In this document: positions 1 through 51,187 of the stretch, one piece after another
Layout of the letters: each line of letters begins with the position of its first letter
How positions within the stretch are numbered: the stretch's first letter is position 1
Assembly: GCA_031180805.1 (NCBI GenBank)
Contig: JAPSLL010000022.1
Location: 11,967-63,153, forward strand
Source: Bacillus sp. (in: firmicutes)
Lineage (GTDB): Bacteria > Bacillota > Bacilli > Bacillales > Bacillaceae
Length of the DNA stretch: 51,187 nt
Direction: 5' to 3'
Translations under genes and position numbers: made by a program
The notes under the pieces: generated by a model
Databases searched by the model: none
Told to the model about the DNA's origin: nothing
What the model saw: the letters and a program-made list of their open reading frames with translations, nothing else

Positions 1-372
1 ATTGCTAATTCCTCTTTCCTTATCTCTACCGCCTCGCTTTTTTGCCTTTCTATCAACTACTTCACGCACTTTTAAAGACTCTTTGAAAAAGGTCTCATCA
101 CTTTCGATGATCCCTCTTAAAGTTTCATATCCCAATGAACGAAGAGCGTACCTCTGCCTGTTTCTGTATTTGCCGTTTCTTTTCACCTTTATGCTACCAC
201 AATGAACACAAGCTAACCCTTCATTGAATCGTGTTTCTCTGATAGCAGTAAATGCATCTTTCAATTTTTCTTCCTCTTCATCTGAGAAAAATTCTTCTTT
301 TATAAGGTTAAAGAGCTTCTGTTGCTCGTGTTTTGGCAAATCAGTAAAATCAGCATAAACGTCTTTCCACAT
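1..372 (-). pseudogene. IS1595-family transposase, 5' part with internal deletion
   Basis: The frame opens at ATG 372 and stays open for 124 codons to the window edge. The N-terminus has the IS1595 zinc-ribbon start (LACVHCGS, then VKRNGKYRNRQRY) at residues 55-76. Directly after QRY it jumps to GIIESDETFF, which is the region around the first catalytic Asp of the DDE domain, followed by the basic KKRGGRDKERGISN block typical of the family. In intact members the second Cys pair of the zinc ribbon and a helix-turn-helix segment, some 60-70 residues, lie between these two blocks. They are missing here while the frame is kept. I infer an internal in-frame deletion and an inactive transposase. 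The C-terminal catalytic part is not in the window. Confidence 0.7.
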
Positions 373-447
373 TCTAAACCCCCTCCTGTGGCAGTATTTT
401 AGCACCTACAAAGAGTTTGGTCAAAAGAGCAACAATCAATACGAAAA
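1..447 (-). mobile_element. Partial, decayed IS1595-family insertion sequence
   Basis: The left edge of the window holds one end of an insertion sequence whose transposase reads leftwards off the edge. The inner boundary is placed near 447 because the adjacent grpB-like reading frame keeps its family resemblance down to about 448 and loses it there. The boundary is inferred from where homology stops; I could not identify terminal inverted repeats or a target duplication, since the other end lies outside the window. Confidence 0.55.
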
Positions 448-858
448 CAGCCTAATTTTTTCATATTCCTTGCGGACATTTGAATGCTATCTCAAATAAT
501 CGTGAAACAATAGCTGCTCATTCCATGATTCACTATTAATCTGGTAAACATGTAAATGATGGGTTCCTGCTCTCCATTGTCCTTTACGGAAAAAACGTCT
601 ATGAGGGAAATCGTTATGCTCGACAAATTCATATTGTAATTTCTTTAGAGGCTCGATCATATAGGCAGTATCATCAAGATGATTTACAGCAACAGCAATA
701 TCTAAGACTGGTTTAGCTGCTAAGCCAATAATTGCAGTACTTCCTATATGCTCGATATCTACGATGTCATTTACGAGGATACTTTGGATGTTTTGTTTTT
801 CCTGTTCAAATTGAATCGCCCAATTTGGGTCGTAGTCTTTAATGATTACTTGCTCCAT
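448..858 (-). pseudogene. GrpB/UPF0157 family protein, nonsense codon and lost 3' end
   Basis: The start ATG at 858 follows AAGGAGC. The first 123 residues match the GrpB (UPF0157) nucleotidyltransferase-like family: DIEHIGSTAI, AAKPVLDIAVAV and the HHLHVY block. A TAG stops the frame at 487-489 right after FHDYLR. In the same frame the family sequence continues beyond it (HSNVRKEYEKIRL) to about 448, where the insertion sequence begins. Full-length members run to about 170 residues, as the intact copy at 5135-5662 shows. So two lesions are visible: one nonsense codon and loss of the last 30-40 residues at the IS junction. The function of the family is not established beyond its nucleotidyltransferase-like fold. 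Confidence 0.75.
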
Positions 859-925
859 AGCATAGCTCCTTCTTAGCTATATAAAGGATTTTTAGATGGG
901 TGGAAATGCTTATTATTATTTTCAC

Positions 926-2158
926 TTACTCATTACCTATTAATCCATTTTTTATTTTCAAGAAACTTTCTTCGCTAAATTTCCTAAATGGAGTATATGG
1001 AAGTGATGCAAAATTCCCCATTGCCTTCTCAGCCGCTACAAGTGCCTCTTCTCTATTTCCTAGCTCATGTAGTACAAGTGCCCTATACGTATCAATCACA
1101 TATAAGAGAGATAAATCAAATGGATGATGTACGTTTGGTATCACAACTTTATCAAGAGAGATAAGTGCTTCTTCATAACATCCAAGATAATATAACGCTT
1201 TCCCTTTCTCTAAGTTAAACCACGATTCGTAGATCCCAACAGTTTCTCGTTGTAATAATAGCTCGTTAATCTCTTCTAAAGCCTTGTTATAATTATGTTC
1301 ATCAGAAATAAGCTTCATAATATTTAGTAGCTCACAAAAATCAATTGAAGATGAATTATCTGCAAACTCTCCATATTGCTTTAACTTTTCTAAATAATAT
1401 TCTTTTTTTTCTTTATTATTTGAAAACATAGCATTTGCAGCAGCAAGTCTATACAAATCATCAATACGATAAAAGATTTTTCTCTCATTTGAAAAGATGA
1501 TTGCTCTTTCCATTGCCCGTATTGCTGAATTTTCATCACCTACTGCAAAATATAAAATTGCTTCATGATAATACAGGTTGAGCTGTGTCATCGGATCAAT
1601 ATAAGCATGTATCGATTCAATAATCGACCGTTCATATAAGAAAATTTCAAGTGCACTTGAGTAATCATGCTCTATAAATTTGGCAACGGCACGAAAAATT
1701 CCAATGGAAGCCCGATTAGCAGTAATATTCATTTGTTCGTACAGTTTTGCTGCCCGATTTGATGGCACCTGCCAATGTTGCTTTTTTTCGTAGTAAAGAG
1801 AATAGCTATAAATTTCTAATAAACGTGCACTTTCATATCCTTGAGAAAGTTTTTCAACATGTGGCTCAATGATATCAATTAATTGCTTATATTTTCCCTT
1901 TAATTTATCTGTATCCGTATAGTATATTTTTTCAACTTTCTCTAGGATCCCCCTTAACTCCTGTGCATTCATTTCTTCTAATAAATCAGTCACTTCAACT
2001 TCAAGCTGCTCGGCAATATACACTAGACTTTCCATTGACGGATTTGCTTTATTATTTTCGATTAGACTTAGCATCCCTTTAGTTAATTGTTTCCCGGCAA
2101 GTGCTTCGAGTGTCATCTTTTTCTGTTTTCTTAATTTTCTTATCCGCTCTCCTAGCAT
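926..2158 (-). CDS. XRE-family regulator with TPR-like C-terminal domain
   Basis: An N-terminal helix-turn-helix of the XRE type occupies residues 1-60 (LGERIRKLRKQKKMTLEALA, then LIENNKANPSMESLVYIAEQL). About 340 residues of helical repeats follow, with the alternating small and aromatic residues of tetratricopeptide repeats (for example EKGKALYYLGCYEEALISLDK). This is the build of peptide- or ligand-sensing regulators of the RRNPP type and related Bacillus HTH-TPR proteins. I chose ATG 2158; an in-frame GTG at 2170 lies directly against the AAAGGGG ribosome site, so the ATG has the better spacing. It is divergent from an MFS exporter, and two palindromes in the gap are the likely targets. 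It probably controls both itself and the exporter. The inducing signal is unknown. Confidence 0.8.
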   Translation of the reverse strand: MLGERIRKLRKQKKMTLEALAGKQLTKGMLSLIENNKANPSMESLVYIAEQLEVEVTDLLEEMNAQELRGILEKVEKIYYTDTDKLKGKYKQLIDIIEPHVEKLSQGYESARLLEIYSYSLYYEKKQHWQVPSNRAAKLYEQMNITANRASIGIFRAVAKFIEHDYSSALEIFLYERSIIESIHAYIDPMTQLNLYYHEAILYFAVGDENSAIRAMERAIIFSNERKIFYRIDDLYRLAAANAMFSNNKEKKEYYLEKLKQYGEFADNSSSIDFCELLNIMKLISDEHNYNKALEEINELLLQRETVGIYESWFNLEKGKALYYLGCYEEALISLDKVVIPNVHHPFDLSLLYVIDTYRALVLHELGNREEALVAAEKAMGNFASLPYTPFRKFSEESFLKIKNGLIGNE

Positions 2159-2176
2159 GTATGAACACACCCCTTT

Positions 2177-2193
2177 GTTTAATTATATTAAAC
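2177..2193. promoter_or_regulatory. Operator-like palindrome, copy 1
   Basis: GTTTAATTATATTAAAC is an inverted repeat with 7-base arms and a 3-base spacer. It lies just upstream of the XRE/TPR start and is flanked by TTT on both sides, exactly as in the second copy. It is a likely regulator binding site; this is inference from symmetry, duplication and position. Confidence 0.55.
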
Positions 2194-2231
2194 TTTTTAT
2201 TGAAAGGAAAGTACCATATATGTTACCATTT

Positions 2232-2248
2232 GTTTAATTAAATTAAAC
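2232..2248. promoter_or_regulatory. Operator-like palindrome, copy 2
   Basis: GTTTAATTAAATTAAAC has the same arms as copy 1 and differs only in the spacer; its centre lies 55 bp away. It sits about 15 bp before the MFS gene. The pair suggests cooperative binding by the neighbouring XRE/TPR protein to both divergent promoters. Confidence 0.55.
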
Positions 2249-2263
2249 TTTCACAATGCTGAG

Positions 2264-3571
2264 GTGGTAAAAATAGACGATCATTCGAAAATAAAAAAAG
2301 CTACGTATCATCTTTATCTATTTATGGTAAGTAAACTAATTTCATCGTTTGGCTCCCAAGTATTCGCATTTATTATAAGTTTCTATATATTACAATTAAC
2401 GGGCTCAGCTACAAGCTTTGCCACGAATTTAATTTGTAATATTTTACCTCGTACTGTTGTCGCGCCGTTTGCAGGTATCATCATAGATAGATCCTCAAGG
2501 AAAGCAATTGTCATCATTTCACAAATAGCGACAACGATAACTGTAGGGTTACTTCTTACCATCACCCTTACATCGGGACTGTCACTTCTTTCGATTTATG
2601 TAACTACTTGTATTTTGTCCCTGACATCGATGTTCTCTGGAATAGCATTTTCTTCATCAATAACCGGACTTATTGATAAGGATAGAATCCAAAAAGCGAT
2701 GTCGTTGAATCAAATGTCTATTTCATTTTCAGCCATTGCTAGTCCAGCGATTGGTGGGTTATTGTATGGTACTGTTTCAATAATTATATTCCTCGTTTTT
2801 TTTATCGCCACATCTAGCATTGCTGTCATTCTTGAATCAACAATGAACTTTAAATTATTCTCAAATCAGAGCAATATAGTGGAAGCTAAACGAAAGGAAT
2901 CCATAGGAAAAAGTATTGTATCAGCTTTAAATTATTTAAAAATAAAGCCTATCGTTCAAACGATGATGCTAATAGGATTATTAGTTAACTTCTTATTTGG
3001 GGCTTTCGAGGTAGGCTATTCCTATATCCTTATTGAGAAGATGGAAATGAGTTCCGTATATTTTGGTTTTACAAAAGGTGCATTTTCGATAGGCATGTTG
3101 CTAATATCCATATACTTTTCTATTCGTAAAGAAGTTAATTTTCCACTTCTTGTTACTAAACGAGGAATTTTAGCAATGGGAACAATGATGGTGTTTGTAG
3201 CACTACCTTTACTAATTACATTTCCCGATACTCTAGTGTTCATCTATTATTCAATCGTTATGTTCTTCTTAGGTTCAATCATCATGATTATAAATACTCC
3301 GTTGCAGGTTATGTTACAAAAGAATATAGATGATGAGTTTAAAGGTCGTGTGTTTTCGATAATAGAAACAACGACAATGTCACTCATTCCACTAGGTATG
3401 GTCCTATATGGCTTTCTTTATGATATTTTCCCGGGACAATGGATTTTACTACTGTCAGCAGGATTACTTATAGCGGTTATTCTTATCATTGCAAGACCAG
3501 CTGTCCTTCGACAAGTACATCATCAAATCTCTTTAAAAGAATGGGATAAAAGAGATAAAAGTTCTCTTTAG
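2264..3571 (+). CDS. MFS transporter, macrolide-efflux-like (MFS_3 type)
   Basis: A hydrophobic protein of about 430 residues with roughly 12 membrane segments. The first loop has GSATSFATNLICNILPRTVVAPFAGIIIDR followed by basic residues (RSSRK), matching the loop 2-3 signature of the MFS_3 drug exporters. A second block, TPLQVMLQKNIDDEFKGRVFSI, is typical of the same family. It likely exports a drug or peptide, under the divergent XRE/TPR regulator. The start is odd. The only good ribosome site, GAGGTGG at 2261-2267, overlaps the GTG at 2264, and at normal spacing the in-frame codon is ATA (2273), giving IDDHSKIKK. Either a weak GTG start, an AUA start, or a start codon lost by mutation is possible. 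Confidence 0.82.
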   Translation: MVKIDDHSKIKKATYHLYLFMVSKLISSFGSQVFAFIISFYILQLTGSATSFATNLICNILPRTVVAPFAGIIIDRSSRKAIVIISQIATTITVGLLLTITLTSGLSLLSIYVTTCILSLTSMFSGIAFSSSITGLIDKDRIQKAMSLNQMSISFSAIASPAIGGLLYGTVSIIIFLVFFIATSSIAVILESTMNFKLFSNQSNIVEAKRKESIGKSIVSALNYLKIKPIVQTMMLIGLLVNFLFGAFEVGYSYILIEKMEMSSVYFGFTKGAFSIGMLLISIYFSIRKEVNFPLLVTKRGILAMGTMMVFVALPLLITFPDTLVFIYYSIVMFFLGSIIMIINTPLQVMLQKNIDDEFKGRVFSIIETTTMSLIPLGMVLYGFLYDIFPGQWILLLSAGLLIAVILIIARPAVLRQVHHQISLKEWDKRDKSSL

Positions 3572-3633
3572 AATGAATCTCTAAATATACTTTATTGTTT
3601 TCTAAAGCTAGAATAATTCTAGTAAGTCAAGAT

Positions 3634-3677
3634 AAAAAATAGGATCATACATTGATCAGGTTAGATGGTATGATCCT
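3634..3677 (-). terminator. Rho-independent terminator of the grpB-fosB-GNAT run
   Basis: A perfect 10-bp stem (AGGATCATAC at 3641-3650 with its complement at 3668-3677) is followed on the minus strand by a T-run at 3634-3639. It lies 48 bp after the stop of the GNAT gene and between convergent transcription units. Confidence 0.75.
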
Positions 3678-3724
3678 CCATTTCCGCAAAACGCTTTAAT
3701 ATACTATGTTGATTTCGAAAAATG

Positions 3725-4174
3725 TTATTCATTTATTAACCTTTTTTCCAACACTATTTTCTGTAATCCCTTTTTATCAATATATGTATCAATTACATCA
3801 AAGCCGTTTTTAATATTCAATAACAGCATGCTTCTCCATTTATTCATTGTCTTCGTTTGAACATAAGTGTAGCCATTTTCCTTAATCCATTGATGCTGCT
3901 TTTCCATTAATTTTGTGCCAATTCCATGTTTTTGGTACTTGGGATCTACTCCTCCTAACCAGCTATAAAAAGTATCATCTTCTAGCTCATAACCAATTTT
4001 ATATCCGATAATTTCCTCATCAATTTGTGCAACGATGACTAATAACTTTGGCTTAGTTTCCATTTTCATTTGTAAATCATCTGATGAGCCAAAGATAACT
4101 TTATGTAATTGCAGTAACCCTGTTAACCTTATAGAATCCGGCATCCCATTATAAATAATATAGTCAATTTTCAT
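3725..4174 (-). CDS. GNAT-family N-acetyltransferase
   Basis: About 149 residues with the acetyl-CoA binding motif VDPKYQKHGIGTKLMEKQHQWI (Q-x-x-G-I-G core) and a C-terminal beta-strand region (GFDVIDTYIDKKGLQKIVLEK). The fold is clear but the substrate is not. I start at ATG 4174 (MKIDYII), which has GGAAAGG ten bases upstream; the longer frame to 4207 overlaps fosB and has no ribosome site. It is the last gene of the run grpB-NUDIX-fosB-GNAT and lies 25 bp after fosB, so it is probably co-transcribed with it. Presence beside fosB hints at a detoxification role, which is inference only. Confidence 0.8.
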   Translation of the reverse strand: MKIDYIIYNGMPDSIRLTGLLQLHKVIFGSSDDLQMKMETKPKLLVIVAQIDEEIIGYKIGYELEDDTFYSWLGGVDPKYQKHGIGTKLMEKQHQWIKENGYTYVQTKTMNKWRSMLLLNIKNGFDVIDTYIDKKGLQKIVLEKRLINE

Positions 4175-4199
4175 ATTGTATCTGCCTTTCCAGGTAAGG

Positions 4200-4622
4200 T
4201 TAATCAAAAAACTCCATATGTGTCATTTCCTGCTTGTAATAAGCTAATCTATCTTGTAATGTGCCTGTATGAAATTCAAATTTATGACCATCAGGATCCG
4301 TAAAGTAAATTGACTTTTTATCTCTTTCATCTCTTGAACGTCCTGATAAAATGTTTACATGTAAGTCTTTTAATTTCTTAGCAACTTCCTCAAAATCTGC
4401 TTCATCTATGGAAAAAGCTATATGTGTATAGGATTCGTTAATTTCTTTTCGAGGAATATTCTTTTCTTCATTTAACGCAAGCCAAATTCCATTCAGGTCA
4501 AAATATGCAGTGCTTCTTCCTTTTACTAGTAATTTCGCCTGAAAGACTTTTTGGTAAAATTCTATTGAATTTTCTAAATTTGAAACTGAAAATAAGAAAT
4601 GATTAAGTCCTTTTATTAACAT
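4200..4622 (-). CDS. fosB: FosB metallothiol transferase (fosfomycin resistance)
   Basis: A 140-residue vicinal-oxygen-chelate protein that aligns along its whole length with Bacillus Fos[79 protein letters not shown]. FosB opens the epoxide of fosfomycin with bacillithiol in the cytoplasm, using a divalent metal. The metal ligands of the family are present as His8, His67 and Glu116. The ATG at 4622 has GAGGGG at good spacing. It sits between a NUDIX hydrolase and a GNAT enzyme on the same strand with gaps under 40 bp, so it is probably part of one transcript. Chromosomal fosB is common in bacilli, so no transfer need be assumed. Confidence 0.93.
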
Positions 4623-4655
4623 GTTTTCCCCTCATACGGATTATCTTTTCAAGGG

Positions 4656-5123
4656 TTACTCCTTTAATAGATTCTCCTCGATAAACGTAATTGTTTTTTT
4701 ATTATATACGAAATGGACAATATACTCTTTTATATCTGGATAGAGAATGATAGTCTCCAATTCATCTAGTGGAATCCATTTAACATCTGTTTGATTCTCA
4801 TCAGGGTTTTCAGGCATTTTCGGTGTAGAACCGGCTTTTAATTTACATTCAAACATTAAGCCTACCTGGTGGGTGTCGCCATACTTATATGCATTCATCT
4901 GTGGTGCATATTCATAGGCAAACGCTAATTCTCCTACTTCAACATCAATTGATGCTTCCTCCTTTGCTTCTCTACATACAGCTTCTTTCACTGTTTCATT
5001 TGGTTCAACTCCACCAGCTGGCAAATTATAATGTAAGCCGTTCTCATCGAGAAATTCAATTAAAAGAATTGAATTGTTTTCGATGATCAGTGCACCTGCT
5101 CGTACTCTTATATGGTAAGCCAT
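4656..5123 (-). CDS. NUDIX hydrolase
   Basis: About 155 residues. The Nudix box is complete: G-G-V-E-P-N-E-T-V-K-E-A-V-C-R-E-A-K-E-E-A-S-I, matching GX5EX7REUXEEXGU apart from Ala in place of the last Gly. These enzymes hydrolyse nucleoside diphosphates linked to another group, using Mg2+ bound by the box glutamates. The downstream DENQTDVKWIPLDEL is the usual C-terminal Nudix strand. I start at ATG 5123 (MAYHIRV) because GAGGG lies nine bases upstream and the start falls 11 bp after the upstream grpB stop; the ATG at 5162 lies inside grpB. The substrate cannot be told. Likely co-transcribed with grpB and fosB. Confidence 0.85.
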   Translation of the reverse strand: MAYHIRVRAGALIIENNSILLIEFLDENGLHYNLPAGGVEPNETVKEAVCREAKEEASIDVEVGELAFAYEYAPQMNAYKYGDTHQVGLMFECKLKAGSTPKMPENPDENQTDVKWIPLDELETIILYPDIKEYIVHFVYNKKTITFIEENLLKE

Positions 5124-5134
5124 TCCATTTCTCC

Positions 5135-5662
5135 CTACCCTCTGTTTATATTTCCCTTCCACTTAAGTGCCTTACCAACGAGTTCATTTACAAACGCTTC
5201 TTTTCCCTTCTGATATTGATGTGTGTCATGCGGATACTTTTGTGCTAATTCACATTTTAAAGCACCATATGCCTTTGCTTCATTAGGATGCTTAAGCAGG
5301 TATTCCTTAAACAGTAAATGCCTTCTAATATTCTCATGGCCAATTTGATACATATGAACATGATGTGTTCTATTATTTAATCCTTTTGAAAAATATCTTC
5401 TCCCTGGTATGCCATTTTCACCTCTAGATTTATAACCAAGTAAGCTCATTTTATCATTGTAACTATCTATTTTCTCAATCTGTGAAACTACTACTAGTAG
5501 GTCAATAATAGGTTTGGCATAACCAACTGAAGGGATGGCTGTACTTCCAATATGATAAATACTAAGCACATTCTTCTCAAGTAAAGGACGAAGAATAGCT
5601 GCTTCCTTTTCATATAAAACTTCCCATTCACTTGTCCATGGAAGAATTTCCATTTTTCTCAA
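5135..5662 (-). CDS. GrpB/UPF0157 family protein, intact copy
   Basis: A full-length member (175 residues) of the GrpB family, related to nucleotidyltransferases: WTSEWEVLYEKE, YHIGSTAIPSVGYAKPIIDLLVVV, THHVHMYQIG, LLFKEYLLKHPNEAKAYGALKCELAQKYPHD. The biochemical role is not established. The start is a TTG at 5662 with AAAGGAG eight bases upstream; the ATG three codons in is too far from that site. It heads the run of four minus-strand genes ending at 3725. A second, broken copy lies at 448-858 in the same orientation; the two proteins differ clearly in sequence, so they are not a recent tandem duplication. Confidence 0.85.
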   Translation of the reverse strand: MRKMEILPWTSEWEVLYEKEAAILRPLLEKNVLSIYHIGSTAIPSVGYAKPIIDLLVVVSQIEKIDSYNDKMSLLGYKSRGENGIPGRRYFSKGLNNRTHHVHMYQIGHENIRRHLLFKEYLLKHPNEAKAYGALKCELAQKYPHDTHQYQKGKEAFVNELVGKALKWKGNINRG

Positions 5663-5737
5663 ATCTCACTATCTCCTTTCTTTTTTATTGCTTATTTGGT
5701 AATGGATAAATTTTGTACATCTGTTATCCACTATTTA

Positions 5738-5935
5738 GCTTTTTATGTTAAAATGAGGAGATTTTAGCTGCTCGTTCCACTAAGGTCTATTCCAATTATA
5801 TATTTCCCCATTTTCTCCTACAAGTTTGCTTTGTAAATGAACTACTCATCTATTCAACAGGTAAACATTAAATCCTTTATCTTTACACAATTCTCTAATT
5901 AACTTTGTTAAGAAGATTGTTGATTCTGAGTCGAT
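5738..5935 (-). pseudogene. Possible decayed reading frame, unknown family
   Basis: One frame reads about 66 codons broken only by a TGA and a TAG: DSESTIFLTKLIRELCKDKG, then after the TGA SKLVGENGEIYNWNRP, then after the TAG WNEQLKSPHF. The composition looks protein-like, but there is no start codon or ribosome site, and I do not recognise the family. It could be chance. The rest of the gap from 5663 to 5940 holds nothing I can support. Confidence 0.2.
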
Positions 5936-5939
5936 TCAT

Positions 5940-5966
5940 AAAAAAAGAAACCTAAATTCGGTTTCT
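5940..5966 (-). terminator. Terminator after the 26-residue peptide gene
   Basis: A 7-bp stem (AGAAACC with GGTTTCT) around a 7-base loop is followed on the minus strand by a run of T at 5940-5945. It lies 15 bp after the stop of the small gene at 5982-6062, which supports that gene being transcribed. Confidence 0.7.
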
Positions 5967-5981
5967 AGTAAAAAGATAAAA

Positions 5982-6062
5982 CTATTTCACCTTTTTTATT
6001 GAATAGATTAAAACAGATATCGAAAGCACCAACAAAACTCCAGTTAAAATATATTCAAGCAC
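5982..6062 (-). CDS. Small single-pass membrane peptide (26 residues)
   Basis: A GTG start at 6062 is preceded six bases away by a full AGGAGGG ribosome site, and the frame ends just before a strong terminator. The peptide is MLEYILTGVLLVLSI, then SVLIYSIKKVK: one hydrophobic helix with a short basic tail, so the C-terminus is probably cytoplasmic. The length and layout recall single-helix subunits such as KdpF, but there are no kdp genes nearby and I do not claim that identity. The strong ribosome site plus terminator is the main evidence. From here to 6333 there is only the upstream region of the next gene. Confidence 0.55.
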   Translation of the reverse strand: MLEYILTGVLLVLSISVLIYSIKKVK

Positions 6063-6333
6063 CTTAATCCCTCCTATGTTGTTTGAAGTCATATATATGA
6101 ATGGTACAAAGGGTTAAGATTCTCACCTAGTTTAAGAGAATATACCTATTATAACGCTCCTAGATAAAGAATTTTGTATCGTCAATGATGAAAAATATGT
6201 CACCTTTTTGAATTTTTATGTACTTCATAGTTTTAATTTTCCATCTATTATTTTGATGTTATATAAAAAGAAGGAAAAAGCTAGATAATAAAGGAATATT
6301 ATAATTCATCATCATTTGAAAGGGGGTTTAACA

Positions 6334-6751
6334 ATGAAAGAAAGGTTAATGAGGGTAGGAACTTCATATATTCCTGTAACGAATGTTGGGCTTTCATCTT
6401 CATGGTATGTAAATAAATTGGGTGCACAGTTAAACTATCAAGATGATGACAAAGCGATTTTAAACCTTGCAAATCAAAGCTTTTTTAGTTAAATCACAAA
6501 ATAATCAATGTTCTAATTTCATAGACATATATGGCGAGGAATGGTTTTCTTTAACATTCGAGGTGAACGGATTAGCTGCTTTAGAAGAGATACATAGAGA
6601 CTTTATCATAAATGAGATCCGAGTTGGAGCAATTGAAAACAGAGGACATGCTGGAAGAAATTTTGTTTTTTATGATATTGACGGTAATAAATTCGATGTC
6701 TGGAGTGAACTTAGTCCTAGCTTTAAAGAAAAATATGATGTACAGGAGTAA
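6334..6751 (+). pseudogene. VOC/glyoxalase-family protein, frameshifted at a T-run
   Basis: ATG 6334 follows GAAAGGGGG. The first frame gives SYIPVTNVGLSSSWYVNKLGAQ and stops at 6490 after NQSFFS. The second frame continues the same family: LVKSQNNQCSNFIDIYGEEW ending with FVFYDIDGNKFDVWSEL, the usual last strand of glyoxalase/bleomycin-resistance domains. The shift lies in a six-T run at 6481-6486; five Ts would restore one frame of about 138 residues. This may be a real mutation, a slippage-prone site or a sequencing error. The stop at 6751 lies six bases before the next gene, whose ribosome site is inside this gene's 3' end, so the two form a unit. Confidence 0.75.
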
Positions 6752-6757
6752 CAAGCT

Positions 6758-7957
6758 ATGTGGAATTTATCAAAAAAAGTAAAAGAGTCATACGTAAAAT
6801 ATAATCTTCTGCCAATTCACGAAACTGACCAGGATTGGGAAATTGCCCTAAGAGAGGCAAAGGAAGAAGACGAGGATCTTTTCGGGCAATTAAGAGAAGA
6901 ACTTGAAGAAGTAAAAGAGGAATTGTTAGACATTTTACCAAGTCGTTTTATTCAGTTCGTGGAAAATGGCACATTAAATCAACCAACATTGCCAAAAGCT
7001 GTACGTGAAGATTATTTGCAAGGGATGCGGACAAAGGCTAAGGAATTTGAAAAAATATTAGATACTGCTTATGAACAAACGCAAAAAGCTGTTACGTTTT
7101 TACCAGCTGAGGTTCAAGATGTTTTTGAAGAAAGTTTGCACGATTCTACGATTGAGAGAATTGAACGTACGAATCATACCCTTCATTTATACATTAATAC
7201 AGATGGTGGATTTTCATCGAAGTCACTAATTCACTTCATTTTTCAGCATGTTCTAGACGAAGTCAGTGATGAACCGCTCCAGGTTGGGCAATGGCTTGTA
7301 TACAATGAGTTAAAGAAAACAGAGGATGGCTTTGCATTTCGAGTATTATTTGAGTGTCCTGATGCTGAGTGGACGATTAAAATGAAGAATCTTGATGCTA
7401 AGTATTATTATCGTCCAGTAACATATACAAGATTGAGTGATGAAGGAGCATTAGATGAAATATCGTTTGCTGAATATGTTGCACAGTTAAATCGAAAGCA
7501 TAACTACTGGTTGATAACACCGCATTTAACTTGTGAAATTAAGTCATTTTCTAAAATTATACTATTAGATAACGGTAAGCTTGAATTTAGAGAAAATGAA
7601 TTCGTAGTTACAAATGGGAAAAGAAGCTTTGTGTATCAGTTAGACGAATACAATCCTGTCCATTTTATCTACACGGACGTATATGAAGATCCATATGAGC
7701 ATTTGAATGAACCAGTACCCATCGATAAAATCGAAGCAGCTGTCTTTAGTGACGAGTTAGAAATGCAAGTACGTGCATGGAATACACTTTATGCAAATGC
7801 CGAAGAACTTGCAGACATCATCAATCAAGTATTATGGAAAATGACCATTACAGAAGAAAATGAATTGATGCTTCATACCTATACTAGTCATTTTTATAAA
7901 GAAGGGATATTGACAGAGCCAATTATCGAAAAATATCGCACATTCCTTGATTCCTGA
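6758..7957 (+). CDS. DUF4085-like uncharacterised protein
   Basis: A soluble acidic protein of 399 residues without signal peptide or membrane helix. Residues 30-60 are a charged helix (EAKEEDEDLFGQLREELEEVKEELLDILP). It resembles proteins annotated as DUF4085 in the Bacillus cereus group, such as the segments SLIHFIFQHVLDE and QVRAWNTLYANAEELADIIN; this recollection is from memory and moderately sure. No enzyme motif is visible. ATG 6758 has AGGAG ten bases upstream within the end of the VOC gene, so it is translated from the same message. Its role is unknown. Confidence 0.7.
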   Translation: MWNLSKKVKESYVKYNLLPIHETDQDWEIALREAKEEDEDLFGQLREELEEVKEELLDILPSRFIQFVENGTLNQPTLPKAVREDYLQGMRTKAKEFEKILDTAYEQTQKAVTFLPAEVQDVFEESLHDSTIERIERTNHTLHLYINTDGGFSSKSLIHFIFQHVLDEVSDEPLQVGQWLVYNELKKTEDGFAFRVLFECPDAEWTIKMKNLDAKYYYRPVTYTRLSDEGALDEISFAEYVAQLNRKHNYWLITPHLTCEIKSFSKIILLDNGKLEFRENEFVVTNGKRSFVYQLDEYNPVHFIYTDVYEDPYEHLNEPVPIDKIEAAVFSDELEMQVRAWNTLYANAEELADIINQVLWKMTITEENELMLHTYTSHFYKEGILTEPIIEKYRTFLDS

Positions 7958-7987
7958 TTTAAAAGGAGTATACTTTTCATGAAATAA

Positions 7988-8026
7988 GAGACTATCTCCA
8001 AAGGTTTAGCCTTTTTAGATAGCCTC
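7988..8026. terminator. Hairpin between convergent genes
   Basis: GAGACTATCT at 7988-7997 pairs with AGATAGCCTC at 8017-8026 with one wobble. It lies between the convergent DUF4085-like gene and the flavin reductase gene and probably ends transcription from both sides. Near-identical arms occur at 15981-16017. Confidence 0.6.
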
Positions 8027-8062
8027 TTTGATGCATCAAAAGTTCCATTTGTGGATTTTATT

Positions 8063-8671
8063 TCACTTTGGTCTTTCAATTGTAAAGATCTCTCCAATTT
8101 TTGCGTAATCATTTCCGGCTAAACGGCTTATAGCGCTTAAGCCAATTGGATCAATTCGCCCTTGCTCATATATGTTTTCATCAATATGAAATTGAACAAT
8201 CCTGCCTATAATCAAATCACAGCTAGGTGTTTCGTTTCCTCCTAATTGCAGAGAGTTCTCTAAAATACATTCCATGCGAATCTTTGCTTCCTTAACTCCT
8301 TTGATCGATAGTTTCTCACTAGTAATTGGCGTCAAGTTTGCTAGCTCGATTTCACTTTGTTCCGGTGGTAGAATTGCTGCTGTTTTATTTACTTTTTCAA
8401 CATTTGTGTCATCAACAATATGAGCAACAAATTCTTTTGTAGCAAGTATATTTCTTGCCGTATCCTTTTGATTCCCTTCTTTTCTCTGAATCGATAATGA
8501 TATCATTGGCGGATTTGCTGAGACAATTGAAAAGTAGCTGAAAGGAGCACCATTTAATATCCCTTCCTTTGACATCGATGTAACAAAGGCAATTGGTCTA
8601 GGAATAATGCTTCCTATTAAAAACTTGTAATTTTCTCTTTCGCTATTTTGCATCGGGTCAATTGAAAGCAT
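8063..8671 (-). CDS. Flavin reductase-like (DIM6/NTAB) FMN-binding protein
   Basis: A 202-residue member of the flavin reductase-like family with a split-barrel FMN fold: NYKFLIGSIIPRPIAFVTSM, then GILNGAPFSYFSIVSANPPMISLS, and the C-terminal CDLIIGRIVQFHIDENIY. Such proteins reduce or bind FMN, often as partner to an oxygenase or nitroreductase. ATG 8671 has AAAGGAG eight bases upstream. It lies 22 bp after mhqO and is the third gene of the mhqN-mhqO unit, in the place that the DoxX-like mhqP holds in B. subtilis. A role in handling quinones or in supplying reduced flavin is inferred from that context. Confidence 0.85.
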   Translation of the reverse strand: MLSIDPMQNSERENYKFLIGSIIPRPIAFVTSMSKEGILNGAPFSYFSIVSANPPMISLSIQRKEGNQKDTARNILATKEFVAHIVDDTNVEKVNKTAAILPPEQSEIELANLTPITSEKLSIKGVKEAKIRMECILENSLQLGGNETPSCDLIIGRIVQFHIDENIYEQGRIDPIGLSAISRLAGNDYAKIGEIFTIERPK

Positions 8672-8693
8672 GTGCTAAACTCCTTTCTAGTAA

Positions 8694-9629
8694 TTAATCT
8701 AACTCTCTCACTTCAAATGGGAGGAGCATTTGTTTAAGCTGATCACGATGTGGCTCATACTGTTGCGGTAGCATTAATTTTTCTCCCATTGTTTCTTGTG
8801 ATTCATCATGAGCAAATCCCCGTGGGTCTGTAGCAATTTCAAATAGGATTTCACCATGCTCTCGAAAATATATAGCATTAAAATAGTTCCGATCCTGAAC
8901 TGGGGTTACATGATATCCATTTCGTTCAACATACATTTTCCAATCGAGCTGGTCATCATCATCATTTGCCCGCCACGCAATATGATGAACGGTTCCGACT
9001 CCCATTTGCCCACTGCCAATTGTCGTTAATTTTACATCGATTATATTTCCGATATTTGCGGTTGAACGGTATCTGACAAAGTCACCTTCAATTCCAACCT
9101 TCTCAAGCCCCATAACCGTTTCTAACAATTCAGCTGTTTTTTCTGGTTGTTTTGATAATAGTGTTGCACCACCAAAGCCTTTGATCGCAACATCTGAACT
9201 CACTTCACCAAATGTCCAGTCGCTTTTTTCTCCCGCTTCCCTTTCCACTATTTCTAAATGAAGACCGTGCGGATCATCAAATTCTAAATATACCTCTCCA
9301 AAACGCTCAATTTTGCTAAAAGGAATCTGAAATTTTTTAAGCCTTGCTTCCCAAAATGTCATTGCTCCAACTGGAACAACATAGGATGTCACCCCAACCT
9401 GTCCATCTCCAATAACACCATGGCTTGCACCAGCCCATGGGAAAAAGGTAATAATTGTCCCAGGCTTTCCCGATTCATTTCCGAAGTATAAATGATATGT
9501 ACCAGGATCATCAAAGTTTACAGTTTGCTTGACTAATCGAAGGCCTAAAATCCCTGCGTAAAAGTCTACATTTTCTTGAGGATGGCCGACAATTGCTGTG
9601 ATATGGTGGATACCCGATGTTTTTTTCAT
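8694..9629 (-). CDS. mhqO: Ring-cleaving dioxygenase MhqO
   Basis: A 311-residue protein with two vicinal-oxygen-chelate halves: TSGIHHITAIVGHPQENVDF near residue 4 and a second unit from about residue 148 (KGFGGATLLSKQPEKTAELL, then VHHIAWRANDDDDQ). Metal-ligand positions are visible as the His of GIHHIT, the His of TVHHIAW and Glu in GEILFEIATDPRGF. B. subtilis MhqO/MhqA of this type break down hydroquinones and catechols. ATG 9629 has AAGGAG nine bases upstream. It follows mhqN by about 50 bp on the same strand and shares its MhqR-type operator, so it is likely induced by quinone-like electrophiles. Confidence 0.88.
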   Translation of the reverse strand: MKKTSGIHHITAIVGHPQENVDFYAGILGLRLVKQTVNFDDPGTYHLYFGNESGKPGTIITFFPWAGASHGVIGDGQVGVTSYVVPVGAMTFWEARLKKFQIPFSKIERFGEVYLEFDDPHGLHLEIVEREAGEKSDWTFGEVSSDVAIKGFGGATLLSKQPEKTAELLETVMGLEKVGIEGDFVRYRSTANIGNIIDVKLTTIGSGQMGVGTVHHIAWRANDDDDQLDWKMYVERNGYHVTPVQDRNYFNAIYFREHGEILFEIATDPRGFAHDESQETMGEKLMLPQQYEPHRDQLKQMLLPFEVRELD

Positions 9630-9678
9630 ATAAATTTACTCCTTCATTTTTACTCTTATATGCCTTTGTTTATTATTC

Positions 9679-10299
9679 CTACACAAACGTAACAAATTCA
9701 TTAACTGGCTTACGATAGCCACGAGGTCTTCTACTATCAACCTTTTCTTTACCTAATGCAATCATCATGACTACTTCATTTTGTTCATCTATATGTAAAA
9801 TACGTTTTACTGCTTCGGAATCAAAGCCAATCATCGGACATGTATCCCACCCTTTTTCCTTTGCAGCCAACATAAAAAGCATCGCAGATAAGGATGCATT
9901 TCGAATCGCTTCATCACGATGGAAGCCCTCTCCTCTTGATTCATAAAAAGAAATCGTATCATCGACCATATGCTGATATTCCTGTTCATTCACTATCCCT
10001 AACATTTTTAACCCTTCATAAATATCAGGTGCTTGAAGATATGCCTGCTTATCACCTAACACGATAATAACTGCTGAGGAGCTGTAAACCTTATATTGTC
10101 CATTTGCTGCATCCTTTAATTTCCCCTTAATCTCTTTATCAGTAACAGCGATATAATTCGTATGTTGAAGATTAAATGCGGATGGTGCAAGCTTTACCAG
10201 CTCAAATATTTCATTTAGCTCCTCACGTTTAATTGGCTGATCGGGAAGAAAATTATTAGCTGAACGTCTATCTCGTACTAATTGGATAAAATCAGTCAT
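9679..10299 (-). CDS. mhqN: Nitroreductase MhqN (quinone stress)
   Basis: A 206-residue FMN-dependent nitroreductase that matches B. subtilis MhqN (YdfN) closely: RDRRSANNFLPDQP, LVKLAPSAFNLQHTNYIAV, NGQYKVYSSSAVIIVLGDKQ, SLSAMLFMLAAKEKGWDTCP, SRRPRGYRKPVNEF. The family reduces quinones or nitro compounds with NAD(P)H. ATG 10299 has AAGGAAG at good spacing. It is the first gene of mhqN-mhqO-flavin reductase. About 90 bp upstream is an 18-bp site that matches the MhqR operator as I remember it, which supports derepression by catechols and quinones. The mhqR gene itself is not in the window. Confidence 0.9.
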   Translation of the reverse strand: MTDFIQLVRDRRSANNFLPDQPIKREELNEIFELVKLAPSAFNLQHTNYIAVTDKEIKGKLKDAANGQYKVYSSSAVIIVLGDKQAYLQAPDIYEGLKMLGIVNEQEYQHMVDDTISFYESRGEGFHRDEAIRNASLSAMLFMLAAKEKGWDTCPMIGFDSEAVKRILHIDEQNEVVMMIALGKEKVDSRRPRGYRKPVNEFVTFV

Positions 10300-10371
10300 T
10301 GTTACACTTCCTTATTACTTAAAAATAGTTTTAAGCAAGATGTTTCATCTTTGCAGTTTGCATTAAAAATT

Positions 10372-10404
10372 TATCTCGATTTCAATTATCTTGAATACGA
10401 GATA
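10372..10404. promoter_or_regulatory. MhqR-type operator upstream of mhqN
   Basis: TATCTTGAATACGAGATA at 10387-10404 matches the B. subtilis MhqR box (a 9-9 palindrome of the form tATCTcgaatTCgAGATa) except for two internal bases. It is the right part of a wider inverted repeat: TATCTCG at 10372-10378 mirrors CGAGATA at 10398-10404, with TTCAA and TTGAA inside. The consensus is from memory of the published MhqR regulon. Confidence 0.7.
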
Positions 10405-10475
10405 ATGATACATCCTTATTTAGTAAGTGTCAACACCTTCATACTTTTTCTCCTGTATTTAAGCTCAACAAACAC

Positions 10476-10507
10476 AAAAAGCCTTACTCCATAAGAAGAA
10501 AGGCTTT
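10476..10507 (-). terminator. Terminator of the DUF3885 gene
   Basis: AAAGCCTT at 10478-10485 pairs with AAGGCTTT at 10500-10507; on the minus strand it is followed by TTTTTGTGTTT. It lies 30 bp after the stop of the DUF3885 gene. Confidence 0.75.
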
Positions 10508-10536
10508 GAATATAAATAATCTTAATTCCAAATCCA

Positions 10537-11196
10537 TTATTTAAAATGGCCGTTTTCATTAAAAACTTTATCAATTTGATTTCTGTCGTAGTCTAATATC
10601 CACTCATTGTATTGATTGTATATCCCCCTAATTGTTTCGGTGGAGGCAGCTAATAAATCACACCCTCTATCATCATAAATATGAAATATCGTATTTTTAC
10701 TTTTGTTTATAAAATACACTCTATGGTAGAGCGATGGTTTGATCCCCATATCCTGATTACAAATTGCTTTTATCATCTGAATATATCTAATTTCAGTAGG
10801 CTTGCAATTCAACAAAAACCTACGAGTTGGATACACTCCATCTTCATCATCCTCAAGTTTAAGATAAGGGATTGAATGTTGTATTAGCCGAAATAAAACG
10901 CTTTTCTCTTTCACATATTTAGATAAAATGTTTAATTTGCGTTTAACTGTTTCATCTTCTGCAAAATCTTCTACATCGATAACAATTACCATATCATCAT
11001 CTGATGAATACAGAGCGTTAAATAAAGTAATCGCTCTTTCATAAACCCCTAATAAATAGGGGCAATTTTCATAAACATGATTAGGGTTATAATTCACACC
11101 TAATTTAAAGCGAATTCCAATTTTCCAACTATAAAATAACGGTGGCTTAAGCTCTAAATTTGGAAATATTGTATCCATATAACGGTTTATTTGCAT
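10537..11196 (-). CDS. DUF3885 domain protein
   Basis: A 219-residue soluble protein. It carries the DUF3885 pattern: FYSWKIGIRFKLG near residue 21, YERAITLFNALY, then in the C-terminal half NCKPTEIRYIQMIKAICNQD and the highly kept IFHIYDDRGCDLLA followed by YNEWILDYDR. The function is unknown; members often occur in toxin-immunity surroundings in bacilli, but no toxin is present here. ATG 11196 has GAGGTG ten bases upstream. It is a single-gene unit with its own terminator and lies between the mhq operon and the dinB-like gene. Confidence 0.8.
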   Translation of the reverse strand: MQINRYMDTIFPNLELKPPLFYSWKIGIRFKLGVNYNPNHVYENCPYLLGVYERAITLFNALYSSDDDMVIVIDVEDFAEDETVKRKLNILSKYVKEKSVLFRLIQHSIPYLKLEDDEDGVYPTRRFLLNCKPTEIRYIQMIKAICNQDMGIKPSLYHRVYFINKSKNTIFHIYDDRGCDLLAASTETIRGIYNQYNEWILDYDRNQIDKVFNENGHFK

Positions 11197-11344
11197 TATT
11201 ACACCTCAAAATATATGTTTGCCTATTTTTTTGCTAAAAAATATTTCTGCCATGATATTTCATTATTATACAAAATCTATCAATTAACCTTACCATAAAA
11301 ATCCATATATTACGCTTATTATCTAATTAAAACCTTAGTGAATA

Positions 11345-11381
11345 TTAAAAAAGACCTTGCCTCTTTTCGAAGCAAAGCCTT
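11345..11381 (-). terminator. Terminator of the dinB-like gene
   Basis: A stem of about 13 bp with wobble pairs (AAGACCTTGCCTC with GAAGCAAAGCCTT) around TTTTC, followed by a T-run on the minus strand, six bases after the stop of the gene at 11387-11905. Confidence 0.65.
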
Positions 11382-11386
11382 AAATA

Positions 11387-11905
11387 TTATCTCTCACCTT
11401 GTGAAAACCATTTATGCAATTGATTAATATGAGCCTGGTGGTATCTGCTATGATCGGCAATATGCCAAATCCCCCACTGAATTGTTGCTTTCTTGCCAGT
11501 CTCGTATTCAACCAATTTGTTTAACTCGTTGTCAGTTAAACGGTAGCATTCTGTTTTTAACATCTCGATTACTTCTTCATACTGATTGATTAATGTCTCA
11601 AGTGAACAATTAGCTACATGTGGCAATTCACCTTTTTCATTTATCATCGGTCCATACTTTTCTTCAAGCTTAGGTGGGATAGACTGACCCTTTATTCGAT
11701 AAACCCAATTTAGGTCAACATATGCTAAATGTTTTAACAATTGGGCGATGCTATTGTAGCCTTGATTTGGACCTTTATACTCTATTTCTTCTTGCGACAT
11801 TTCACCAACAATTGATTTTAAACGATGATAATTTTCTTTAACCATTGAGAAAAGCATCCCAACAATCGGGTCCATTTCAGACTCTCCAATTAAATCATGA
11901 ATCAT
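11387..11905 (-). CDS. DinB-family four-helix protein
   Basis: About 172 residues with the DinB/YfiT metal-binding four-helix pattern. The likely metal ligands are the His of IAQLLKHLAYVDLNW and the two His in the C-terminal GIWHIADHSRYHQAHINQL. Members include thiol-dependent transferases that use bacillithiol, but many have no known substrate. I start at ATG 11905, with AGGAG eight bases upstream; the GTG three codons earlier lies against the ribosome site. It is a single gene with its own terminator, 66 bp from the stop of thrZ on the same strand. Confidence 0.8.
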   Translation of the reverse strand: MIHDLIGESEMDPIVGMLFSMVKENYHRLKSIVGEMSQEEIEYKGPNQGYNSIAQLLKHLAYVDLNWVYRIKGQSIPPKLEEKYGPMINEKGELPHVANCSLETLINQYEEVIEMLKTECYRLTDNELNKLVEYETGKKATIQWGIWHIADHSRYHQAHINQLHKWFSQGER

Positions 11906-11980
11906 TTTACACACTCCTACTTGTCTGACTATTCACTTGTTAACTATCGTAACAAAATTATTGGGGCCAGTCCCCAATTT

Positions 11981-13903
11981 TCAGTTAATTTGACGTTGGT
12001 TAATTTCATCAATCATTTTCATTTTGAAGTCTTCAATTGTCATATTTTCAGATTGGTGTTCACCATATTTTCGTATATTTACTGATTTTTGTTCGACCTC
12101 TTTGTCTCCAAGTACAATCATATATGGTACTTTTTGCATTTGTGCCTCTCGTATTTTGTAGCCAAGCTTTTCATTGCTGCTGTTGATGTTTACTCTTATT
12201 CCAGATTGCTTTAATTCAGCTTGAAGCTTTAGGCAATCATCTAAGTGAACGTGTGAGACAGGGATGATTTGGACTTGTACTGGTGCTAGCCATACTGGAA
12301 ATGCCCCTGCAAAATGCTCGATTAAAATTCCAAAGAAACGGTCTATTGATCCAAAGATCGCCCGATGGATAACAACAGGGCGAACCCTTTCATTGTCTTG
12401 ATTGATATAGGACAAATCAAATTTTTCTGGCATTTGAAAATCTAGCTGAATTGTTCCACATTGATGACTTCTTTTTAATGCATCCTTTATGTGAAAATCT
12501 ATTTTCGGTCCGTAAAATGCCCCGTCTCCTTCATTTACTTGATATTGAACACCTAATTCATTTAGAACATTTTTTAACGCTCCTTCTGATAACTCCCAAA
12601 GCTTTTCATCGCCTAATGATTTCTCTGGTCGAGTCGAAAGCTCAATGGAATAATCAAAACCAAATGTACGATATACCTCATCAATTAAATGAAACACTTG
12701 TTTAATTTCACTTTCAATTTGATCCTCCCTAACGAAAATATGGGCATCATCCTGACAAAATGTCCGTACTCGAAACAGACCATTTAATGCGCCACTGTAT
12801 TCATGACGATGCACCTGACCGAATTCAGCCATTCGTATCGGGAGATCGCGGTATGAGTATAAATTATTTTTAAAGATAAGCATATGTCCTGGGCAATTCA
12901 TTGGTTTCATAGCAAATCTTGTCTGATCGACTTCAGAAAAGTACATATTCTCATGGTAATGATCCCAATGACCTGATTGCTCCCACATTTGTTGATTCAT
13001 CATAAACGGTGTACGAACCTCTTCATAATTTGCCTTTTGCAAAAGCTCCCGAGAGTACTTTTCAAGTTCATTTCGAACAATTTGCCCTTTTGCTAAATAA
13101 AAAGGCATTCCTGGTGCTTGATCTGAGAACATAAATAATTGCAATTGCTTACCTAGCTTACGATGATCACGCTTAGCCGCTTCCTCTAGAAAATGAAGGT
13201 ATTCCGCTAATTCCTTCTTCCTGTTAAACGCTACACCATAAACGCGTTGGAGAACCTCGTTATCACTATCCCCGCGCCAATAAGCTCCTGATACGCGAGT
13301 TAATTTAAATGCCTTCACATAGCCAGTTGCTGGTACATGTGGACCACGGCATAGATCAATAAATTCTCCTTGCTGATAAAGAGAAATTTTCTCACCTTGC
13401 GGAATATCCTTTAATAATTCCAGCTTGAAGCTCTCGTTTTTTTCTATAAATAATGCTTCTGCCTCTTCATACGAAACCTCAATACGCTCTATATTTAGAT
13501 TTTCATTTATAATGTTTTCCATTTCCTTTTCAATTGCAAGTAAATCGTCTGATGACAAGCTATGTGGCAGCTTGAAGTCATAAAAAAATCCATGGTCAAT
13601 AACTGGGCCAATCGCTAAGCTTACGTTAGGATAAAGTCTTTTCATCGCCTGTGCTAAAATATGTGCTGCTGAATGCCGAACGATCTCTATCCCTTCCTGT
13701 GAATCTTGAGCAATAATCGAAAGCTGACAATCCTCCTTTAACTTGTAGCTCAAATCAACTAACCTGCTATTCACTTTTCCTCCAACTGAATGCTTTTGTA
13801 AGCTTGAACTAATTGACCCCGCAACTTCTCTCATTGTAATGCCTTTCGGAAACTCCTTAACGACTCCATCTGGAAACTCAATTTTCAACATTTCTTTACT
13901 CAT
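11981..13903 (-). CDS. thrZ: Threonyl-tRNA synthetase (ThrZ type)
   Basis: A 640-residue class II aminoacyl-tRNA synthetase that charges tRNA-Thr in the cytoplasm. Domains in order: TGS (residues 1-65), editing domain (RHSAAHILAQAM, FIDLCRGPHVPATG), catalytic core with the zinc-binding Cys and His of KPMNCPGHMLIF and motif 2 RMAEFGQVHRHE, motif 3 region VVIHRAIFGSIDRFFGILIE, and the C-terminal anticodon-binding domain with the final LGDKEVEQKSVNIRKYG. Full length, nothing missing. ATG 13903 has AAGGAG. The long leader carries three tandem T-boxes, the arrangement known for the inducible B. subtilis thrZ, so I name it thrZ rather than thrS. Expression should rise when charged tRNA-Thr falls. 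No other thrS is in the window, so it could be the sole copy. Confidence 0.93.
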   Translation of the reverse strand: MSKEMLKIEFPDGVVKEFPKGITMREVAGSISSSLQKHSVGGKVNSRLVDLSYKLKEDCQLSIIAQDSQEGIEIVRHSAAHILAQAMKRLYPNVSLAIGPVIDHGFFYDFKLPHSLSSDDLLAIEKEMENIINENLNIERIEVSYEEAEALFIEKNESFKLELLKDIPQGEKISLYQQGEFIDLCRGPHVPATGYVKAFKLTRVSGAYWRGDSDNEVLQRVYGVAFNRKKELAEYLHFLEEAAKRDHRKLGKQLQLFMFSDQAPGMPFYLAKGQIVRNELEKYSRELLQKANYEEVRTPFMMNQQMWEQSGHWDHYHENMYFSEVDQTRFAMKPMNCPGHMLIFKNNLYSYRDLPIRMAEFGQVHRHEYSGALNGLFRVRTFCQDDAHIFVREDQIESEIKQVFHLIDEVYRTFGFDYSIELSTRPEKSLGDEKLWELSEGALKNVLNELGVQYQVNEGDGAFYGPKIDFHIKDALKRSHQCGTIQLDFQMPEKFDLSYINQDNERVRPVVIHRAIFGSIDRFFGILIEHFAGAFPVWLAPVQVQIIPVSHVHLDDCLKLQAELKQSGIRVNINSSNEKLGYKIREAQMQKVPYMIVLGDKEVEQKSVNIRKYGEHQSENMTIEDFKMKMIDEINQRQIN

Positions 13904-13954
13904 GTTTTAACACTCCTTCATTATTTTTAAATTTACGGCACTGTTAATCTTGGT

Positions 13955-14084
13955 TGTTTATTTCCGTTACAGGCATTCGCTTTCCGCGGGTGGTCCGAGA
14001 GCCTCACAAGCGTTAGCCCCTGTGGGATCTCCCTTTGACCCGCTTCTTCCGCAGGAGTCTCACGCCTTTCACTCCAATAAACAA
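13955..14084. repeat. 130-bp dispersed Bacillus repeat, full copy
   Basis: The element is bounded by inverted ends TTGTTTATT and AATAAACAA. Inside it has GCTTTCCGCGGG, a GC-rich centre and GCAGGAGTCTCACGCC, a pattern found between genes in many bacilli. It lies in the untranslated leader of thrZ, between the last T-box and the start codon. A 5' half copy is at 47703-47751, and shorter derivatives are at 42820-42866 and 43855-43886. Confidence 0.7.
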
Positions 14085-14124
14085 AGTGCTAAGAAAACAA
14101 CAATAAGCTTTTAACATAGCCTAA

Positions 14125-14357
14125 TATAAAAAAACACACTCATCCCTAAATAAGGGACGAGTGTGTTTATACCCGTGGTTCCACCCAATTTCCCATAAGA
14201 ATAAACACTTATGGCTTTGGCGCTATAACGTCGCGTGGACGGTATTGGATACTTTAATTCCCCAATACTGCTTCAAGGTGGTAAATTATTTTCCTAAGCT
14301 AGGAAGTTCGCAGCTTTCCTTCCCTCTCTGATAACCGTAAAAATAATTCATGTCCTT
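14125..14357 (-). promoter_or_regulatory. T-box riboswitch A (gene-proximal)
   Basis: On the minus strand this unit has the AGAGAG motif of stem I, a segment with the threonine codon ACC (TTTACCACCTT), the T-box TGGGTGGAACCACGGG (complement at 14171-14186), and a terminator with a 14-bp stem (14134-14166) and T-run at 14128-14134. The T-box can pair with part of the terminator to form an antiterminator when uncharged tRNA-Thr binds. The body is nearly identical to unit B. Confidence 0.9.
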
Positions 14358-14381
14358 TTCATTGCAATTATTAATATTAAA

Positions 14382-14613
14382 ATAAAAAAACGCACTCATC
14401 CCTATAACAAGGGACGAGTGCGTTATACCCGTGGTTCCACCCAATTTCCCATAAGAAAAAAACACTTATGGCTTTGGCGCTATAACGTTGCGTTAACGGT
14501 ATTGGATACTCTAATTCCCCAATACTGCTTCAAGGTGGTAAATTATTTTCCTAAGCTAGGAAGTTCACAGCTTTCCTTCCCTCTCTGATAACCGTAAAAA
14601 TAATTCATGTCCT
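14382..14613 (-). promoter_or_regulatory. T-box riboswitch B (middle)
   Basis: Same elements in the same order as unit A: AGAGAG, TTTACCACCTT, T-box (complement at 14427-14442) and terminator (14387-14424). The body matches unit A, but the terminator stem matches unit C base for base, so the unit looks like a mosaic. Confidence 0.9.
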
Positions 14614-14637
14614 CTTCTTCACAAATTCTTTATTAAA

Positions 14638-14880
14638 TTAAAAAACGCACTCATCCCTATAACAAGGGACGAGTGCGTTATACCCGTGGTTCCACCCAAT
14701 TTTCCATAAGCAAAAATCACCTTTGGCTTTGGTGCTGTAACGTCGCATTCTACGGTATTGGATACTTAGTGTTTTTCCCCAATACAGCTCAAAAGGTGGT
14801 AAGATACTTTCCTGCGTTAGGAAGATTTCAGCTTTCCTTCCCTCTCTGGAAACCGTAAAAGTAACTCATGTCCTTATCAT
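14638..14880 (-). promoter_or_regulatory. T-box riboswitch C (promoter-proximal)
   Basis: The most diverged of the three. It keeps AGAGAG, CTTACCACCTT, the T-box (complement at 14682-14697) and a full terminator (14640-14679). Transcribed first. In series, the three units would multiply the tRNA dependence, as is known for B. subtilis thrZ. Confidence 0.88.
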
Positions 14881-14913
14881 TGCTTTTTAAAAGTCATATT
14901 TACATTTTTTATC

Positions 14914-14942
14914 ATATTACAATATGTATTCTAAAATAGCAA
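14914..14942 (-). promoter_or_regulatory. Sigma-A-type promoter of the thrZ leader
   Basis: On the minus strand TTGCTA (14937-14942) and TAATAT (14914-14919) are 17 bp apart. Transcription would start near 14907, about 30 bp before T-box C, giving a leader of about 1 kb. Confidence 0.6.
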
Positions 14943-15011
14943 TACCACTTTTTATATTGACAATGACAGAGCATCTACTATATTTCTAACTTAATCAATT
15001 ATAGGGATTTA

Positions 15012-15074
15012 TTGACAGTCAAAATTTTCATGTTATATAGTATGTCTGTCGATATATCGAGTGTCGATATATTT
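15012..15074 (+). promoter_or_regulatory. padR promoter with repeated operator
   Basis: A perfect TTGACA (15012-15017) is spaced 16 bp from TATATA (15034-15039). Just downstream the 11-mer TGTCGATATAT occurs twice, at 15047 and 15062, 15 bp apart; the first copy is extended to the palindrome TCGATATATCGA. These are likely autoregulatory PadR sites overlapping the start of transcription. Confidence 0.6.
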
Positions 15075-15089
15075 AAGGAGGAGAGAATA

Positions 15090-15406
15090 ATGAAGCCTTT
15101 ATCTGAATCCACTTATCTAGTCTTACTTGCTCTCTATCAAGAGCCATTACACGGCTATGGGATTATTAAAATGATTGAACATATTAGCGGGGGTACTTTC
15201 ATTATTGCTCCTGGAACTTTATATGGAATTTTAACTAATTTAGTAAAACAACAATATATAGAAACGTTAAGTGAAGAAAAAGATAGCCGTAAAAAAAGAC
15301 ATACCTCCTAACAGATATAGGAAAAGAAGCCTTACATAATGAATTTAACAGATATAAAACAATGGTTGATTTTTCAAATCAAATTCTAGCTGAAGGGAAA
15401 AAATGA
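15090..15406 (+). pseudogene. PadR-family regulator, frameshifted at an A-run
   Basis: ATG 15090 follows AAGGAGGAG. The winged-helix starts LSESTYLVLLALYQEPLHGY and reaches GTLYGILTNLVKQQYIETLS, the PadR signature. After DSRKK the frame ends at 15311, but the next frame carries the expected rest: YLLTDIGKEALHNEFNRYKT, then VDFSNQILAEGKK to a TGA at 15406. The shift lies in a seven-A run near 15291-15297; eight As, or five, would give one protein of about 105 residues. The gene after it starts one base past the TGA, the normal PadR-DUF2812 arrangement. It may be a true mutation or an assembly error. If true, the repeated operator upstream has lost its regulator. Confidence 0.8.
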
Positions 15407-15407
15407 T

Positions 15408-15965
15408 ATGTTAACATCTAATTCTATTAAAAAGATCAATAAGAAATTCAGTAGCTTTACAGAAGAGGAGCAGTGGTTACAACAAATGCTTCATGAAGGC
15501 TGGATCCTTAAAAGTTATAACTCAGAGGATGATGTTTCTGAATATACATATAAATTTGAACCTATCCATAATGAGGAGCAAAAAAATCGAATTTATAAAA
15601 TTGATTTTCGTTCATTTAATAGGAAAAAGCAATATCTAGAGTTTTGCGAAATCTTTGAGGATGCAGGATGGACGTCATTATCAAATCAATGGAAGTCAAA
15701 GCATATTTTTTATACGGATGACCCACAATCACATGGAATGATTTTCTCTGATATCGATTCTTATCGTGAACGAGAAAAGCGAAAAATGAATGATAATTTG
15801 TTATTTATTTGTCTGTCATTCATTGCTTCTTCCATTCTATTTGTTCTTTATATTACGTTTGAAAGAAGCTCCTTTATGGGAGTCTCACTCTTATCATTGG
15901 CCTATTGTGGAAAAAATGTGATAGATTACTTTAAACATCGAAAAATGTATAAAATACTAGAGTAG
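15408..15965 (+). CDS. DUF2812 domain membrane protein
   Basis: A 185-residue protein. Residues 15-110 form the DUF2812 domain (EEEQWLQQMLHEGWILKSY, YKIDFRSFNRKKQY, EIFEDAGWTSLSNQWKSKHIF). Two membrane segments follow, about residues 127-147 (LLFICLSFIASSILFVLYIT) and 152-170. The family is usually encoded right after a PadR regulator, as here with a one-base gap, and is thought to act with it; the mechanism is unknown. If the padR frameshift is real, this gene may be expressed without control. Confidence 0.85.
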   Translation: MLTSNSIKKINKKFSSFTEEEQWLQQMLHEGWILKSYNSEDDVSEYTYKFEPIHNEEQKNRIYKIDFRSFNRKKQYLEFCEIFEDAGWTSLSNQWKSKHIFYTDDPQSHGMIFSDIDSYREREKRKMNDNLLFICLSFIASSILFVLYITFERSSFMGVSLLSLAYCGKNVIDYFKHRKMYKILE

Positions 15966-15980
15966 TCTATTAGAGTTCAA

Positions 15981-16017
15981 AGAGGCTATCCTAGGCAGGT
16001 TTAACTAGATAGCCTCT
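15981..16017. terminator. Hairpin between DUF2812 and nitroreductase genes
   Basis: AGAGGCTATC at 15981-15990 pairs perfectly with GATAGCCTCT at 16008-16017. It stands between convergent genes and lacks a strong T-run on either side, so it may be a weak terminator for both. The arms match those of the hairpin at 7988-8026. Confidence 0.5.
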
Positions 16018-16049
16018 ACTATATAATTTTCTAGTATCATATTTTATAA

Positions 16050-16634
16050 TTAAAAATCTTCTTCCTTCTCTATCCATTTCGTAACTTCTGAAAAGTGCTT
16101 ACGTTTCCCTACCAATTTCTTCTCTTCCGGATAGCCTAGATAAATAAAGCCAAGCATTTCCGATTGCTCTGAAAGCTTGAATAGCTCCTTTACTTCTTCT
16201 GAATAACAAACATGACCTGTTCGCCAAACAGCTCCAAGGCCTAATGCGTGTGCAGCAAGAAGCATATTTTGAATCGCAGCATTGACAGCAGCGTATTCTT
16301 CTTTCAAAATGACCTTCTTATCATCGCTTGGCTCAACTGCCGCTGCAATAATAACTGGTGCTCTTAATGCCTTTTGTGAGATTTTCTCTAATCTGCTTAC
16401 ATTTTCCTCACTTCCTGGGTCTTCTAATGTTTTCTCAGTGTATTTAGCAAGAGCTTTACCAAGACTTTTTCTCGCATCCCCTGTTAAAACAAAAAATCTC
16501 CATGGCTCTGTTCGATGGTGAGCAGGCGCCCAAGTTCCAGCCTCAAGTATTTTCTCAAGTAATTCAGTCGGCACAGGATCCGATTTAACAACACCGACAC
16601 TTCTTCTTTCTTTAATTGCTGTAAAAATATCCAT
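16050..16634 (-). CDS. Nitroreductase family protein (YdjA/TdsD-like)
   Basis: About 194 residues of the FMN-dependent nitroreductase family: DIFTAIKERRSVGVVKSDPVP, GTWAPAHHRTEPWRFFVLTG, and AAIQNMLLAAHALGLGAVWRTG, then IYLGYPEE. These fit the shorter YdjA-like branch that reduces nitro or quinone substrates with NAD(P)H. I prefer ATG 16634 over ATG 16640 because AAAAGGAG sits nine bases before the former and only three before the latter. It is a single gene, convergent with the padR-DUF2812 unit. It is only distantly related to mhqN. Confidence 0.85.
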   Translation of the reverse strand: MDIFTAIKERRSVGVVKSDPVPTELLEKILEAGTWAPAHHRTEPWRFFVLTGDARKSLGKALAKYTEKTLEDPGSEENVSRLEKISQKALRAPVIIAAAVEPSDDKKVILKEEYAAVNAAIQNMLLAAHALGLGAVWRTGHVCYSEEVKELFKLSEQSEMLGFIYLGYPEEKKLVGKRKHFSEVTKWIEKEEDF

Positions 16635-16742
16635 TGTCATACACTCCTTTTACATTTCTTATAAAGCAAATAACTGCAAATTACGAAAATTCACATATAT
16701 ACTTATATTGTATACTAAATCATGTTTAAGGGGTGTTTGCAA

Positions 16743-17017
16743 ATGTATGAAATCATCGTTATCGGTGCAGGTCCCGCTAGAGCAAGCGCAGCTCTCTTTA
16801 CAGCTAAGGCTGGGAAGAAAACAATATTAATTGACAATGATAAAGGAATGACAAAACGTGTGGATTTTAGAATCATTATGGCGTCCCAGAAATCAGTGGA
16901 CCTGACTTAATAGAAACAGGCTTAAAACAAGCGAAAAAACAAGGTGCGGAAGTTGCTATTAATCTTATAAGTGAGCTTAATGGTGAACGATATGTTGACT
17001 CTGATGTTCTGAAGTAA
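16743..17017 (+). pseudogene. FAD-dependent oxidoreductase (thioredoxin reductase-like) remnant
   Basis: ATG 16743 opens a frame with the FAD-binding Rossmann start MYEIIVIGAGPARASAALF; the family has GAGPAG, so the second glycine is Arg here. The frame ends at 16910. From about 16871 a different frame carries the expected continuation NHYGVPEISGPDLIETGLKQ, then AKKQGAEVA and a short tail to TAA 17017. Members of this small oxidoreductase group are about 180-190 residues, so the 3' half is also missing. At least one frameshift and a truncation are visible, so the gene is dead. Confidence 0.75.
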
Positions 17018-17053
17018 CTAGGAAAACTAAAAAAATACTACTTCAATCAAATC

Positions 17054-17124
17054 AGGAAGGTTCACAATGAATAATCTCCTATTCATTTACTAAGTCTATT
17101 TCCTCAAATCCCGTGAACCTTCCT
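17054..17124. repeat. Long inverted repeat after the oxidoreductase remnant
   Basis: AGGAAGGTTCAC at 17054-17065 is perfectly complementary to 17113-17124, with a 47-base loop holding a smaller inverted pair (AATGAATA and TATTCATT). It could be a terminator-like structure or a mobile hairpin. There is no T-run. From 17125 to 17319 I see nothing else. Confidence 0.5.
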
Positions 17125-17335
17125 CAGGTCTCTCACAATTATTTTACAAATTTACAAATTTTTTACTTAACATTCCAAAATCACTGAAGTATTATATAAC
17201 TAACATGTCGTTCTTAATAAGAGACATTTAATTCATATCAACTATAGCTAACTTAGCAGGCAAAAGGTCACAGTTATTTCGTTTTAGTAACTATACTGGC
17301 TCGATTACCGGATTTTTTCAAAGGAGACGATTCAT

Positions 17336-17440
17336 TTGAAGTTCAAATCCATTTTTTGTAATTTGATTTTCAGAAATCATAAGTACAGCTTTTATACAGA
17401 CAAATGTGTTCGTTGTGGAAAGAAACGAAATTCCCGGTAA
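17336..17440 (+). CDS. Small CxxC protein (34 residues)
   Basis: A TTG start at 17336 has AAAGGAG nine bases upstream, and the frame ends at 17440. The peptide starts MKFKSIFCNLIFRNHKYSFY and ends with KCVRCGKKRN, so it has one CxxC with basic residues after it, plus a further Cys near the N-terminus, a possible half zinc knuckle. It recalls the DUF1660 type of tiny prophage proteins, but I am not sure. A clear terminator at 17528 supports transcription. Between 17441 and 17527 nothing else is seen. Confidence 0.4.
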   Translation: MKFKSIFCNLIFRNHKYSFYTDKCVRCGKKRNSR

Positions 17441-17527
17441 TTTCATCAATAATTATAGTCATGATGAAAAATTCATGAAAAACTTGTAAAGAAAAACGAG
17501 GTATTCCTGCCAATTTAGTCACATGAG

Positions 17528-17556
17528 AAAACGCAGCGGTTTCCCTGCGTTTTTTC
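17528..17556 (+). terminator. Rho-independent terminator
   Basis: AAAACGCAG at 17528-17536 pairs with CTGCGTTTT at 17545-17553, followed by more T. It would end a plus-strand transcript, most likely from the small CxxC gene. Confidence 0.75.
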
Positions 17557-17639
17557 CTTTTTATTTATTTTTATAAAACTTATGATTCCTGTCGCTACAA
17601 TTTAAATGAATGCCTAAGAGATGCATTTTTAAAACACAC

Positions 17640-18539
17640 TTACTTTTTAAAAATATTATTATCTATTATCTCCTTTAACTTTTGCATTTCCTTCAGCCCA
17701 TTTACCTTTTCCGACATCATTAATGTATTTAATGTGCTCTCGATAAGATATGTACGTGGCTGTTGATTATTGATAATTTCATCCTCAATAAACCCTAATA
17801 GCTGTGTAAAACGTTCCCTCTCTTGACTGTTGACAGATATTTCTGATATTTCCCCCTTTAACTCTATCATTAATTGTTGAACATTTTCGAGTAAGTCAGG
17901 CTCCTTCCCATCAATAGCCCCTAACCATATGATCAATTCATTTGGGTCGACCAATTGTTCGGCTTTATCACTAACTTCAGCAACAATACTTTTTAATCGA
18001 TTCACACAATAACGAATAATTTCTATTCTATTAATTTGCGAAGCTTTTGTTGCTGCATGATAGTGAATCATTTGCTGAAGCATGCCTGAAAAAAGAATCG
18101 CACAATCCAATAAAAAAGGTCGTTTCTCTTCTCCGAAAATTTCTATAAAACGTTTGAACATCCACTCAAGATGACGAAGCCTCGTGACTTTAATGAATTG
18201 TTTAAGCTCTGGATCGTTTGAGGTAATTACTTCTTCAACAAGTGAAAATATTTTATTTTTTTTATTCGATAACATAAATAAATCAAGCTGCTTAATAAAG
18301 ATATCCATATCTGATAAATTCTCACCAATAAGTAATTGATTTCGTTCTGCCTCATATTTCGTTTGTATATAGGTAAAGACAGCTTTAAATAATTCACTTT
18401 TAGAAGGAAAATAATTATATAAAGTCCCTTTTGATATTCCACTATATTCCAAAATATCTTGAATAGATGTTGCTTGATATCCCTTTTCAATAAATAATTC
18501 ATGCGCTTTAATAATGACTTGTTGCTTGCGATCCTTCAT
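17640..18539 (-). CDS. TetR-family regulator of the adjacent exporter
   Basis: About 299 residues, long for the family. Residues 1-50 hold the TetR helix-turn-helix (AHELFIEKGYQATSIQDILE, then YSGISKGTLYNYFPSKSELF). The large C-terminal part is a ligand-binding helical domain similar in size to Bacillus YerO-type regulators. I use ATG 18539 with GGTGG seven bases upstream; a GTG four codons earlier lies inside that site. It is divergent from the DHA2 exporter, with a 14-bp perfect palindrome between them, so it probably represses the exporter until a substrate binds. Confidence 0.83.
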   Translation of the reverse strand: MKDRKQQVIIKAHELFIEKGYQATSIQDILEYSGISKGTLYNYFPSKSELFKAVFTYIQTKYEAERNQLLIGENLSDMDIFIKQLDLFMLSNKKNKIFSLVEEVITSNDPELKQFIKVTRLRHLEWMFKRFIEIFGEEKRPFLLDCAILFSGMLQQMIHYHAATKASQINRIEIIRYCVNRLKSIVAEVSDKAEQLVDPNELIIWLGAIDGKEPDLLENVQQLMIELKGEISEISVNSQERERFTQLLGFIEDEIINNQQPRTYLIESTLNTLMMSEKVNGLKEMQKLKEIIDNNIFKK

Positions 18540-18685
18540 CTTTATCACCACCGCTTCAAATTAATAACGACTAAATTTCATGGTTTTCTGAACCCATTTT
18601 TCTATTTCATATCTTATCTGATTTTATTTCAGTTTACAAACAGGGAAATTGTTAAGATTTAATTGTTGCAATTCACGAAAGATGG

Positions 18686-18699
18686 GAGTAATATTACTC
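18686..18699. promoter_or_regulatory. Palindromic operator in the TetR/exporter gap
   Basis: GAGTAATATTACTC is a perfect 14-bp palindrome 60 bp before the exporter start, close to where its -35 region would lie. It is the best candidate TetR site in the gap. The assignment is inference. Confidence 0.5.
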
Positions 18700-18758
18700 A
18701 TTGTATAACTATAGTATAAAAAAATGTACCATTTGTTTATTCAGGAGGAGAACTATTA

Positions 18759-20258
18759 ATGAACAAAACAAATTTACCACCAAAACGACCGCCTTATGGT
18801 ATTATTGCCATTCTTTTGGCAGGTGCGTTCGTTTCGATTTTAAATTCGACACTACTTAATGTTGCATTACCATCTATGATGGAAGATTTAAATGTTGGTG
18901 CAACAACAATCCAATGGTTGGCAACAGGTTATATGCTAGTGAATGGTGTATTGATTCCAACAACAGCTTACTTAATACAAAAATTTTCTGTTCGCCATTT
19001 ATTTATCGCAGCCATGCTTTTATTTACAATTGGTACGGCAACTGCAAGTATAGCTGATTCATTTGCCTTATTATTAATCGGTAGAATGGTTCAGGCATCA
19101 GGCTCTGCTGTTATGATGCCGTTATTAATGAATGTTTTACTTGTTAGCTTTCCAATTGAAAAACGTGGCGGAGCGATGGGGATTTTAGGTCTCGTTATGA
19201 TTTTTGCCCCAGCAATTGGTCCAACTTTATCTGGATGGATCGTTGAACACTATCATTGGAGAACATTGTTTTATATGATTCTTCCATTTGCAGTAATTGT
19301 CTTGCTATTTGCCTTCTTTAAATTGAAGGATACGAAAGAAAAAGTACATTTAACAATGGATGCTCTATCACTTGTGCTTTCAAGTATTGGATTTGGATCA
19401 TTGCTATATGGCTTCAGTACAGCAGGAGATAAAGGCTGGGATAGTCCATATGTATATGGAACATTAATTATCGGAGCATTAGCATTAGTCTTATTTATTT
19501 TCCGTCAATTTAAGCTTGATGAGCCGTTTCTTGATTTCCGTGTGTATAAGTATCCGATGTTTGCTTTATCATCTGCTATTTCAATCGTTCTTAATATGGC
19601 GATGTTTTCAGCAATGATATTAATGCCGATTTACTTGCAGCAATTGCGAGGAATCACACCATTAGATTCAGGGTTATTAATGCTACCTGGTGCGATTATT
19701 ATGGGAATTATGTCCCCTATTACAGGTAAGCTTTTTGATAAATACGGAGCAAAGGTATTATCTATCGTTGGTTTAACGATTACTGTTATTACAACCTATT
19801 TCTTCAGTAAATTATCGATAGATACATCTTATTCAACATTGCTAATTATGTATTCTGTTCGAATGTTTGGTATGTCAATGGTGATGATGCCAGTTATGAC
19901 AAACGGCTTGAACCAACTTCCTGCTCGGTTAAATCCGCACGGTACTGCGATGAATAGTACATTGTCACAAGTATCAGGTGCGATTGGCTCTGCAATATTA
20001 GTAACGGTCATGACCTCACGTACGAAAGCACATGCGGAGGAAATTCAAAATTCTATAATGAGTAAATTAACAGAACAACCAACTGCAGAAGCTTTAGCTG
20101 AAATAAAAAACAAAATAATGGTTGATTCGATGATAAACGGGATTAATGATTCATTCCTCGTTTCCGTTTTCATTGCAGCATTAGCTCTTGTTCTTGCTCT
20201 TTTCATTAAGCGTGTAAAACAGAATAGCAACGAAGCCCCAATAAAAGAGCAAGCTTAA
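18759..20258 (+). CDS. DHA2-family MFS drug exporter (14 membrane segments)
   Basis: A 499-residue proton-driven multidrug exporter. It has the DHA2/LmrB-type features: start PPYGIIAILLAGAFVSILNS, then TLLNVALPSMMEDLNVG; the antiporter motif C GLVMIFAPAIGPTLSGWIVE followed by HYHWRTLF in segment 5; and a length that fits 14 segments. ATG 18759 has CAGGAGGAG about nine bases upstream. Residues 430-460 form a soluble loop before the last segment, as in LmrB. It is divergent from the TetR gene, which likely controls it, and ends at a clear terminator. The exported drug is unknown. Confidence 0.9.
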   Translation: MNKTNLPPKRPPYGIIAILLAGAFVSILNSTLLNVALPSMMEDLNVGATTIQWLATGYMLVNGVLIPTTAYLIQKFSVRHLFIAAMLLFTIGTATASIADSFALLLIGRMVQASGSAVMMPLLMNVLLVSFPIEKRGGAMGILGLVMIFAPAIGPTLSGWIVEHYHWRTLFYMILPFAVIVLLFAFFKLKDTKEKVHLTMDALSLVLSSIGFGSLLYGFSTAGDKGWDSPYVYGTLIIGALALVLFIFRQFKLDEPFLDFRVYKYPMFALSSAISIVLNMAMFSAMILMPIYLQQLRGITPLDSGLLMLPGAIIMGIMSPITGKLFDKYGAKVLSIVGLTITVITTYFFSKLSIDTSYSTLLIMYSVRMFGMSMVMMPVMTNGLNQLPARLNPHGTAMNSTLSQVSGAIGSAILVTVMTSRTKAHAEEIQNSIMSKLTEQPTAEALAEIKNKIMVDSMINGINDSFLVSVFIAALALVLALFIKRVKQNSNEAPIKEQA

Positions 20259-20270
20259 TTAGTATGATAA

Positions 20271-20300
20271 AGACCGAACGCTTCGATGTGTTCGGTTTTT
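20271..20300 (+). terminator. Terminator of the DHA2 exporter
   Basis: ACCGAAC (20273-20279) pairs with GTTCGGT (20290-20296) and is followed by TTTTG. It lies 14 bp after the exporter stop. Confidence 0.8.
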
Positions 20301-20337
20301 GTTTATCGAATCGATACTATTTTCTAAAAAGATTCGA

Positions 20338-20391
20338 TTGACTCAAAGTATACATTTGTATACAATTTAAGTGTAGTATACAATTGCATAC
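20338..20391 (+). promoter_or_regulatory. hmoA operon promoter with four GTATAC-type sites
   Basis: TTGACT (20338-20343) and TACAAT (20361-20366) are exactly 17 bp apart, a near-consensus sigma-A promoter. GTATAC occurs at 20348, 20358 and 20376 and GCATAC at 20386: two pairs, each with 10-bp spacing (one helical turn). The second is in the perfect palindrome TTGTATACAA. Two lie in the promoter spacer and two at or after the start point, as expected for repressor sites. Confidence 0.65.
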
Positions 20392-20406
20392 AATAGGAGT
20401 GATAGG

Positions 20407-20781
20407 ATGAGAGACGGTAAGAGATTTTATAGAGACGTTAATCATCTGGAAGGTGAACCACGTCGAGAAGATTTTCGTCATCCAAGAGGCGGTGGTCACA
20501 ACCGGAAGGAGCATCATCGTGGTGCAAAAACATTTCGCAGAGGAAGAGCACTAGAATTTTTAGCAAGACTTAATGTCAAACGTGATACGTTAAAGCAGCA
20601 ATTAGAAACTCCAGAGCTTCAATCCATTAACCCAATTATCGTTGGTGAGTTAAAGGCCGTTGAAACGATAATCAATGAATTTACTCATTTGTTTGAAATT
20701 CACGAGGAAGAAATGAAACAGCATGGCTCAATTTCTAATGAAAGAGATCAATCTGGAGAGAACAAATCTGTTGAAGAATAA
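20407..20781 (+). CDS. Uncharacterised protein upstream of hmoA
   Basis: A 124-residue soluble protein. The first 45 residues are rich in Arg, His and Gly (HPRGGGHNRKEHHRGAKTF). Residues 45-105 look like two amphipathic helices (GRALEFLARLNVKRDTLKQQ and ELKAVETIINEFTHLFEIHE). The N-terminal His/Arg stretch could bind metal or nucleic acid, which is conjecture. I know similar proteins from other bacilli but no established function. AGGAG lies before ATG 20407. It is the first gene of a two-gene unit with hmoA, 38 bp apart, under a heavily repeated operator, and might be a regulator or small partner of haem degradation. Confidence 0.7.
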   Translation: MRDGKRFYRDVNHLEGEPRREDFRHPRGGGHNRKEHHRGAKTFRRGRALEFLARLNVKRDTLKQQLETPELQSINPIIVGELKAVETIINEFTHLFEIHEEEMKQHGSISNERDQSGENKSVEE

Positions 20782-20818
20782 ATAAAGAAAAATCAAATAA
20801 CTGAACGGGGGATATAAA

Positions 20819-21142
20819 ATGTTTATTCAATTAAGAAAAATAACTGTAAGTGAAGGAAGCGCCGAAAAGGTTATCAATCAATTTAGCAAGCCAGGAATCA
20901 TTGAAGAGCAAGAAGGAATTGTTGATATTAAAATTTTAGAAAAAAAGGTAAGACGCGGAGAAGAAGAAGTAATCATTCTAGTAACCTGGGAATCAGAAGA
21001 ACATTGGAAGCAATGGGAAAAGAGTGATGCACACATCGCCGGGCATAAAGCAAAACGCAACCAACAAAAACCAGAACATATTCTTAATGTAGAAGTTGGG
21101 ATGTATGAAGTAAAGGCTGTTAAGAAGCCTGCAGAGAAATAA
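20819..21142 (+). CDS. hmoA: Haem-degrading monooxygenase HmoA (antibiotic biosynthesis monooxygenase fold)
   Basis: A 107-residue ABM-fold protein that resembles B. subtilis HmoA (YetG): MFIQLRKITVSEGSAEKVIN, then KKVRRGEEEVIILVTWESEE, HWKQWEKSDAHIAGHKAKR, and a final strand LNVEVGMYEVK. HmoA/IsdG-type enzymes open the haem ring in the cytoplasm and release iron; the Trp and His of the TWESEEHWKQWEKSDAHIAGH region include the catalytic residues. ATG 20819 has GAACGGGGG upstream. The dense GTATAC operator upstream of the pair suggests tight, probably iron- or haem-linked, control, though the sites do not look like Fur boxes. Confidence 0.82.
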   Translation: MFIQLRKITVSEGSAEKVINQFSKPGIIEEQEGIVDIKILEKKVRRGEEEVIILVTWESEEHWKQWEKSDAHIAGHKAKRNQQKPEHILNVEVGMYEVKAVKKPAEK

Positions 21143-21168
21143 AACTTATTCATACAATAGAATAAATC

Positions 21169-21205
21169 AGGACATACTTTTCAGCGATTTTGTATGTCCT
21201 TTTTA
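21169..21205 (+). terminator. Terminator of the hmoA operon
   Basis: AGGACATAC (21169-21177) pairs with GTATGTCCT (21192-21200), followed by TTTTTATA. It lies 27 bp after the hmoA stop. Confidence 0.85.
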
Positions 21206-21261
21206 TACCCTTATATCTAAATAGAACAAAAAAATAGCTGCTATGAGTCACAGTGAGCTGA

Positions 21262-21705
21262 CTAGTGAATTAACGATGCTCTTAAATTACTTGCTCCATT
21301 TTCCAAGTATCCCTTTAAACATGTTAACATATATACCCATCCCTCTTTTTGTCCAAGCATTTTGTTCACTATTTCAGGGTCATCTGCTTTTAAGCCAGTT
21401 TCGTTTATTTCGATAATCGTAGTCGATTGTTCTAATTCTTTTAATATAATGGTAACAACCGTTTCTTCACCATGCTCTGCTCCCCAAGAGAATACAATTT
21501 TTTTGCCTTCCTCGATTTCTAATACGTTGATTGCACCTTCTGCTTCGTATTCATCATATTTCAAAATAATTGTCTTACCTTGCTCCCATCTTTCAGAACT
21601 CGATGAAAACCAAAAATGTCCGATTTTATTCGGATCTACTATAGCATTAAACACATCGTTTGTAGATTTTTGTATTTTGAATTTCGTTATTACTTGAGTA
21701 TTCAT
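21262..21705 (-). CDS. SRPBCC/AHSA1-domain protein
   Basis: A 147-residue START-like protein of the AHSA1 group: TKFKIQKSTNDVFNAIVDPN, KIGHFWFSSSSERWEQGKT, VFSWGAEHGEETVVTIILKE and the final helix QKEGWVYMLTCLKGYLENG. Such proteins have a hydrophobic cavity and often lie next to an ArsR regulator; no ArsR gene is present here. The substrate is unknown. ATG 21705 has GGAGCGAG upstream. The gap from 21706 to 21968 contains an open stretch in another frame that I could not support as a gene. Confidence 0.82.
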   Translation of the reverse strand: MNTQVITKFKIQKSTNDVFNAIVDPNKIGHFWFSSSSERWEQGKTIILKYDEYEAEGAINVLEIEEGKKIVFSWGAEHGEETVVTIILKELEQSTTIIEINETGLKADDPEIVNKMLGQKEGWVYMLTCLKGYLENGASNLRASLIH

Positions 21706-21968
21706 TTTTCAACTCGCTCCTTGCTCTTACTAGTCGTAAATGTTTTTTTATTTCAATTAAATTCAAATCTGTTATTGTGCCTTGATGGAAATATAGCTGC
21801 CACCTTTCATCTATAAGCTTCCAAATAGAACTGTGAAGGGTACAAGGACTTTATTTAGCTTTTCATGATTATTACGAAATTCTATTTTAATAGCTTTCCT
21901 CTAACGCCTTTAGATGTTGTTTTTAATTATCTCCTTTCGCAAATGCTATTAACCATCACGTTTCAACC

Positions 21969-22499
21969 TTATCTTTTATACTCAATTAACCAACAATCCT
22001 GATAAACCCCTTCGTGTAGCTCATGCTTTGGGAGTAATTTCACCTTTTTAAATCCACATTTTTCATAGCATTTTAACGCTCTCTTGTTCCACCCTTGAGG
22101 ATCCATCACTACTCGGCTTGCCTTTTCATGCTCCATTAAGTACGTAACCATTGACGTTACAAGCAATGTCCCAATTCCTTTATTCCAATACGCCACTTCC
22201 CCAATAAATTGGTCTATGCCGTAGACATTTTCGTTTGAATAACCATACTCCACTTTTGCCTCGGCATCTAATTGATAAAATTGGATGTATCCAATCTCTT
22301 TACCTTCAAACCCAATGATGCATTTCATCGTTTCATCTTCAGGATCATAAAAAACGTTACGCACCTTTTCTAAATCAAACGGATTGTCTCTTCCTTCATA
22401 AAACTTAAGAACTTCAGGGTCAGAAAGCCATTTTGCTAACAAGAATTGATCTTCTTCTTCTAACAGACGCACTAATAATTTGCCATTTTGAAATAACAT
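21969..22499 (-). CDS. AAC(6')-like aminoglycoside N-acetyltransferase (GNAT)
   Basis: A 176-residue GNAT protein whose order of motifs follows the AAC(6') branch found in the N-terminal half of AAC(6')-APH(2''): EYGYSNENVYGIDQFIGEVA, YWNKGIGTLLVTSMVTYL with the acetyl-CoA loop (K-G-I-G), SRVVMDPQGWNKRALKCYEK, CGFKKVKLLPKHELHEGVYQ and a final DCWLIEY. The known members acetylate the 6'-amino group of aminoglycosides. Chromosomal relatives in bacilli do not always give resistance, so activity is inferred. ATG 22499 has GTGAGGAT nearby. It is a single-gene unit. Confidence 0.8.
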   Translation of the reverse strand: MLFQNGKLLVRLLEEEDQFLLAKWLSDPEVLKFYEGRDNPFDLEKVRNVFYDPEDETMKCIIGFEGKEIGYIQFYQLDAEAKVEYGYSNENVYGIDQFIGEVAYWNKGIGTLLVTSMVTYLMEHEKASRVVMDPQGWNKRALKCYEKCGFKKVKLLPKHELHEGVYQDCWLIEYKR

Positions 22500-22646
22500 A
22501 TTATCCTCACAATCTATTTAATAAATTAAGATAAGATTCGTTTTCATGAAAGAATTTCTCCAATATTCTCCCCTCTAAAACCTTAAGAATATGACAACCT
22601 TTCATCATCATAGGCTTTATAAAATGATAAAGGTGTGTGAACTATT

Positions 22647-22853
22647 ATGATATGGAACCAAAATAAAATCTTATTTTATACAATTAAAGGCTCATCGATT
22701 AAACAGTTCTTTATTATCGATCTTGTTGTTGGAACAGGTATTTACTATGGAGTAGAAACATTTTCTTCAAATGTAGTCATAGCCATAATAGGCTGTGTGA
22801 TTGGAACTGAAGGAATCAAAAGAATACCAAAGTTAATAAAGATCAATTCTTAA
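22647..22853 (+). CDS. Small membrane protein, unknown
   Basis: A 68-residue hydrophobic protein. Two likely membrane segments are FFIIDLVVGTGIYYG and NVVIAIIGCVIGTEGI, with a basic C-terminus (KRIPKLIKINS). ATG 22647 has AAGGTGTG nine bases upstream, a moderate ribosome site. I do not recognise a family. It stands alone between two minus-strand genes with no clear terminator, so it is less sure than its neighbours. Confidence 0.45.
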   Translation: MIWNQNKILFYTIKGSSIKQFFIIDLVVGTGIYYGVETFSSNVVIAIIGCVIGTEGIKRIPKLIKINS

Positions 22854-22930
22854 ATTTAATCATTATATCCATGGATAATAAATAAACTAGCTTCTCAAAA
22901 CCACAATTATCATTACTTTATACAAATTGT

Positions 22931-23736
22931 TTAGCTATGAGTTGCTTGAGCCATTACTAAGTAATGATAATTAATTACCTTTAATCCTTTTGATGTTGCA
23001 TGTTTATAAAAAATATCTTCTACATTTTTTAAACAGTTTCTCCAAGCTACCTCTTTTACTCGTTGATTTTGTCCGAAACATTTCTTGATTAACACATCTT
23101 CCGGAGTTGAAAGGTATTCGATTTCTTCAATTACTTCAATTTTAAAATCTGATAATTCACTTTTATAAAATTCATACTTTTCCGCAATAAATTTTAATCA
23201 TAAGGATCAACAGTCAACGGATGATATAAGCCCGGAAATAGCTTTCTTAATCCCCCGTCAGTTCCACCGTGATAAAGCCCTATCACTATTCCACCTGGTT
23301 TCAGGATTCGTTTAGCTTCTTGATATTGAGAAATCCAAGGACCTTTTTTCGAATAAATTAAATCAAAATAATTATCACGAAAAAGTAATTTCTCATTTTG
23401 CTTAACTGTTATAAATCTCATTGTATCTGAGTACTTTTTTAAATTTGCAGCATGAATAAATTCCTTTACTATATCAATACCTATAACTTCTTTCACCTTT
23501 GAAGCCCATTGAAGCGTAAAATCCGCGTGTCCACATCCAATGTCAAGAATACGAGAATTTTCATTTATATATGAATTAATTCTTTGTGCTAACAAAATAT
23601 CAGCTGTTGGCTCTTCAAATGTAGATTCCCAAGGGTAGTTATACTTTCCCCCTAATTGCTTATACCACTTTTCACTATGCGGAGAAATCCATTCTTTATG
23701 CTCCATCGGGTCGTATAATAATTTCTGATCCCCCAT
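22931..23736 (-). pseudogene. Class I SAM-dependent methyltransferase, frameshifted
   Basis: From ATG 23736 (MGDQKLLYDP, GGAG eight bases upstream) the protein has the SAM-binding motif I SRILDIGCGHADFTLQWASK, motif II IDIVKEFIHAANLKKY, and RILKPGGIVIGLYHGG. The frame ends at 23194 after HPLTVDPYD. The next frame continues at once with LKFIAEKYEFYKSELSDFKI and then LKVINYHYLVMAQATHS to TAA 22931. One T is missing in GATTAAAA near 23194-23201; GATTTAAAA would restore a single protein of about 268 residues. The substrate is unknown. The lesion is a single-base frameshift, so an assembly error should be excluded before calling the gene dead. Confidence 0.75.
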
Positions 23737-23786
23737 TCTTCCAGCTCCATTCAAAAAAATAAAGATGCTTATCAATAATTTAGTAA

Positions 23787-24042
23787 TTATAACTGTTTTG
23801 AAAAATACAAAAGTAAATCATCATCGTTTACACAATCAATATATTGTTCTAATTGTTCTCCCTTGTACCATACTCCAGTTCTATCTGGTATAAACCCGCG
23901 CTTCACATACATTTTTTGAGCAGCTCCATATCCTGAATGTAATCCTACAGCTAAAGATATAGAGTTAGCCTTCGCTATTGCAATTTATATCGTCTTTCAT
24001 CATTGAACGAATCGTTAGGTTTTCTTCGTATATATAAATCAC
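23787..24042 (-). pseudogene. GNAT acetyltransferase remnant with internal deletion
   Basis: A GTG at 24042 with GAGG eight bases upstream starts VIYIYEENLTIRSMMKDDI, a GNAT-like beginning. The sequence then switches frame and joins directly to the C-terminal half of the same family: SLAVGLHSGYGAAQKMYVKR, then GFIPDRTGVWYKGEQLEQY and NDDDLLLYFSKQL to a stop at 23787. The acetyl-CoA binding middle part, roughly 60 residues, is gone. The remnant ends 50 bp before the methyltransferase pseudogene, so two dead genes are neighbours. Confidence 0.65.
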
Positions 24043-24133
24043 GTTTAAATCCTCACATTATATTAATGTATATATTATAAAAATGCGTAAACTCCTTTGG
24101 AATTCACGCACCCTTATATTAAGAGAGTACTAT

Positions 24134-24271
24134 TTATAAAGAAAACTTTGCTAATTGTTCACCCCATGATGGTAATTTTGTCTCAACAAAATCCGCTTTT
24201 TTATAAACATTTTTGGATAAGATAAAATAAGACTCCCATTTTACTATTTTAGATATGTATCCAAAACCGTT
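24134..24271 (-). pseudogene. Possible C-terminal gene fragment
   Basis: A 45-codon open stretch ending in TAA reads GYISKIVKWESYFILSKNVY, then KKADFVETKLPSWGEQLAKF. It has protein-like composition, lacks any start codon or ribosome site, and overlaps the last bases of the GNAT gene in another frame. It may be the tail of a gene lost by deletion. I do not recognise the family. Confidence 0.25.
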
Positions 24272-24770
24272 TCACTACATTGCCATCCTCTTCAATAAAG
24301 TCCTTATCTTGAACCCCACCGTTTTTTAAGATTACTTTTTCTGAGCCTTTATTCGTTTCATCACAAACAACAAGAACCTTTTGAAGGCCAAGCTCTCGTG
24401 CTTTTTCTAATGATAAGGAAAGTAGTTTTGTTGCATATCCCTTACCCCTTTCACTAGGGCGGATTCCATATCCAATATGCCCTCCGCAGTTGAATAGCCT
24501 ATCATTTAATTGGTGACGAATATTAACGGCCCCTATCACCTTTTTCCCTTCATCTACTAACCAATAAGTAGAGTCGGGCACCCAATTTCCCGGGAGATTT
24601 TCCCCCTCCTCAGAATCCTTTAATGATTGAATCATTTCTCGAAAATTTGTCGGGTCTTTACTTATTACCCAAGGTACCATTACCTCGCCACTTTCTTTCC
24701 ATTCATTATAAAAAGATAGATATTCAGATTCATATTCCATCGAAGGCTTAGTTAAAAATATTTGCTTCAA
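24249..24770 (-). CDS. GNAT-family N-acetyltransferase
   Basis: About 173 residues. Acetyl-CoA motif: GGHIGYGIRPSERGKGYATK, then LLSLSLEKARELGLQKVLVVCD and the usual GSEKVILKNGG. The N-terminus (KPSMEYESEYLSFYNEWKES, GEVMVPWVISKDP) fits a group of bacillary acetyltransferases of unknown substrate. I use TTG 24770, which has AGAAGG eight bases upstream; the GTG at 24779 touches that site. It is a single gene downstream of the fabH terminator, in the same direction. Confidence 0.8.
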   Translation of the reverse strand: MKQIFLTKPSMEYESEYLSFYNEWKESGEVMVPWVISKDPTNFREMIQSLKDSEEGENLPGNWVPDSTYWLVDEGKKVIGAVNIRHQLNDRLFNCGGHIGYGIRPSERGKGYATKLLSLSLEKARELGLQKVLVVCDETNKGSEKVILKNGGVQDKDFIEEDGNVVKRFWIHI

Positions 24771-24863
24771 AAAAATCACCTTCTAACATATTTTTCTAAT
24801 TAGTATTCGGTTTACGGACTAAAAACTCCTTTTTATTTTCGCGATTCCTTGATTTTTCAAAAG

Positions 24864-24900
24864 TAAAAAAAGCGTTTCTGAATCTTCATCCAGAAACGCT
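24864..24900 (-). terminator. Terminator of fabH
   Basis: AGCGTTTCTG (24871-24880) pairs perfectly with CAGAAACGCT (24891-24900) and is followed on the minus strand by seven T. It lies 16 bp after the fabH stop. Confidence 0.88.
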
Positions 24901-24915
24901 CTTTTAATAGCGAAA

Positions 24916-25923
24916 TCATAATAGGGTTGGGGGATTAAGCATTTCATCAAAATTCATTTCAAGTAGCTGCCCAGCATGAACTAAGCCTGAACCAAATCCA
25001 TACATTAAAACCTTGTCTCCGTTTTTAACTTTCCCCTCGCGAATTCCAAGGTCAAGCGCTAAAGGAATTGTTGCAGCTGAGGTGTTTCCATAGTTGACTA
25101 AGCTATAAAGTGTTTTCTCCATAGGATAATTCAATTTTTCACAAATTGGCTCGATCAACCGTAAGTTTGCGCTATGAGGTATAAACCAATCCACTTCGTC
25201 CAAGCTCATATGTGCCTTATCCAAAATATGTCTAATGTTATCCGGAACGTTTCGAACAACCCAACGAAAAACTTCTCTACCATTTTGAACAAGATATTGC
25301 GTATCAACTAATTCAATATTATTTACCTGCTTTGCTAGGCCTGTGCGATATACGTGTTGGGCTCCACTCCCATCACTTCCCATATGAAACCCAATGAAGC
25401 GATTTGAGCGTTCATCCCTTTCAATTAAAACAGCACCTGCACCATCGCCAAATAAAACACATGTACTTCGATCGGTATAATCAGTAATTTTTGAAAGTGT
25501 TTCTGCCCCGATAACAAGTACCTTTTTATGAAGACCTGATGCAATATAGCTATTTGCTGTATGCAATGCATAAACAAAACCTGCACATGCTGCACTTACA
25601 TCAATGGCACCTGTTCTTGGTATATTTAATCTGTTTTGGATGATGCTCGAAACAGATGGAAAGGGGAAATCTGGCGTGCTAGTTGCTACGATTATCATAT
25701 CGACATCATCGACTTTTTTATTATATCGTTTCATTAAATCCTCTACGGCAAATACACATAAATCACTTGTAAATTCGTTAGGGCCGGCAATTCTGCGCTC
25801 TTCAATTCCTGTTCTTTGAATAATCCAATCATTACTTGTTTCAACGATTTGCTCAAGATCAAAATTTGTTAACCTTTTTTCAGGCACATAAGTCCCGATT
25901 GCTGTCATTCTTGCACCAAACAT
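24916..25923 (-). CDS. fabH: Beta-ketoacyl-ACP synthase III (FabH)
   Basis: About 335 residues. FabH condenses acyl-CoA with malonyl-ACP to start fatty acid synthesis in the cytoplasm and in bacilli prefers branched starters. The catalytic triad is visible: Cys in IDVSAACAGFVYAL (about residue 113), His in WFIPHSANLRLI and Asn in LVNYGNTSAATIP; the C-terminal DKVLMYGFGSGLVHAGQLL is intact. It resembles the second Bacillus isozyme, FabHB, in being a lone gene. I start at ATG 25923 with AGGTGGAG just upstream; the GTG at 25932 lies within it. A FapR-type box overlaps the promoter, so malonyl-CoA should induce it. Confidence 0.92.
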   Translation of the reverse strand: MFGARMTAIGTYVPEKRLTNFDLEQIVETSNDWIIQRTGIEERRIAGPNEFTSDLCVFAVEDLMKRYNKKVDDVDMIIVATSTPDFPFPSVSSIIQNRLNIPRTGAIDVSAACAGFVYALHTANSYIASGLHKKVLVIGAETLSKITDYTDRSTCVLFGDGAGAVLIERDERSNRFIGFHMGSDGSGAQHVYRTGLAKQVNNIELVDTQYLVQNGREVFRWVVRNVPDNIRHILDKAHMSLDEVDWFIPHSANLRLIEPICEKLNYPMEKTLYSLVNYGNTSAATIPLALDLGIREGKVKNGDKVLMYGFGSGLVHAGQLLEMNFDEMLNPPTLL

Positions 25924-25953
25924 TTTCTCCACCTACTTTTTTAAAGGTTAGTA

Positions 25954-25997
25954 CTAGTATCTGGTACTAATTATACCATAAAATATTTAATTTCCAA
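25954..25997 (-). promoter_or_regulatory. fabH promoter with FapR operator
   Basis: On the minus strand TTGGAA (25992-25997) and TATAAT (25970-25975) are 16 bp apart. Overlapping and just downstream is TTAGTACCAGATACTAG (25954-25970), which matches the FapR consensus TTAGTACCTGATACTAA in all but two positions. FapR represses lipid genes and is released by malonyl-CoA. The consensus is from memory. Confidence 0.8.
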
Positions 25998-26098
25998 TGG
26001 TTACCTTTTCACAACAATTAAATTCCCCTACTATTATGGAAAAAAGACTGTTTTCTCATTCGTTACTAGTGAAAAATTACTGCCCTCAAAAAAGGAGC

Positions 26099-26138
26099 AA
26101 AAAAAAAGCACAGTCCCCAATTCTATAAGGGATTGCAC
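26099..26138 (-). terminator. Terminator of spoIID
   Basis: An imperfect stem with wobble pairs (GCACAGTCCCC at 26108-26118 with GGGATTGCAC further right) precedes a run of nine or more T on the minus strand. It lies 25-65 bp after the spoIID stop. Confidence 0.6.
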
Positions 26139-26163
26139 TAATCATGACCCATAAAACTATAAA

Positions 26164-27201
26164 CTATTTCTTTGCAACGATCGTATCAACGAAAGGTTCA
26201 ACAGAGGAAATTGATACATCCTGATAATAATATTTTACAATGTCTTCGTAATTTTTCCCTTCCTTTGCCATCCCATTTGCTCCATATTGACTCATACCAA
26301 CACCATGACCATAGCCTTTAGTTGTAAAGATTAGGTTTTCACCACTTTGTTCTACCTCAAAATCATTGGAGGGTAGTCCAAGCTTTTCTCTTATATGTAC
26401 TCCTGTGAATTCCTGATCATCTATTTCGATTGTAGCTACTCGATTGCTTTCTGTAAGTTTTTTTTCTCCAATAATGTCCGTTTGTCTGTCCAATTGAATC
26501 CCAAGTGCCTTTTCTACTTCAGAAATCGTTACAACAACTTGGTCATTAAATTTGGGAGATTCTTTATCCCAAGGACTTGCAACACTTCGTAAATAAGGAT
26601 AGCTATGTTCCCAATAATCTTCTGAGTTTTCTGTATAGCCATTGCTTGTTGAATGAAAGGAAGGATCAATTGGTTTCCCTTCATATGTTAAGATTTGACC
26701 TTGTGTTGCATAAACCGCTTCCTGAATTTTAGTGATATTTGATTGATAATTGTCTCCCCACTGCTTGGCTAATTCAGCTTTATTTTTATAAACTTGATAG
26801 TTTTCGGGATTATCAGAGATGTCAGCATTTACGCGAAGTAATTCCTCATCTTTAGAGCTATCAGGCGCAACCATTTTATTAACTAAAAATGTTCTTGCTG
26901 CCAGCGCTTGAGCCTTTAATGCCTCTAATTCAAACGTTGCTGGCATTTCAGATGCAACAACACCTACAACATATTCCTCAAACGATACATTTTCAATTTC
27001 CTTTAAACTTGTCCTATACACTGAAACCTCAACTGCTTGATTTGCTGCTTCATTTGCCATTACATTGTTCTTATCAATTTTTAAATCTAATTCCTCATTA
27101 CCTTTATTCTCTGAAAACGAGACTACTAGTATTGACGGTATTAATAGAACTATAATAAAAGCTGAAAAGACGATCCATAATAATGGACTGATTTTAATCA
27201 T
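26164..27201 (-). CDS. spoIID: SpoIID-family lytic transglycosylase
   Basis: About 345 residues with one N-terminal membrane anchor (PLLWIVFSAFIIVLLIPSIL) and the SpoIID domain outside. The catalytic region VSFEEYVVGVVASEMPATFE, then LEALKAQALAARTF, carries the conserved Glu of ASEMP; the later YGHGVGMSQYGANGMAKEG and Cys-free middle SFHSTSNGYTENSEDYW are family signatures. SpoIID cuts denuded glycan strands made by SpoIIP during engulfment. ATG 27201 has GGAGGG five bases upstream. In B. subtilis spoIID follows murAA; here it stands alone, facing a sigma/SpoIIP-fusion pair. It may be the canonical gene moved, or a paralogue. Confidence 0.88.
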   Translation of the reverse strand: MIKISPLLWIVFSAFIIVLLIPSILVVSFSENKGNEELDLKIDKNNVMANEAANQAVEVSVYRTSLKEIENVSFEEYVVGVVASEMPATFELEALKAQALAARTFLVNKMVAPDSSKDEELLRVNADISDNPENYQVYKNKAELAKQWGDNYQSNITKIQEAVYATQGQILTYEGKPIDPSFHSTSNGYTENSEDYWEHSYPYLRSVASPWDKESPKFNDQVVVTISEVEKALGIQLDRQTDIIGEKKLTESNRVATIEIDDQEFTGVHIREKLGLPSNDFEVEQSGENLIFTTKGYGHGVGMSQYGANGMAKEGKNYEDIVKYYYQDVSISSVEPFVDTIVAKK

Positions 27202-27225
27202 TTTGCCCTCCAAGTGAATTTTCTT

Positions 27226-27258
27226 ATTATAGCCTATGTACTACCGCCTTGTTATATC
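27226..27258 (-). promoter_or_regulatory. Candidate sigma-E promoter of spoIID
   Basis: On the minus strand GATATAA (27252-27258) and CATAGGCT (27231-27238) are 13 bp apart, close to the sigma-E pattern (ATATT, then CATA-N3-T). A TATAAT at 27226-27231 offers a sigma-A alternative but lacks a clear -35. Spacing and match are moderate only. Confidence 0.4.
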
Positions 27259-27309
27259 ACCTTATTTTTCCAACTTATAGGAGGTTTTACTTCTTTTTTT
27301 ATGAGAAAC

Positions 27310-27335
27310 TGTAACTTTTTTCATTTTTATTCGAT
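27310..27335 (+). promoter_or_regulatory. Candidate ECF-type promoter
   Basis: TGTAAC (27310-27315), 16 bases of T-rich spacer and CGAT (27332-27335) fit the layout of Bacillus ECF promoters (TGAAAC-N16-CGTC) with two mismatches. It lies 38 bp before the sigma gene, where autoregulation would be expected. Confidence 0.45.
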
Positions 27336-27372
27336 TAATAACTGAACAGCTAAAACAAAAGGGGGAATACCA

Positions 27373-27915
27373 TTGTCAGACTCCAATAAATTAGTTGAAA
27401 TAATTGAGGAGGTATATGAACGGTATTATGGGGAGGTGTATAAATTTTTAATCTGTTACACAGGCAACAGAAACGATGCAGAAGATTTAACCCAGGAAGT
27501 TTTTATGAGAGTCATAAAGTCCTTCTCTACATTCAATAATGAAAGTAAATTAAAAACGTGGATACTTTCTATAGCTAAACATGTCGCAATTGACCATATG
27601 CGAAGAAGGAAGTTCCTCTCTATTTTTAAAGAAAGCTTTTTTCATCAGCTCCCTTCAAGCAAAAAGACACCTTATGAAATTCTTCAATTCAACGAAAATA
27701 AAAAACAATTATATGATGCTATTTTTGCACTAAAGACAAAATATAAGGCAGTGATTATCCTGAGAGGAATAAATGAATACTCCATTAAAGAAACTGCTGA
27801 AATATTAGATTGTTCTGAATCAAAGGTAAAGGTTGATTACCACCGAGGATTAATTGCACTGAAAAAGATATTACATATTAAGAATGAGGAGGAGGTATTT
27901 AATAATGCGAATTGA
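27373..27915 (+). CDS. ECF-type RNA polymerase sigma factor
   Basis: A 180-residue sigma-70 protein with only regions 2 and 4. Region 2: VYERYYGEVYKFLICYTGNR, then NDAEDLTQEVFMRVIKSF and LKTWILSIAKHVAIDHMRRR. Region 4: LYDAIFALKTKYKAVIILRG, then YSIKETAEILDCSESKVKVD, the DNA-binding helix-turn-helix for the -35 element. A TTG start at 27373 has AAAGGGGG seven bases upstream. The last 11 bases overlap the start of the next gene, whose product has an anti-sigma-like N-terminus, so the two are translationally coupled like sigma/anti-sigma pairs. A likely ECF promoter lies upstream. It does not match a named Bacillus sigma closely enough to name. Confidence 0.88.
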   Translation: MSDSNKLVEIIEEVYERYYGEVYKFLICYTGNRNDAEDLTQEVFMRVIKSFSTFNNESKLKTWILSIAKHVAIDHMRRRKFLSIFKESFFHQLPSSKKTPYEILQFNENKKQLYDAIFALKTKYKAVIILRGINEYSIKETAEILDCSESKVKVDYHRGLIALKKILHIKNEEEVFNNAN

Positions 27916-28837
27916 AGATGAAATTTTCGAATTAATTAGAAACTCTCCAGAATTAAAGCCTCGTGAACACTTTATACAACAAACAAAAATGAAGTTAATG
28001 AAAGAAGCAAAAAAATATAATCAAAGGCAAAAGCTTTTCAAAACATCTTTTTATTGTTCTAGTATCGCAGCAACTCTTGCAATCGTTATCTGGATTTCCT
28101 TTTTCGGAGGAATAACTTATATTTCAGATTCGGTTAGTCAAGTCATGGCATCCTTTCAAAAGAATACTACACATCAAGTATCTGAGAATCATGTAAATAC
28201 GCCAATTTCATCTAAAAATCCTAACGTTTTCATTTATCATACACATAATACTGAATCCTTTACAACATTAGCAAGTGACAAAAAAAGTTTTAGCGACAGC
28301 AAAGAAAATATTACTTTAGTTGGCAAAAAATTAAATGAGTCATTAAGGGATAAAGAGATTTATTCACTCCACAATAAAATAGATATTCAAAAAATACTTA
28401 AAAATGAAGGATTAAAATTTGAAGATTCCTATAAAGTATCACGCGAAATACTTAAAGGGGTTCTCGAAAAAAACAAAGATATCAAATTAGTACTAGATAT
28501 TCATAAGGACAGTAGCAAACGTGAAGAGTCAACTATAAAAATCAATGGAAAAAGTGTTTCAAGAATTTCTTTTGTCGTTTCAGCTATAAGTAGTAAGTAT
28601 GAGGAAAATAGAAAAATAGCAGATCTTTTTCATCATAAACTTCAAGAAAAGTATCCTGGACTTTCAAGAGGAGTTCTTGTCGGAGGAAAAGCAACTAAAA
28701 ACAACTATAACCAAGACTTATTCAACAATTCACTTCTAATAGAAATTGGCGGTCCAGAAAATACCTTGGAAGAGGAATATAGAAGTGTTGAAATTCTATC
28801 AGAGGTCATTGTAGACGTTTTAGATGAGATTGAGTAA
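27905..28837 (+). CDS. Anti-sigma-like membrane protein fused to a SpoIIP amidase domain
   Basis: A 310-residue protein. Residues 1-45 are a charged cytoplasmic helix pair (MRIEDEIFELIRNSPELKPR, FIQQTKMKLMKEAKKYNQ) of the kind that binds ECF sigma factors; residues 47-72 are one membrane helix; residues 105-310 are a complete SpoIIP-type zinc amidase. Zinc and catalytic candidates are His112 or His114 and Glu117 (IYHTHNTESF), His200 (LDIHKDS) and Glu280 (LIEIGGPENT); LEEKYPGLSRGV-like LQEKYPGLSRGVLVGG is also kept. SpoIIP removes stem peptides from peptidoglycan. ATG 27905 has GAGGAGGAGG and overlaps the sigma gene. I infer a membrane switch in which the outer amidase domain senses or cuts the wall. 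That the N-terminus is an anti-sigma domain rests on operon position and shape, not on a motif. Confidence 0.82.
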   Translation: MRIEDEIFELIRNSPELKPREHFIQQTKMKLMKEAKKYNQRQKLFKTSFYCSSIAATLAIVIWISFFGGITYISDSVSQVMASFQKNTTHQVSENHVNTPISSKNPNVFIYHTHNTESFTTLASDKKSFSDSKENITLVGKKLNESLRDKEIYSLHNKIDIQKILKNEGLKFEDSYKVSREILKGVLEKNKDIKLVLDIHKDSSKREESTIKINGKSVSRISFVVSAISSKYEENRKIADLFHHKLQEKYPGLSRGVLVGGKATKNNYNQDLFNNSLLIEIGGPENTLEEEYRSVEILSEVIVDVLDEIE

Positions 28838-29097
28838 AGAAGCCATGAGGATGTTTCATAAGGGCAAATTCCTTTTGAAGCAGCCTCCTTTGAAGTATCT
28901 CCTAACAATATCAAGGCTTCATTTCACAGGCGATGCATGATAGGTTGAATTTGTTAAATTCATTATTTATTTCAACTCCGTATTCATGATTATAAATCAG
29001 TACACCATTTCACTAAAACTCTTCAAAATTGAAACCTTTTTCTATCGATAAGCGACTATTTATGATGAATAAAAAATCTGAGGTGTGGTGTAATTAA

Positions 29098-29442
29098 TTG
29101 AAAAAACTCAACGGTATATTCTTTACTATGCTAATTGTTGTCGTGATTTCCGGTTGTTCATTGTTAGAAAAGTCAGCCGAGATGGAAGGTTATATTTTAG
29201 AGGTCGAAACAGACCATATATTATTTACTGAAAACACATCTCAAGAAGAATACAATAAAATAAAAGATTTATCTTTTGAAGAACTAACCTCTCTTAAACC
29301 AGGTCCTAGTCTCGTTTATTTAACGTATGATAAAACTAGCGATTTGCATAAAGGAGATAAAGTTGCTGTGACAATCTCAGGAGATATCCAAGCTTCCTAC
29401 CCCGGAGAAGCAAAAGCACGAAATATTAAAGTAATAGAATAA
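29098..29442 (+). CDS. DUF3221 lipoprotein
   Basis: A 114-residue exported lipoprotein. The signal peptide (KKLNGIFFTMLIVVVISGCS) ends in a lipobox with Cys20, so the mature protein is lipid-anchored outside the membrane. The body (EMEGYILEVETDHILFTENT, then HKGDKVAVTISGDIQASYPG) matches DUF3221, a beta-rich domain of unknown role common in bacilli. The start is TTG 29098 with AGGTGTGGTG upstream. It stands alone, 260 bp after the SpoIIP fusion; the gap holds a weak inverted repeat (GAAGCC and GGCTTC) but no gene. Confidence 0.82.
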   Translation: MKKLNGIFFTMLIVVVISGCSLLEKSAEMEGYILEVETDHILFTENTSQEEYNKIKDLSFEELTSLKPGPSLVYLTYDKTSDLHKGDKVAVTISGDIQASYPGEAKARNIKVIE

Positions 29443-29568
29443 TTTTTCTAGTAGAAAGATATAGAGACATAATAAACAATGGCTATTGCGAAATCTATAT
29501 GCCAATAATATAAAACCATTTTAATTGATTAGTAACATCTAGTATTTAATTGAGGCTCTAGCTATTAA

Positions 29569-29619
29569 AAAAGAAGAACAAGCAGTATTCCCGTATCAGG
29601 TACTAGTTGTTCTTCTTTT
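29569..29619. terminator. Bidirectional terminator
   Basis: AAAAGAAGAACAA (29569-29581) pairs perfectly with TTGTTCTTCTTTT (29607-29619). T-runs follow on both strands. It lies between the lipoprotein gene and the convergent hydrolase gene. Confidence 0.85.
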
Positions 29620-29642
29620 ATCAATCTTAAAGCTACTCACGA

Positions 29643-30326
29643 TTAGAGAAAGTCTTTTACAGCCGTTAAAAATGCTGGTAAATTATCATCATGTACAAAA
29701 TGTCCTGCATCTTCTATTGTCACTATTTTGCAATTGGGGATAAGCTCAGAAGCCTCCTGCAATTTATTTTGTGGGATATGACTTGACTGACCACCGATAA
29801 TTAGAGTTGGTACGCTAATGTCTGGAAGCTGCTCCCACCATTTTGGGTTAGGATTATTAAGCTGCTGGATGATTGACTGAATGACAAGCCAATCGAAGGG
29901 TACAGGCTCAGACGGTTTCGGTGGAACTTCCAGCTGCTCTCCGGTAAAAGGTGGGGGAGTGTCCACAACAATCAACCTTTCTACCCTTGATGGATATGCT
30001 TCAGCGAAAAGATAGGAGACAGTTCCTCCCATCGAGTGACCCATTAGTGTAAACCTCCCCAAATTCAGGGCATCCGCAAAATCTAGCAAATCTTTACACA
30101 TTAATTCAAATGTGTATGCATTCGTTCTTGCACTTCCACCATGTCCCCGCTGGTCTAAAGCAAAAATATGGTAATCCTCACCTAAAACAGCAGCGACATT
30201 ATTCCAAGACTCCCCACTCATTCCTAATGCGTGAAGTGCAATAAGAGGTGGTGCAGTAGGCTCTCCGCTTTCATGATATTGCAATGTAAGTCCATTCACA
30301 TCTATTTGTTTTACGCGTGTTTCCAT
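29643..30326 (-). CDS. Alpha/beta-fold hydrolase
   Basis: A 227-residue alpha/beta hydrolase, somewhat short (270 is usual), with a small cap. The oxyanion region is LIALHALGMSGESWNNV, the nucleophile elbow is LMGHSMGGTVSYLFAEAYPS (Ser of GHSMGG) and the catalytic His is in TIEDAGHFVHDDN. The position where many members have the acidic residue reads GGQSSHIPQ, with Ser instead of Asp, so the acid may come from another strand. The substrate is unknown. It follows a TetR gene by 94 bp on the same strand, so the two may be co-transcribed and the regulator may respond to its substrate. Confidence 0.82.
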   Translation of the reverse strand: METRVKQIDVNGLTLQYHESGEPTAPPLIALHALGMSGESWNNVAAVLGEDYHIFALDQRGHGGSARTNAYTFELMCKDLLDFADALNLGRFTLMGHSMGGTVSYLFAEAYPSRVERLIVVDTPPPFTGEQLEVPPKPSEPVPFDWLVIQSIIQQLNNPNPKWWEQLPDISVPTLIIGGQSSHIPQNKLQEASELIPNCKIVTIEDAGHFVHDDNLPAFLTAVKDFL

Positions 30327-30420
30327 CTCCTAGCATCCCCTTTGTTTAAGATCGTCTTTATATACTTTTTAGTTAAGCAAACAATTCTACTATTCTAGTA
30401 TCATTTTTCGTCCTACTCCC

Positions 30421-31005
30421 CTAGTTACAAAACTCATTCATGATTTGCTTCTTTAACTCTTCTATCGGAAACTTCTGTGGATAGGTAGAAATCATATACA
30501 TAATTCCTTGGAGTACAGATGAAAAATATAATGAGCGTTGTCTCGGATTATCAACTCCTTGCCTCTCAAATATTTCACATTGTAATTCATATAGTCTTGC
30601 ATTTTCCTCAATCAGTAGTCTGCTATATTTTATAAGCTCTTCATCTGCTGCTGGCTGTGTTTGCAAATGAAGATAGAACCGGTGTACCTCAGGATTTTGC
30701 TGGATATTATCAATCGCTCCGTTAATAATATGTTCAAGCTGTTTACTAGGTGTATCAATAGACTTTGCTCCTTCCATTACTTCAACAACTTCGTTAATTC
30801 TTTCATCAACCATTTCAGATAGTAACTCTTCCTTACCACTGTAATAATTGTAGAGTAATCCTTTTGAAATATCTGCTTGCTTTGCTATATCGTTAATCGA
30901 TGTTGCATAATATCCTCTATTTATAAACAATTGCATAGCTGCAATACGAATTTTATCTATAGAGAGTTGACGAATACGTTCATTTTCTTCGGGAGTACGT
31001 GGCAT
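30421..31005 (-). CDS. TetR-family regulator
   Basis: A 194-residue regulator. The helix-turn-helix is residues 18-62: KIRIAAMQLFINRGYYATSI, then NDIAKQADISKGLLYNYYSG and KEELL. The rest is a helical ligand-binding domain. ATG 31005 has GGAGG eleven bases upstream. It is encoded upstream of and parallel to the alpha/beta hydrolase, which is its most likely target. The gap from 31006 to 31261 contains no feature that I can support. Confidence 0.83.
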   Translation of the reverse strand: MPRTPEENERIRQLSIDKIRIAAMQLFINRGYYATSINDIAKQADISKGLLYNYYSGKEELLSEMVDERINEVVEVMEGAKSIDTPSKQLEHIINGAIDNIQQNPEVHRFYLHLQTQPAADEELIKYSRLLIEENARLYELQCEIFERQGVDNPRQRSLYFSSVLQGIMYMISTYPQKFPIEELKKQIMNEFCN

Positions 31006-31261
31006 GATAGTTCAATCCTCCGTGATGCTATATTACTGCTAGAATTTTAATAAAATTTTGAGCTTGTATTTGCTCCAAATAAATCTCTGAACAGCAATTC
31101 CTTTCCTAACAGTATCAGCTTTATAATATTTACCATTTCATTTTAGTATTGAATGAACGTTTAGTCAATTAAAAATAATCTATAAGAAAGCCTTATAAAA
31201 AGAAAAAGGTATCCCAGTTTATAACAGAAACACCTCATTTGCACATACACTAGAAATATAA

Positions 31262-31492
31262 TCAAATAGCATGATTATGTTTTTTATTCTTTTTGTCGCC
31301 TTGCTCCTCATCCACAGCTAAAATTTCTCGTTCCTCTTGAAATTCGACTTCCGATTGTCCTGTTATTTCATCAAATGGAGTATAGATAAGCTCTACACTT
31401 TTTTTCTTTACAAATACTTTGTAAAATCCAATTCCAACTAATAGTACTATAGCGACTGGAAAACCTACGACCATTAAATCAATCGGGCTCAT
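31262..31492 (-). CDS. DUF3951 small membrane protein
   Basis: A 76-residue protein with one N-terminal membrane helix (LMVVGFPVAIVLLVGIGFYK) and a charged cytoplasmic tail. The tail segment VELIYTPFDEITGQSEVEFQ followed by acidic residues matches the DUF3951 family of bacilli. The function is unknown. ATG 31492 has a GGGAAAT-type ribosome site (AAAGGGGAAAT). It lies 49 bp from the next gene upstream on the same strand and could share its transcript. Confidence 0.75.
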   Translation of the reverse strand: MSPIDLMVVGFPVAIVLLVGIGFYKVFVKKKSVELIYTPFDEITGQSEVEFQEEREILAVDEEQGDKKNKKHNHAI

Positions 31493-31540
31493 TTTATTTC
31501 CCCTTTATTTTTCCTCTTATATCCTTCACTTTTCAACAAC

Positions 31541-32131
31541 CTATTTAAACATCTTTTCGATATGATGAAGTTCTACCTTATCTTTTTCCTTTCGAGCATC
31601 GATATACTCATTTTCGTTCGTTATTTTTAATTCTCCATTCTTAAAGAATGCCAACAACCGCTTAGCTTCTTTGATAATTTTATCTTTACTGCTATTTAGC
31701 ATTTCTCTTTTACGCTCAAACTCATGTTTATCCCATTGATCTATTTGATTAAGCTTTGGAAATGTATCGATTCCGGTAATGTAAGTAAGCCCTAGAAATC
31801 GAAGAAAGGAATAGCCATTGCAATAGTCATCATACAATTGCTCTAATAGCTCAACTAGATCACCTTCATTTGCTATTATATTTTCCAAAAGTGACATCAT
31901 TCGCTGCTGCTCGAACTGTCCAAAGGGAATTTCCATTCGAATAAGTGTCTCTAATTTATTTTTGATATACTTCTCTCTATAATCCAAATCTAATAAGAGA
32001 AAATAAAAATCATATCCGTAAATATTTTCAATATCATCCGTATTATAAAGCCACTTTTCAAATTCTGAAATACTAATCTTTTCTTTATAAACATTGTAAA
32101 ACTGTCTTTGAATATCGGTTATCCTACTCAC
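31541..32131 (-). CDS. Uncharacterised helical protein, possibly immunity-like
   Basis: A 196-residue soluble protein, rich in aromatic and acidic residues, predicted mostly helical: YKEKISISEFEKWLYNTDDI, FYFLLLDLDYREKYIKNKLE, ELLEQLYDDYCNGYSFLRFL. I do not recognise the family with certainty. The opening ISISEFEKWLY pattern and the acidic, helical make-up are common among immunity proteins of contact-dependent toxins, but no toxin gene is in the window. It is followed by the DUF3951 gene and preceded by another unknown gene, 53 bp away, on the same strand. Confidence 0.65.
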   Translation of the reverse strand: MSRITDIQRQFYNVYKEKISISEFEKWLYNTDDIENIYGYDFYFLLLDLDYREKYIKNKLETLIRMEIPFGQFEQQRMMSLLENIIANEGDLVELLEQLYDDYCNGYSFLRFLGLTYITGIDTFPKLNQIDQWDKHEFERKREMLNSSKDKIIKEAKRLLAFFKNGELKITNENEYIDARKEKDKVELHHIEKMFK

Positions 32132-32184
32132 GTCTATCCCCCTTCTTACTGAAACGCATGCTGTTAAACCTAAATTACATTCCC

Positions 32185-32847
32185 CTATAGCAATGTATCA
32201 TTTATCTGAGTAATGACAGTTCCTTCAGGTAATTGAGAACATAAACGATCAATAGTAGAATATTTCTCCTCATTAGAAAATAAATAAATCCCAGCACCAT
32301 CGTGACAAATCGTAATAAAGGTAGTATTTGCTTCGATATTAAAAACTGGAATTGATCTTTCCATTTTCCTTCCCCATTCAGTAATATTTCTTAATTGGAA
32401 AACCAAATTATCAGAGTAAGAAATTGCATAAAACTCATTTTGTGTTGGAAGCCAAAAGGTCTCTTCTATAACAAACATTAATTGATTGGAATCGGTAATC
32501 TTTACAGTAAAACACGGTGGCTGATAGGAATGCTTTTTTAGAATAGTATAATATGTTCTTTTTTCCTCAAGATATTTTAACATGTACTTAATTTTATTAT
32601 CATTGAATAAAGTGATACATTCGTTCACATTATCATCATATGTAATGAAGGTAAGATACAAAGGGTACTTATCCTGTGTGATTAAAAAATCTCGTAAAAA
32701 CGTTTTATTTTGCTCAACATAATCTCCTTCAGAACCTTCACTAATAAAATATGCAGATGCGATTTCACCATTTAACGTTATATAGTATCCAACCTCATCT
32801 AAAAATTTTTCTGTTTGTTCTTTTTCCTGAATCCATATTTCTGCCAT
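32185..32847 (-). CDS. Uncharacterised protein
   Basis: A 220-residue soluble protein without membrane helix or signal. It is mixed alpha/beta with many aromatic residues: ASAYFISEGSEGDYVEQNKT, YPLYLTFITYDDNVNECITL, SYQPPCFTVKITDSNQLMFV, ITICHDGAGIYLFSNEEKYS. I do not recognise the family. Its position in a row of three short minus-strand genes (31541-33484) that include a CPCC-domain protein suggests an accessory cassette, possibly toxin immunity, but that is only contextual. ATG 32847 starts 134 bp after the CPCC gene. Confidence 0.6.
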   Translation of the reverse strand: MAEIWIQEKEQTEKFLDEVGYYITLNGEIASAYFISEGSEGDYVEQNKTFLRDFLITQDKYPLYLTFITYDDNVNECITLFNDNKIKYMLKYLEEKRTYYTILKKHSYQPPCFTVKITDSNQLMFVIEETFWLPTQNEFYAISYSDNLVFQLRNITEWGRKMERSIPVFNIEANTTFITICHDGAGIYLFSNEEKYSTIDRLCSQLPEGTVITQINDTLL

Positions 32848-32980
32848 CGTTTACTCCCATCATATTTTTTCAAAAAATAAAGTGCACTCCATACAGCTAT
32901 TAATAGAATACGTTTTGGAAAATATTTGGTTTCACCTAAATTGTTCATGTGCTACACAGTTTAAAGCAATCTCGAAAGTT

Positions 32981-33484
32981 CTATTCTTCATCTAAATCAA
33001 TCTTTAATTTCTTTAATAGACTATTCATTACAAGTAATGCTTCCTCTCTCTGTTTATCATTATTTGAACAAAACCTTATTATTTCCAATTCACTCCATGC
33101 CTGTTTTACTAGTTGTGATATATCACTAGCTACTTCTATTTCGGAAATACTATACGTCAAATCTTTAACACTGTATTTAGCTTCTATAAATTTTCTACAA
33201 GCTAATTTCAGCTCGTAAATAGGATCATTTAATCGTTTCCAATTAGGACCCTTTTTATCTTCATCTGTAGGTTTTCTAACATTTTTAACAAATTGTTTTT
33301 CACATGCACCATATTTACTATAATTTGATTGAGCCTCAATTAATGGAATAGCATTTGCTCCTATAGCATATATGTCTTCTTTCTGAACTGGGTCATCCTC
33401 CCAGAAACAAATTCGACATATATCATAATTGCCATCACTGTCCATGGTTCGATAACCACAACAAGGACATGTTATTTTGTTCAT
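32981..33484 (-). CDS. CPCC-type cysteine-rich protein
   Basis: A 167-residue protein. Residues 4-35 form a Cys-rich zinc-binding unit (KITCPCCGYRTM, then YDICRICFWEDDPVQ) that matches the Cys_rich_CPCC family, with two CxxC pairs for one metal. The following ANAIPLIEAQSNYSKYGACE and the FVKNVRKPTDEDKK segment are also usual for it. The C-terminal half is helical and less conserved. The family is often found beside polymorphic toxin and immunity genes, but its action is unknown. ATG 33484 follows AAAGAGG. Confidence 0.8.
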   Translation of the reverse strand: MNKITCPCCGYRTMDSDGNYDICRICFWEDDPVQKEDIYAIGANAIPLIEAQSNYSKYGACEKQFVKNVRKPTDEDKKGPNWKRLNDPIYELKLACRKFIEAKYSVKDLTYSISEIEVASDISQLVKQAWSELEIIRFCSNNDKQREEALLVMNSLLKKLKIDLDEE

Positions 33485-33545
33485 ATAAATACCTCTTTAC
33501 AATATGGTTAATATAGCGATACTTTTTAAGAATAATCTTTCAAAA

Positions 33546-34112
33546 TCAATCTTTATTGTTTTTATGGAAATCTTGTATCAATAGTGAATACATATATAAA
33601 TCATCAAATTTCCCACAAGTAAACTCATAATTCCTTAATAGTCCTTCTCTTATAAACCCATGTTTATCTGCTAGTTTTTGTGATCGAATATTAGGAGGTT
33701 CTATTAAGGCTTCTATCCGTTGTAAATTCATCTGTTCAAAACCGTAAGTAATTACTGCTTCAAATGCCTCACTTGCAATTCCTTTCCCCCAATAATCTTT
33801 GCTTAACTCAACACCAATTTCAGAACGATAATGCTGTGAAACGTAGTTAAGAAACCCACAACTACCAATTACCTCACCTTGGCCCTTCAATGTAATTCCC
33901 CATCTTATTCCAGTTTTCTTTTTGACTATTGATTGATACCATGAAATCTCATCCAACGCGTCATCAATCGACTTAAATGGTTCTAAACCTACGAATTTCA
34001 TCACTTCTTTATCTGACAAATAGTTCAAAAGACTGCTCGCATCTTCTTTTGTTACTTGTCTTAATAGTAATCTATCAGTTTCAAGTAGAGGAAACACACT
34101 TATTTCTTGCAC
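33546..34112 (-). CDS. RimJ/RimL-type GNAT acetyltransferase
   Basis: A 188-residue GNAT of the ribosomal-protein acetyltransferase type: LLETDRLLLRQVTKEDASSL at the start, RSEIGVELSKDYWGKGIASE (acetyl-CoA loop G-K-G-I-A), then AFEAVITYGFEQMNLQRIEA and ANxxSxxLxxKHGF-like NIRSQKLADKHGFIREGLLR. Members modify N-termini of ribosomal proteins or small amines; the substrate here is unknown. It is one of six GNAT genes or remnants in the window. The gene stands 61 bp after the CPCC gene in gene order and may be read separately. Confidence 0.83.
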   Translation of the reverse strand: MQEISVFPLLETDRLLLRQVTKEDASSLLNYLSDKEVMKFVGLEPFKSIDDALDEISWYQSIVKKKTGIRWGITLKGQGEVIGSCGFLNYVSQHYRSEIGVELSKDYWGKGIASEAFEAVITYGFEQMNLQRIEALIEPPNIRSQKLADKHGFIREGLLRNYEFTCGKFDDLYMYSLLIQDFHKNNKD

Positions 34113-34214
34113 AATAAATCACTCCTATCTGCTAGTTCAACCACGTAATAGCTGCTCTACCTATTTAGTTCAAACTTAGTAAAAAAGCGACTACTCTTTA
34201 TGAATAATCGCATA

Positions 34215-34760
34215 TTATCTTATTAAAAATTTTCCATTACTTCTTATTTCATTTATCACATTAGGAATATCCTGTATAGAGTTTTTACTTGTATCAAGGA
34301 GATGTTTTTTATCTAATCCCGACTCTATAAACTCATGGACTAATACTAAACAACGTTCACCCATTCTATTTTCTAGCTTTCTCATATTGTCTCTGTTCAT
34401 TAATGTTTCATTATCTGTCCATAAAACAACATAAATAACCTCTACATCTAAATCTAAATTTTTAAGCTTTTCCCTAAGCCATTTTGCTTCTTGTGGGAAG
34501 GTTACATAATCAATGACAACATCATTCCCAAATGAAATAAAGTTTTTCGTCAAGCTTAAAATATTTTCCCAAATTAAAGAGAGTTCTTTCTTACTTTCCC
34601 AAGGCTTTTCTCTCCCATTAACATGCATATGACTGATGGAATCTCCCGAAATATAAGCACTTCGACTTAAACTTTTTACTAGTTGTTTTGAAGTCGTAGA
34701 TTTCCCAACACCCGCTGGACCTGACACAATAAAAACCTTGCATACTTCAGCACTTTCCAT
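34215..34760 (-). CDS. P-loop nucleotide kinase-like protein
   Basis: A 181-residue protein. The Walker A motif is FIVSGPAGVGKSTTSKQL at residues 9-26; a Walker B-like strand is GNDVVIDYVTFPQEAKW. The shape (short, with NRDNMRKLENRMGERCLVLV as a possible lid with basic residues) fits small-molecule kinases of the AAA_17/AAA_33 or zeta-toxin-like type that phosphorylate sugars, nucleosides or antibiotics. No antitoxin partner is present, so a toxin role is unlikely. It stands alone. The substrate cannot be told. Confidence 0.75.
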   Translation of the reverse strand: MESAEVCKVFIVSGPAGVGKSTTSKQLVKSLSRSAYISGDSISHMHVNGREKPWESKKELSLIWENILSLTKNFISFGNDVVIDYVTFPQEAKWLREKLKNLDLDVEVIYVVLWTDNETLMNRDNMRKLENRMGERCLVLVHEFIESGLDKKHLLDTSKNSIQDIPNVINEIRSNGKFLIR

Positions 34761-34861
34761 ATCATCTATTCCTCTCTACAGTTAGATCGAATAATAAATA
34801 GTATTCTAAATATCTAGTTAACAATCCTGCTCTATTCATACAAACCTTCAACAATAAATAA

Positions 34862-34904
34862 GGCCATCTCAAATGGGACGAAACCCGCCAGCTTTGAGAC
34901 AGCC
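34862..34904 (-). terminator. Hairpin downstream of the first ABC operon
   Basis: GGCCATCTCAAA (34862-34873) pairs with TTTGAGACAGCC (34893-34904) apart from two central mismatches. On the minus strand TTATTTATTG follows. It is 150 bp after the permease stop and probably ends that operon. The gap 34905-35054 shows nothing else. Confidence 0.5.
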
Positions 34905-35054
34905 TCTACCTATTTAGAAAACCATTTTACCTTTACAAAATGATTTCACTCTACTGATTTTTTAAGTCAAAAGTTAAAATGACGGAACATCGATATTTAG
35001 AAATTAAGTCGTTCATGCACTTATCCATCTTTAATAAAGCTTGTTCTATAAATG

Positions 35055-35660
35055 CTAAAATACTTTTTTACTATAAATTCTGATTGAAAGCATCCACGAT
35101 AAAATATAGAAAATAACGACGAAAACAATCATTAATAAATATAGCTGGGTGGTCGTAAAGGATAAGAATGTTTGAATGATATCCTGTAAAAAAGTATTTA
35201 TATCAAAGATAAAATTCCCGACAATCATATAAATGACAAACGAAATAACCCAAGCAATTAATAAATACTGACTTTTAAAGAAATAAGAAAATGGAAAGGC
35301 AATTGAAATAAACAGTGAAACAATGCAAATAATGAACAACAATTGTTCCAATTCAATTATTTCTCCGTTAATCACCCAATTTGCTATAAAAATTGTCAAA
35401 AGAACCATAAAGGTAAAAACAAATGCACCAATATATTTTGAACTGACAATTTCTTTTCGCGTATACGGTAAAGCATTCAATAAAACGTTGATAGAGGACT
35501 TTTCATCAGTAGCAAATGCTGTCATGTTGATGACAATACTAAATAACACACCTATTAAGACCGTAGAAGAACCAGAAAATAAATAGATAAATAGAATGGG
35601 TAAGAGTATCAGTAATATTTTTTTCTGCAATACGATATCTTTACGAATAAGATTTAGCAT
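35055..35660 (-). CDS. ABC-2 type transporter permease
   Basis: About 201 residues with six likely membrane segments, for example KKILLILLPILFIYLFSG, VLIGVLFSIVINMTAFATDE and the final LYLLMIVFVVIFYILSWMLS. The DEKSSINVLLNALPYTRKEI loop is typical of the ABC2_membrane_5 permeases paired with YtrB-like ATPases. I start at ATG 35660 (MLNLIRKD), which overlaps the ATPase 3' end by about 20 bases, with AAAGGAAAT upstream. It is the last gene of the GntR-ATPase-permease unit. The pair probably exports or senses a cell-wall-active compound. Confidence 0.82.
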   Translation of the reverse strand: MLNLIRKDIVLQKKILLILLPILFIYLFSGSSTVLIGVLFSIVINMTAFATDEKSSINVLLNALPYTRKEIVSSKYIGAFVFTFMVLLTIFIANWVINGEIIELEQLLFIICIVSLFISIAFPFSYFFKSQYLLIAWVISFVIYMIVGNFIFDINTFLQDIIQTFLSFTTTQLYLLMIVFVVIFYILSWMLSIRIYSKKVF

Positions 35661-36522
35661 ATTTTTCATTTCCTTTCTTTGTATAAAACATAATATCTTC
35701 AAGAGTCGGTTTCTCTATAATGACTGACTTGCCAAAAATAGATTCTGCACGTTGCTTATTCGTTGTTAAAGCTTCAAAACCATGATTTGACTTACGAATT
35801 GCGATAAATTCCCGTTCTGTATCGCGATCCAATAAATTTGTTTCGCCTTTCACAATCGCATATTCTTCTTCAATTTTATAGTACTCTTTTGTGAAAATAT
35901 GCTGTCCATTATGAATGAATGTTATATAATCTGCGATCCGATCTAAATCCGTCGTAATATGTGTGGAAAAGAAGATTGTTTTCTCACCATTTTGCATTAG
36001 ATTATGAAGCAGTTCTAACAGCTCTCTACGAAATATTGGATCTAATCCAGATGTTGGTTCATCCATGATAATGAGCTCTGCATGGTGTGACAAGGCCATT
36101 GTTAAAGAAGCCTTCATCATCATCCCTTTTGAAAATGTTTTTATACTTTTCTTTAGAGGCAGCTCAAACATATCAACATATTGATGAAATAATGCATCAT
36201 CCCAGTTTTTATAAGCAGGCTTGATTAATCGCTTCATTTCATTCAAGGTAAGACTTTCATAAAAAATATTGTCATCAAACACAAAACCGATTCGTTCCTT
36301 AATCTCTTTTTCGTGCTTTTTGTAATCTAAACCAAAAATTGAAATTGTCCCACTATCAGGCTTTAGCAAATTCATAATCATTTTGATCGTTGTCGATTTT
36401 CCAACCCCATTACCACCAATAAATCCAGTAACAAAGCCTTTTTTTACCGAGAGAGAGAAGTCCTTCAGTTGAAATCCACTAAAAGCCTTATTTACATTTT
36501 GTAGTTCTATTACATTTTCCAT
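35641..36522 (-). CDS. ABC transporter ATP-binding protein
   Basis: About 293 residues. Walker A is GFIGGNGVGKSTTIKMIMNL, the signature is TFSKGMMMKASL (a variant of LSGGQ), Walker B is LIIMDEPTSGLDP, and the switch His is in FFSTHITTDLDRIAD. After residue 215 is an extra C-terminal domain, as in YtrB-like ATPases. Its ATG at 36522 shares one base with the stop of the GntR gene (TGATG), so translation is coupled; AAGGAGG lies upstream. It forms a transporter with the overlapping permease. In B. subtilis the similar ytr operon responds to lipid II-binding antibiotics, a plausible but unproven inducer here. Confidence 0.88.
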   Translation of the reverse strand: MENVIELQNVNKAFSGFQLKDFSLSVKKGFVTGFIGGNGVGKSTTIKMIMNLLKPDSGTISIFGLDYKKHEKEIKERIGFVFDDNIFYESLTLNEMKRLIKPAYKNWDDALFHQYVDMFELPLKKSIKTFSKGMMMKASLTMALSHHAELIIMDEPTSGLDPIFRRELLELLHNLMQNGEKTIFFSTHITTDLDRIADYITFIHNGQHIFTKEYYKIEEEYAIVKGETNLLDRDTEREFIAIRKSNHGFEALTTNKQRAESIFGKSVIIEKPTLEDIMFYTKKGNEKYAKSYS

Positions 36523-36899
36523 CACGATTCCTCCTTATATAAAATCGTAAGCAGTTCATTTAATTCAGGTAAATCGATTCCGATTTCTTTACTGTTTTGG
36601 ATAGCAGCCATTAATTGTTCTTCGATTACTTTCATTTTTCGCTCCCGAATCATTTCATTATTTTGTTCAGACACGAACGAGCCTTTCCCAACTACCGAAT
36701 AGATGAATCCATTTTTTTCGAGCTCCTCATATGCACGCTTTGTTGTTATGACACTTATATCTAAATCTCTAGCTAACTGACGCATAGAAGGTAAAGACTC
36801 CCCAGGTTTCAGTTCATTGGTCAAAATATGCTTTTTTATTTGGGCATAAATTTGCTCATAAATAGGTTCTTTTGAATTATTAGAAATAATAATTTGCAT
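36522..36899 (-). CDS. GntR-family (YtrA-type) regulator
   Basis: A 125-residue short GntR regulator. The winged helix is EPIYEQIYAQIKKHILTNEL, KPGESLPSMRQLARDLDISV, then ITTKRAYEELEKNGFIYSVV and GKGSFV; the small C-terminal helical part is typical of the YtrA subfamily, which lacks a ligand domain. I start at ATG 36899, which follows GAGG; upstream codons run through the operator and are not coding. It heads the GntR-ATPase-permease operon and very likely represses it through the palindrome at 36919-36947. Confidence 0.88.
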   Translation of the reverse strand: MQIIISNNSKEPIYEQIYAQIKKHILTNELKPGESLPSMRQLARDLDISVITTKRAYEELEKNGFIYSVVGKGSFVSEQNNEMIRERKMKVIEEQLMAAIQNSKEIGIDLPELNELLTILYKEES

Positions 36900-36918
36900 G
36901 CAAATACCTCGTTTTGAA

Positions 36919-36947
36919 ATATTGTATATATACTTTATATACAATAT
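36919..36947. promoter_or_regulatory. GntR operator overlapping the promoter
   Basis: ATATTGTATATA and TATATACAATAT are perfect 12-base arms around TACTT. The site begins 20 bp before the gntR start. On the minus strand TTGTGT and TATATA, 17 bp apart, overlap it and may be the promoter, so binding would block transcription. Confidence 0.75.
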
Positions 36948-36990
36948 ACACAAACAGTTCGTAAATTTCAATATTTTTTCCAAAAAAATA

Positions 36991-37099
36991 GAGACTGTCA
37001 AAAAAAGGATCTAAACCGTCCAACAAACACTGATAGTTGGATGATAAATCCTCTATCGAAAGTTTGTCAGATTGGACCCTTTGCTTTTCAAACAGTCTC
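36991..37099. repeat. 109-bp inverted repeat
   Basis: GAGACTGT (36991-36998) and ACAGTCTC (37092-37099) close an imperfect long hairpin with A-rich and T-rich inner arms (AAAAAAAGG and CCTTTGCTTTT). It lies between the YrvL gene and the GntR promoter. It may end the YrvL transcript or be a mobile palindrome. Confidence 0.45.
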
Positions 37100-37143
37100 A
37101 TGCAAACAGAAATATTCAATTTCCTAGACAACTTCATTTATGT

Positions 37144-37602
37144 CTATCTACTAGCTTTTTCCTTCTTATTATCAAACGCAACATCAATAAAGAAAAGCAA
37201 TATAGCCGCAACAATTTCTGTTAATAAAGAAATTGTAATACTATTCATAAATTCGTCTACCACATGTAATGTAAACAAAGTAAATGTGCTATCAATGGCC
37301 ATTCGTGTTATAAATAATGTATATTTATTTGATATGTATTGAGATGTCAACTTGATAAATGCAATAGAAAATAAGTCTACTATAAAACCAACAAAAAAGA
37401 AGACTAACACAAAACCTAGCAGAGAATAAGCAGATGTATACTGCACTCCAAACAATTGAAAAAGCCCAGCCATTCCAAAATAAAAAATTCCGATTACAAA
37501 AGCAATAGATAAGACAACAAGAAGTGTTAATGATACAATAACTACTATCTTCTCAAAGAATTTCAAATCACGAAATGAATCATTATCTTTATTTTCTTTC
37601 AT
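37144..37602 (-). CDS. YrvL-family membrane protein
   Basis: A 152-residue protein with four likely membrane segments: IVVIVSLTLLVVLSIAFVIG, LGFVLVFFFVGFIVDLFSIA, then two in the C-terminal half (SITISLLTEIVAAILLFFID). The FFxGFxxDLFSIAFIK and FxTRMAIDSTFTLFTLHVVDE blocks match the YrvL family, named for a B. subtilis membrane regulator linked to an alternative sigma factor. No partner sigma gene is adjacent here. ATG 37602 has AAAAGGA upstream at rather long spacing. It is a single-gene unit. Confidence 0.75.
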   Translation of the reverse strand: MKENKDNDSFRDLKFFEKIVVIVSLTLLVVLSIAFVIGIFYFGMAGLFQLFGVQYTSAYSLLGFVLVFFFVGFIVDLFSIAFIKLTSQYISNKYTLFITRMAIDSTFTLFTLHVVDEFMNSITISLLTEIVAAILLFFIDVAFDNKKEKASR

Positions 37603-37689
37603 TTTTAAAACAATTCCTTTTAGTTAACATTTCACATTTGTTAACTTTCATTTTAATACTTCTGCTTTTACTAAAACTTCATAGTATTT

Positions 37690-38400
37690 CTAAGAAAGAT
37701 AACGTCGTCGAATAATAGTAAGAAAAAATCCCACTAACAAACTAGAATATATTACTATCCAACCAAACTGTAAATAAACATGTAAGGGAATGAAGTGAAC
37801 TGTGTCACTCATTTCCATAATCTCCAATGATAAGTGCAACGGGGGAAGCAACCAAATTAAGCCTTTTATTTTAAGTATATATGCTTTTATTATGGCTATA
37901 ACAAAAGTACCGATCAAAACTGTTAAAACCCCCCACCATGTATTTCCCCTATTTCTAGTTAATTCTCTTACAAAAAAGACTGTTAATGAAATAGATAACA
38001 GAGATACACAAAAGTGATTTAATAAACCCATGATTATGTGAAGGAGACGGAGTTCATTACCAAAAGCCCCAAATACAACTGGATACATAACAGAAAGAAC
38101 ACTTAATCCTAATCCAAAAAGAAGACAATTTAGAAATAGTGATATATGATATCTTTCTATACTTTTAGCATGAAAGAGTGTAATTTGTGATTGTCTCGGG
38201 TCTTCTGAATGAAAAATAGTGATTGTTATCCATCCCATCATAAAGAATAAAATTAATGATGTAAAAGAATAACTATCCATTATAGGATTAGGTCTATATG
38301 TATAGTTTATAATCAACATCATTAAATAAAGGGATACTGGTGGAACATACTTGAAATTACGGATGTACGTCATTAAATGGTACTGTATTAAGCTTTTCAT
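37690..38400 (-). CDS. ABC transporter permease, second system
   Basis: A 236-residue membrane protein with about six segments (VSLYLMMLIINYTY, FTSLILFFMMGWITITIFHS, YHISLFLNCLLFGLGLSVLS, GVLTVLIGTFVIAIIKAYIL, QFGWIVIYSSLLVGFFLTII). It has no named motif but follows its ATPase by 26 bp on the same strand, the usual pairing. The HSEDPRQSQITLFHAKS loop resembles permeases of bacteriocin or antibiotic exporters. It probably forms a transporter with the 38427-39305 product. The substrate is unknown. Confidence 0.75.
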   Translation of the reverse strand: MKSLIQYHLMTYIRNFKYVPPVSLYLMMLIINYTYRPNPIMDSYSFTSLILFFMMGWITITIFHSEDPRQSQITLFHAKSIERYHISLFLNCLLFGLGLSVLSVMYPVVFGAFGNELRLLHIIMGLLNHFCVSLLSISLTVFFVRELTRNRGNTWWGVLTVLIGTFVIAIIKAYILKIKGLIWLLPPLHLSLEIMEMSDTVHFIPLHVYLQFGWIVIYSSLLVGFFLTIIRRRYLS

Positions 38401-38426
38401 GCTCTTACCAATCCTCCAGTGGACGA

Positions 38427-39305
38427 TTACTGCCTATTAAATTCGTTTACAAAGCTATTTACTGGTGCCAAGAATTCTATCGATGCACCTTTCTTAAGAA
38501 GTATATTTAGAATTGAAGAAGTATATGGACGAGTAAAAGTAACTTCCATCTGTTTGCTATCTGATTCTTTATATCTTTCCTTTATTGATATAAAGAAATG
38601 ATGTATATCATCTATTGATTCGTTTGAGGAAATAGTAAACACCATATTATATAGCATTTTAGAATTAGTCGTTTTACTAACTTCTTTTACTTGTTGATTT
38701 TTCACCAATAAAACCCTATCTACTAAATTCTCATTTTCCAAGAGTTTCGTTTCATGACATGTAAAAACGATACTAATTCCGCTTTCCTTCAGCTTTAATA
38801 AAATTCCCCCTAGATCTTTTTGAGATTTTACATCCAGTCCAGTCAAAGGCTCATCCATTATCAGTAAATTAGCATCTCCTACCAATGCTTGCATAATAAG
38901 AACCTTTTGCTTCATTCCTTTTGAAAAATCCTTTATTTTGCTATCTGCTTTATCTTTAAGCTGAAAAAGCTCAATTAATTCATTTACCTTTTTCTTAACA
39001 TATTCCTTTGGCAGTTTTTGAATTCCCCCCATATAAGTAAGGTACTCTATTGGAGAGAATGGTAGATTAGTTGGAAGAATCTCAGGGACAAAACCAATAT
39101 GAAGTGGATTAACGTGCTTCCTGACCTGTCCAAAATCTATCTTTGCCATCCCGCTAATTAATTTCAAAAGAGTACTTTTACCGGAACCATTTTTCCCAAC
39201 AATTGCAACTACTTCATTATTGAAAAGAGAGAATGAGATTGAATCCAATATTATATGATTGTTATATTTTTTCGTTACATTTCTAATTTCAATTATCTTA
39301 TTCAA
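38427..39305 (-). CDS. ABC transporter ATP-binding protein, second system
   Basis: A 292-residue ATPase. Walker A is AIVGKNGSGKSTLLKLISGM, the signature is DFSKGMKQKVLIMQAL, Walker B is LLIMDEPLTGLDV, and the switch His is in IVFTCHETKLLENE. A C-terminal extension of 80 residues follows. It is of the CcmA/NatA type that pairs with ABC-2 permeases, here the gene directly downstream. Unlike the first system it has no regulator beside it. A small hydrophobic peptide gene lies upstream at 39465-39554. The gap 39306-39464 shows no other feature. Confidence 0.87.
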   Translation of the reverse strand: MNKIIEIRNVTKKYNNHIILDSISFSLFNNEVVAIVGKNGSGKSTLLKLISGMAKIDFGQVRKHVNPLHIGFVPEILPTNLPFSPIEYLTYMGGIQKLPKEYVKKKVNELIELFQLKDKADSKIKDFSKGMKQKVLIMQALVGDANLLIMDEPLTGLDVKSQKDLGGILLKLKESGISIVFTCHETKLLENENLVDRVLLVKNQQVKEVSKTTNSKMLYNMVFTISSNESIDDIHHFFISIKERYKESDSKQMEVTFTRPYTSSILNILLKKGASIEFLAPVNSFVNEFNRQ

Positions 39306-39464
39306 AAGGTAAGTCCCCTAACCTATTAACTTAAATAAACAGGTAAAATATGTAAACAGTCATCTATCAGTGTGGTGGAAATTCATTTAAAATATTTATT
39401 AGAAAATATAACCCTGCTAATTAATATAGCAAGAATCCTATAGTTTCTAAGTTTATAAAATACA

Positions 39465-39554
39465 TCATTTTTTTTGCTGATCCTTTATCGTCTTAGCCAT
39501 TGCCAAAAATAAAATGATGACAAAAATTATCGCAAAAATAATACCTGATAACAA
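39465..39554 (-). CDS. Small single-pass membrane peptide (29 residues)
   Basis: A TTG start at 39554 has GGGG seven bases upstream. The peptide begins MLSGIIFAIIFVIILFLAMA and ends with KTIKDQQKK: one hydrophobic helix and a charged tail. It is too short for family recognition. Its build is like the peptide at 5982-6062. It may be a small regulator or a chance frame; the ribosome site and sensible topology favour a real gene. Confidence 0.4.
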   Translation of the reverse strand: MLSGIIFAIIFVIILFLAMAKTIKDQQKK

Positions 39555-39634
39555 AAAATCACCCCAAACCTTTTTCCTTATAATACCATATGCCACTTTC
39601 TTATTCTTTATCTTTTTTCTTCGTTATGACGAAC

Positions 39635-39665
39635 AAAAATAGCGTTAATCCATAAGAATTAACGC
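39635..39665 (-). terminator. Terminator of the gene at 39684-40166
   Basis: GCGTTAAT (39642-39649) pairs with ATTAACGC (39658-39665), followed on the minus strand by TATTTTTG. It lies 19 bp after the stop. Confidence 0.75.
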
Positions 39666-39683
39666 ACACACTAATTTAAGCAA

Positions 39684-40166
39684 TTAGTTTTCAAGCCTTT
39701 TAACTACTTTCGTTTTATTTTCTAAAAAATAATGTAGCCAATATAATAAAAATGATTTGGAAAAGAAATAAAGGAAAAATTGAAAGTTACTAAACCGAAC
39801 TAAGCTATAATATTTTACTTTTTTTGCAAAATACGAGTAAGGATAAGCAAAGAAAGCATGTGCAATTGCATTGAGGAAAATAAACAACTTAAAATTTCCG
39901 AATGCAATTTTAAGAGTCCAAAATGTGACAAATAAAAATGGACCTAAATTAAAAGGAAATTCACCAAATAAATAAGAATTTGGCTTATTGTAAAAAACCC
40001 ACCACTTACGTTTTTTCCCAATGTTTGCATGGATAATTTCAAAAATACCAACAATTATTGAAGCAGGAAGAAACCTTTTTATATTCTTAATACCTAAAAA
40101 GGGAAACGTTATCCATGATAAGAGAACCATTAAAATATTCAGCAGCCACTGTTTTTTAATTGACAC
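39684..40166 (-). CDS. Uncharacterised membrane protein
   Basis: A 160-residue basic, aromatic-rich membrane protein with four or five segments, including LNILMVLLSWITFPFLGI, LPASIIVGIFEIIHANIG and LGPFLFVTFWTLKIAFGNFK. The KKRKWWVFYNKPNSYLFGEF loop is distinctive and is shared, as I remember, by a group of Bacillus membrane proteins without assigned function. It is a single-gene unit with its own terminator. ATG 40166 starts with MSIKKQWLL and has AAAGGAGGC close upstream. Confidence 0.7.
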   Translation of the reverse strand: MSIKKQWLLNILMVLLSWITFPFLGIKNIKRFLPASIIVGIFEIIHANIGKKRKWWVFYNKPNSYLFGEFPFNLGPFLFVTFWTLKIAFGNFKLFIFLNAIAHAFFAYPYSYFAKKVKYYSLVRFSNFQFFLYFFSKSFLLYWLHYFLENKTKVVKRLEN

Positions 40167-40239
40167 ATTTAAAAAGCCTCCTTTTCTTTTTAGAATTTCC
40201 TAAGCTTTTTTTCGTATTCATCCCGCTTTATTTGTCGAA

Positions 40240-40273
40240 TAAAAAAAGCTTACTTCATAATGAAGTAAAGCTT
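40240..40273 (-). terminator. Terminator of the cysteine peptidase-like gene
   Basis: A stem made of AAGCTTACTTCAT and ATGAAGTAAAGCTT (one bulged base), followed by seven T on the minus strand. Confidence 0.8.
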
Positions 40274-40346
40274 CCGATTAAAACATGTTTATTACCTGCG
40301 ATATTTCTTACTAAAATGTATGGTACAAACTTTGTATTAGCTTTTA

Positions 40347-40790
40347 CTAATACATTTTCCTTTGAAATCCGTGCATAATCCGTTCAAGCGACACCCAACC
40401 AATAAGCTTTGGTTTTTCCCATCCCGGTGCTGTTGTTAACTTTTCCACATCAAGGTAATGATCGATTCTTACCTTATCCCAGGCGTGGATAACATCCCCA
40501 TTACCGATAGATAAGCCGACATGGCCCCAATTTTTATGCTCGCGATTAATGACACCAAAACAATCATAAAAAACAAAGGTTCCTTTAGGCGGTATACCTG
40601 TTTGCATAGTTGCTTCATATAAATCTGCGGATTCTTTTGCAGTATCTCCACCAAATATTTCAATGTTATTGCTTCTTTCTAATGCATCCTCTACAAAAGC
40701 CAAACAAATAAAACAATACTCTTTAGAATTTAAATGACCTTTAGCCCACTTAATTGCATTTTCAATATACTCATTATACGTTTTATCCAT
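40347..40790 (-). CDS. NlpC/P60-like cysteine peptidase or amidase, cytoplasmic
   Basis: A 147-residue protein without signal peptide. The likely nucleophile is a Cys in KEYCFICLAFVEDALER near the start of a helix, and the general base is His in KNWGHVGLSIGNGDVIHAWD, followed by a beta-strand; this Cys-His order and spacing is that of the NlpC/P60 and CHAP fold. Without a signal sequence it would act in the cytoplasm or be released by lysis. Similar short proteins occur widely in bacilli. Substrate unknown. It is a single gene with its own terminator. Confidence 0.65.
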   Translation of the reverse strand: MDKTYNEYIENAIKWAKGHLNSKEYCFICLAFVEDALERSNNIEIFGGDTAKESADLYEATMQTGIPPKGTFVFYDCFGVINREHKNWGHVGLSIGNGDVIHAWDKVRIDHYLDVEKLTTAPGWEKPKLIGWVSLERIMHGFQRKMY

Positions 40791-41032
40791 TTTTTATCTC
40801 CCTTATCATTTAGATGATAATGCATTTATGAAGCCTCTACAGGAAAAATAAGCAATTAAAAGGGCTCATAATTTATTAATTATTCTGCATTCATTTTCCA
40901 AATACCTCCATTTAAACAAAATGAATTAATTCGCTTGAAAAAGTTTAATAAATTCATCTTTCGCAAAAAAACAATAAAAAAAGCGTTAATCCAACTTAGA
41001 TCAACACTCTTAGCATAAACATACTCGATTTC

Positions 41033-41323
41033 CTATTTTTTAAATGATAAGCCTTCTTCTTCTAATGAAGCTCGTAAAATTGGTAAGGAAGCTGGCCCGA
41101 TGCCATGAAATGTTAATATTTCTTTTTCAGTATACTTAGATAGCTCTTGCACCGTCTCAATTCCTTGGTGAACCAATGCTCTTCTCGCAGGTGAACTAAG
41201 TTTGGATAGGAACCCGTTAGAAGGCTTATTCTCTTTATCACAAGTAGGACAACTTTGACATTTACTGCTTTTATAAAAGCGATGACCTTTTTCACATACC
41301 CTCAATGTTTTTGCTGATGACAA
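41033..41323 (-). CDS. Zinc-ribbon protein with RNA polymerase alpha-CTD-like HhH domain
   Basis: About 96 residues. The N-terminal part has four zinc-type cysteines (LRVCEKGHRFYKSSKCQSCP, then TCDKENKP). The C-terminal part, SSPARRALVHQGIETVQELS followed by EILTFHGIGPASLPILRASL, is the helix-hairpin-helix fold of the RNA polymerase alpha C-terminal domain. The start is a TTG at 41323 with GGAGGAG five bases upstream; the longer frame to 41386 has no ribosome site. Related short proteins are annotated as alpha-subunit domain proteins in bacilli. It might bind DNA or polymerase, which is inference. The gap 40791-41032 holds nothing that I can support. Confidence 0.75.
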   Translation of the reverse strand: MSSAKTLRVCEKGHRFYKSSKCQSCPTCDKENKPSNGFLSKLSSPARRALVHQGIETVQELSKYTEKEILTFHGIGPASLPILRASLEEEGLSFKK

Positions 41324-41404
41324 TAAAACTCCTCCTAACCATGTCAAAATCTGTTTTTTACTTAATATTGGATTTCTCTCCATCAAAACTAAATGGCTAT
41401 ATTT

Positions 41405-41899
41405 TTAAAACCATTTGTCTCCATCAGAAACCAATTTGTTATGAATTAGGTCCAAGCAATTATCATAATCATGAAAACTAAAATAGGCAGGTAAATTTAC
41501 GTTATTCCCTCCTGCTTGATTCCAGCAATCTTTAAACCATTCTATAAAAACATCTGTTTCTAATTTGGAAATGACCTCATCATTTTGCTCATAAAACTTC
41601 CAAAATTCATCTTTTTGTTCATCACCTATTTGGTAATATTCAACATCCTCAATTAGGTCAAAGCTCCCTGCAAAAAGATTGTCATCATTTCCCTGATAAA
41701 AGACTTCATTTGCATTTCTGTCCATCGAGTACATCATTATCGATAGCTCGTATGGCTGAATAAATGCTGTATAATCTAATAAATCTACTTTATCATAATA
41801 ATTAAACTGAATCGTTTTTTTTACTTGTTCAATTAACCGTTCAGAATTTCTTTGCAAATTTTCTTTCACTGTATGAATATAATCTTCGACTGTTAACAA
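41405..41899 (-). CDS. Uncharacterised acidic protein
   Basis: A 164-residue strongly acidic soluble protein, rich in Tyr, Phe and Trp: YTAFIQPYELSIMMYSMDRN, DNLFAGSFDLIEDVEYYQIG, EFWKFYEQNDEVISKLETDV, FIEWFKDCWNQAGG. The start is TTG 41899 with GGGGGGAG six bases upstream. I do not recognise a family for certain. The acidic, aromatic make-up and size resemble immunity proteins and SMI1-like neighbours, but there is no toxin here. It is upstream of the zinc-ribbon gene on the same strand, 81 bp away. Confidence 0.6.
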   Translation of the reverse strand: MLTVEDYIHTVKENLQRNSERLIEQVKKTIQFNYYDKVDLLDYTAFIQPYELSIMMYSMDRNANEVFYQGNDDNLFAGSFDLIEDVEYYQIGDEQKDEFWKFYEQNDEVISKLETDVFIEWFKDCWNQAGGNNVNLPAYFSFHDYDNCLDLIHNKLVSDGDKWF

Positions 41900-42078
41900 T
41901 TGACTCCCCCCATATTTCTATTTAAAACTAACACCATTATTTCAATAATTAGTAAAACACTCAAGTATACAATCACCTTAAATTGATTATCAATAGAATT
42001 AATTCTTGAGATTTCTGATTGTTACATAAGTAAAAGGTTGGAAAATTAGATTCTTCCTTCGCAAATAACCTTTTAAAA

Positions 42079-42119
42079 TACAAAAGGCATTCAGAACGAA
42101 TATCATTCCGAATGGCTTT
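42079..42119 (-). terminator. Terminator of the ybaN-like gene
   Basis: AAAGGCATTC (42083-42092) pairs with GAATGGCTTT (42110-42119) with one mismatch; T-rich sequence follows on the minus strand. It lies about 50 bp after the stop. Confidence 0.55.
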
Positions 42120-42167
42120 AATGAAGACCTGTCTCCAGCCTAGACTGAGCATTTTTCAGAAAAAAAC

Positions 42168-42569
42168 TTACCTGCTCTCACTGTTTGGAGAAATTGTTTT
42201 GATTTTTTTTATGAAATAATAATGTTTGTAAAGTCCTAGTGCAACCATGAGAATTTTCACGAAAAGGATGTCCACATAAATGATCGAGATAATGATGAAG
42301 AAATCGGCAATTATATTTATACGGATTTTTTCTTTTCGAGTCATACCTTTTTTCTGTAAAAGTGGTTCAACATATTTTATATATATCGTCGTGCTTTTAA
42401 ACCAATTGTCAATTTTCTTGGAGCTTCTCGCAAAGAAAAATGTAGCTAATAAATAAAATGGACCACCTGGCAAAACAGGTAACACTGTACCCGCAATCCC
42501 AATCCCAAGGAATATGAAGCCAAGAAGGAAGAATAGAATACTTTTTATTTTCTTTATTGTCATCACCAC
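42168..42569 (-). CDS. DUF454 (YbaN-family) inner membrane protein
   Basis: A 133-residue protein with three or four membrane segments. It has the YbaN signature GFIFLGIGIAGTVLPVLPGG, then PFYLLATFFFARSSKKIDNW, followed by MTRKEKIRINIIADFFIIIS. The family is widespread and its function is not known. GTG/ATG starts: ATG 42569 begins MVMTIKK, with the second ATG at 42563 as an equal alternative. It is a single-gene unit between a terminator and the menA terminator. Confidence 0.85.
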   Translation of the reverse strand: MVMTIKKIKSILFFLLGFIFLGIGIAGTVLPVLPGGPFYLLATFFFARSSKKIDNWFKSTTIYIKYVEPLLQKKGMTRKEKIRINIIADFFIIISIIYVDILFVKILMVALGLYKHYYFIKKIKTISPNSESR

Positions 42570-42750
42570 ATTTTTACATAATTCTATTTCGAAATAACGA
42601 ATAATTAATTATTACACACTAGGAAATTAATTAAATTTCTAATTCTGACTACTATTCTACCATTTTCTTTTTAAATGATCCTGTTCTTTAGTACTGCAAC
42701 TTAGGTAAGAATTAGGTTAATTCTCTTCAAGTTCATAGAATAGACAAATA

Positions 42751-42793
42751 AAAAAATAAAAATCATTCCATCAAACAATTAGGAATGATTTTT
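42751..42793 (-). terminator. Terminator of menA
   Basis: AAAAATCATTCC (42758-42769) pairs perfectly with GGAATGATTTTT (42782-42793), and a long T-run follows on the minus strand. Confidence 0.85.
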
Positions 42794-42819
42794 ATTTTAA
42801 GACTGTTAAAGATGATTAT

Positions 42820-42866
42820 TGATTTCTTGGCACTTTTTTTGGAGTGAACGCCTGTAGCGGAAATCA
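42820..42866. repeat. Short derivative of the dispersed repeat
   Basis: Ends TGATTTC and GAAATCA are inverted. Read on the minus strand, GATTTCCGCTACAGGCGTTC then ACTCC follows the outer part of the 130-bp element at 13955, while its GC-rich centre is missing. Confidence 0.5.
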
Positions 42867-42891
42867 GCATCCAAGTTTAACAGCGCCTATA

Positions 42892-43803
42892 TTAAAATAA
42901 GTAACTAATTAATAATCCTGCAGCTAACAGGAAGCCAAAAATTGTATTTGTCATTGCTGTTGACTTCATTGCCTCACGCATATACTGAGGTTCTTTTGCT
43001 CCTTTTTGAAAGCTTTGAATAGCTGAAATAGGCTTTTTCAATCCAAGGAACAATACCAATGCCCAAGGGCTAACATATCCCATTAAGACAATCGCAACAA
43101 TCCATAAATAGGAAATAATAAATGCCATAGCTAAAGCCGCGACTGCTTTATCTCTACCGAGGAGGATAGCAAGTGTTTTTCTTCCACCTTTAATATCCTC
43201 TTCGATGTCTCGGATATTATTGGACATGTTAATAGCCCCTACTAAAATCCCAATTGGAATCGAAATTAATATACTTTCAACAGTTAACGTATTCGTTTGA
43301 ATAAAGAATGCAATTAATACAAAGCATGTTCCCATTAATAATCCAGAAAATAACTCTCCAAATGGTGTGTACGCAATTGGTAAAGGACCACCTGTATATA
43401 AATAGCCAACAGCCATTCCGAATAATCCGATAACTGCTAACCACCAGCTACTACTCATACAAATATATACTCCGATAAGGGCTGCAACGATATACAATAA
43501 AATGGCAACTGTTAAAACATTTTTTGGCTTCAGTCCATGACGGACGATTCCTCCACCAATACCAACAGAATCAGCTGTATCTAACCCGCGTTTAAAATCA
43601 TAATATTCATTAAATAAATTCGTTGCAATTTGCAAAGCTAAACACGCAAGCATCATCGCAATAAATAATAGCCAATTAATTTCAGCTTCATAAAGTGCTG
43701 CAACTGTCCCTAATATGACAGGAGCAAATGTCGCCGTTAATGTATGCGGGCGTGTCATTTTCCACATTAATTTAGCGGAACTAATTTCTCTTTCATTCCC
43801 CAT
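42892..43803 (-). CDS. menA: 1,4-dihydroxy-2-naphthoate polyprenyltransferase MenA
   Basis: About 303 residues with eight or nine membrane segments. MenA joins a polyprenyl chain to dihydroxynaphthoate at the membrane in menaquinone synthesis. The two Mg-diphosphate motifs of the UbiA family are visible: NLFNEYYDFKRGLDTADSVG with its Asp residues, and MSNNIRDIEEDIKGGRKTLA. RPHTLTATFAPVILGTVAAL near the N-terminus is typical of MenA. I prefer ATG 43803 to the TTG at 43815, which lies right against AGGGAGA. It is a single gene with a strong terminator, away from other men genes, as in many bacilli. Confidence 0.93.
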   Translation of the reverse strand: MGNEREISSAKLMWKMTRPHTLTATFAPVILGTVAALYEAEINWLLFIAMMLACLALQIATNLFNEYYDFKRGLDTADSVGIGGGIVRHGLKPKNVLTVAILLYIVAALIGVYICMSSSWWLAVIGLFGMAVGYLYTGGPLPIAYTPFGELFSGLLMGTCFVLIAFFIQTNTLTVESILISIPIGILVGAINMSNNIRDIEEDIKGGRKTLAILLGRDKAVAALAMAFIISYLWIVAIVLMGYVSPWALVLFLGLKKPISAIQSFQKGAKEPQYMREAMKSTAMTNTIFGFLLAAGLLISYLF

Positions 43804-43854
43804 AAATTTGCTCAATCTCCCTAAATTTTAAGTATGGCTCGTTAAAGATGACCG

Positions 43855-43886
43855 TTGATTTCCACAACAGGAATTCCCTCAATCAA
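43855..43886. repeat. Minimal derivative of the dispersed repeat
   Basis: TTGATTTCCACAACAGGAAT ends with the inverted AATCAA at 43881-43886, keeping only the outer ends of the 130-bp element. The rest of the gap 43887-44178 has no feature that I can support. Confidence 0.35.
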
Positions 43887-44178
43887 CAATAAACTATAAC
43901 ATAGCCTTAATTGTAAATCACTAGAAGGATATTTCCATCTACTTCATATCGATTTATTATATCAAATAACCATCATCGTTTTAATATTGAAGAGAAAAAA
44001 ACATATATAAAAACAACGATCTTCTACTTGGAAAAGTGTTTCTCAAATAACTAAGCTTTGCACCATATACTTTAAGTGCATTCTTTCACAAAGAGAGCAC
44101 CCTTTATTATAAAAACGCCTATACATTTTTAACATTTCCTATCCTTCTTTCACTTACAAAAGGCTTTTATCCGTTCCA

Positions 44179-44802
44179 CTAACCCTTTATAGGTCTATAA
44201 GGCTCTTCCTTAACCAAATGTCCGTAAATGATTTTTATAAATAAAACAGGCATTAGCCATTCAAATCCTGGAATAGCAGAAAGTATATATTCGTTTATCA
44301 TAATGGCTAATAATATCATGAACATTGAAATAGGTCTTTTCAAATATAGAGGTGCTTTCAGTACAAGTAGAACTGCTAAGATAAACAATCCATACCATAA
44401 GAATCCATTTTTCCAATTTGAATAATCGAATACTAGCCAAATCATAATTGGGTGAATATGAAGGCAGCTAAAGAGAAAATGATTTTTATAAAGGCTCTCC
44501 ATCTTACTGTCACCTTTATTTAGTGAATGATAAAATCTTTTACACGAATTTAAGGAGTTTGCTACCATCCCACCTCCGATATCTATAGCAACGAATAAAC
44601 CAATAACTAGCTGGAAAGGTGTTAATTGGAGCTCTTTAAAGAAATACGCGTACAAAAAAAATAGCGGAACGACAATACTTGAAGCCCACCCTATCATTCT
44701 TTCAGATATATTAGCTCCAGTACCAAACAATAAATTTGTTTTACCTGAATAATTCCAGTCAATATGTTCATCTTTAAAGTCCTTCAAACTTGATTCCCCC
44801 AA
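44179..44802 (-). CDS. Uncharacterised polytopic membrane protein
   Basis: A 207-residue protein with about six membrane segments (SIVVPLFFLYAYFF, FQLVIGLFVAIDIGGGMVAN, FSCLHIHPIMIWLVFDYSNW, GLFILAVLLVLKAPLYLKR, MFMILLAIMINEYILSAI). The HIHP motif and the preceding SCKRFYHSL are conspicuous and might bind a ligand or metal. I do not know the family's role. The start is TTG or ATG near 44802, after GGGGGAATC. It is a single-gene unit. Confidence 0.65.
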   Translation of the reverse strand: MGESSLKDFKDEHIDWNYSGKTNLLFGTGANISERMIGWASSIVVPLFFLYAYFFKELQLTPFQLVIGLFVAIDIGGGMVANSLNSCKRFYHSLNKGDSKMESLYKNHFLFSCLHIHPIMIWLVFDYSNWKNGFLWYGLFILAVLLVLKAPLYLKRPISMFMILLAIMINEYILSAIPGFEWLMPVLFIKIIYGHLVKEEPYRPIKG

Positions 44803-44879
44803 AATAGTTTTGTAAAACTCAATCCCCTCTATATTCTTTTATATGCGTTCGCTTAGCTTTACAGTTATATTGCTGATAA

Positions 44880-44912
44880 AAAATAAAAGCTGATTATCAA
44901 ATAATAATCAAC
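44880..44912 (-). terminator. Terminator of the broken secreted-protein gene
   Basis: GCTGATTAT (44889-44897) pairs with ATAATCAAC (44904-44912) using one wobble; a T-rich tract follows on the minus strand. It overlaps the stop of the pseudogene. Confidence 0.55.
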
Positions 44913-45363
44913 TTTTTGAAAATGATATCGTTTCTTTAAATTTTCTTGCAAATACCTTTGTTCCATCTTTTAAAGTAATAGGTGTATCCTCCCAAGTGAT
45001 AACAAATTCTACTTTTTCTGTTTTTGTTTTAACAGGGAAATTACTAAATTGAAGGGTATCACCAGCCTGCATGTGAGGTTGTTCAAATTGTGGAGCAAGT
45101 CCATACATTTTATTGACATTTTCTCCATTTCGAAACGCTTCAACCTCAACATTATATACTTCATTTCCTTTATTTGTAACAAGAAGGCTATATAATTATT
45201 TCCCCTTTTTTGCTTGAATTAAGGCATCGTTCTTTGAAGGCTCTAATAGTTCAATTTTCCAATGATCTGTTTCTTTTGTTTCTGGGACTTTAAATTGAGC
45301 ATTTGCCTCCGTTGATAAAATCATTGTCAATATGAAGGCTACTAGTATGGTGCCTCTCTTCAA
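44908..45363 (-). pseudogene. Secreted protein interrupted by one nonsense codon
   Basis: A TTG at 45363 with AGGAG eight bases upstream starts a signal peptide (MKRGTILVAFILTMILSTEA, cleavage after NA). One frame then runs to 44908 with a single TAA at 45199-45201: KNDALIQAKKGK, stop, LYSLLVTNKGNEVYNVEVEA, then QFSNFPVKTKTEKVEFVITW. All flanking sequence is in the same frame, so a single base change (for example TAT to TAA) explains it. The intact protein would have 151 residues and a beta-rich, possibly FixG-like fold. The family is unknown to me. Confidence 0.75.
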
Positions 45364-45510
45364 CTGCCTCACTCCTTTAGACTTCCTCTTTACTCTTTCG
45401 CATTAAGTATTCCAATTAATTGGAAATTAATACGATAAATAAATCTGTTCTATAGATGTCACGATCTTTGTTTTAATTGCATTTCACACCGTCACCTTTG
45501 AAAACATTAA

Positions 45511-45538
45511 AAACGTTCCTCAATTTAAAGGAACGTTT
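45511..45538. terminator. Hairpin downstream of rpiB remnant
   Basis: AAACGTTCCT (45511-45520) pairs perfectly with AGGAACGTTT (45529-45538). A T-rich stretch follows on the minus strand, so it may once have ended the rpiB transcript. The stretch 45364-45510 and 45539-45700 holds nothing else that I can support. Confidence 0.55.
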
Positions 45539-45700
45539 CCATTAGTATAAAAAAGTAATTATGCAAAAAATATCAATTAACTAGTTATGTATATTTGGCA
45601 TTTCGTATCTACTTATCTCATAGAGAACTTGTCAATCCCGACCATGCCTCATGAGATTAAACCAGTGCAACTAGATTTTCTCATTTCTCCGCTTTATAAA

Positions 45701-46129
45701 TTAAAGGTATAAATTTTTTTCTTCAAACACTTTTATTTTATTAATACGAGTTTCGTGTCTACCACCTTCGAAAGGTGTTGTTAGCCAAACTTTAGCAATT
45801 TCCCGAGCTAATCCTGGACCTATGACGCGTTCACCCATTGCTAATACATTTGAATCGTTATGCTCCCTTGTCGCTTTAGCGCTGAAAACATCATGTACGA
45901 GAGCACAACGAATTCCCATTACTTTATTTGCACTAATGCTCATTCCAATACCTGTTCCACAAATTAAAATCCCACGATCAGCTTCACCGTTTGCAACTTT
46001 TTCGGCTACTGGAATCGCATAATCCGGGTAGTCAACAGATGTACTACAGTCACATCCAAAATCGACATACTCAATATCCAACTCTTCCAATAGATTCTTT
46101 AATATATCTACAGGTTTCCCTTTTATTTT
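45701..46129 (-). pseudogene. rpiB: Ribose-5-phosphate isomerase B, 5'-truncated
   Basis: The open frame after a TAA at 46130-46132 reads KGKPVDILKNLLEELDIEYV and continues with ILICGTGIGMSISANKVMGI (catalytic Cys), RCALVHDVFSAKATREHNDS and NVLAMGERVIGPGLA. RpiB interconverts ribose and ribulose 5-phosphate. Complete enzymes have about 148 residues and start with a strand that carries the conserved SDHGG motif; those first 15-20 residues are absent and the only in-frame starts (such as TTG 46090) have no ribosome site. I infer a remnant that has lost its 5' end and promoter. Family identity is certain. Confidence 0.8.
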
Positions 46130-46353
46130 TTACGAAAAAATTATGCTATTGTAAACCCTTACATAAATTGTTAAATTAGGATCAACCATTAAGTTTTTTA
46201 TAAAATTTGTAAACTTGTCTACTAAGTCTCTTTGTAGTTAAATTGTACTTTTTTATACAATAAATTGTCAACATGAACATTAATCATTAATTTACGATAT
46301 ATTGGACCATCATTTTGTAAAACATTCTCGGAAACTATGTTAAAATGTGTTAG

Positions 46354-46370
46354 GAATTACATTGTAATTC
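46354..46370. promoter_or_regulatory. Palindrome upstream of the FtsW/RodA gene
   Basis: GAATTACATTGTAATTC is a 17-bp palindrome (7-base arms) 35 bp before the start codon, in the region where the transcript would begin. It may be an operator or a leader hairpin. No clear promoter was found in 46130-46353. Confidence 0.4.
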
Positions 46371-46404
46371 TTGTGGAAATATCTACTATTGTGAGGTTTT
46401 ATCT

Positions 46405-47547
46405 ATGGAGGATAAAAAACAAAGTAATTTTGACTATAATTTTGTCTTAACATTAATCCTTTTCTTTCTCGTAAGTTGTATAGCTATCTATAACGCTCAA
46501 ATTTTAGGTGATTTAAAAGAGAATTTTCTACTTAAACAGATTGTATGGTACATAATTGGTGTTTTAATTATCCTGTTTGTGATGTTTTTTGATATGGAAC
46601 AAATACAAAAGCTCCGTTGGTATCTATATTCATTTTCACTCTTCCTTTTAGTCGTATTAGTGATTTCTCCTGAAAGTATAGCAAGACCAATTAATGGGGC
46701 TAAGAGCTGGTTTACTTTTATTCCTGGTGTTTCATTTCAACCATCTGAAATTGCAAAAATATCTTTAATCGTTGTATTAAGTTATATTATCTCAACAGCA
46801 AATCATCTTACTAGCATTAGAGATAATCTCATTCTTTTAGGAAAGATGGCCGTTGTCACGATCATTCCAATTCTATTGATTATGCAACAGCCAGACCTCG
46901 GTACGGCATTAGTGCTAATTTCGATTTTTACAGGGTTAGTCCTTGTTTCGGGGATCTCATGGAAAATAATTCTACCTGTTTTTTTATCAATTGTTATTGT
47001 TGGTGGAGGTTTGATTTATTTAATCTTGTATCAACCTGATTTGATTAAAGCTCTTGGTGTCAGAGGATACCAATTAGGTAGAATATATGCCTGGTTAGAT
47101 CCGGAAACATATAAACTTGGCGAGGGTTATCATCTCTATCAATCGTTATTAGGAGTAGGATCTGGACAGCTATCTGGAGTAAAAAACACGGTTATTCATA
47201 TACCAGAAAGTCAAACAGATTTTATCTTTAGTGTCATTGCCAATCGATATGGATTTTATGGAGCAGCAGCTGTTATTTGCATATACTTTATTTTAATTTA
47301 TAGAATTATTAAACTATCGATCGACGTTAAGGATCAATTTTCATCTTTAGTCTGTATCGGTGTTATTACGATGATTACGTTTCATGCCTTCCAAAATATT
47401 GGAATGACCATTGGCTTATTACCTATTACAGGAATCCCCCTTCCTTTTATCAGCTATGGAGGAAGTGCAATGATCGGAAACATGCTTGCACTCGGATTAG
47501 TTATGAGCATTAGCTTTAGAAACAAAAAATATCTATTCGATTCATAA
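46405..47547 (+). CDS. FtsW/RodA/SpoVE-family glycosyltransferase
   Basis: A 380-residue protein with ten likely membrane segments. SEDS-family peptidoglycan polymerases polymerise lipid II at the membrane together with a class B PBP. Family blocks: ARPINGAKSWFTFIPGVSFQ, then PSEIAKISLIVVLSY; LLIMQQPDLGTALVLISIF; HIPESQTDFIFSVIANRYGF with the essential Asp; and GIPLPFISYGGSAMIGNMLA. Length and sequence fit the RodA branch better than FtsW, which is longer at the C-terminus. ATG 46405 follows GTGAGG. It is a single gene with its own terminator; which of the several Bacillus paralogues it is cannot be decided. Confidence 0.9.
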   Translation: MEDKKQSNFDYNFVLTLILFFLVSCIAIYNAQILGDLKENFLLKQIVWYIIGVLIILFVMFFDMEQIQKLRWYLYSFSLFLLVVLVISPESIARPINGAKSWFTFIPGVSFQPSEIAKISLIVVLSYIISTANHLTSIRDNLILLGKMAVVTIIPILLIMQQPDLGTALVLISIFTGLVLVSGISWKIILPVFLSIVIVGGGLIYLILYQPDLIKALGVRGYQLGRIYAWLDPETYKLGEGYHLYQSLLGVGSGQLSGVKNTVIHIPESQTDFIFSVIANRYGFYGAAAVICIYFILIYRIIKLSIDVKDQFSSLVCIGVITMITFHAFQNIGMTIGLLPITGIPLPFISYGGSAMIGNMLALGLVMSISFRNKKYLFDS

Positions 47548-47580
47548 TTATGCATAGCCTAGATTAAGGGATATTAAAAT

Positions 47581-47642
47581 AGCAGTCTAGTAATGGAGAA
47601 CTAACCTATATATGTTCGACATTATCAGACTGCTTTTGTTTT
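47581..47642 (+). terminator. Terminator of the FtsW/RodA gene
   Basis: AGCAGTCT (47581-47588) pairs with AGACTGCT (47627-47634), followed by TTTGTTTTA. The long loop has a second inner pairing (AATG and CATT). Confidence 0.7.
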
Positions 47643-47702
47643 ATATTAGCTTAAAAACAAACTTGCTTTGAATGATAGTTAAAAACTTAATAATTTACAA
47701 TT

Positions 47703-47751
47703 TTGTTTATTTCCGCTATAGGAGATCGCTTTCCGCGGGCAGTCCGGAAGC
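47703..47751. repeat. Half copy of the dispersed repeat
   Basis: TTGTTTATTTCC, then TCGCTTTCCGCGGG and GTCCG follow the left half of the element at 13955-14084 closely. The right half is missing, and the repeat ends four bases from the stop codon of the next gene, so its loss or insertion point is at the gene end. Confidence 0.65.
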
Positions 47752-47754
47752 AAG

Positions 47755-48225
47755 CTAATCCCAAAAATTAAAAATGATCTCCCCAATTATTTTAGGCTTC
47801 CAGTAAGCTATTTGCGCCAATTCACCTTGATTCAATTCGTTATCGTTTTGTAAAATATCTTTTTTAGAACCTTCCCTTAGTATTACAGGTAGATTCAGTT
47901 CAGAAGAATGTAATACATGATAAAAAGGGCTAAACCGTTTGAATAGCTCCGCTTCATCAATAAATCGTATCTTTTCATATTCAACAGCTGAGGCAAAGGC
48001 TACATATGGATAATGTTCATTAAGCAATATATGAAAAACCATATTACGAAATTTAACTTTTGCATCATAAAAATTAGTTGGATACTGTGGTTCTTTAAAC
48101 ATTAACACCTCACCTCCAAGCCGAGACAAAGCAGTTACACATACCTGTTTAAAATGCTTACCTTCAACTTTCGGAGGCTTGTTTTCCGAATTATAAAATC
48201 CAGTTATACCATTGGGAAGCTTCAT
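47755..48225 (-). CDS. Uncharacterised protein beside a colicin-immunity homologue
   Basis: About 156 soluble residues: LPNGITGFYNSENKPPKVEG, then KHFKQVCVTALSRLGGEVLM, KFRNMVFHILLNEHYPYVAF and the C-terminal IAYWKPKIIGEIIFNFWD. I do not recognise the family, though the build resembles some immunity proteins of polymorphic toxins. ATG 48225 follows GGTGATAATA; the upstream GTG at 48237 is less likely. It lies 50 bp after the Im-like gene on the same strand, so the two may form one unit. The stop lies against a half copy of the dispersed repeat; the C-terminus looks natural. Confidence 0.6.
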   Translation of the reverse strand: MKLPNGITGFYNSENKPPKVEGKHFKQVCVTALSRLGGEVLMFKEPQYPTNFYDAKVKFRNMVFHILLNEHYPYVAFASAVEYEKIRFIDEAELFKRFSPFYHVLHSSELNLPVILREGSKKDILQNDNELNQGELAQIAYWKPKIIGEIIFNFWD

Positions 48226-48275
48226 TATTATCACCATTATTTAATGTTTTTTCCTTCGTAACCTCAACAGCAATA

Positions 48276-48491
48276 TTACAAGTTAATAGGACGATAATTT
48301 AATGCTTTTTCGACTATTTCCTTTGGTGTTAAGTCTTCCTCATCCCAAAAAATTAGATCGCTTGGGGCTGGATGAGGTACATTTTTTTCTAAAAGCTCAA
48401 TTTTTTCATTTATTTCATCATCGTTTAATTTCGGGTTAACTATTTCCTCAACAAGTTTTATTAATTGTTCTTTATTTAATTTATCAGTCAA
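48276..48491 (-). CDS. E-type colicin/pyocin immunity protein homologue
   Basis: A 71-residue acidic protein that follows the pattern of Im7/Im9 and pyocin immunity proteins: LNKEQLIKLVEEIVNPKLND in helices I and II, then the conserved HPAPSDLIFWDEEDLTPKEI in helix III and the following turn, matching HPSGSDLIYYP-type sequence of Im9. Those proteins bind and block nuclease toxins. The start is TTG 48491 with AAGGAG eight bases upstream. No colicin-like nuclease gene is in the window, so it is an orphan, or guards against a toxin of neighbours or one encoded elsewhere in the genome. Confidence 0.8.
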   Translation of the reverse strand: MTDKLNKEQLIKLVEEIVNPKLNDDEINEKIELLEKNVPHPAPSDLIFWDEEDLTPKEIVEKALNYRPINL

Positions 48492-48624
48492 ATTGAAAAC
48501 TCCTTATCTTTTTGTTTATCTAGCTTTAATCCTTAAATCAAAATTTCCCACAAAAGTTCTTTAATCTCAATGTTTTATTACTTTTTTCACCAACAACCTA
48601 ATATATTAAAAAAGGGGTGTTGTT

Positions 48625-48780
48625 ATAAAAAATTTTTTTGCAGGTATTGGGGTTATATTAGTTACGCTTGGATTACTATTATTTGAGGATGTTTCTGAGC
48701 TTTTTTATAATTTCATTTTTTCTTTTTCAGGAATTTTGCTTATGTGTGTCGGTATCAAATTGAAAAAAAATGAAAGGTAA
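48625..48780 (+). CDS. Small membrane protein with an ATA in the start position
   Basis: The frame reads KNFFAGIGVILVTLGLLLFE, then DVSELFYNFIFSFSGILLMC and VGIKLKKNER: two membrane helices and a basic end, 51 residues. No ATG, GTG or TTG is in frame after the preceding stop. At seven bases after AAAGGGG lies ATA (48625), which would be the first codon, where relatives should have ATG. It may use AUA, or the start may have mutated. It is a single gene, followed by a palindrome. The 48492-48610 stretch holds no other feature. Confidence 0.4.
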   Translation: MKNFFAGIGVILVTLGLLLFEDVSELFYNFIFSFSGILLMCVGIKLKKNER

Positions 48781-48804
48781 CATAGGTAGTTACTTTGCAA
48801 TGAG

Positions 48805-48915
48805 GGTGACTCAAAACCAAAGGTTCAGAACCCCACAAACACAACATATCGGCTAATGATAAGGTTAGTTCACTATACTAGCGTTTGCCTGTTGGGTCAG
48901 ACCCTTTTGAGTCAC
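48805..48915. repeat. 111-bp imperfect palindrome
   Basis: GGTGACTCAAAA (48805-48816) and TTTTGAGTCACC (48904-48915) are perfect ends. Inner parts also pair (GGTTCAGAACCC with GGGTCAGACCC, and ACAAAC with GTTTG). There are no T-runs. It looks like a miniature mobile palindrome rather than a terminator. The following 48916-49217 contains nothing that I can support. Confidence 0.5.
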
Positions 48916-49217
48916 CGTCTTTCCTACGAATAGTCAAGTTGAAAAATAAAAATTTTTACTATATACTCTACAGATATTTTCATTTCCCACTTTACTAATG
49001 AAATAGAATGCTCTCTCATTAGTTGTACTTTGCTATTATTTATCCTTTAATAGATTCCGGAAAACATTTCAAACTCCTTTTCCATTTAAAATATTCTAGC
49101 AGTATTAGATAATCCCCCCAATGAATTGACTGTTACAAATGTCTAACAAGCAATTTGAATCAAGAAGATAGGCTTTAGATTCCTAACATAAGACAATAAT
49201 CAGATTAACTTGCATCG

Positions 49218-49244
49218 AAAAAACCGCTCCAATCAATGAAGCGG
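49218..49244 (-). terminator. Terminator of the C26 peptidase gene
   Basis: CCGCT (49224-49228) with AGCGG (49240-49244) and inner pairs form the stem; six T follow on the minus strand. It lies 28 bp after the stop. Confidence 0.75.
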
Positions 49245-49271
49245 CAAAGGCAAACATTAAATGTATAATTT

Positions 49272-49997
49272 TTATTTACATGCTCTTACAAACTCTAAAA
49301 ATAACTTAAAGTTATTATCGTCAAGCTTGTAGTTGAACTCAGGGTGCCATTGAACTGCTAAAGTAAATGTTTTATTTGGCATGACAACCGCTTCAATTAA
49401 TCCATCCTCTGCTTTTGCCGCAGGTACTAGTTTTTCCGATATCTTCTTAATCCCCTGATGGTGATAGCTGTTCACTTTTAAAGAATCTACTTGAAGAATA
49501 TGATAAAGCAATGTATCTTTTGCTATGTATACATTATGAGTTGGTTCAGTATATGGAGGTCTTTGCTTATGGTTAATATCGCTACTAGTTAGTTGAGTCG
49601 GTATGTCCTGGTATAAGGTTCCACCTAACAAAACGTTAAATAATTGCAGACCACGACAAATCCCTAATACAGGTTTATCCAATTCGACTACTCGCTTAAA
49701 AAGAACCTCCTCCATACAATCACGTTCATTGCACATTTCCCCGTTAACATCCGCAATTTTTTCACCATAAAGCTCTGGATTGATATCTTGACCACCTGTA
49801 AAGAGAAAGCCATCAAAAGTATTTGCTAAACTAAAAATAACCTCTTCATCTGTCGTTAATGGTAGCATTATCGGGATCCCCCCAGCATCCTCAATCCCTT
49901 TCATATAACCTGGCAGCATCCAGTAACTATCCTTTTCTTTATCATACAACGGTAAAACACCAATTATTGGTTTCCCCATAGCAAACTCACTCTCCAT
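49272..49997 (-). CDS. Gamma-glutamyl-gamma-aminobutyrate hydrolase family (peptidase C26)
   Basis: A 241-residue class I glutamine amidotransferase-like hydrolase. The nucleophile is Cys114 in KPVLGICRGLQLFNVLLGGT, and the His-Glu pair is in FTLAVQWHPEFNYK; FDGFLFTGGQDINPELYGE is the usual substrate loop. The family includes PuuD, which splits gamma-glutamyl-GABA, and others that act on gamma-glutamyl amides. No putrescine genes are nearby, so the substrate is open. ATG 49997 follows AAGGCTG; ATG 49979 is an alternative start. It is a single gene with its own terminator. Confidence 0.88.
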   Translation of the reverse strand: MESEFAMGKPIIGVLPLYDKEKDSYWMLPGYMKGIEDAGGIPIMLPLTTDEEVIFSLANTFDGFLFTGGQDINPELYGEKIADVNGEMCNERDCMEEVLFKRVVELDKPVLGICRGLQLFNVLLGGTLYQDIPTQLTSSDINHKQRPPYTEPTHNVYIAKDTLLYHILQVDSLKVNSYHHQGIKKISEKLVPAAKAEDGLIEAVVMPNKTFTLAVQWHPEFNYKLDDNNFKLFLEFVRACK

Positions 49998-50212
49998 TTA
50001 TTCAGCCTTACAATTTCATTATAGATCAAAAAATAAAGTTCTGTTGAATACTCTGTTTTGTTCACTTTCCTTGATTCAAAAGTCTTTTTTCAGAAGGACC
50101 AATATGTAAATTTTTAAAACCCGATTTCATTTACCAACTCCAACATCTAACAAAAAAGACCGCCATTGCGATCTCACTTAAAGCTCTTATTCCGCCACTT
50201 TATATTAAGCAA

Positions 50213-50356
50213 TTAATCAATATACAATTCCTCTTTCAACTTCATCTTCATTTGTTCTATTTTCCTAATTTTCTTAAATGTAAGGAAAGAGATAACACGA
50301 AAAAATAAAAGGGGAATTTCTTTTTCTTCTCGATTTTGCTGAATAATTTTTTCCAA
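50213..50356 (-). CDS. Small basic protein (47 residues)
   Basis: A TTG start at 50356 is preceded six bases away by AGGAGG. The peptide is MEKIIQQNREEKEIPLLFFR, then VISFLTFKKIRKIEQMKMKL, KEELYID: charged with a short hydrophobic stretch (IPLLFFRVISFLTF). No family is recognised. The strong ribosome site is the main evidence. The gap 49998-50212 shows no feature that I can support. Confidence 0.45.
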   Translation of the reverse strand: MEKIIQQNREEKEIPLLFFRVISFLTFKKIRKIEQMKMKLKEELYID

Positions 50357-50398
50357 AAAACTCCCTCCTAACTAATAATTTCTCCGATTAACATACCC

Positions 50399-50536
50399 TT
50401 ACTTTAATAAAAATCGTTCTGTTAATACAAATATGAAAAGCAAAACAACAACATATAACCAGCCTTTTGTGGTTCGTTTCTTGCGAAAATGCTCTACTCC
50501 TATAATTAGCATAGTTAAACCAATGAATACAAGCAC
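50399..50536 (-). CDS. Small membrane protein (45 residues)
   Basis: A GTG at 50536, four bases after the GNAT stop, starts MLVFIGLTMLIIGVEHFRKK, then RTTKGWLYVVVLLFIFVLTE and RFLLK: two membrane helices with a basic turn between. The ribosome site is weak (AAGTGG 13 bases upstream), but translation may be coupled to the GNAT gene. Sensible topology argues for a real gene. The family is unknown. Confidence 0.4.
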   Translation of the reverse strand: MLVFIGLTMLIIGVEHFRKKRTTKGWLYVVVLLFIFVLTERFLLK

Positions 50537-50540
50537 ATGT

Positions 50541-50951
50541 TCAAGTAATCCACTTCTCCATAAATATTAAGTCATGCTTTTTAAATCCTTGTTTTTCATA
50601 AAAGCTTTGGACATTTTCATTACTTTGTTCGATCAAAAGGTTCATTTTTTCACAACCGATTTCCTTAAAACGCCTTTGTAGTTCATCAATTATTTGTTGA
50701 CCAAGCTTCTTTCCTTGGTATTCAGGGTGAACCGCTAAGTGGTTTATCCATCCTCTTCTTCCATCAAAACTCCCCATAACTACACCGATAATTCGCTTCT
50801 CCTCTTCCATAACAAAAAATAAATCAGGATCCCTTTTTAATTTAACCTTCAGTCCTTCATATGTATCAGACCGAGAAAGCTTTAATCCCGCAAGCTTCCA
50901 CAAATCAATTACCGATTCATAATCATTTAAAGTAAATTCTCGAAATTTCAT
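50541..50951 (-). CDS. GNAT-family N-acetyltransferase (YpeA-like)
   Basis: A 136-residue GNAT. FTLNDYESVIDLWKLAGLKL is the start typical of the YpeA branch; the acetyl-CoA site is INHLAVHPEYQGKKLGQQII (Q-G-K-K-L-G), and the C-terminus has NENVQSFYEKQGFKKHDLIF. The substrate is unknown. ATG 50951 has AGGAGGAAAT upstream, an excellent site. The stop lies four bases before a possible small membrane protein gene, and another small gene lies upstream at 50962-51138, so three minus-strand genes may share a transcript. Confidence 0.85.
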   Translation of the reverse strand: MKFREFTLNDYESVIDLWKLAGLKLSRSDTYEGLKVKLKRDPDLFFVMEEEKRIIGVVMGSFDGRRGWINHLAVHPEYQGKKLGQQIIDELQRRFKEIGCEKMNLLIEQSNENVQSFYEKQGFKKHDLIFMEKWIT

Positions 50952-50961
50952 ATTTCCTCCT

Positions 50962-51138
50962 CTATATCATTTCAAATATGATTGAAATAACGATCCCCTG
51001 AAAAACAAGGAACACCATAGAACCCCAGCTAATTTTATAATTTTCTTTCTTCATTAAATACGTTTGAGTAATGAAATTTATGAGGAACAAAACGATGAAA
51101 ACGATAATAAAGGTAAACCAAAATGGTGATTTTATCAT
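50962..51138 (-). CDS. Small membrane protein (58 residues)
   Basis: ATG 51138 starts MIKSPFWFTFIIVFIVLFLI, then NFITQTYLMKKENYKISWG and SMVFLVFQGIVISIIFEMI: two membrane helices with a charged loop. The nearest purine-rich site (GAGG) is 16 bases upstream, so initiation is uncertain. It ends 10 bp before the GNAT start on the same strand. No family is recognised. The last 49 bases of the window show nothing further. Confidence 0.45.
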   Translation of the reverse strand: MIKSPFWFTFIIVFIVLFLINFITQTYLMKKENYKISWGSMVFLVFQGIVISIIFEMI

Positions 51139-51187
51139 AACAACATTTTAAACGCCTCTTCAATCAATTTTTGATTTTATTCCAAAT

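Follow-up and report, generated by a model that had tools for sequence, protein, structure and literature searches.

The window analysed here, the whole stretch of 51,187 nucleotides from a Bacillus sp. contig, probably encodes an ECF sigma factor together with its cognate membrane anti-sigma factor, whose outer SpoIIP domain would be in contact with peptidoglycan. We give this reading, which comes from genomic comparison, a probability of roughly 0.78, and the SpoIIP fusion protein is very probably the membrane inhibitor of the neighbouring ECF sigma factor. The predicted anti-sigma role, already proposed in a first-pass annotation, is well supported by genomics, namely the conserved pairing of the two genes, an N-terminal module shared with other sigma-paired proteins, the predicted topology and a promoter motif in front of the operon. 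These features suggest that the fold of a wall-cutting enzyme has been reused as a cell wall sensor, which bears on the means by which Gram-positive cells monitor their own peptidoglycan.

Organization of the sigma and fusion genes

The following features are discussed below.

27310..27335, + strand: TGTAAC-N16-CGAT, an ECF-type promoter motif ahead of the sigma gene and the sole strict match in the window
27373..27915, + strand: ECF sigma factor gene, 180 aa, TTG start; nearest named family SigX, far below the cut-off
27905..28837, + strand: gene for a 310-aa protein, predicted to be a membrane anti-sigma factor that carries a SpoIIP domain
27905..28045, + strand: putative anti-sigma module at the N-terminus, residues 1-47; placed in the cytoplasm by the charge rule; resembles N-termini of other sigma-paired proteins
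28049..28105, + strand: membrane helix, about residues 49-67, from hydropathy window and charge
28163..28810, + strand: SpoIIP (Amidase_3-like) domain, residues 87-302; H114, H200, E280 and E290 kept
26164..27201, - strand: spoIID paralog (SpoIID2), 345 aa; a neighbour, probably outside the module
27231..27259, - strand: ATA-N16-CATA ahead of spoIID, a weak match to a SigE/SigK-like promoter, the same in the sister genome

Reading of the ORFs recovered the ECF sigma ORF and the downstream fusion ORF, and the 11-base overlap described earlier was found at 27905-27915 between ORFs 27373-27915 and 27905-28837 on the + strand. The fusion most likely starts at ATG 27905, preceded by AGGAGGAGG within the sigma gene. 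In the sigma ORF, the profile search detected Sigma-70 region 2 at 1.3e-18 and region 4_2 at 9.4e-12; PF04542 and PF08281 both scored over their cut-offs and TIGR02937 reached 108.9 bits. With regions 2 and 4 only and a length of about 180 aa, the protein is of the ECF type. The NCBIfam SigX models scored 139.8 (cut-off 260) and 131.2 (cut-off 239), which places it outside SigX.

The fusion begins with a basic part of about 47 residues, and its net charge is +4 ahead of the helix and -1 behind it, so that the N-terminus is predicted to be inside. Charge and hydropathy predict the same topology, with the N-terminus inside, one helix and an outer domain, for 29 of 29 sequences. The earlier description of a short N-terminal part, one helix and a SpoIIP domain with its His and Glu residues kept was confirmed: PF07454 matched at E=6e-63 over profile positions 62-268 of 269, and H114, E117, H200, E280 and E290 are all retained. 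Having both the domain and the catalytic histidines, the fusion belongs by sequence to the SpoIIP amidases. The PDB yielded no SpoIIP relative by sequence; a profile search gave no match, and a single-sequence search returned a designed repeat protein (9e-6, with no stretch passing alone) and remaining matches at E >=0.2.

Conserved pairing and exchangeable outer domains

Profiles of the N-terminal part alone led to 55 loci that were read (30 plus 25 new ones; three are in the profile). A sigma gene lies directly upstream in 53 of these, a count that leaves out 23 weak rows with E values from 6.6e-4 to 0.0098, and this conserved position, immediately behind the sigma gene and overlapping or touching it, is that of a membrane ECF anti-sigma factor. 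One exception (L097) has a sigma region 4 remnant upstream on a short contig, and the other (L098) belongs to a set of rearranged copies in genome G415, an intact member of which (L196) has the sigma gene. The first profile search contained 26 match rows without a locus; three of them, two from G415 and one from G436, were added, and the G436 copy has its sigma gene. Searches at the order, class and phylum levels scored no more than 14 first-look candidates from each genome, which makes any absence in them soft. A scan of named genomes gave at least 80 loci, and 24 from Bacillota (L115-L138) were read. The module occurs in several families of Bacilli. It is also present on plasmid pBMV_2 (NZ_CP009921, genes at 37239-38685) of the laboratory strain Priestia megaterium ATCC 14581, whose copy has N at the site of E280.

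The outer part varies among these proteins. It was SpoIIP in 15, SpoIID in one, IseA-like in three and other or unnamed in 11 of the first 30 loci; among the 25 new loci it was SpoIIP in two, and YcdB-like in all seven that were scanned of the other 23. Anti-sigma-like SpoIID fusions were seen in two other genomes on the same sigma branch; these SpoIID assignments rest on Pfam/NCBIfam, because our own SpoIID profile had one or more neighbouring genes mixed into it and matched a 434-aa ORF in L212. Since one N-terminal part is joined to unrelated outer domains and is paired with sigma genes, it behaves as an anti-sigma module with exchangeable sensors. The N-terminus in the window matched no named anti-sigma family in Pfam/NCBIfam; it resembles the N-termini of other, uncharacterised sigma partners, and is weakly similar to those beside SigX (the L136-L138 set; E 6e-4). 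One SpoIIP-paired locus (L133) gave no match to the N-terminal profile, and this locus and L111, both SpoIIP-paired, are on another sigma branch and have no promoter motif. In one genome (G059), two paralogous pairs keep their partners matched between the sigma tree and the SpoIIP tree.

Relatives keep the sigma/fusion pair even where their fusions are mostly 33-53% identical to that of the window, which makes the pairing more than chance. When the window was compared with the sister genome G061, dN/dS was about 0.15 for the sigma gene, 0.12 for fusion residues 1-47 (5 changes in all) and about 0.12 for the amidase part; the helix and linker, with 8 changes, reached 0.87 and gave no clear sign of constraint. 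The fusion is partial or ends early in two relatives (G060 and G070), as expected if a decayed spare spoIIP had drifted beside an unrelated sigma gene. However, the pairing is conserved across many families, the linked domains form one deep SpoIIP group, and dN/dS is low in the sigma gene and the amidase part; conservation refutes decay for the window, and we give it next to no weight.

The sigma-linked SpoIIP group and its active site

In a SpoIIP tree built without identical proteins and truncated copies (L013 and L016), 29 sigma-linked domains fell on one side of a branch and 35 unlinked domains on the other, with support of 100/99. The window domain lies outside the sporulation SpoIIPs at this support, and is thus not an orthologue of the sporulation spoIIP. 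Residue 280 is E in 35 of 35 unlinked domains, and among the 29 linked ones it is E in 15, N in 11, Q in two and D, a mild change, in one; the tree requires at least seven changes at this position and does not tell their direction. Both catalytic histidines, which correspond to H142/H222 of C. difficile SpoIIP (PMC6221140), are kept in 28 of the 29 linked proteins, and the remaining one (L118) has lost H114, E117 and H200.

The catalytic glutamate of C. difficile SpoIIP is given as E309, in the motif GgxxNxxxE, in PMC6934232. This residue aligns with E290 of the window, and position 290 is E in 28 of 29 linked domains and D in one. That E280 might be the glutamate called catalytic in the SpoIIP papers is ruled out by this alignment. 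E280 corresponds rather to the invariant glutamate of Amidase_3 (E in 17 of 17), in a weak profile alignment (E 1e-4 and 9e-4, probability 56 and 23%). Since the equivalent of E309 is so widely kept, it is on E280 that the inference from lost residues depends. The change of this Amidase_3-type glutamate in 14 of 29 linked relatives favours sensing over cutting as the role of the group, and the window domain, in which all the residues are kept, may both sense and cut.

Promoter motif and possible targets of the sigma factor

The single strict match in the window compares with none in 100 shuffles. A relaxed motif was found at 47 of 59 related sigma genes, counted without duplicates (L115, L116, L126 and L213) and sigma-less loci (L097 and L098), compared with a mean of 0.92 and a maximum of 4 in 200 shuffles and with 0 on the reverse strand; in two of the 47 cases the match coincides with the assumed start or falls behind it. 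It was present at 25 of 27 SpoIIP-paired and at both SpoIID-paired sigma loci. We then searched nine genomes with the strict regulon motif TGTAACNTTTN{12,13}CGAW and obtained 18 matches (9 in the backward control), 10 of which are sigma promoters. In five of the nine genomes it occurs nowhere but at sigma promoters, and across the nine the sigma operon is the only place where a strict match recurs. Six of the other eight matches are within ORFs of at least 100 aa, one is 94 bases ahead of a gene in G061 that looks lipoprotein-like by eye, and one has just a 78-aa ORF behind it. A looser motif gave 26 matches in six genomes and 41 in the backward control, and inspection by eye of these six genomes found no recurring downstream ORF apart from sigma genes. 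These searches give no evidence for a wider regulon, and weaker sigma targets may have been missed by them.

Since the strict motif recurs, in these nine genomes, solely at the sigma operon, the main product of the loop would be the sigma factor and the SpoIIP protein themselves. This and the widely kept histidines could also mean that the SpoIIP protein is an effector, the sigma factor being controlled otherwise and having the production of a membrane-bound wall amidase as its job. We consider this improbable, because the same N-terminal part stands on IseA-like, YcdB-like, SpoIID and unnamed domains, still beside a sigma gene, and because of the altered E280 in about half of the linked proteins and the triple residue loss in L118. 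The anti-sigma factor might, on the other hand, be at once the output enzyme, with its own cut of the wall, or its failure to cut, as the signal for a self-limiting release. This is a sub-case of the anti-sigma reading, with which its odds overlap, and we regard it as rather unlikely: the complete set of amidase residues in the window, the low dN/dS of the domain and the operon as apparently the sole recurring strict target speak for it, but E280 has changed in about half of the relatives, so that the sub-case could not apply throughout should this residue be needed, and the motif searches may miss weaker targets.

The neighbouring spoIID gene

The gene opposite the sigma gene is a real spoIID (TIGR02870 388.8 bits, cut-off 234.75), and it is opposite in the head-to-head sense, as the two genes are divergent and 171 bases apart. 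SpoIID and SpoIIP act in turn (PMC6221140), and our searches placed anti-sigma-like proteins of the SpoIID type on the same branch of the sigma tree; with the head-to-head arrangement, these points would suit a sigma/SpoIIP/spoIID unit acting in engulfment. The evidence nevertheless makes such a unit highly improbable, and the earlier inclusion of spoIID in the module was not upheld. First, spoIID adjoins the module in 2 of 11 copies, that of the window and that of its sister species; another of the 11 (G060) could not be read because its contig ends 192 bases upstream. Second, the window SpoIID is a genus paralog that elsewhere in the genus lies away from the module (in a comparison without one distant 755-aa protein), and no related sigma gene was found near it on the stretches fetched from other genomes, two of whose contigs end within 1 kb upstream. 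Third, no ECF-type motif was found ahead of the window spoIID, which is preceded by ATA-N16-CATA, a pattern that we take to be of the SigE/SigK type; it was present in 3 of 6 SpoIID2-type rows and in 5 of 5 sporulation-type rows looked at.

Of the second copies considered in the first-pass annotation, that of spoIIP exists (sporulation-type, contig C44) and that of spoIID was not detected in the own genome at E<=1e-20, where two weaker SpoIID/LytB-domain genes were found. The sister genome carries a further spoIID of the sporulation type, and the corresponding region of the own genome is lacking at the start of contig C33; an assembly gap may explain the absence, and the window gene may not be the only spoIID.

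Proposed mechanism

We propose that the basic N-terminal part of the fusion would hold the sigma factor in the cytoplasm, that the single helix would cross the membrane, and that the outer SpoIIP-type amidase domain would touch peptidoglycan, its presumed ligand. The anti-sigma factor would release the sigma factor, perhaps via proteolysis, once the right substrate appears in the wall or is no longer offered by it, septal stem peptides or damaged wall being examples, and the freed sigma factor would transcribe its own operon from TGTAAC-N16-CGAT as a putative autoregulatory promoter. The window domain may still cut, and relatives without the Amidase_3-type glutamate probably bind only. We tentatively extend this, at somewhat less than even odds, to a scheme in which SpoIIP and SpoIID domains interchange in Bacilli on one anti-sigma scaffold and, acting as wall receptors within a closed loop, inform an ECF sigma factor about the condition of the cell's own peptidoglycan, many of them purely by binding and without catalysis. 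Two engulfment enzymes appear as outer domains of one anti-sigma-like module, and the active-site glutamate, kept or lost among relatives, provides a built-in natural experiment; if the scheme is true, it offers a tractable reader of wall state. It also suggests that some spoIIP genes, plasmid-borne ones included, are annotated as sporulation genes yet regulate transcription.

Comparison with known systems

The earlier statement that no system of this build has been described agrees with our search of the open-access literature, not an exhaustive one, which found none. RsiV, the lysozyme-binding anti-sigma factor of the ECF sigma factor SigV, has an outer domain that senses a wall-related signal, as proposed for the window fusion; its outer domain is unrelated, and RsiV binds the enzyme of an attacker, whereas the fusion itself carries an enzyme domain. 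SigI/RsgI of cellulolytic clostridia resembles the window pair in its way of working alone, as a membrane anti-sigma factor with an outer module, and we claim no family membership; sigma-I falls outside the ECF sigma factors, and RsgI has a different domain at its N-terminus. According to PMC3413522, the outer part of RsgI varies between paralogs; it may be a binding module, and in C. thermocellum a glycoside hydrolase module can take its place. The polymer concerned is a plant polysaccharide and not the cell's own wall. Sporulation SpoIIP shares the domain and the histidines with the window fusion, but stands across the 100/99 branch from the linked group, which differs from it in the anti-sigma-like N-terminus, the sigma linkage and the often changed E280.

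Among the named systems, SigX/RsiX of Bacillus provides the best model for the window sigma factor, and it shares with the window the overlapping gene pair, the short N-terminus ahead of the helix and a TGTAAC-type promoter motif. In contrast, the window sigma factor is on another branch (139.8 bits against a cut-off of 260), the outer domain in the window is SpoIIP, and the N-terminal similarity to the L136-L138 proteins, which we presume to be RsiX from their position, is weak. In Heyndrickxia, the protein encoded next to a true SigX (L138) has a Germane domain, which is associated with sporulation and scored 37 bits (cut-off 23).

Organization of the sigma and SpoIIP-fusion genes

The first-pass annotation had described an ECF sigma gene that overlaps by 11 bases a gene for a membrane protein with a SpoIIP domain. 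Both open reading frames proved to be real, and their Pfam domains match this description.

26164-27201, - strand, spoIID, head to head with the sigma gene
27373-27915, + strand, ECF sigma gene
27905-28837, + strand, fusion gene (310 amino acids)

Pfam assigns sigma regions 2 and 4 to the first product of the pair and a SpoIIP domain to residues 87-302 of the fusion. The AGGAGG ahead of the fusion gene lies within the final codons of the sigma gene, and the C-terminus encoded over it, EEVFNNAN, is similar across 11 aligned sigma proteins. The genome has one more SpoIIP, of the sporulation type, on contig C44. Downstream of the module lies a DUF3221 gene (29098-29442), whose product is lipoprotein-like by eye.

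We file the fusion system as a variant of the ECF sigma/membrane anti-sigma kind; it resembles in mechanism the RsgI anti-sigma factors, which carry either a binding module or a hydrolase module (PMC3413522). Among the literature matches listed, covered by title and abstract start and including few subscription papers, none described an anti-sigma role for a SpoIIP or SpoIID domain, in agreement with the first-pass annotation.

Conservation of the N-terminal module beside sigma genes

The anti-sigma-like topology proposed earlier was recovered by charge and hydropathy, which predict a cytoplasmic N-terminus and an outer C-terminus in 29/29 SpoIIP fusions. When we searched 397 genomes of the order with a profile of residues 1-73 only (A2; 11 sequences, picked by SpoIIP similarity), 48 matched at E<=0.01. 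This gave 30 loci, including three profile members, and at 28 of them a sigma gene stood directly upstream. The two exceptions are a short contig with a sigma remnant (L097) and a member of a rearranged copy set in genome G415 (L098), whose intact copy has the sigma gene. At the class level, a wider N-terminal profile (A5; 29 sequences) matched in 19 out of 398 genomes at E<=1e-6, and the sigma gene was present at all 25 new loci; a search of the same type in 398 genomes of the phylum matched two, both known before.

The outer parts carried by the module are SpoIIP, SpoIID (G415 and Halalkalibacter akibai NZ_BAUV01000085), IseA-like (PF16800), YcdB-like (PF16244) and unnamed ones. In pairwise profile comparisons the module matched several sets of N-termini: those of YcdB-type proteins (6e-20), of a mixed group without names (7e-12), of IseA-type proteins (2e-9; two identical rows in the set) and, weakly, of proteins beside SigX (6e-4). 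These values are not independent, since collection of the sets drew in part on the same N-terminal profiles and a script rule chose the start positions.

The anti-sigma-like proteins whose outer domain is a complete SpoIID and whose gene adjoins an ECF sigma gene (L121 2499-3656, H. akibai; L196 6930-8096, G415) are each other's nearest in both trees, and G415 holds further rearranged copies and fragments (L195). At L106, L110, L113 and L124, sigma-linked membrane proteins combine a related N-terminal module with an endopeptidase-inhibitor domain of the IseA-like type. A further family of the class likewise has the module next to ECF sigma genes (23 loci, L235-L257), and all seven outer domains scanned there were YcdB-like.

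In 80 family genomes, full-length fusions besides that of the window were found in G061 (the sister genome, 93% identical), G059 (two copies), G054, G053, G064, G071, G049 and G046; the gene stops early in G060, and the C-terminal part alone was found in G070. Eleven copies, the window's included, have the overlapping upstream sigma gene. A5 matched in 10 of the 80 genomes, namely 8/21 of the window's genus, 2/7 of a second, 0/44 of a third and 0/8 of the remainder. On Priestia megaterium plasmid records H2-H8 (seven of 32 matching records; two regions viewed), the pair is annotated as a sigma factor and 'stage II sporulation protein P'.

Sigma factor and its putative promoter

The window sigma factor is nearest to SigX, yet well under the SigX cut-off. 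A tree of 58 sigma proteins, a chosen set, places it in a branch of 34 rows (93/87). These comprise 26 SpoIIP-paired rows, out of 28 in the tree, both SpoIID-paired rows and six others; the SpoIIP-paired L111 and L133 lie elsewhere. The two G059 copies are placed differently in the sigma and SpoIIP trees alike and retain matching partners, the pattern expected of cognate pairs.

TGTAAC-N16/17-CGAT/A precedes the sigma gene in 11/11 family copies, and a relaxed motif was found at 47/59 related sigma loci (mean of 200 shuffles, 0.92; reverse strand, 0). The strict motif gave 1 to 4 matches per genome in nine genomes, the sole recurring one being the sigma promoter. A looser motif gave no recurring target, with 26 matches against 41 in the backward control.

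The spoIID neighbour

The gene opposite the sigma gene encodes, as first read, a genuine SpoIID, in which the GVVxxEMP motif is present. Its proposed membership in the unit did not hold up: it adjoins the module in 2/11 copies (another, in G060, is at a contig end), it is a paralog grouping with copies in G061, G060, G069 and G070 (99/95), and the ECF motif is absent before it. Ahead of it stands a weak SigE/SigK-like match. The stretches fetched around the SpoIID paralogs elsewhere showed no related sigma gene. As to a second spoIID, sister G061 has a sporulation-type copy as well; the window genome lacks the corresponding region at the point where its contig C33 starts. The window gene belongs to a second SpoIID group in Metabacillus (SpoIID2: the window gene, L054, L055, L056 and, with weaker support of 94/93, L075), whose members occupy scattered places.

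Residues of the SpoIIP outer domain

In a tree of 64 SpoIIP domains from fetched loci, not a census, a branch (100/99) parts 29 sigma-linked domains, including L097 and L133 (the latter with an N-terminus without profile match), from 35 unlinked ones, whose fetched stretches yielded no related sigma gene. Residue 280 is E in 35/35 unlinked domains, and 15 E, 11 N, 2 Q and 1 D in the sigma-linked ones, with at least seven changes on a tree that cannot separate gain from loss. By a weak profile alignment (E 1e-4 and 9e-4; probability 56 and 23%), E280 corresponds to a glutamate present in 17/17 Amidase_3 domains, where it is catalytic; the Amidase_3 model itself finds the C44 sporulation SpoIIP at 3e-5, just under the cut-off. 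E309, the glutamate named in papers on Clostridioides difficile SpoIIP, aligns with E290 of the window fusion, retained in 28/29 sigma-linked domains. The histidine pair matching H114 and H200, which proved essential in the C. difficile protein (PMC6221140), is also retained in 28/29, the exception being Neobacillus niacini L118, which lacks both. Catalysis thus looks impaired in many sigma-linked relatives by one sequence criterion, and the window domain looks catalytically competent.

Five Metabacillus genomes (L037, L038, L041, L044, L045; L043) have a tandem pair of further SpoIIP paralogs, of 326-337 and 369-410 amino acids; the fetched stretch revealed no related sigma gene. A short-type SpoIIP has a further match in the record of a 330-kb plasmid from Metabacillus sp. 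B2-18 (NZ_CP088246).
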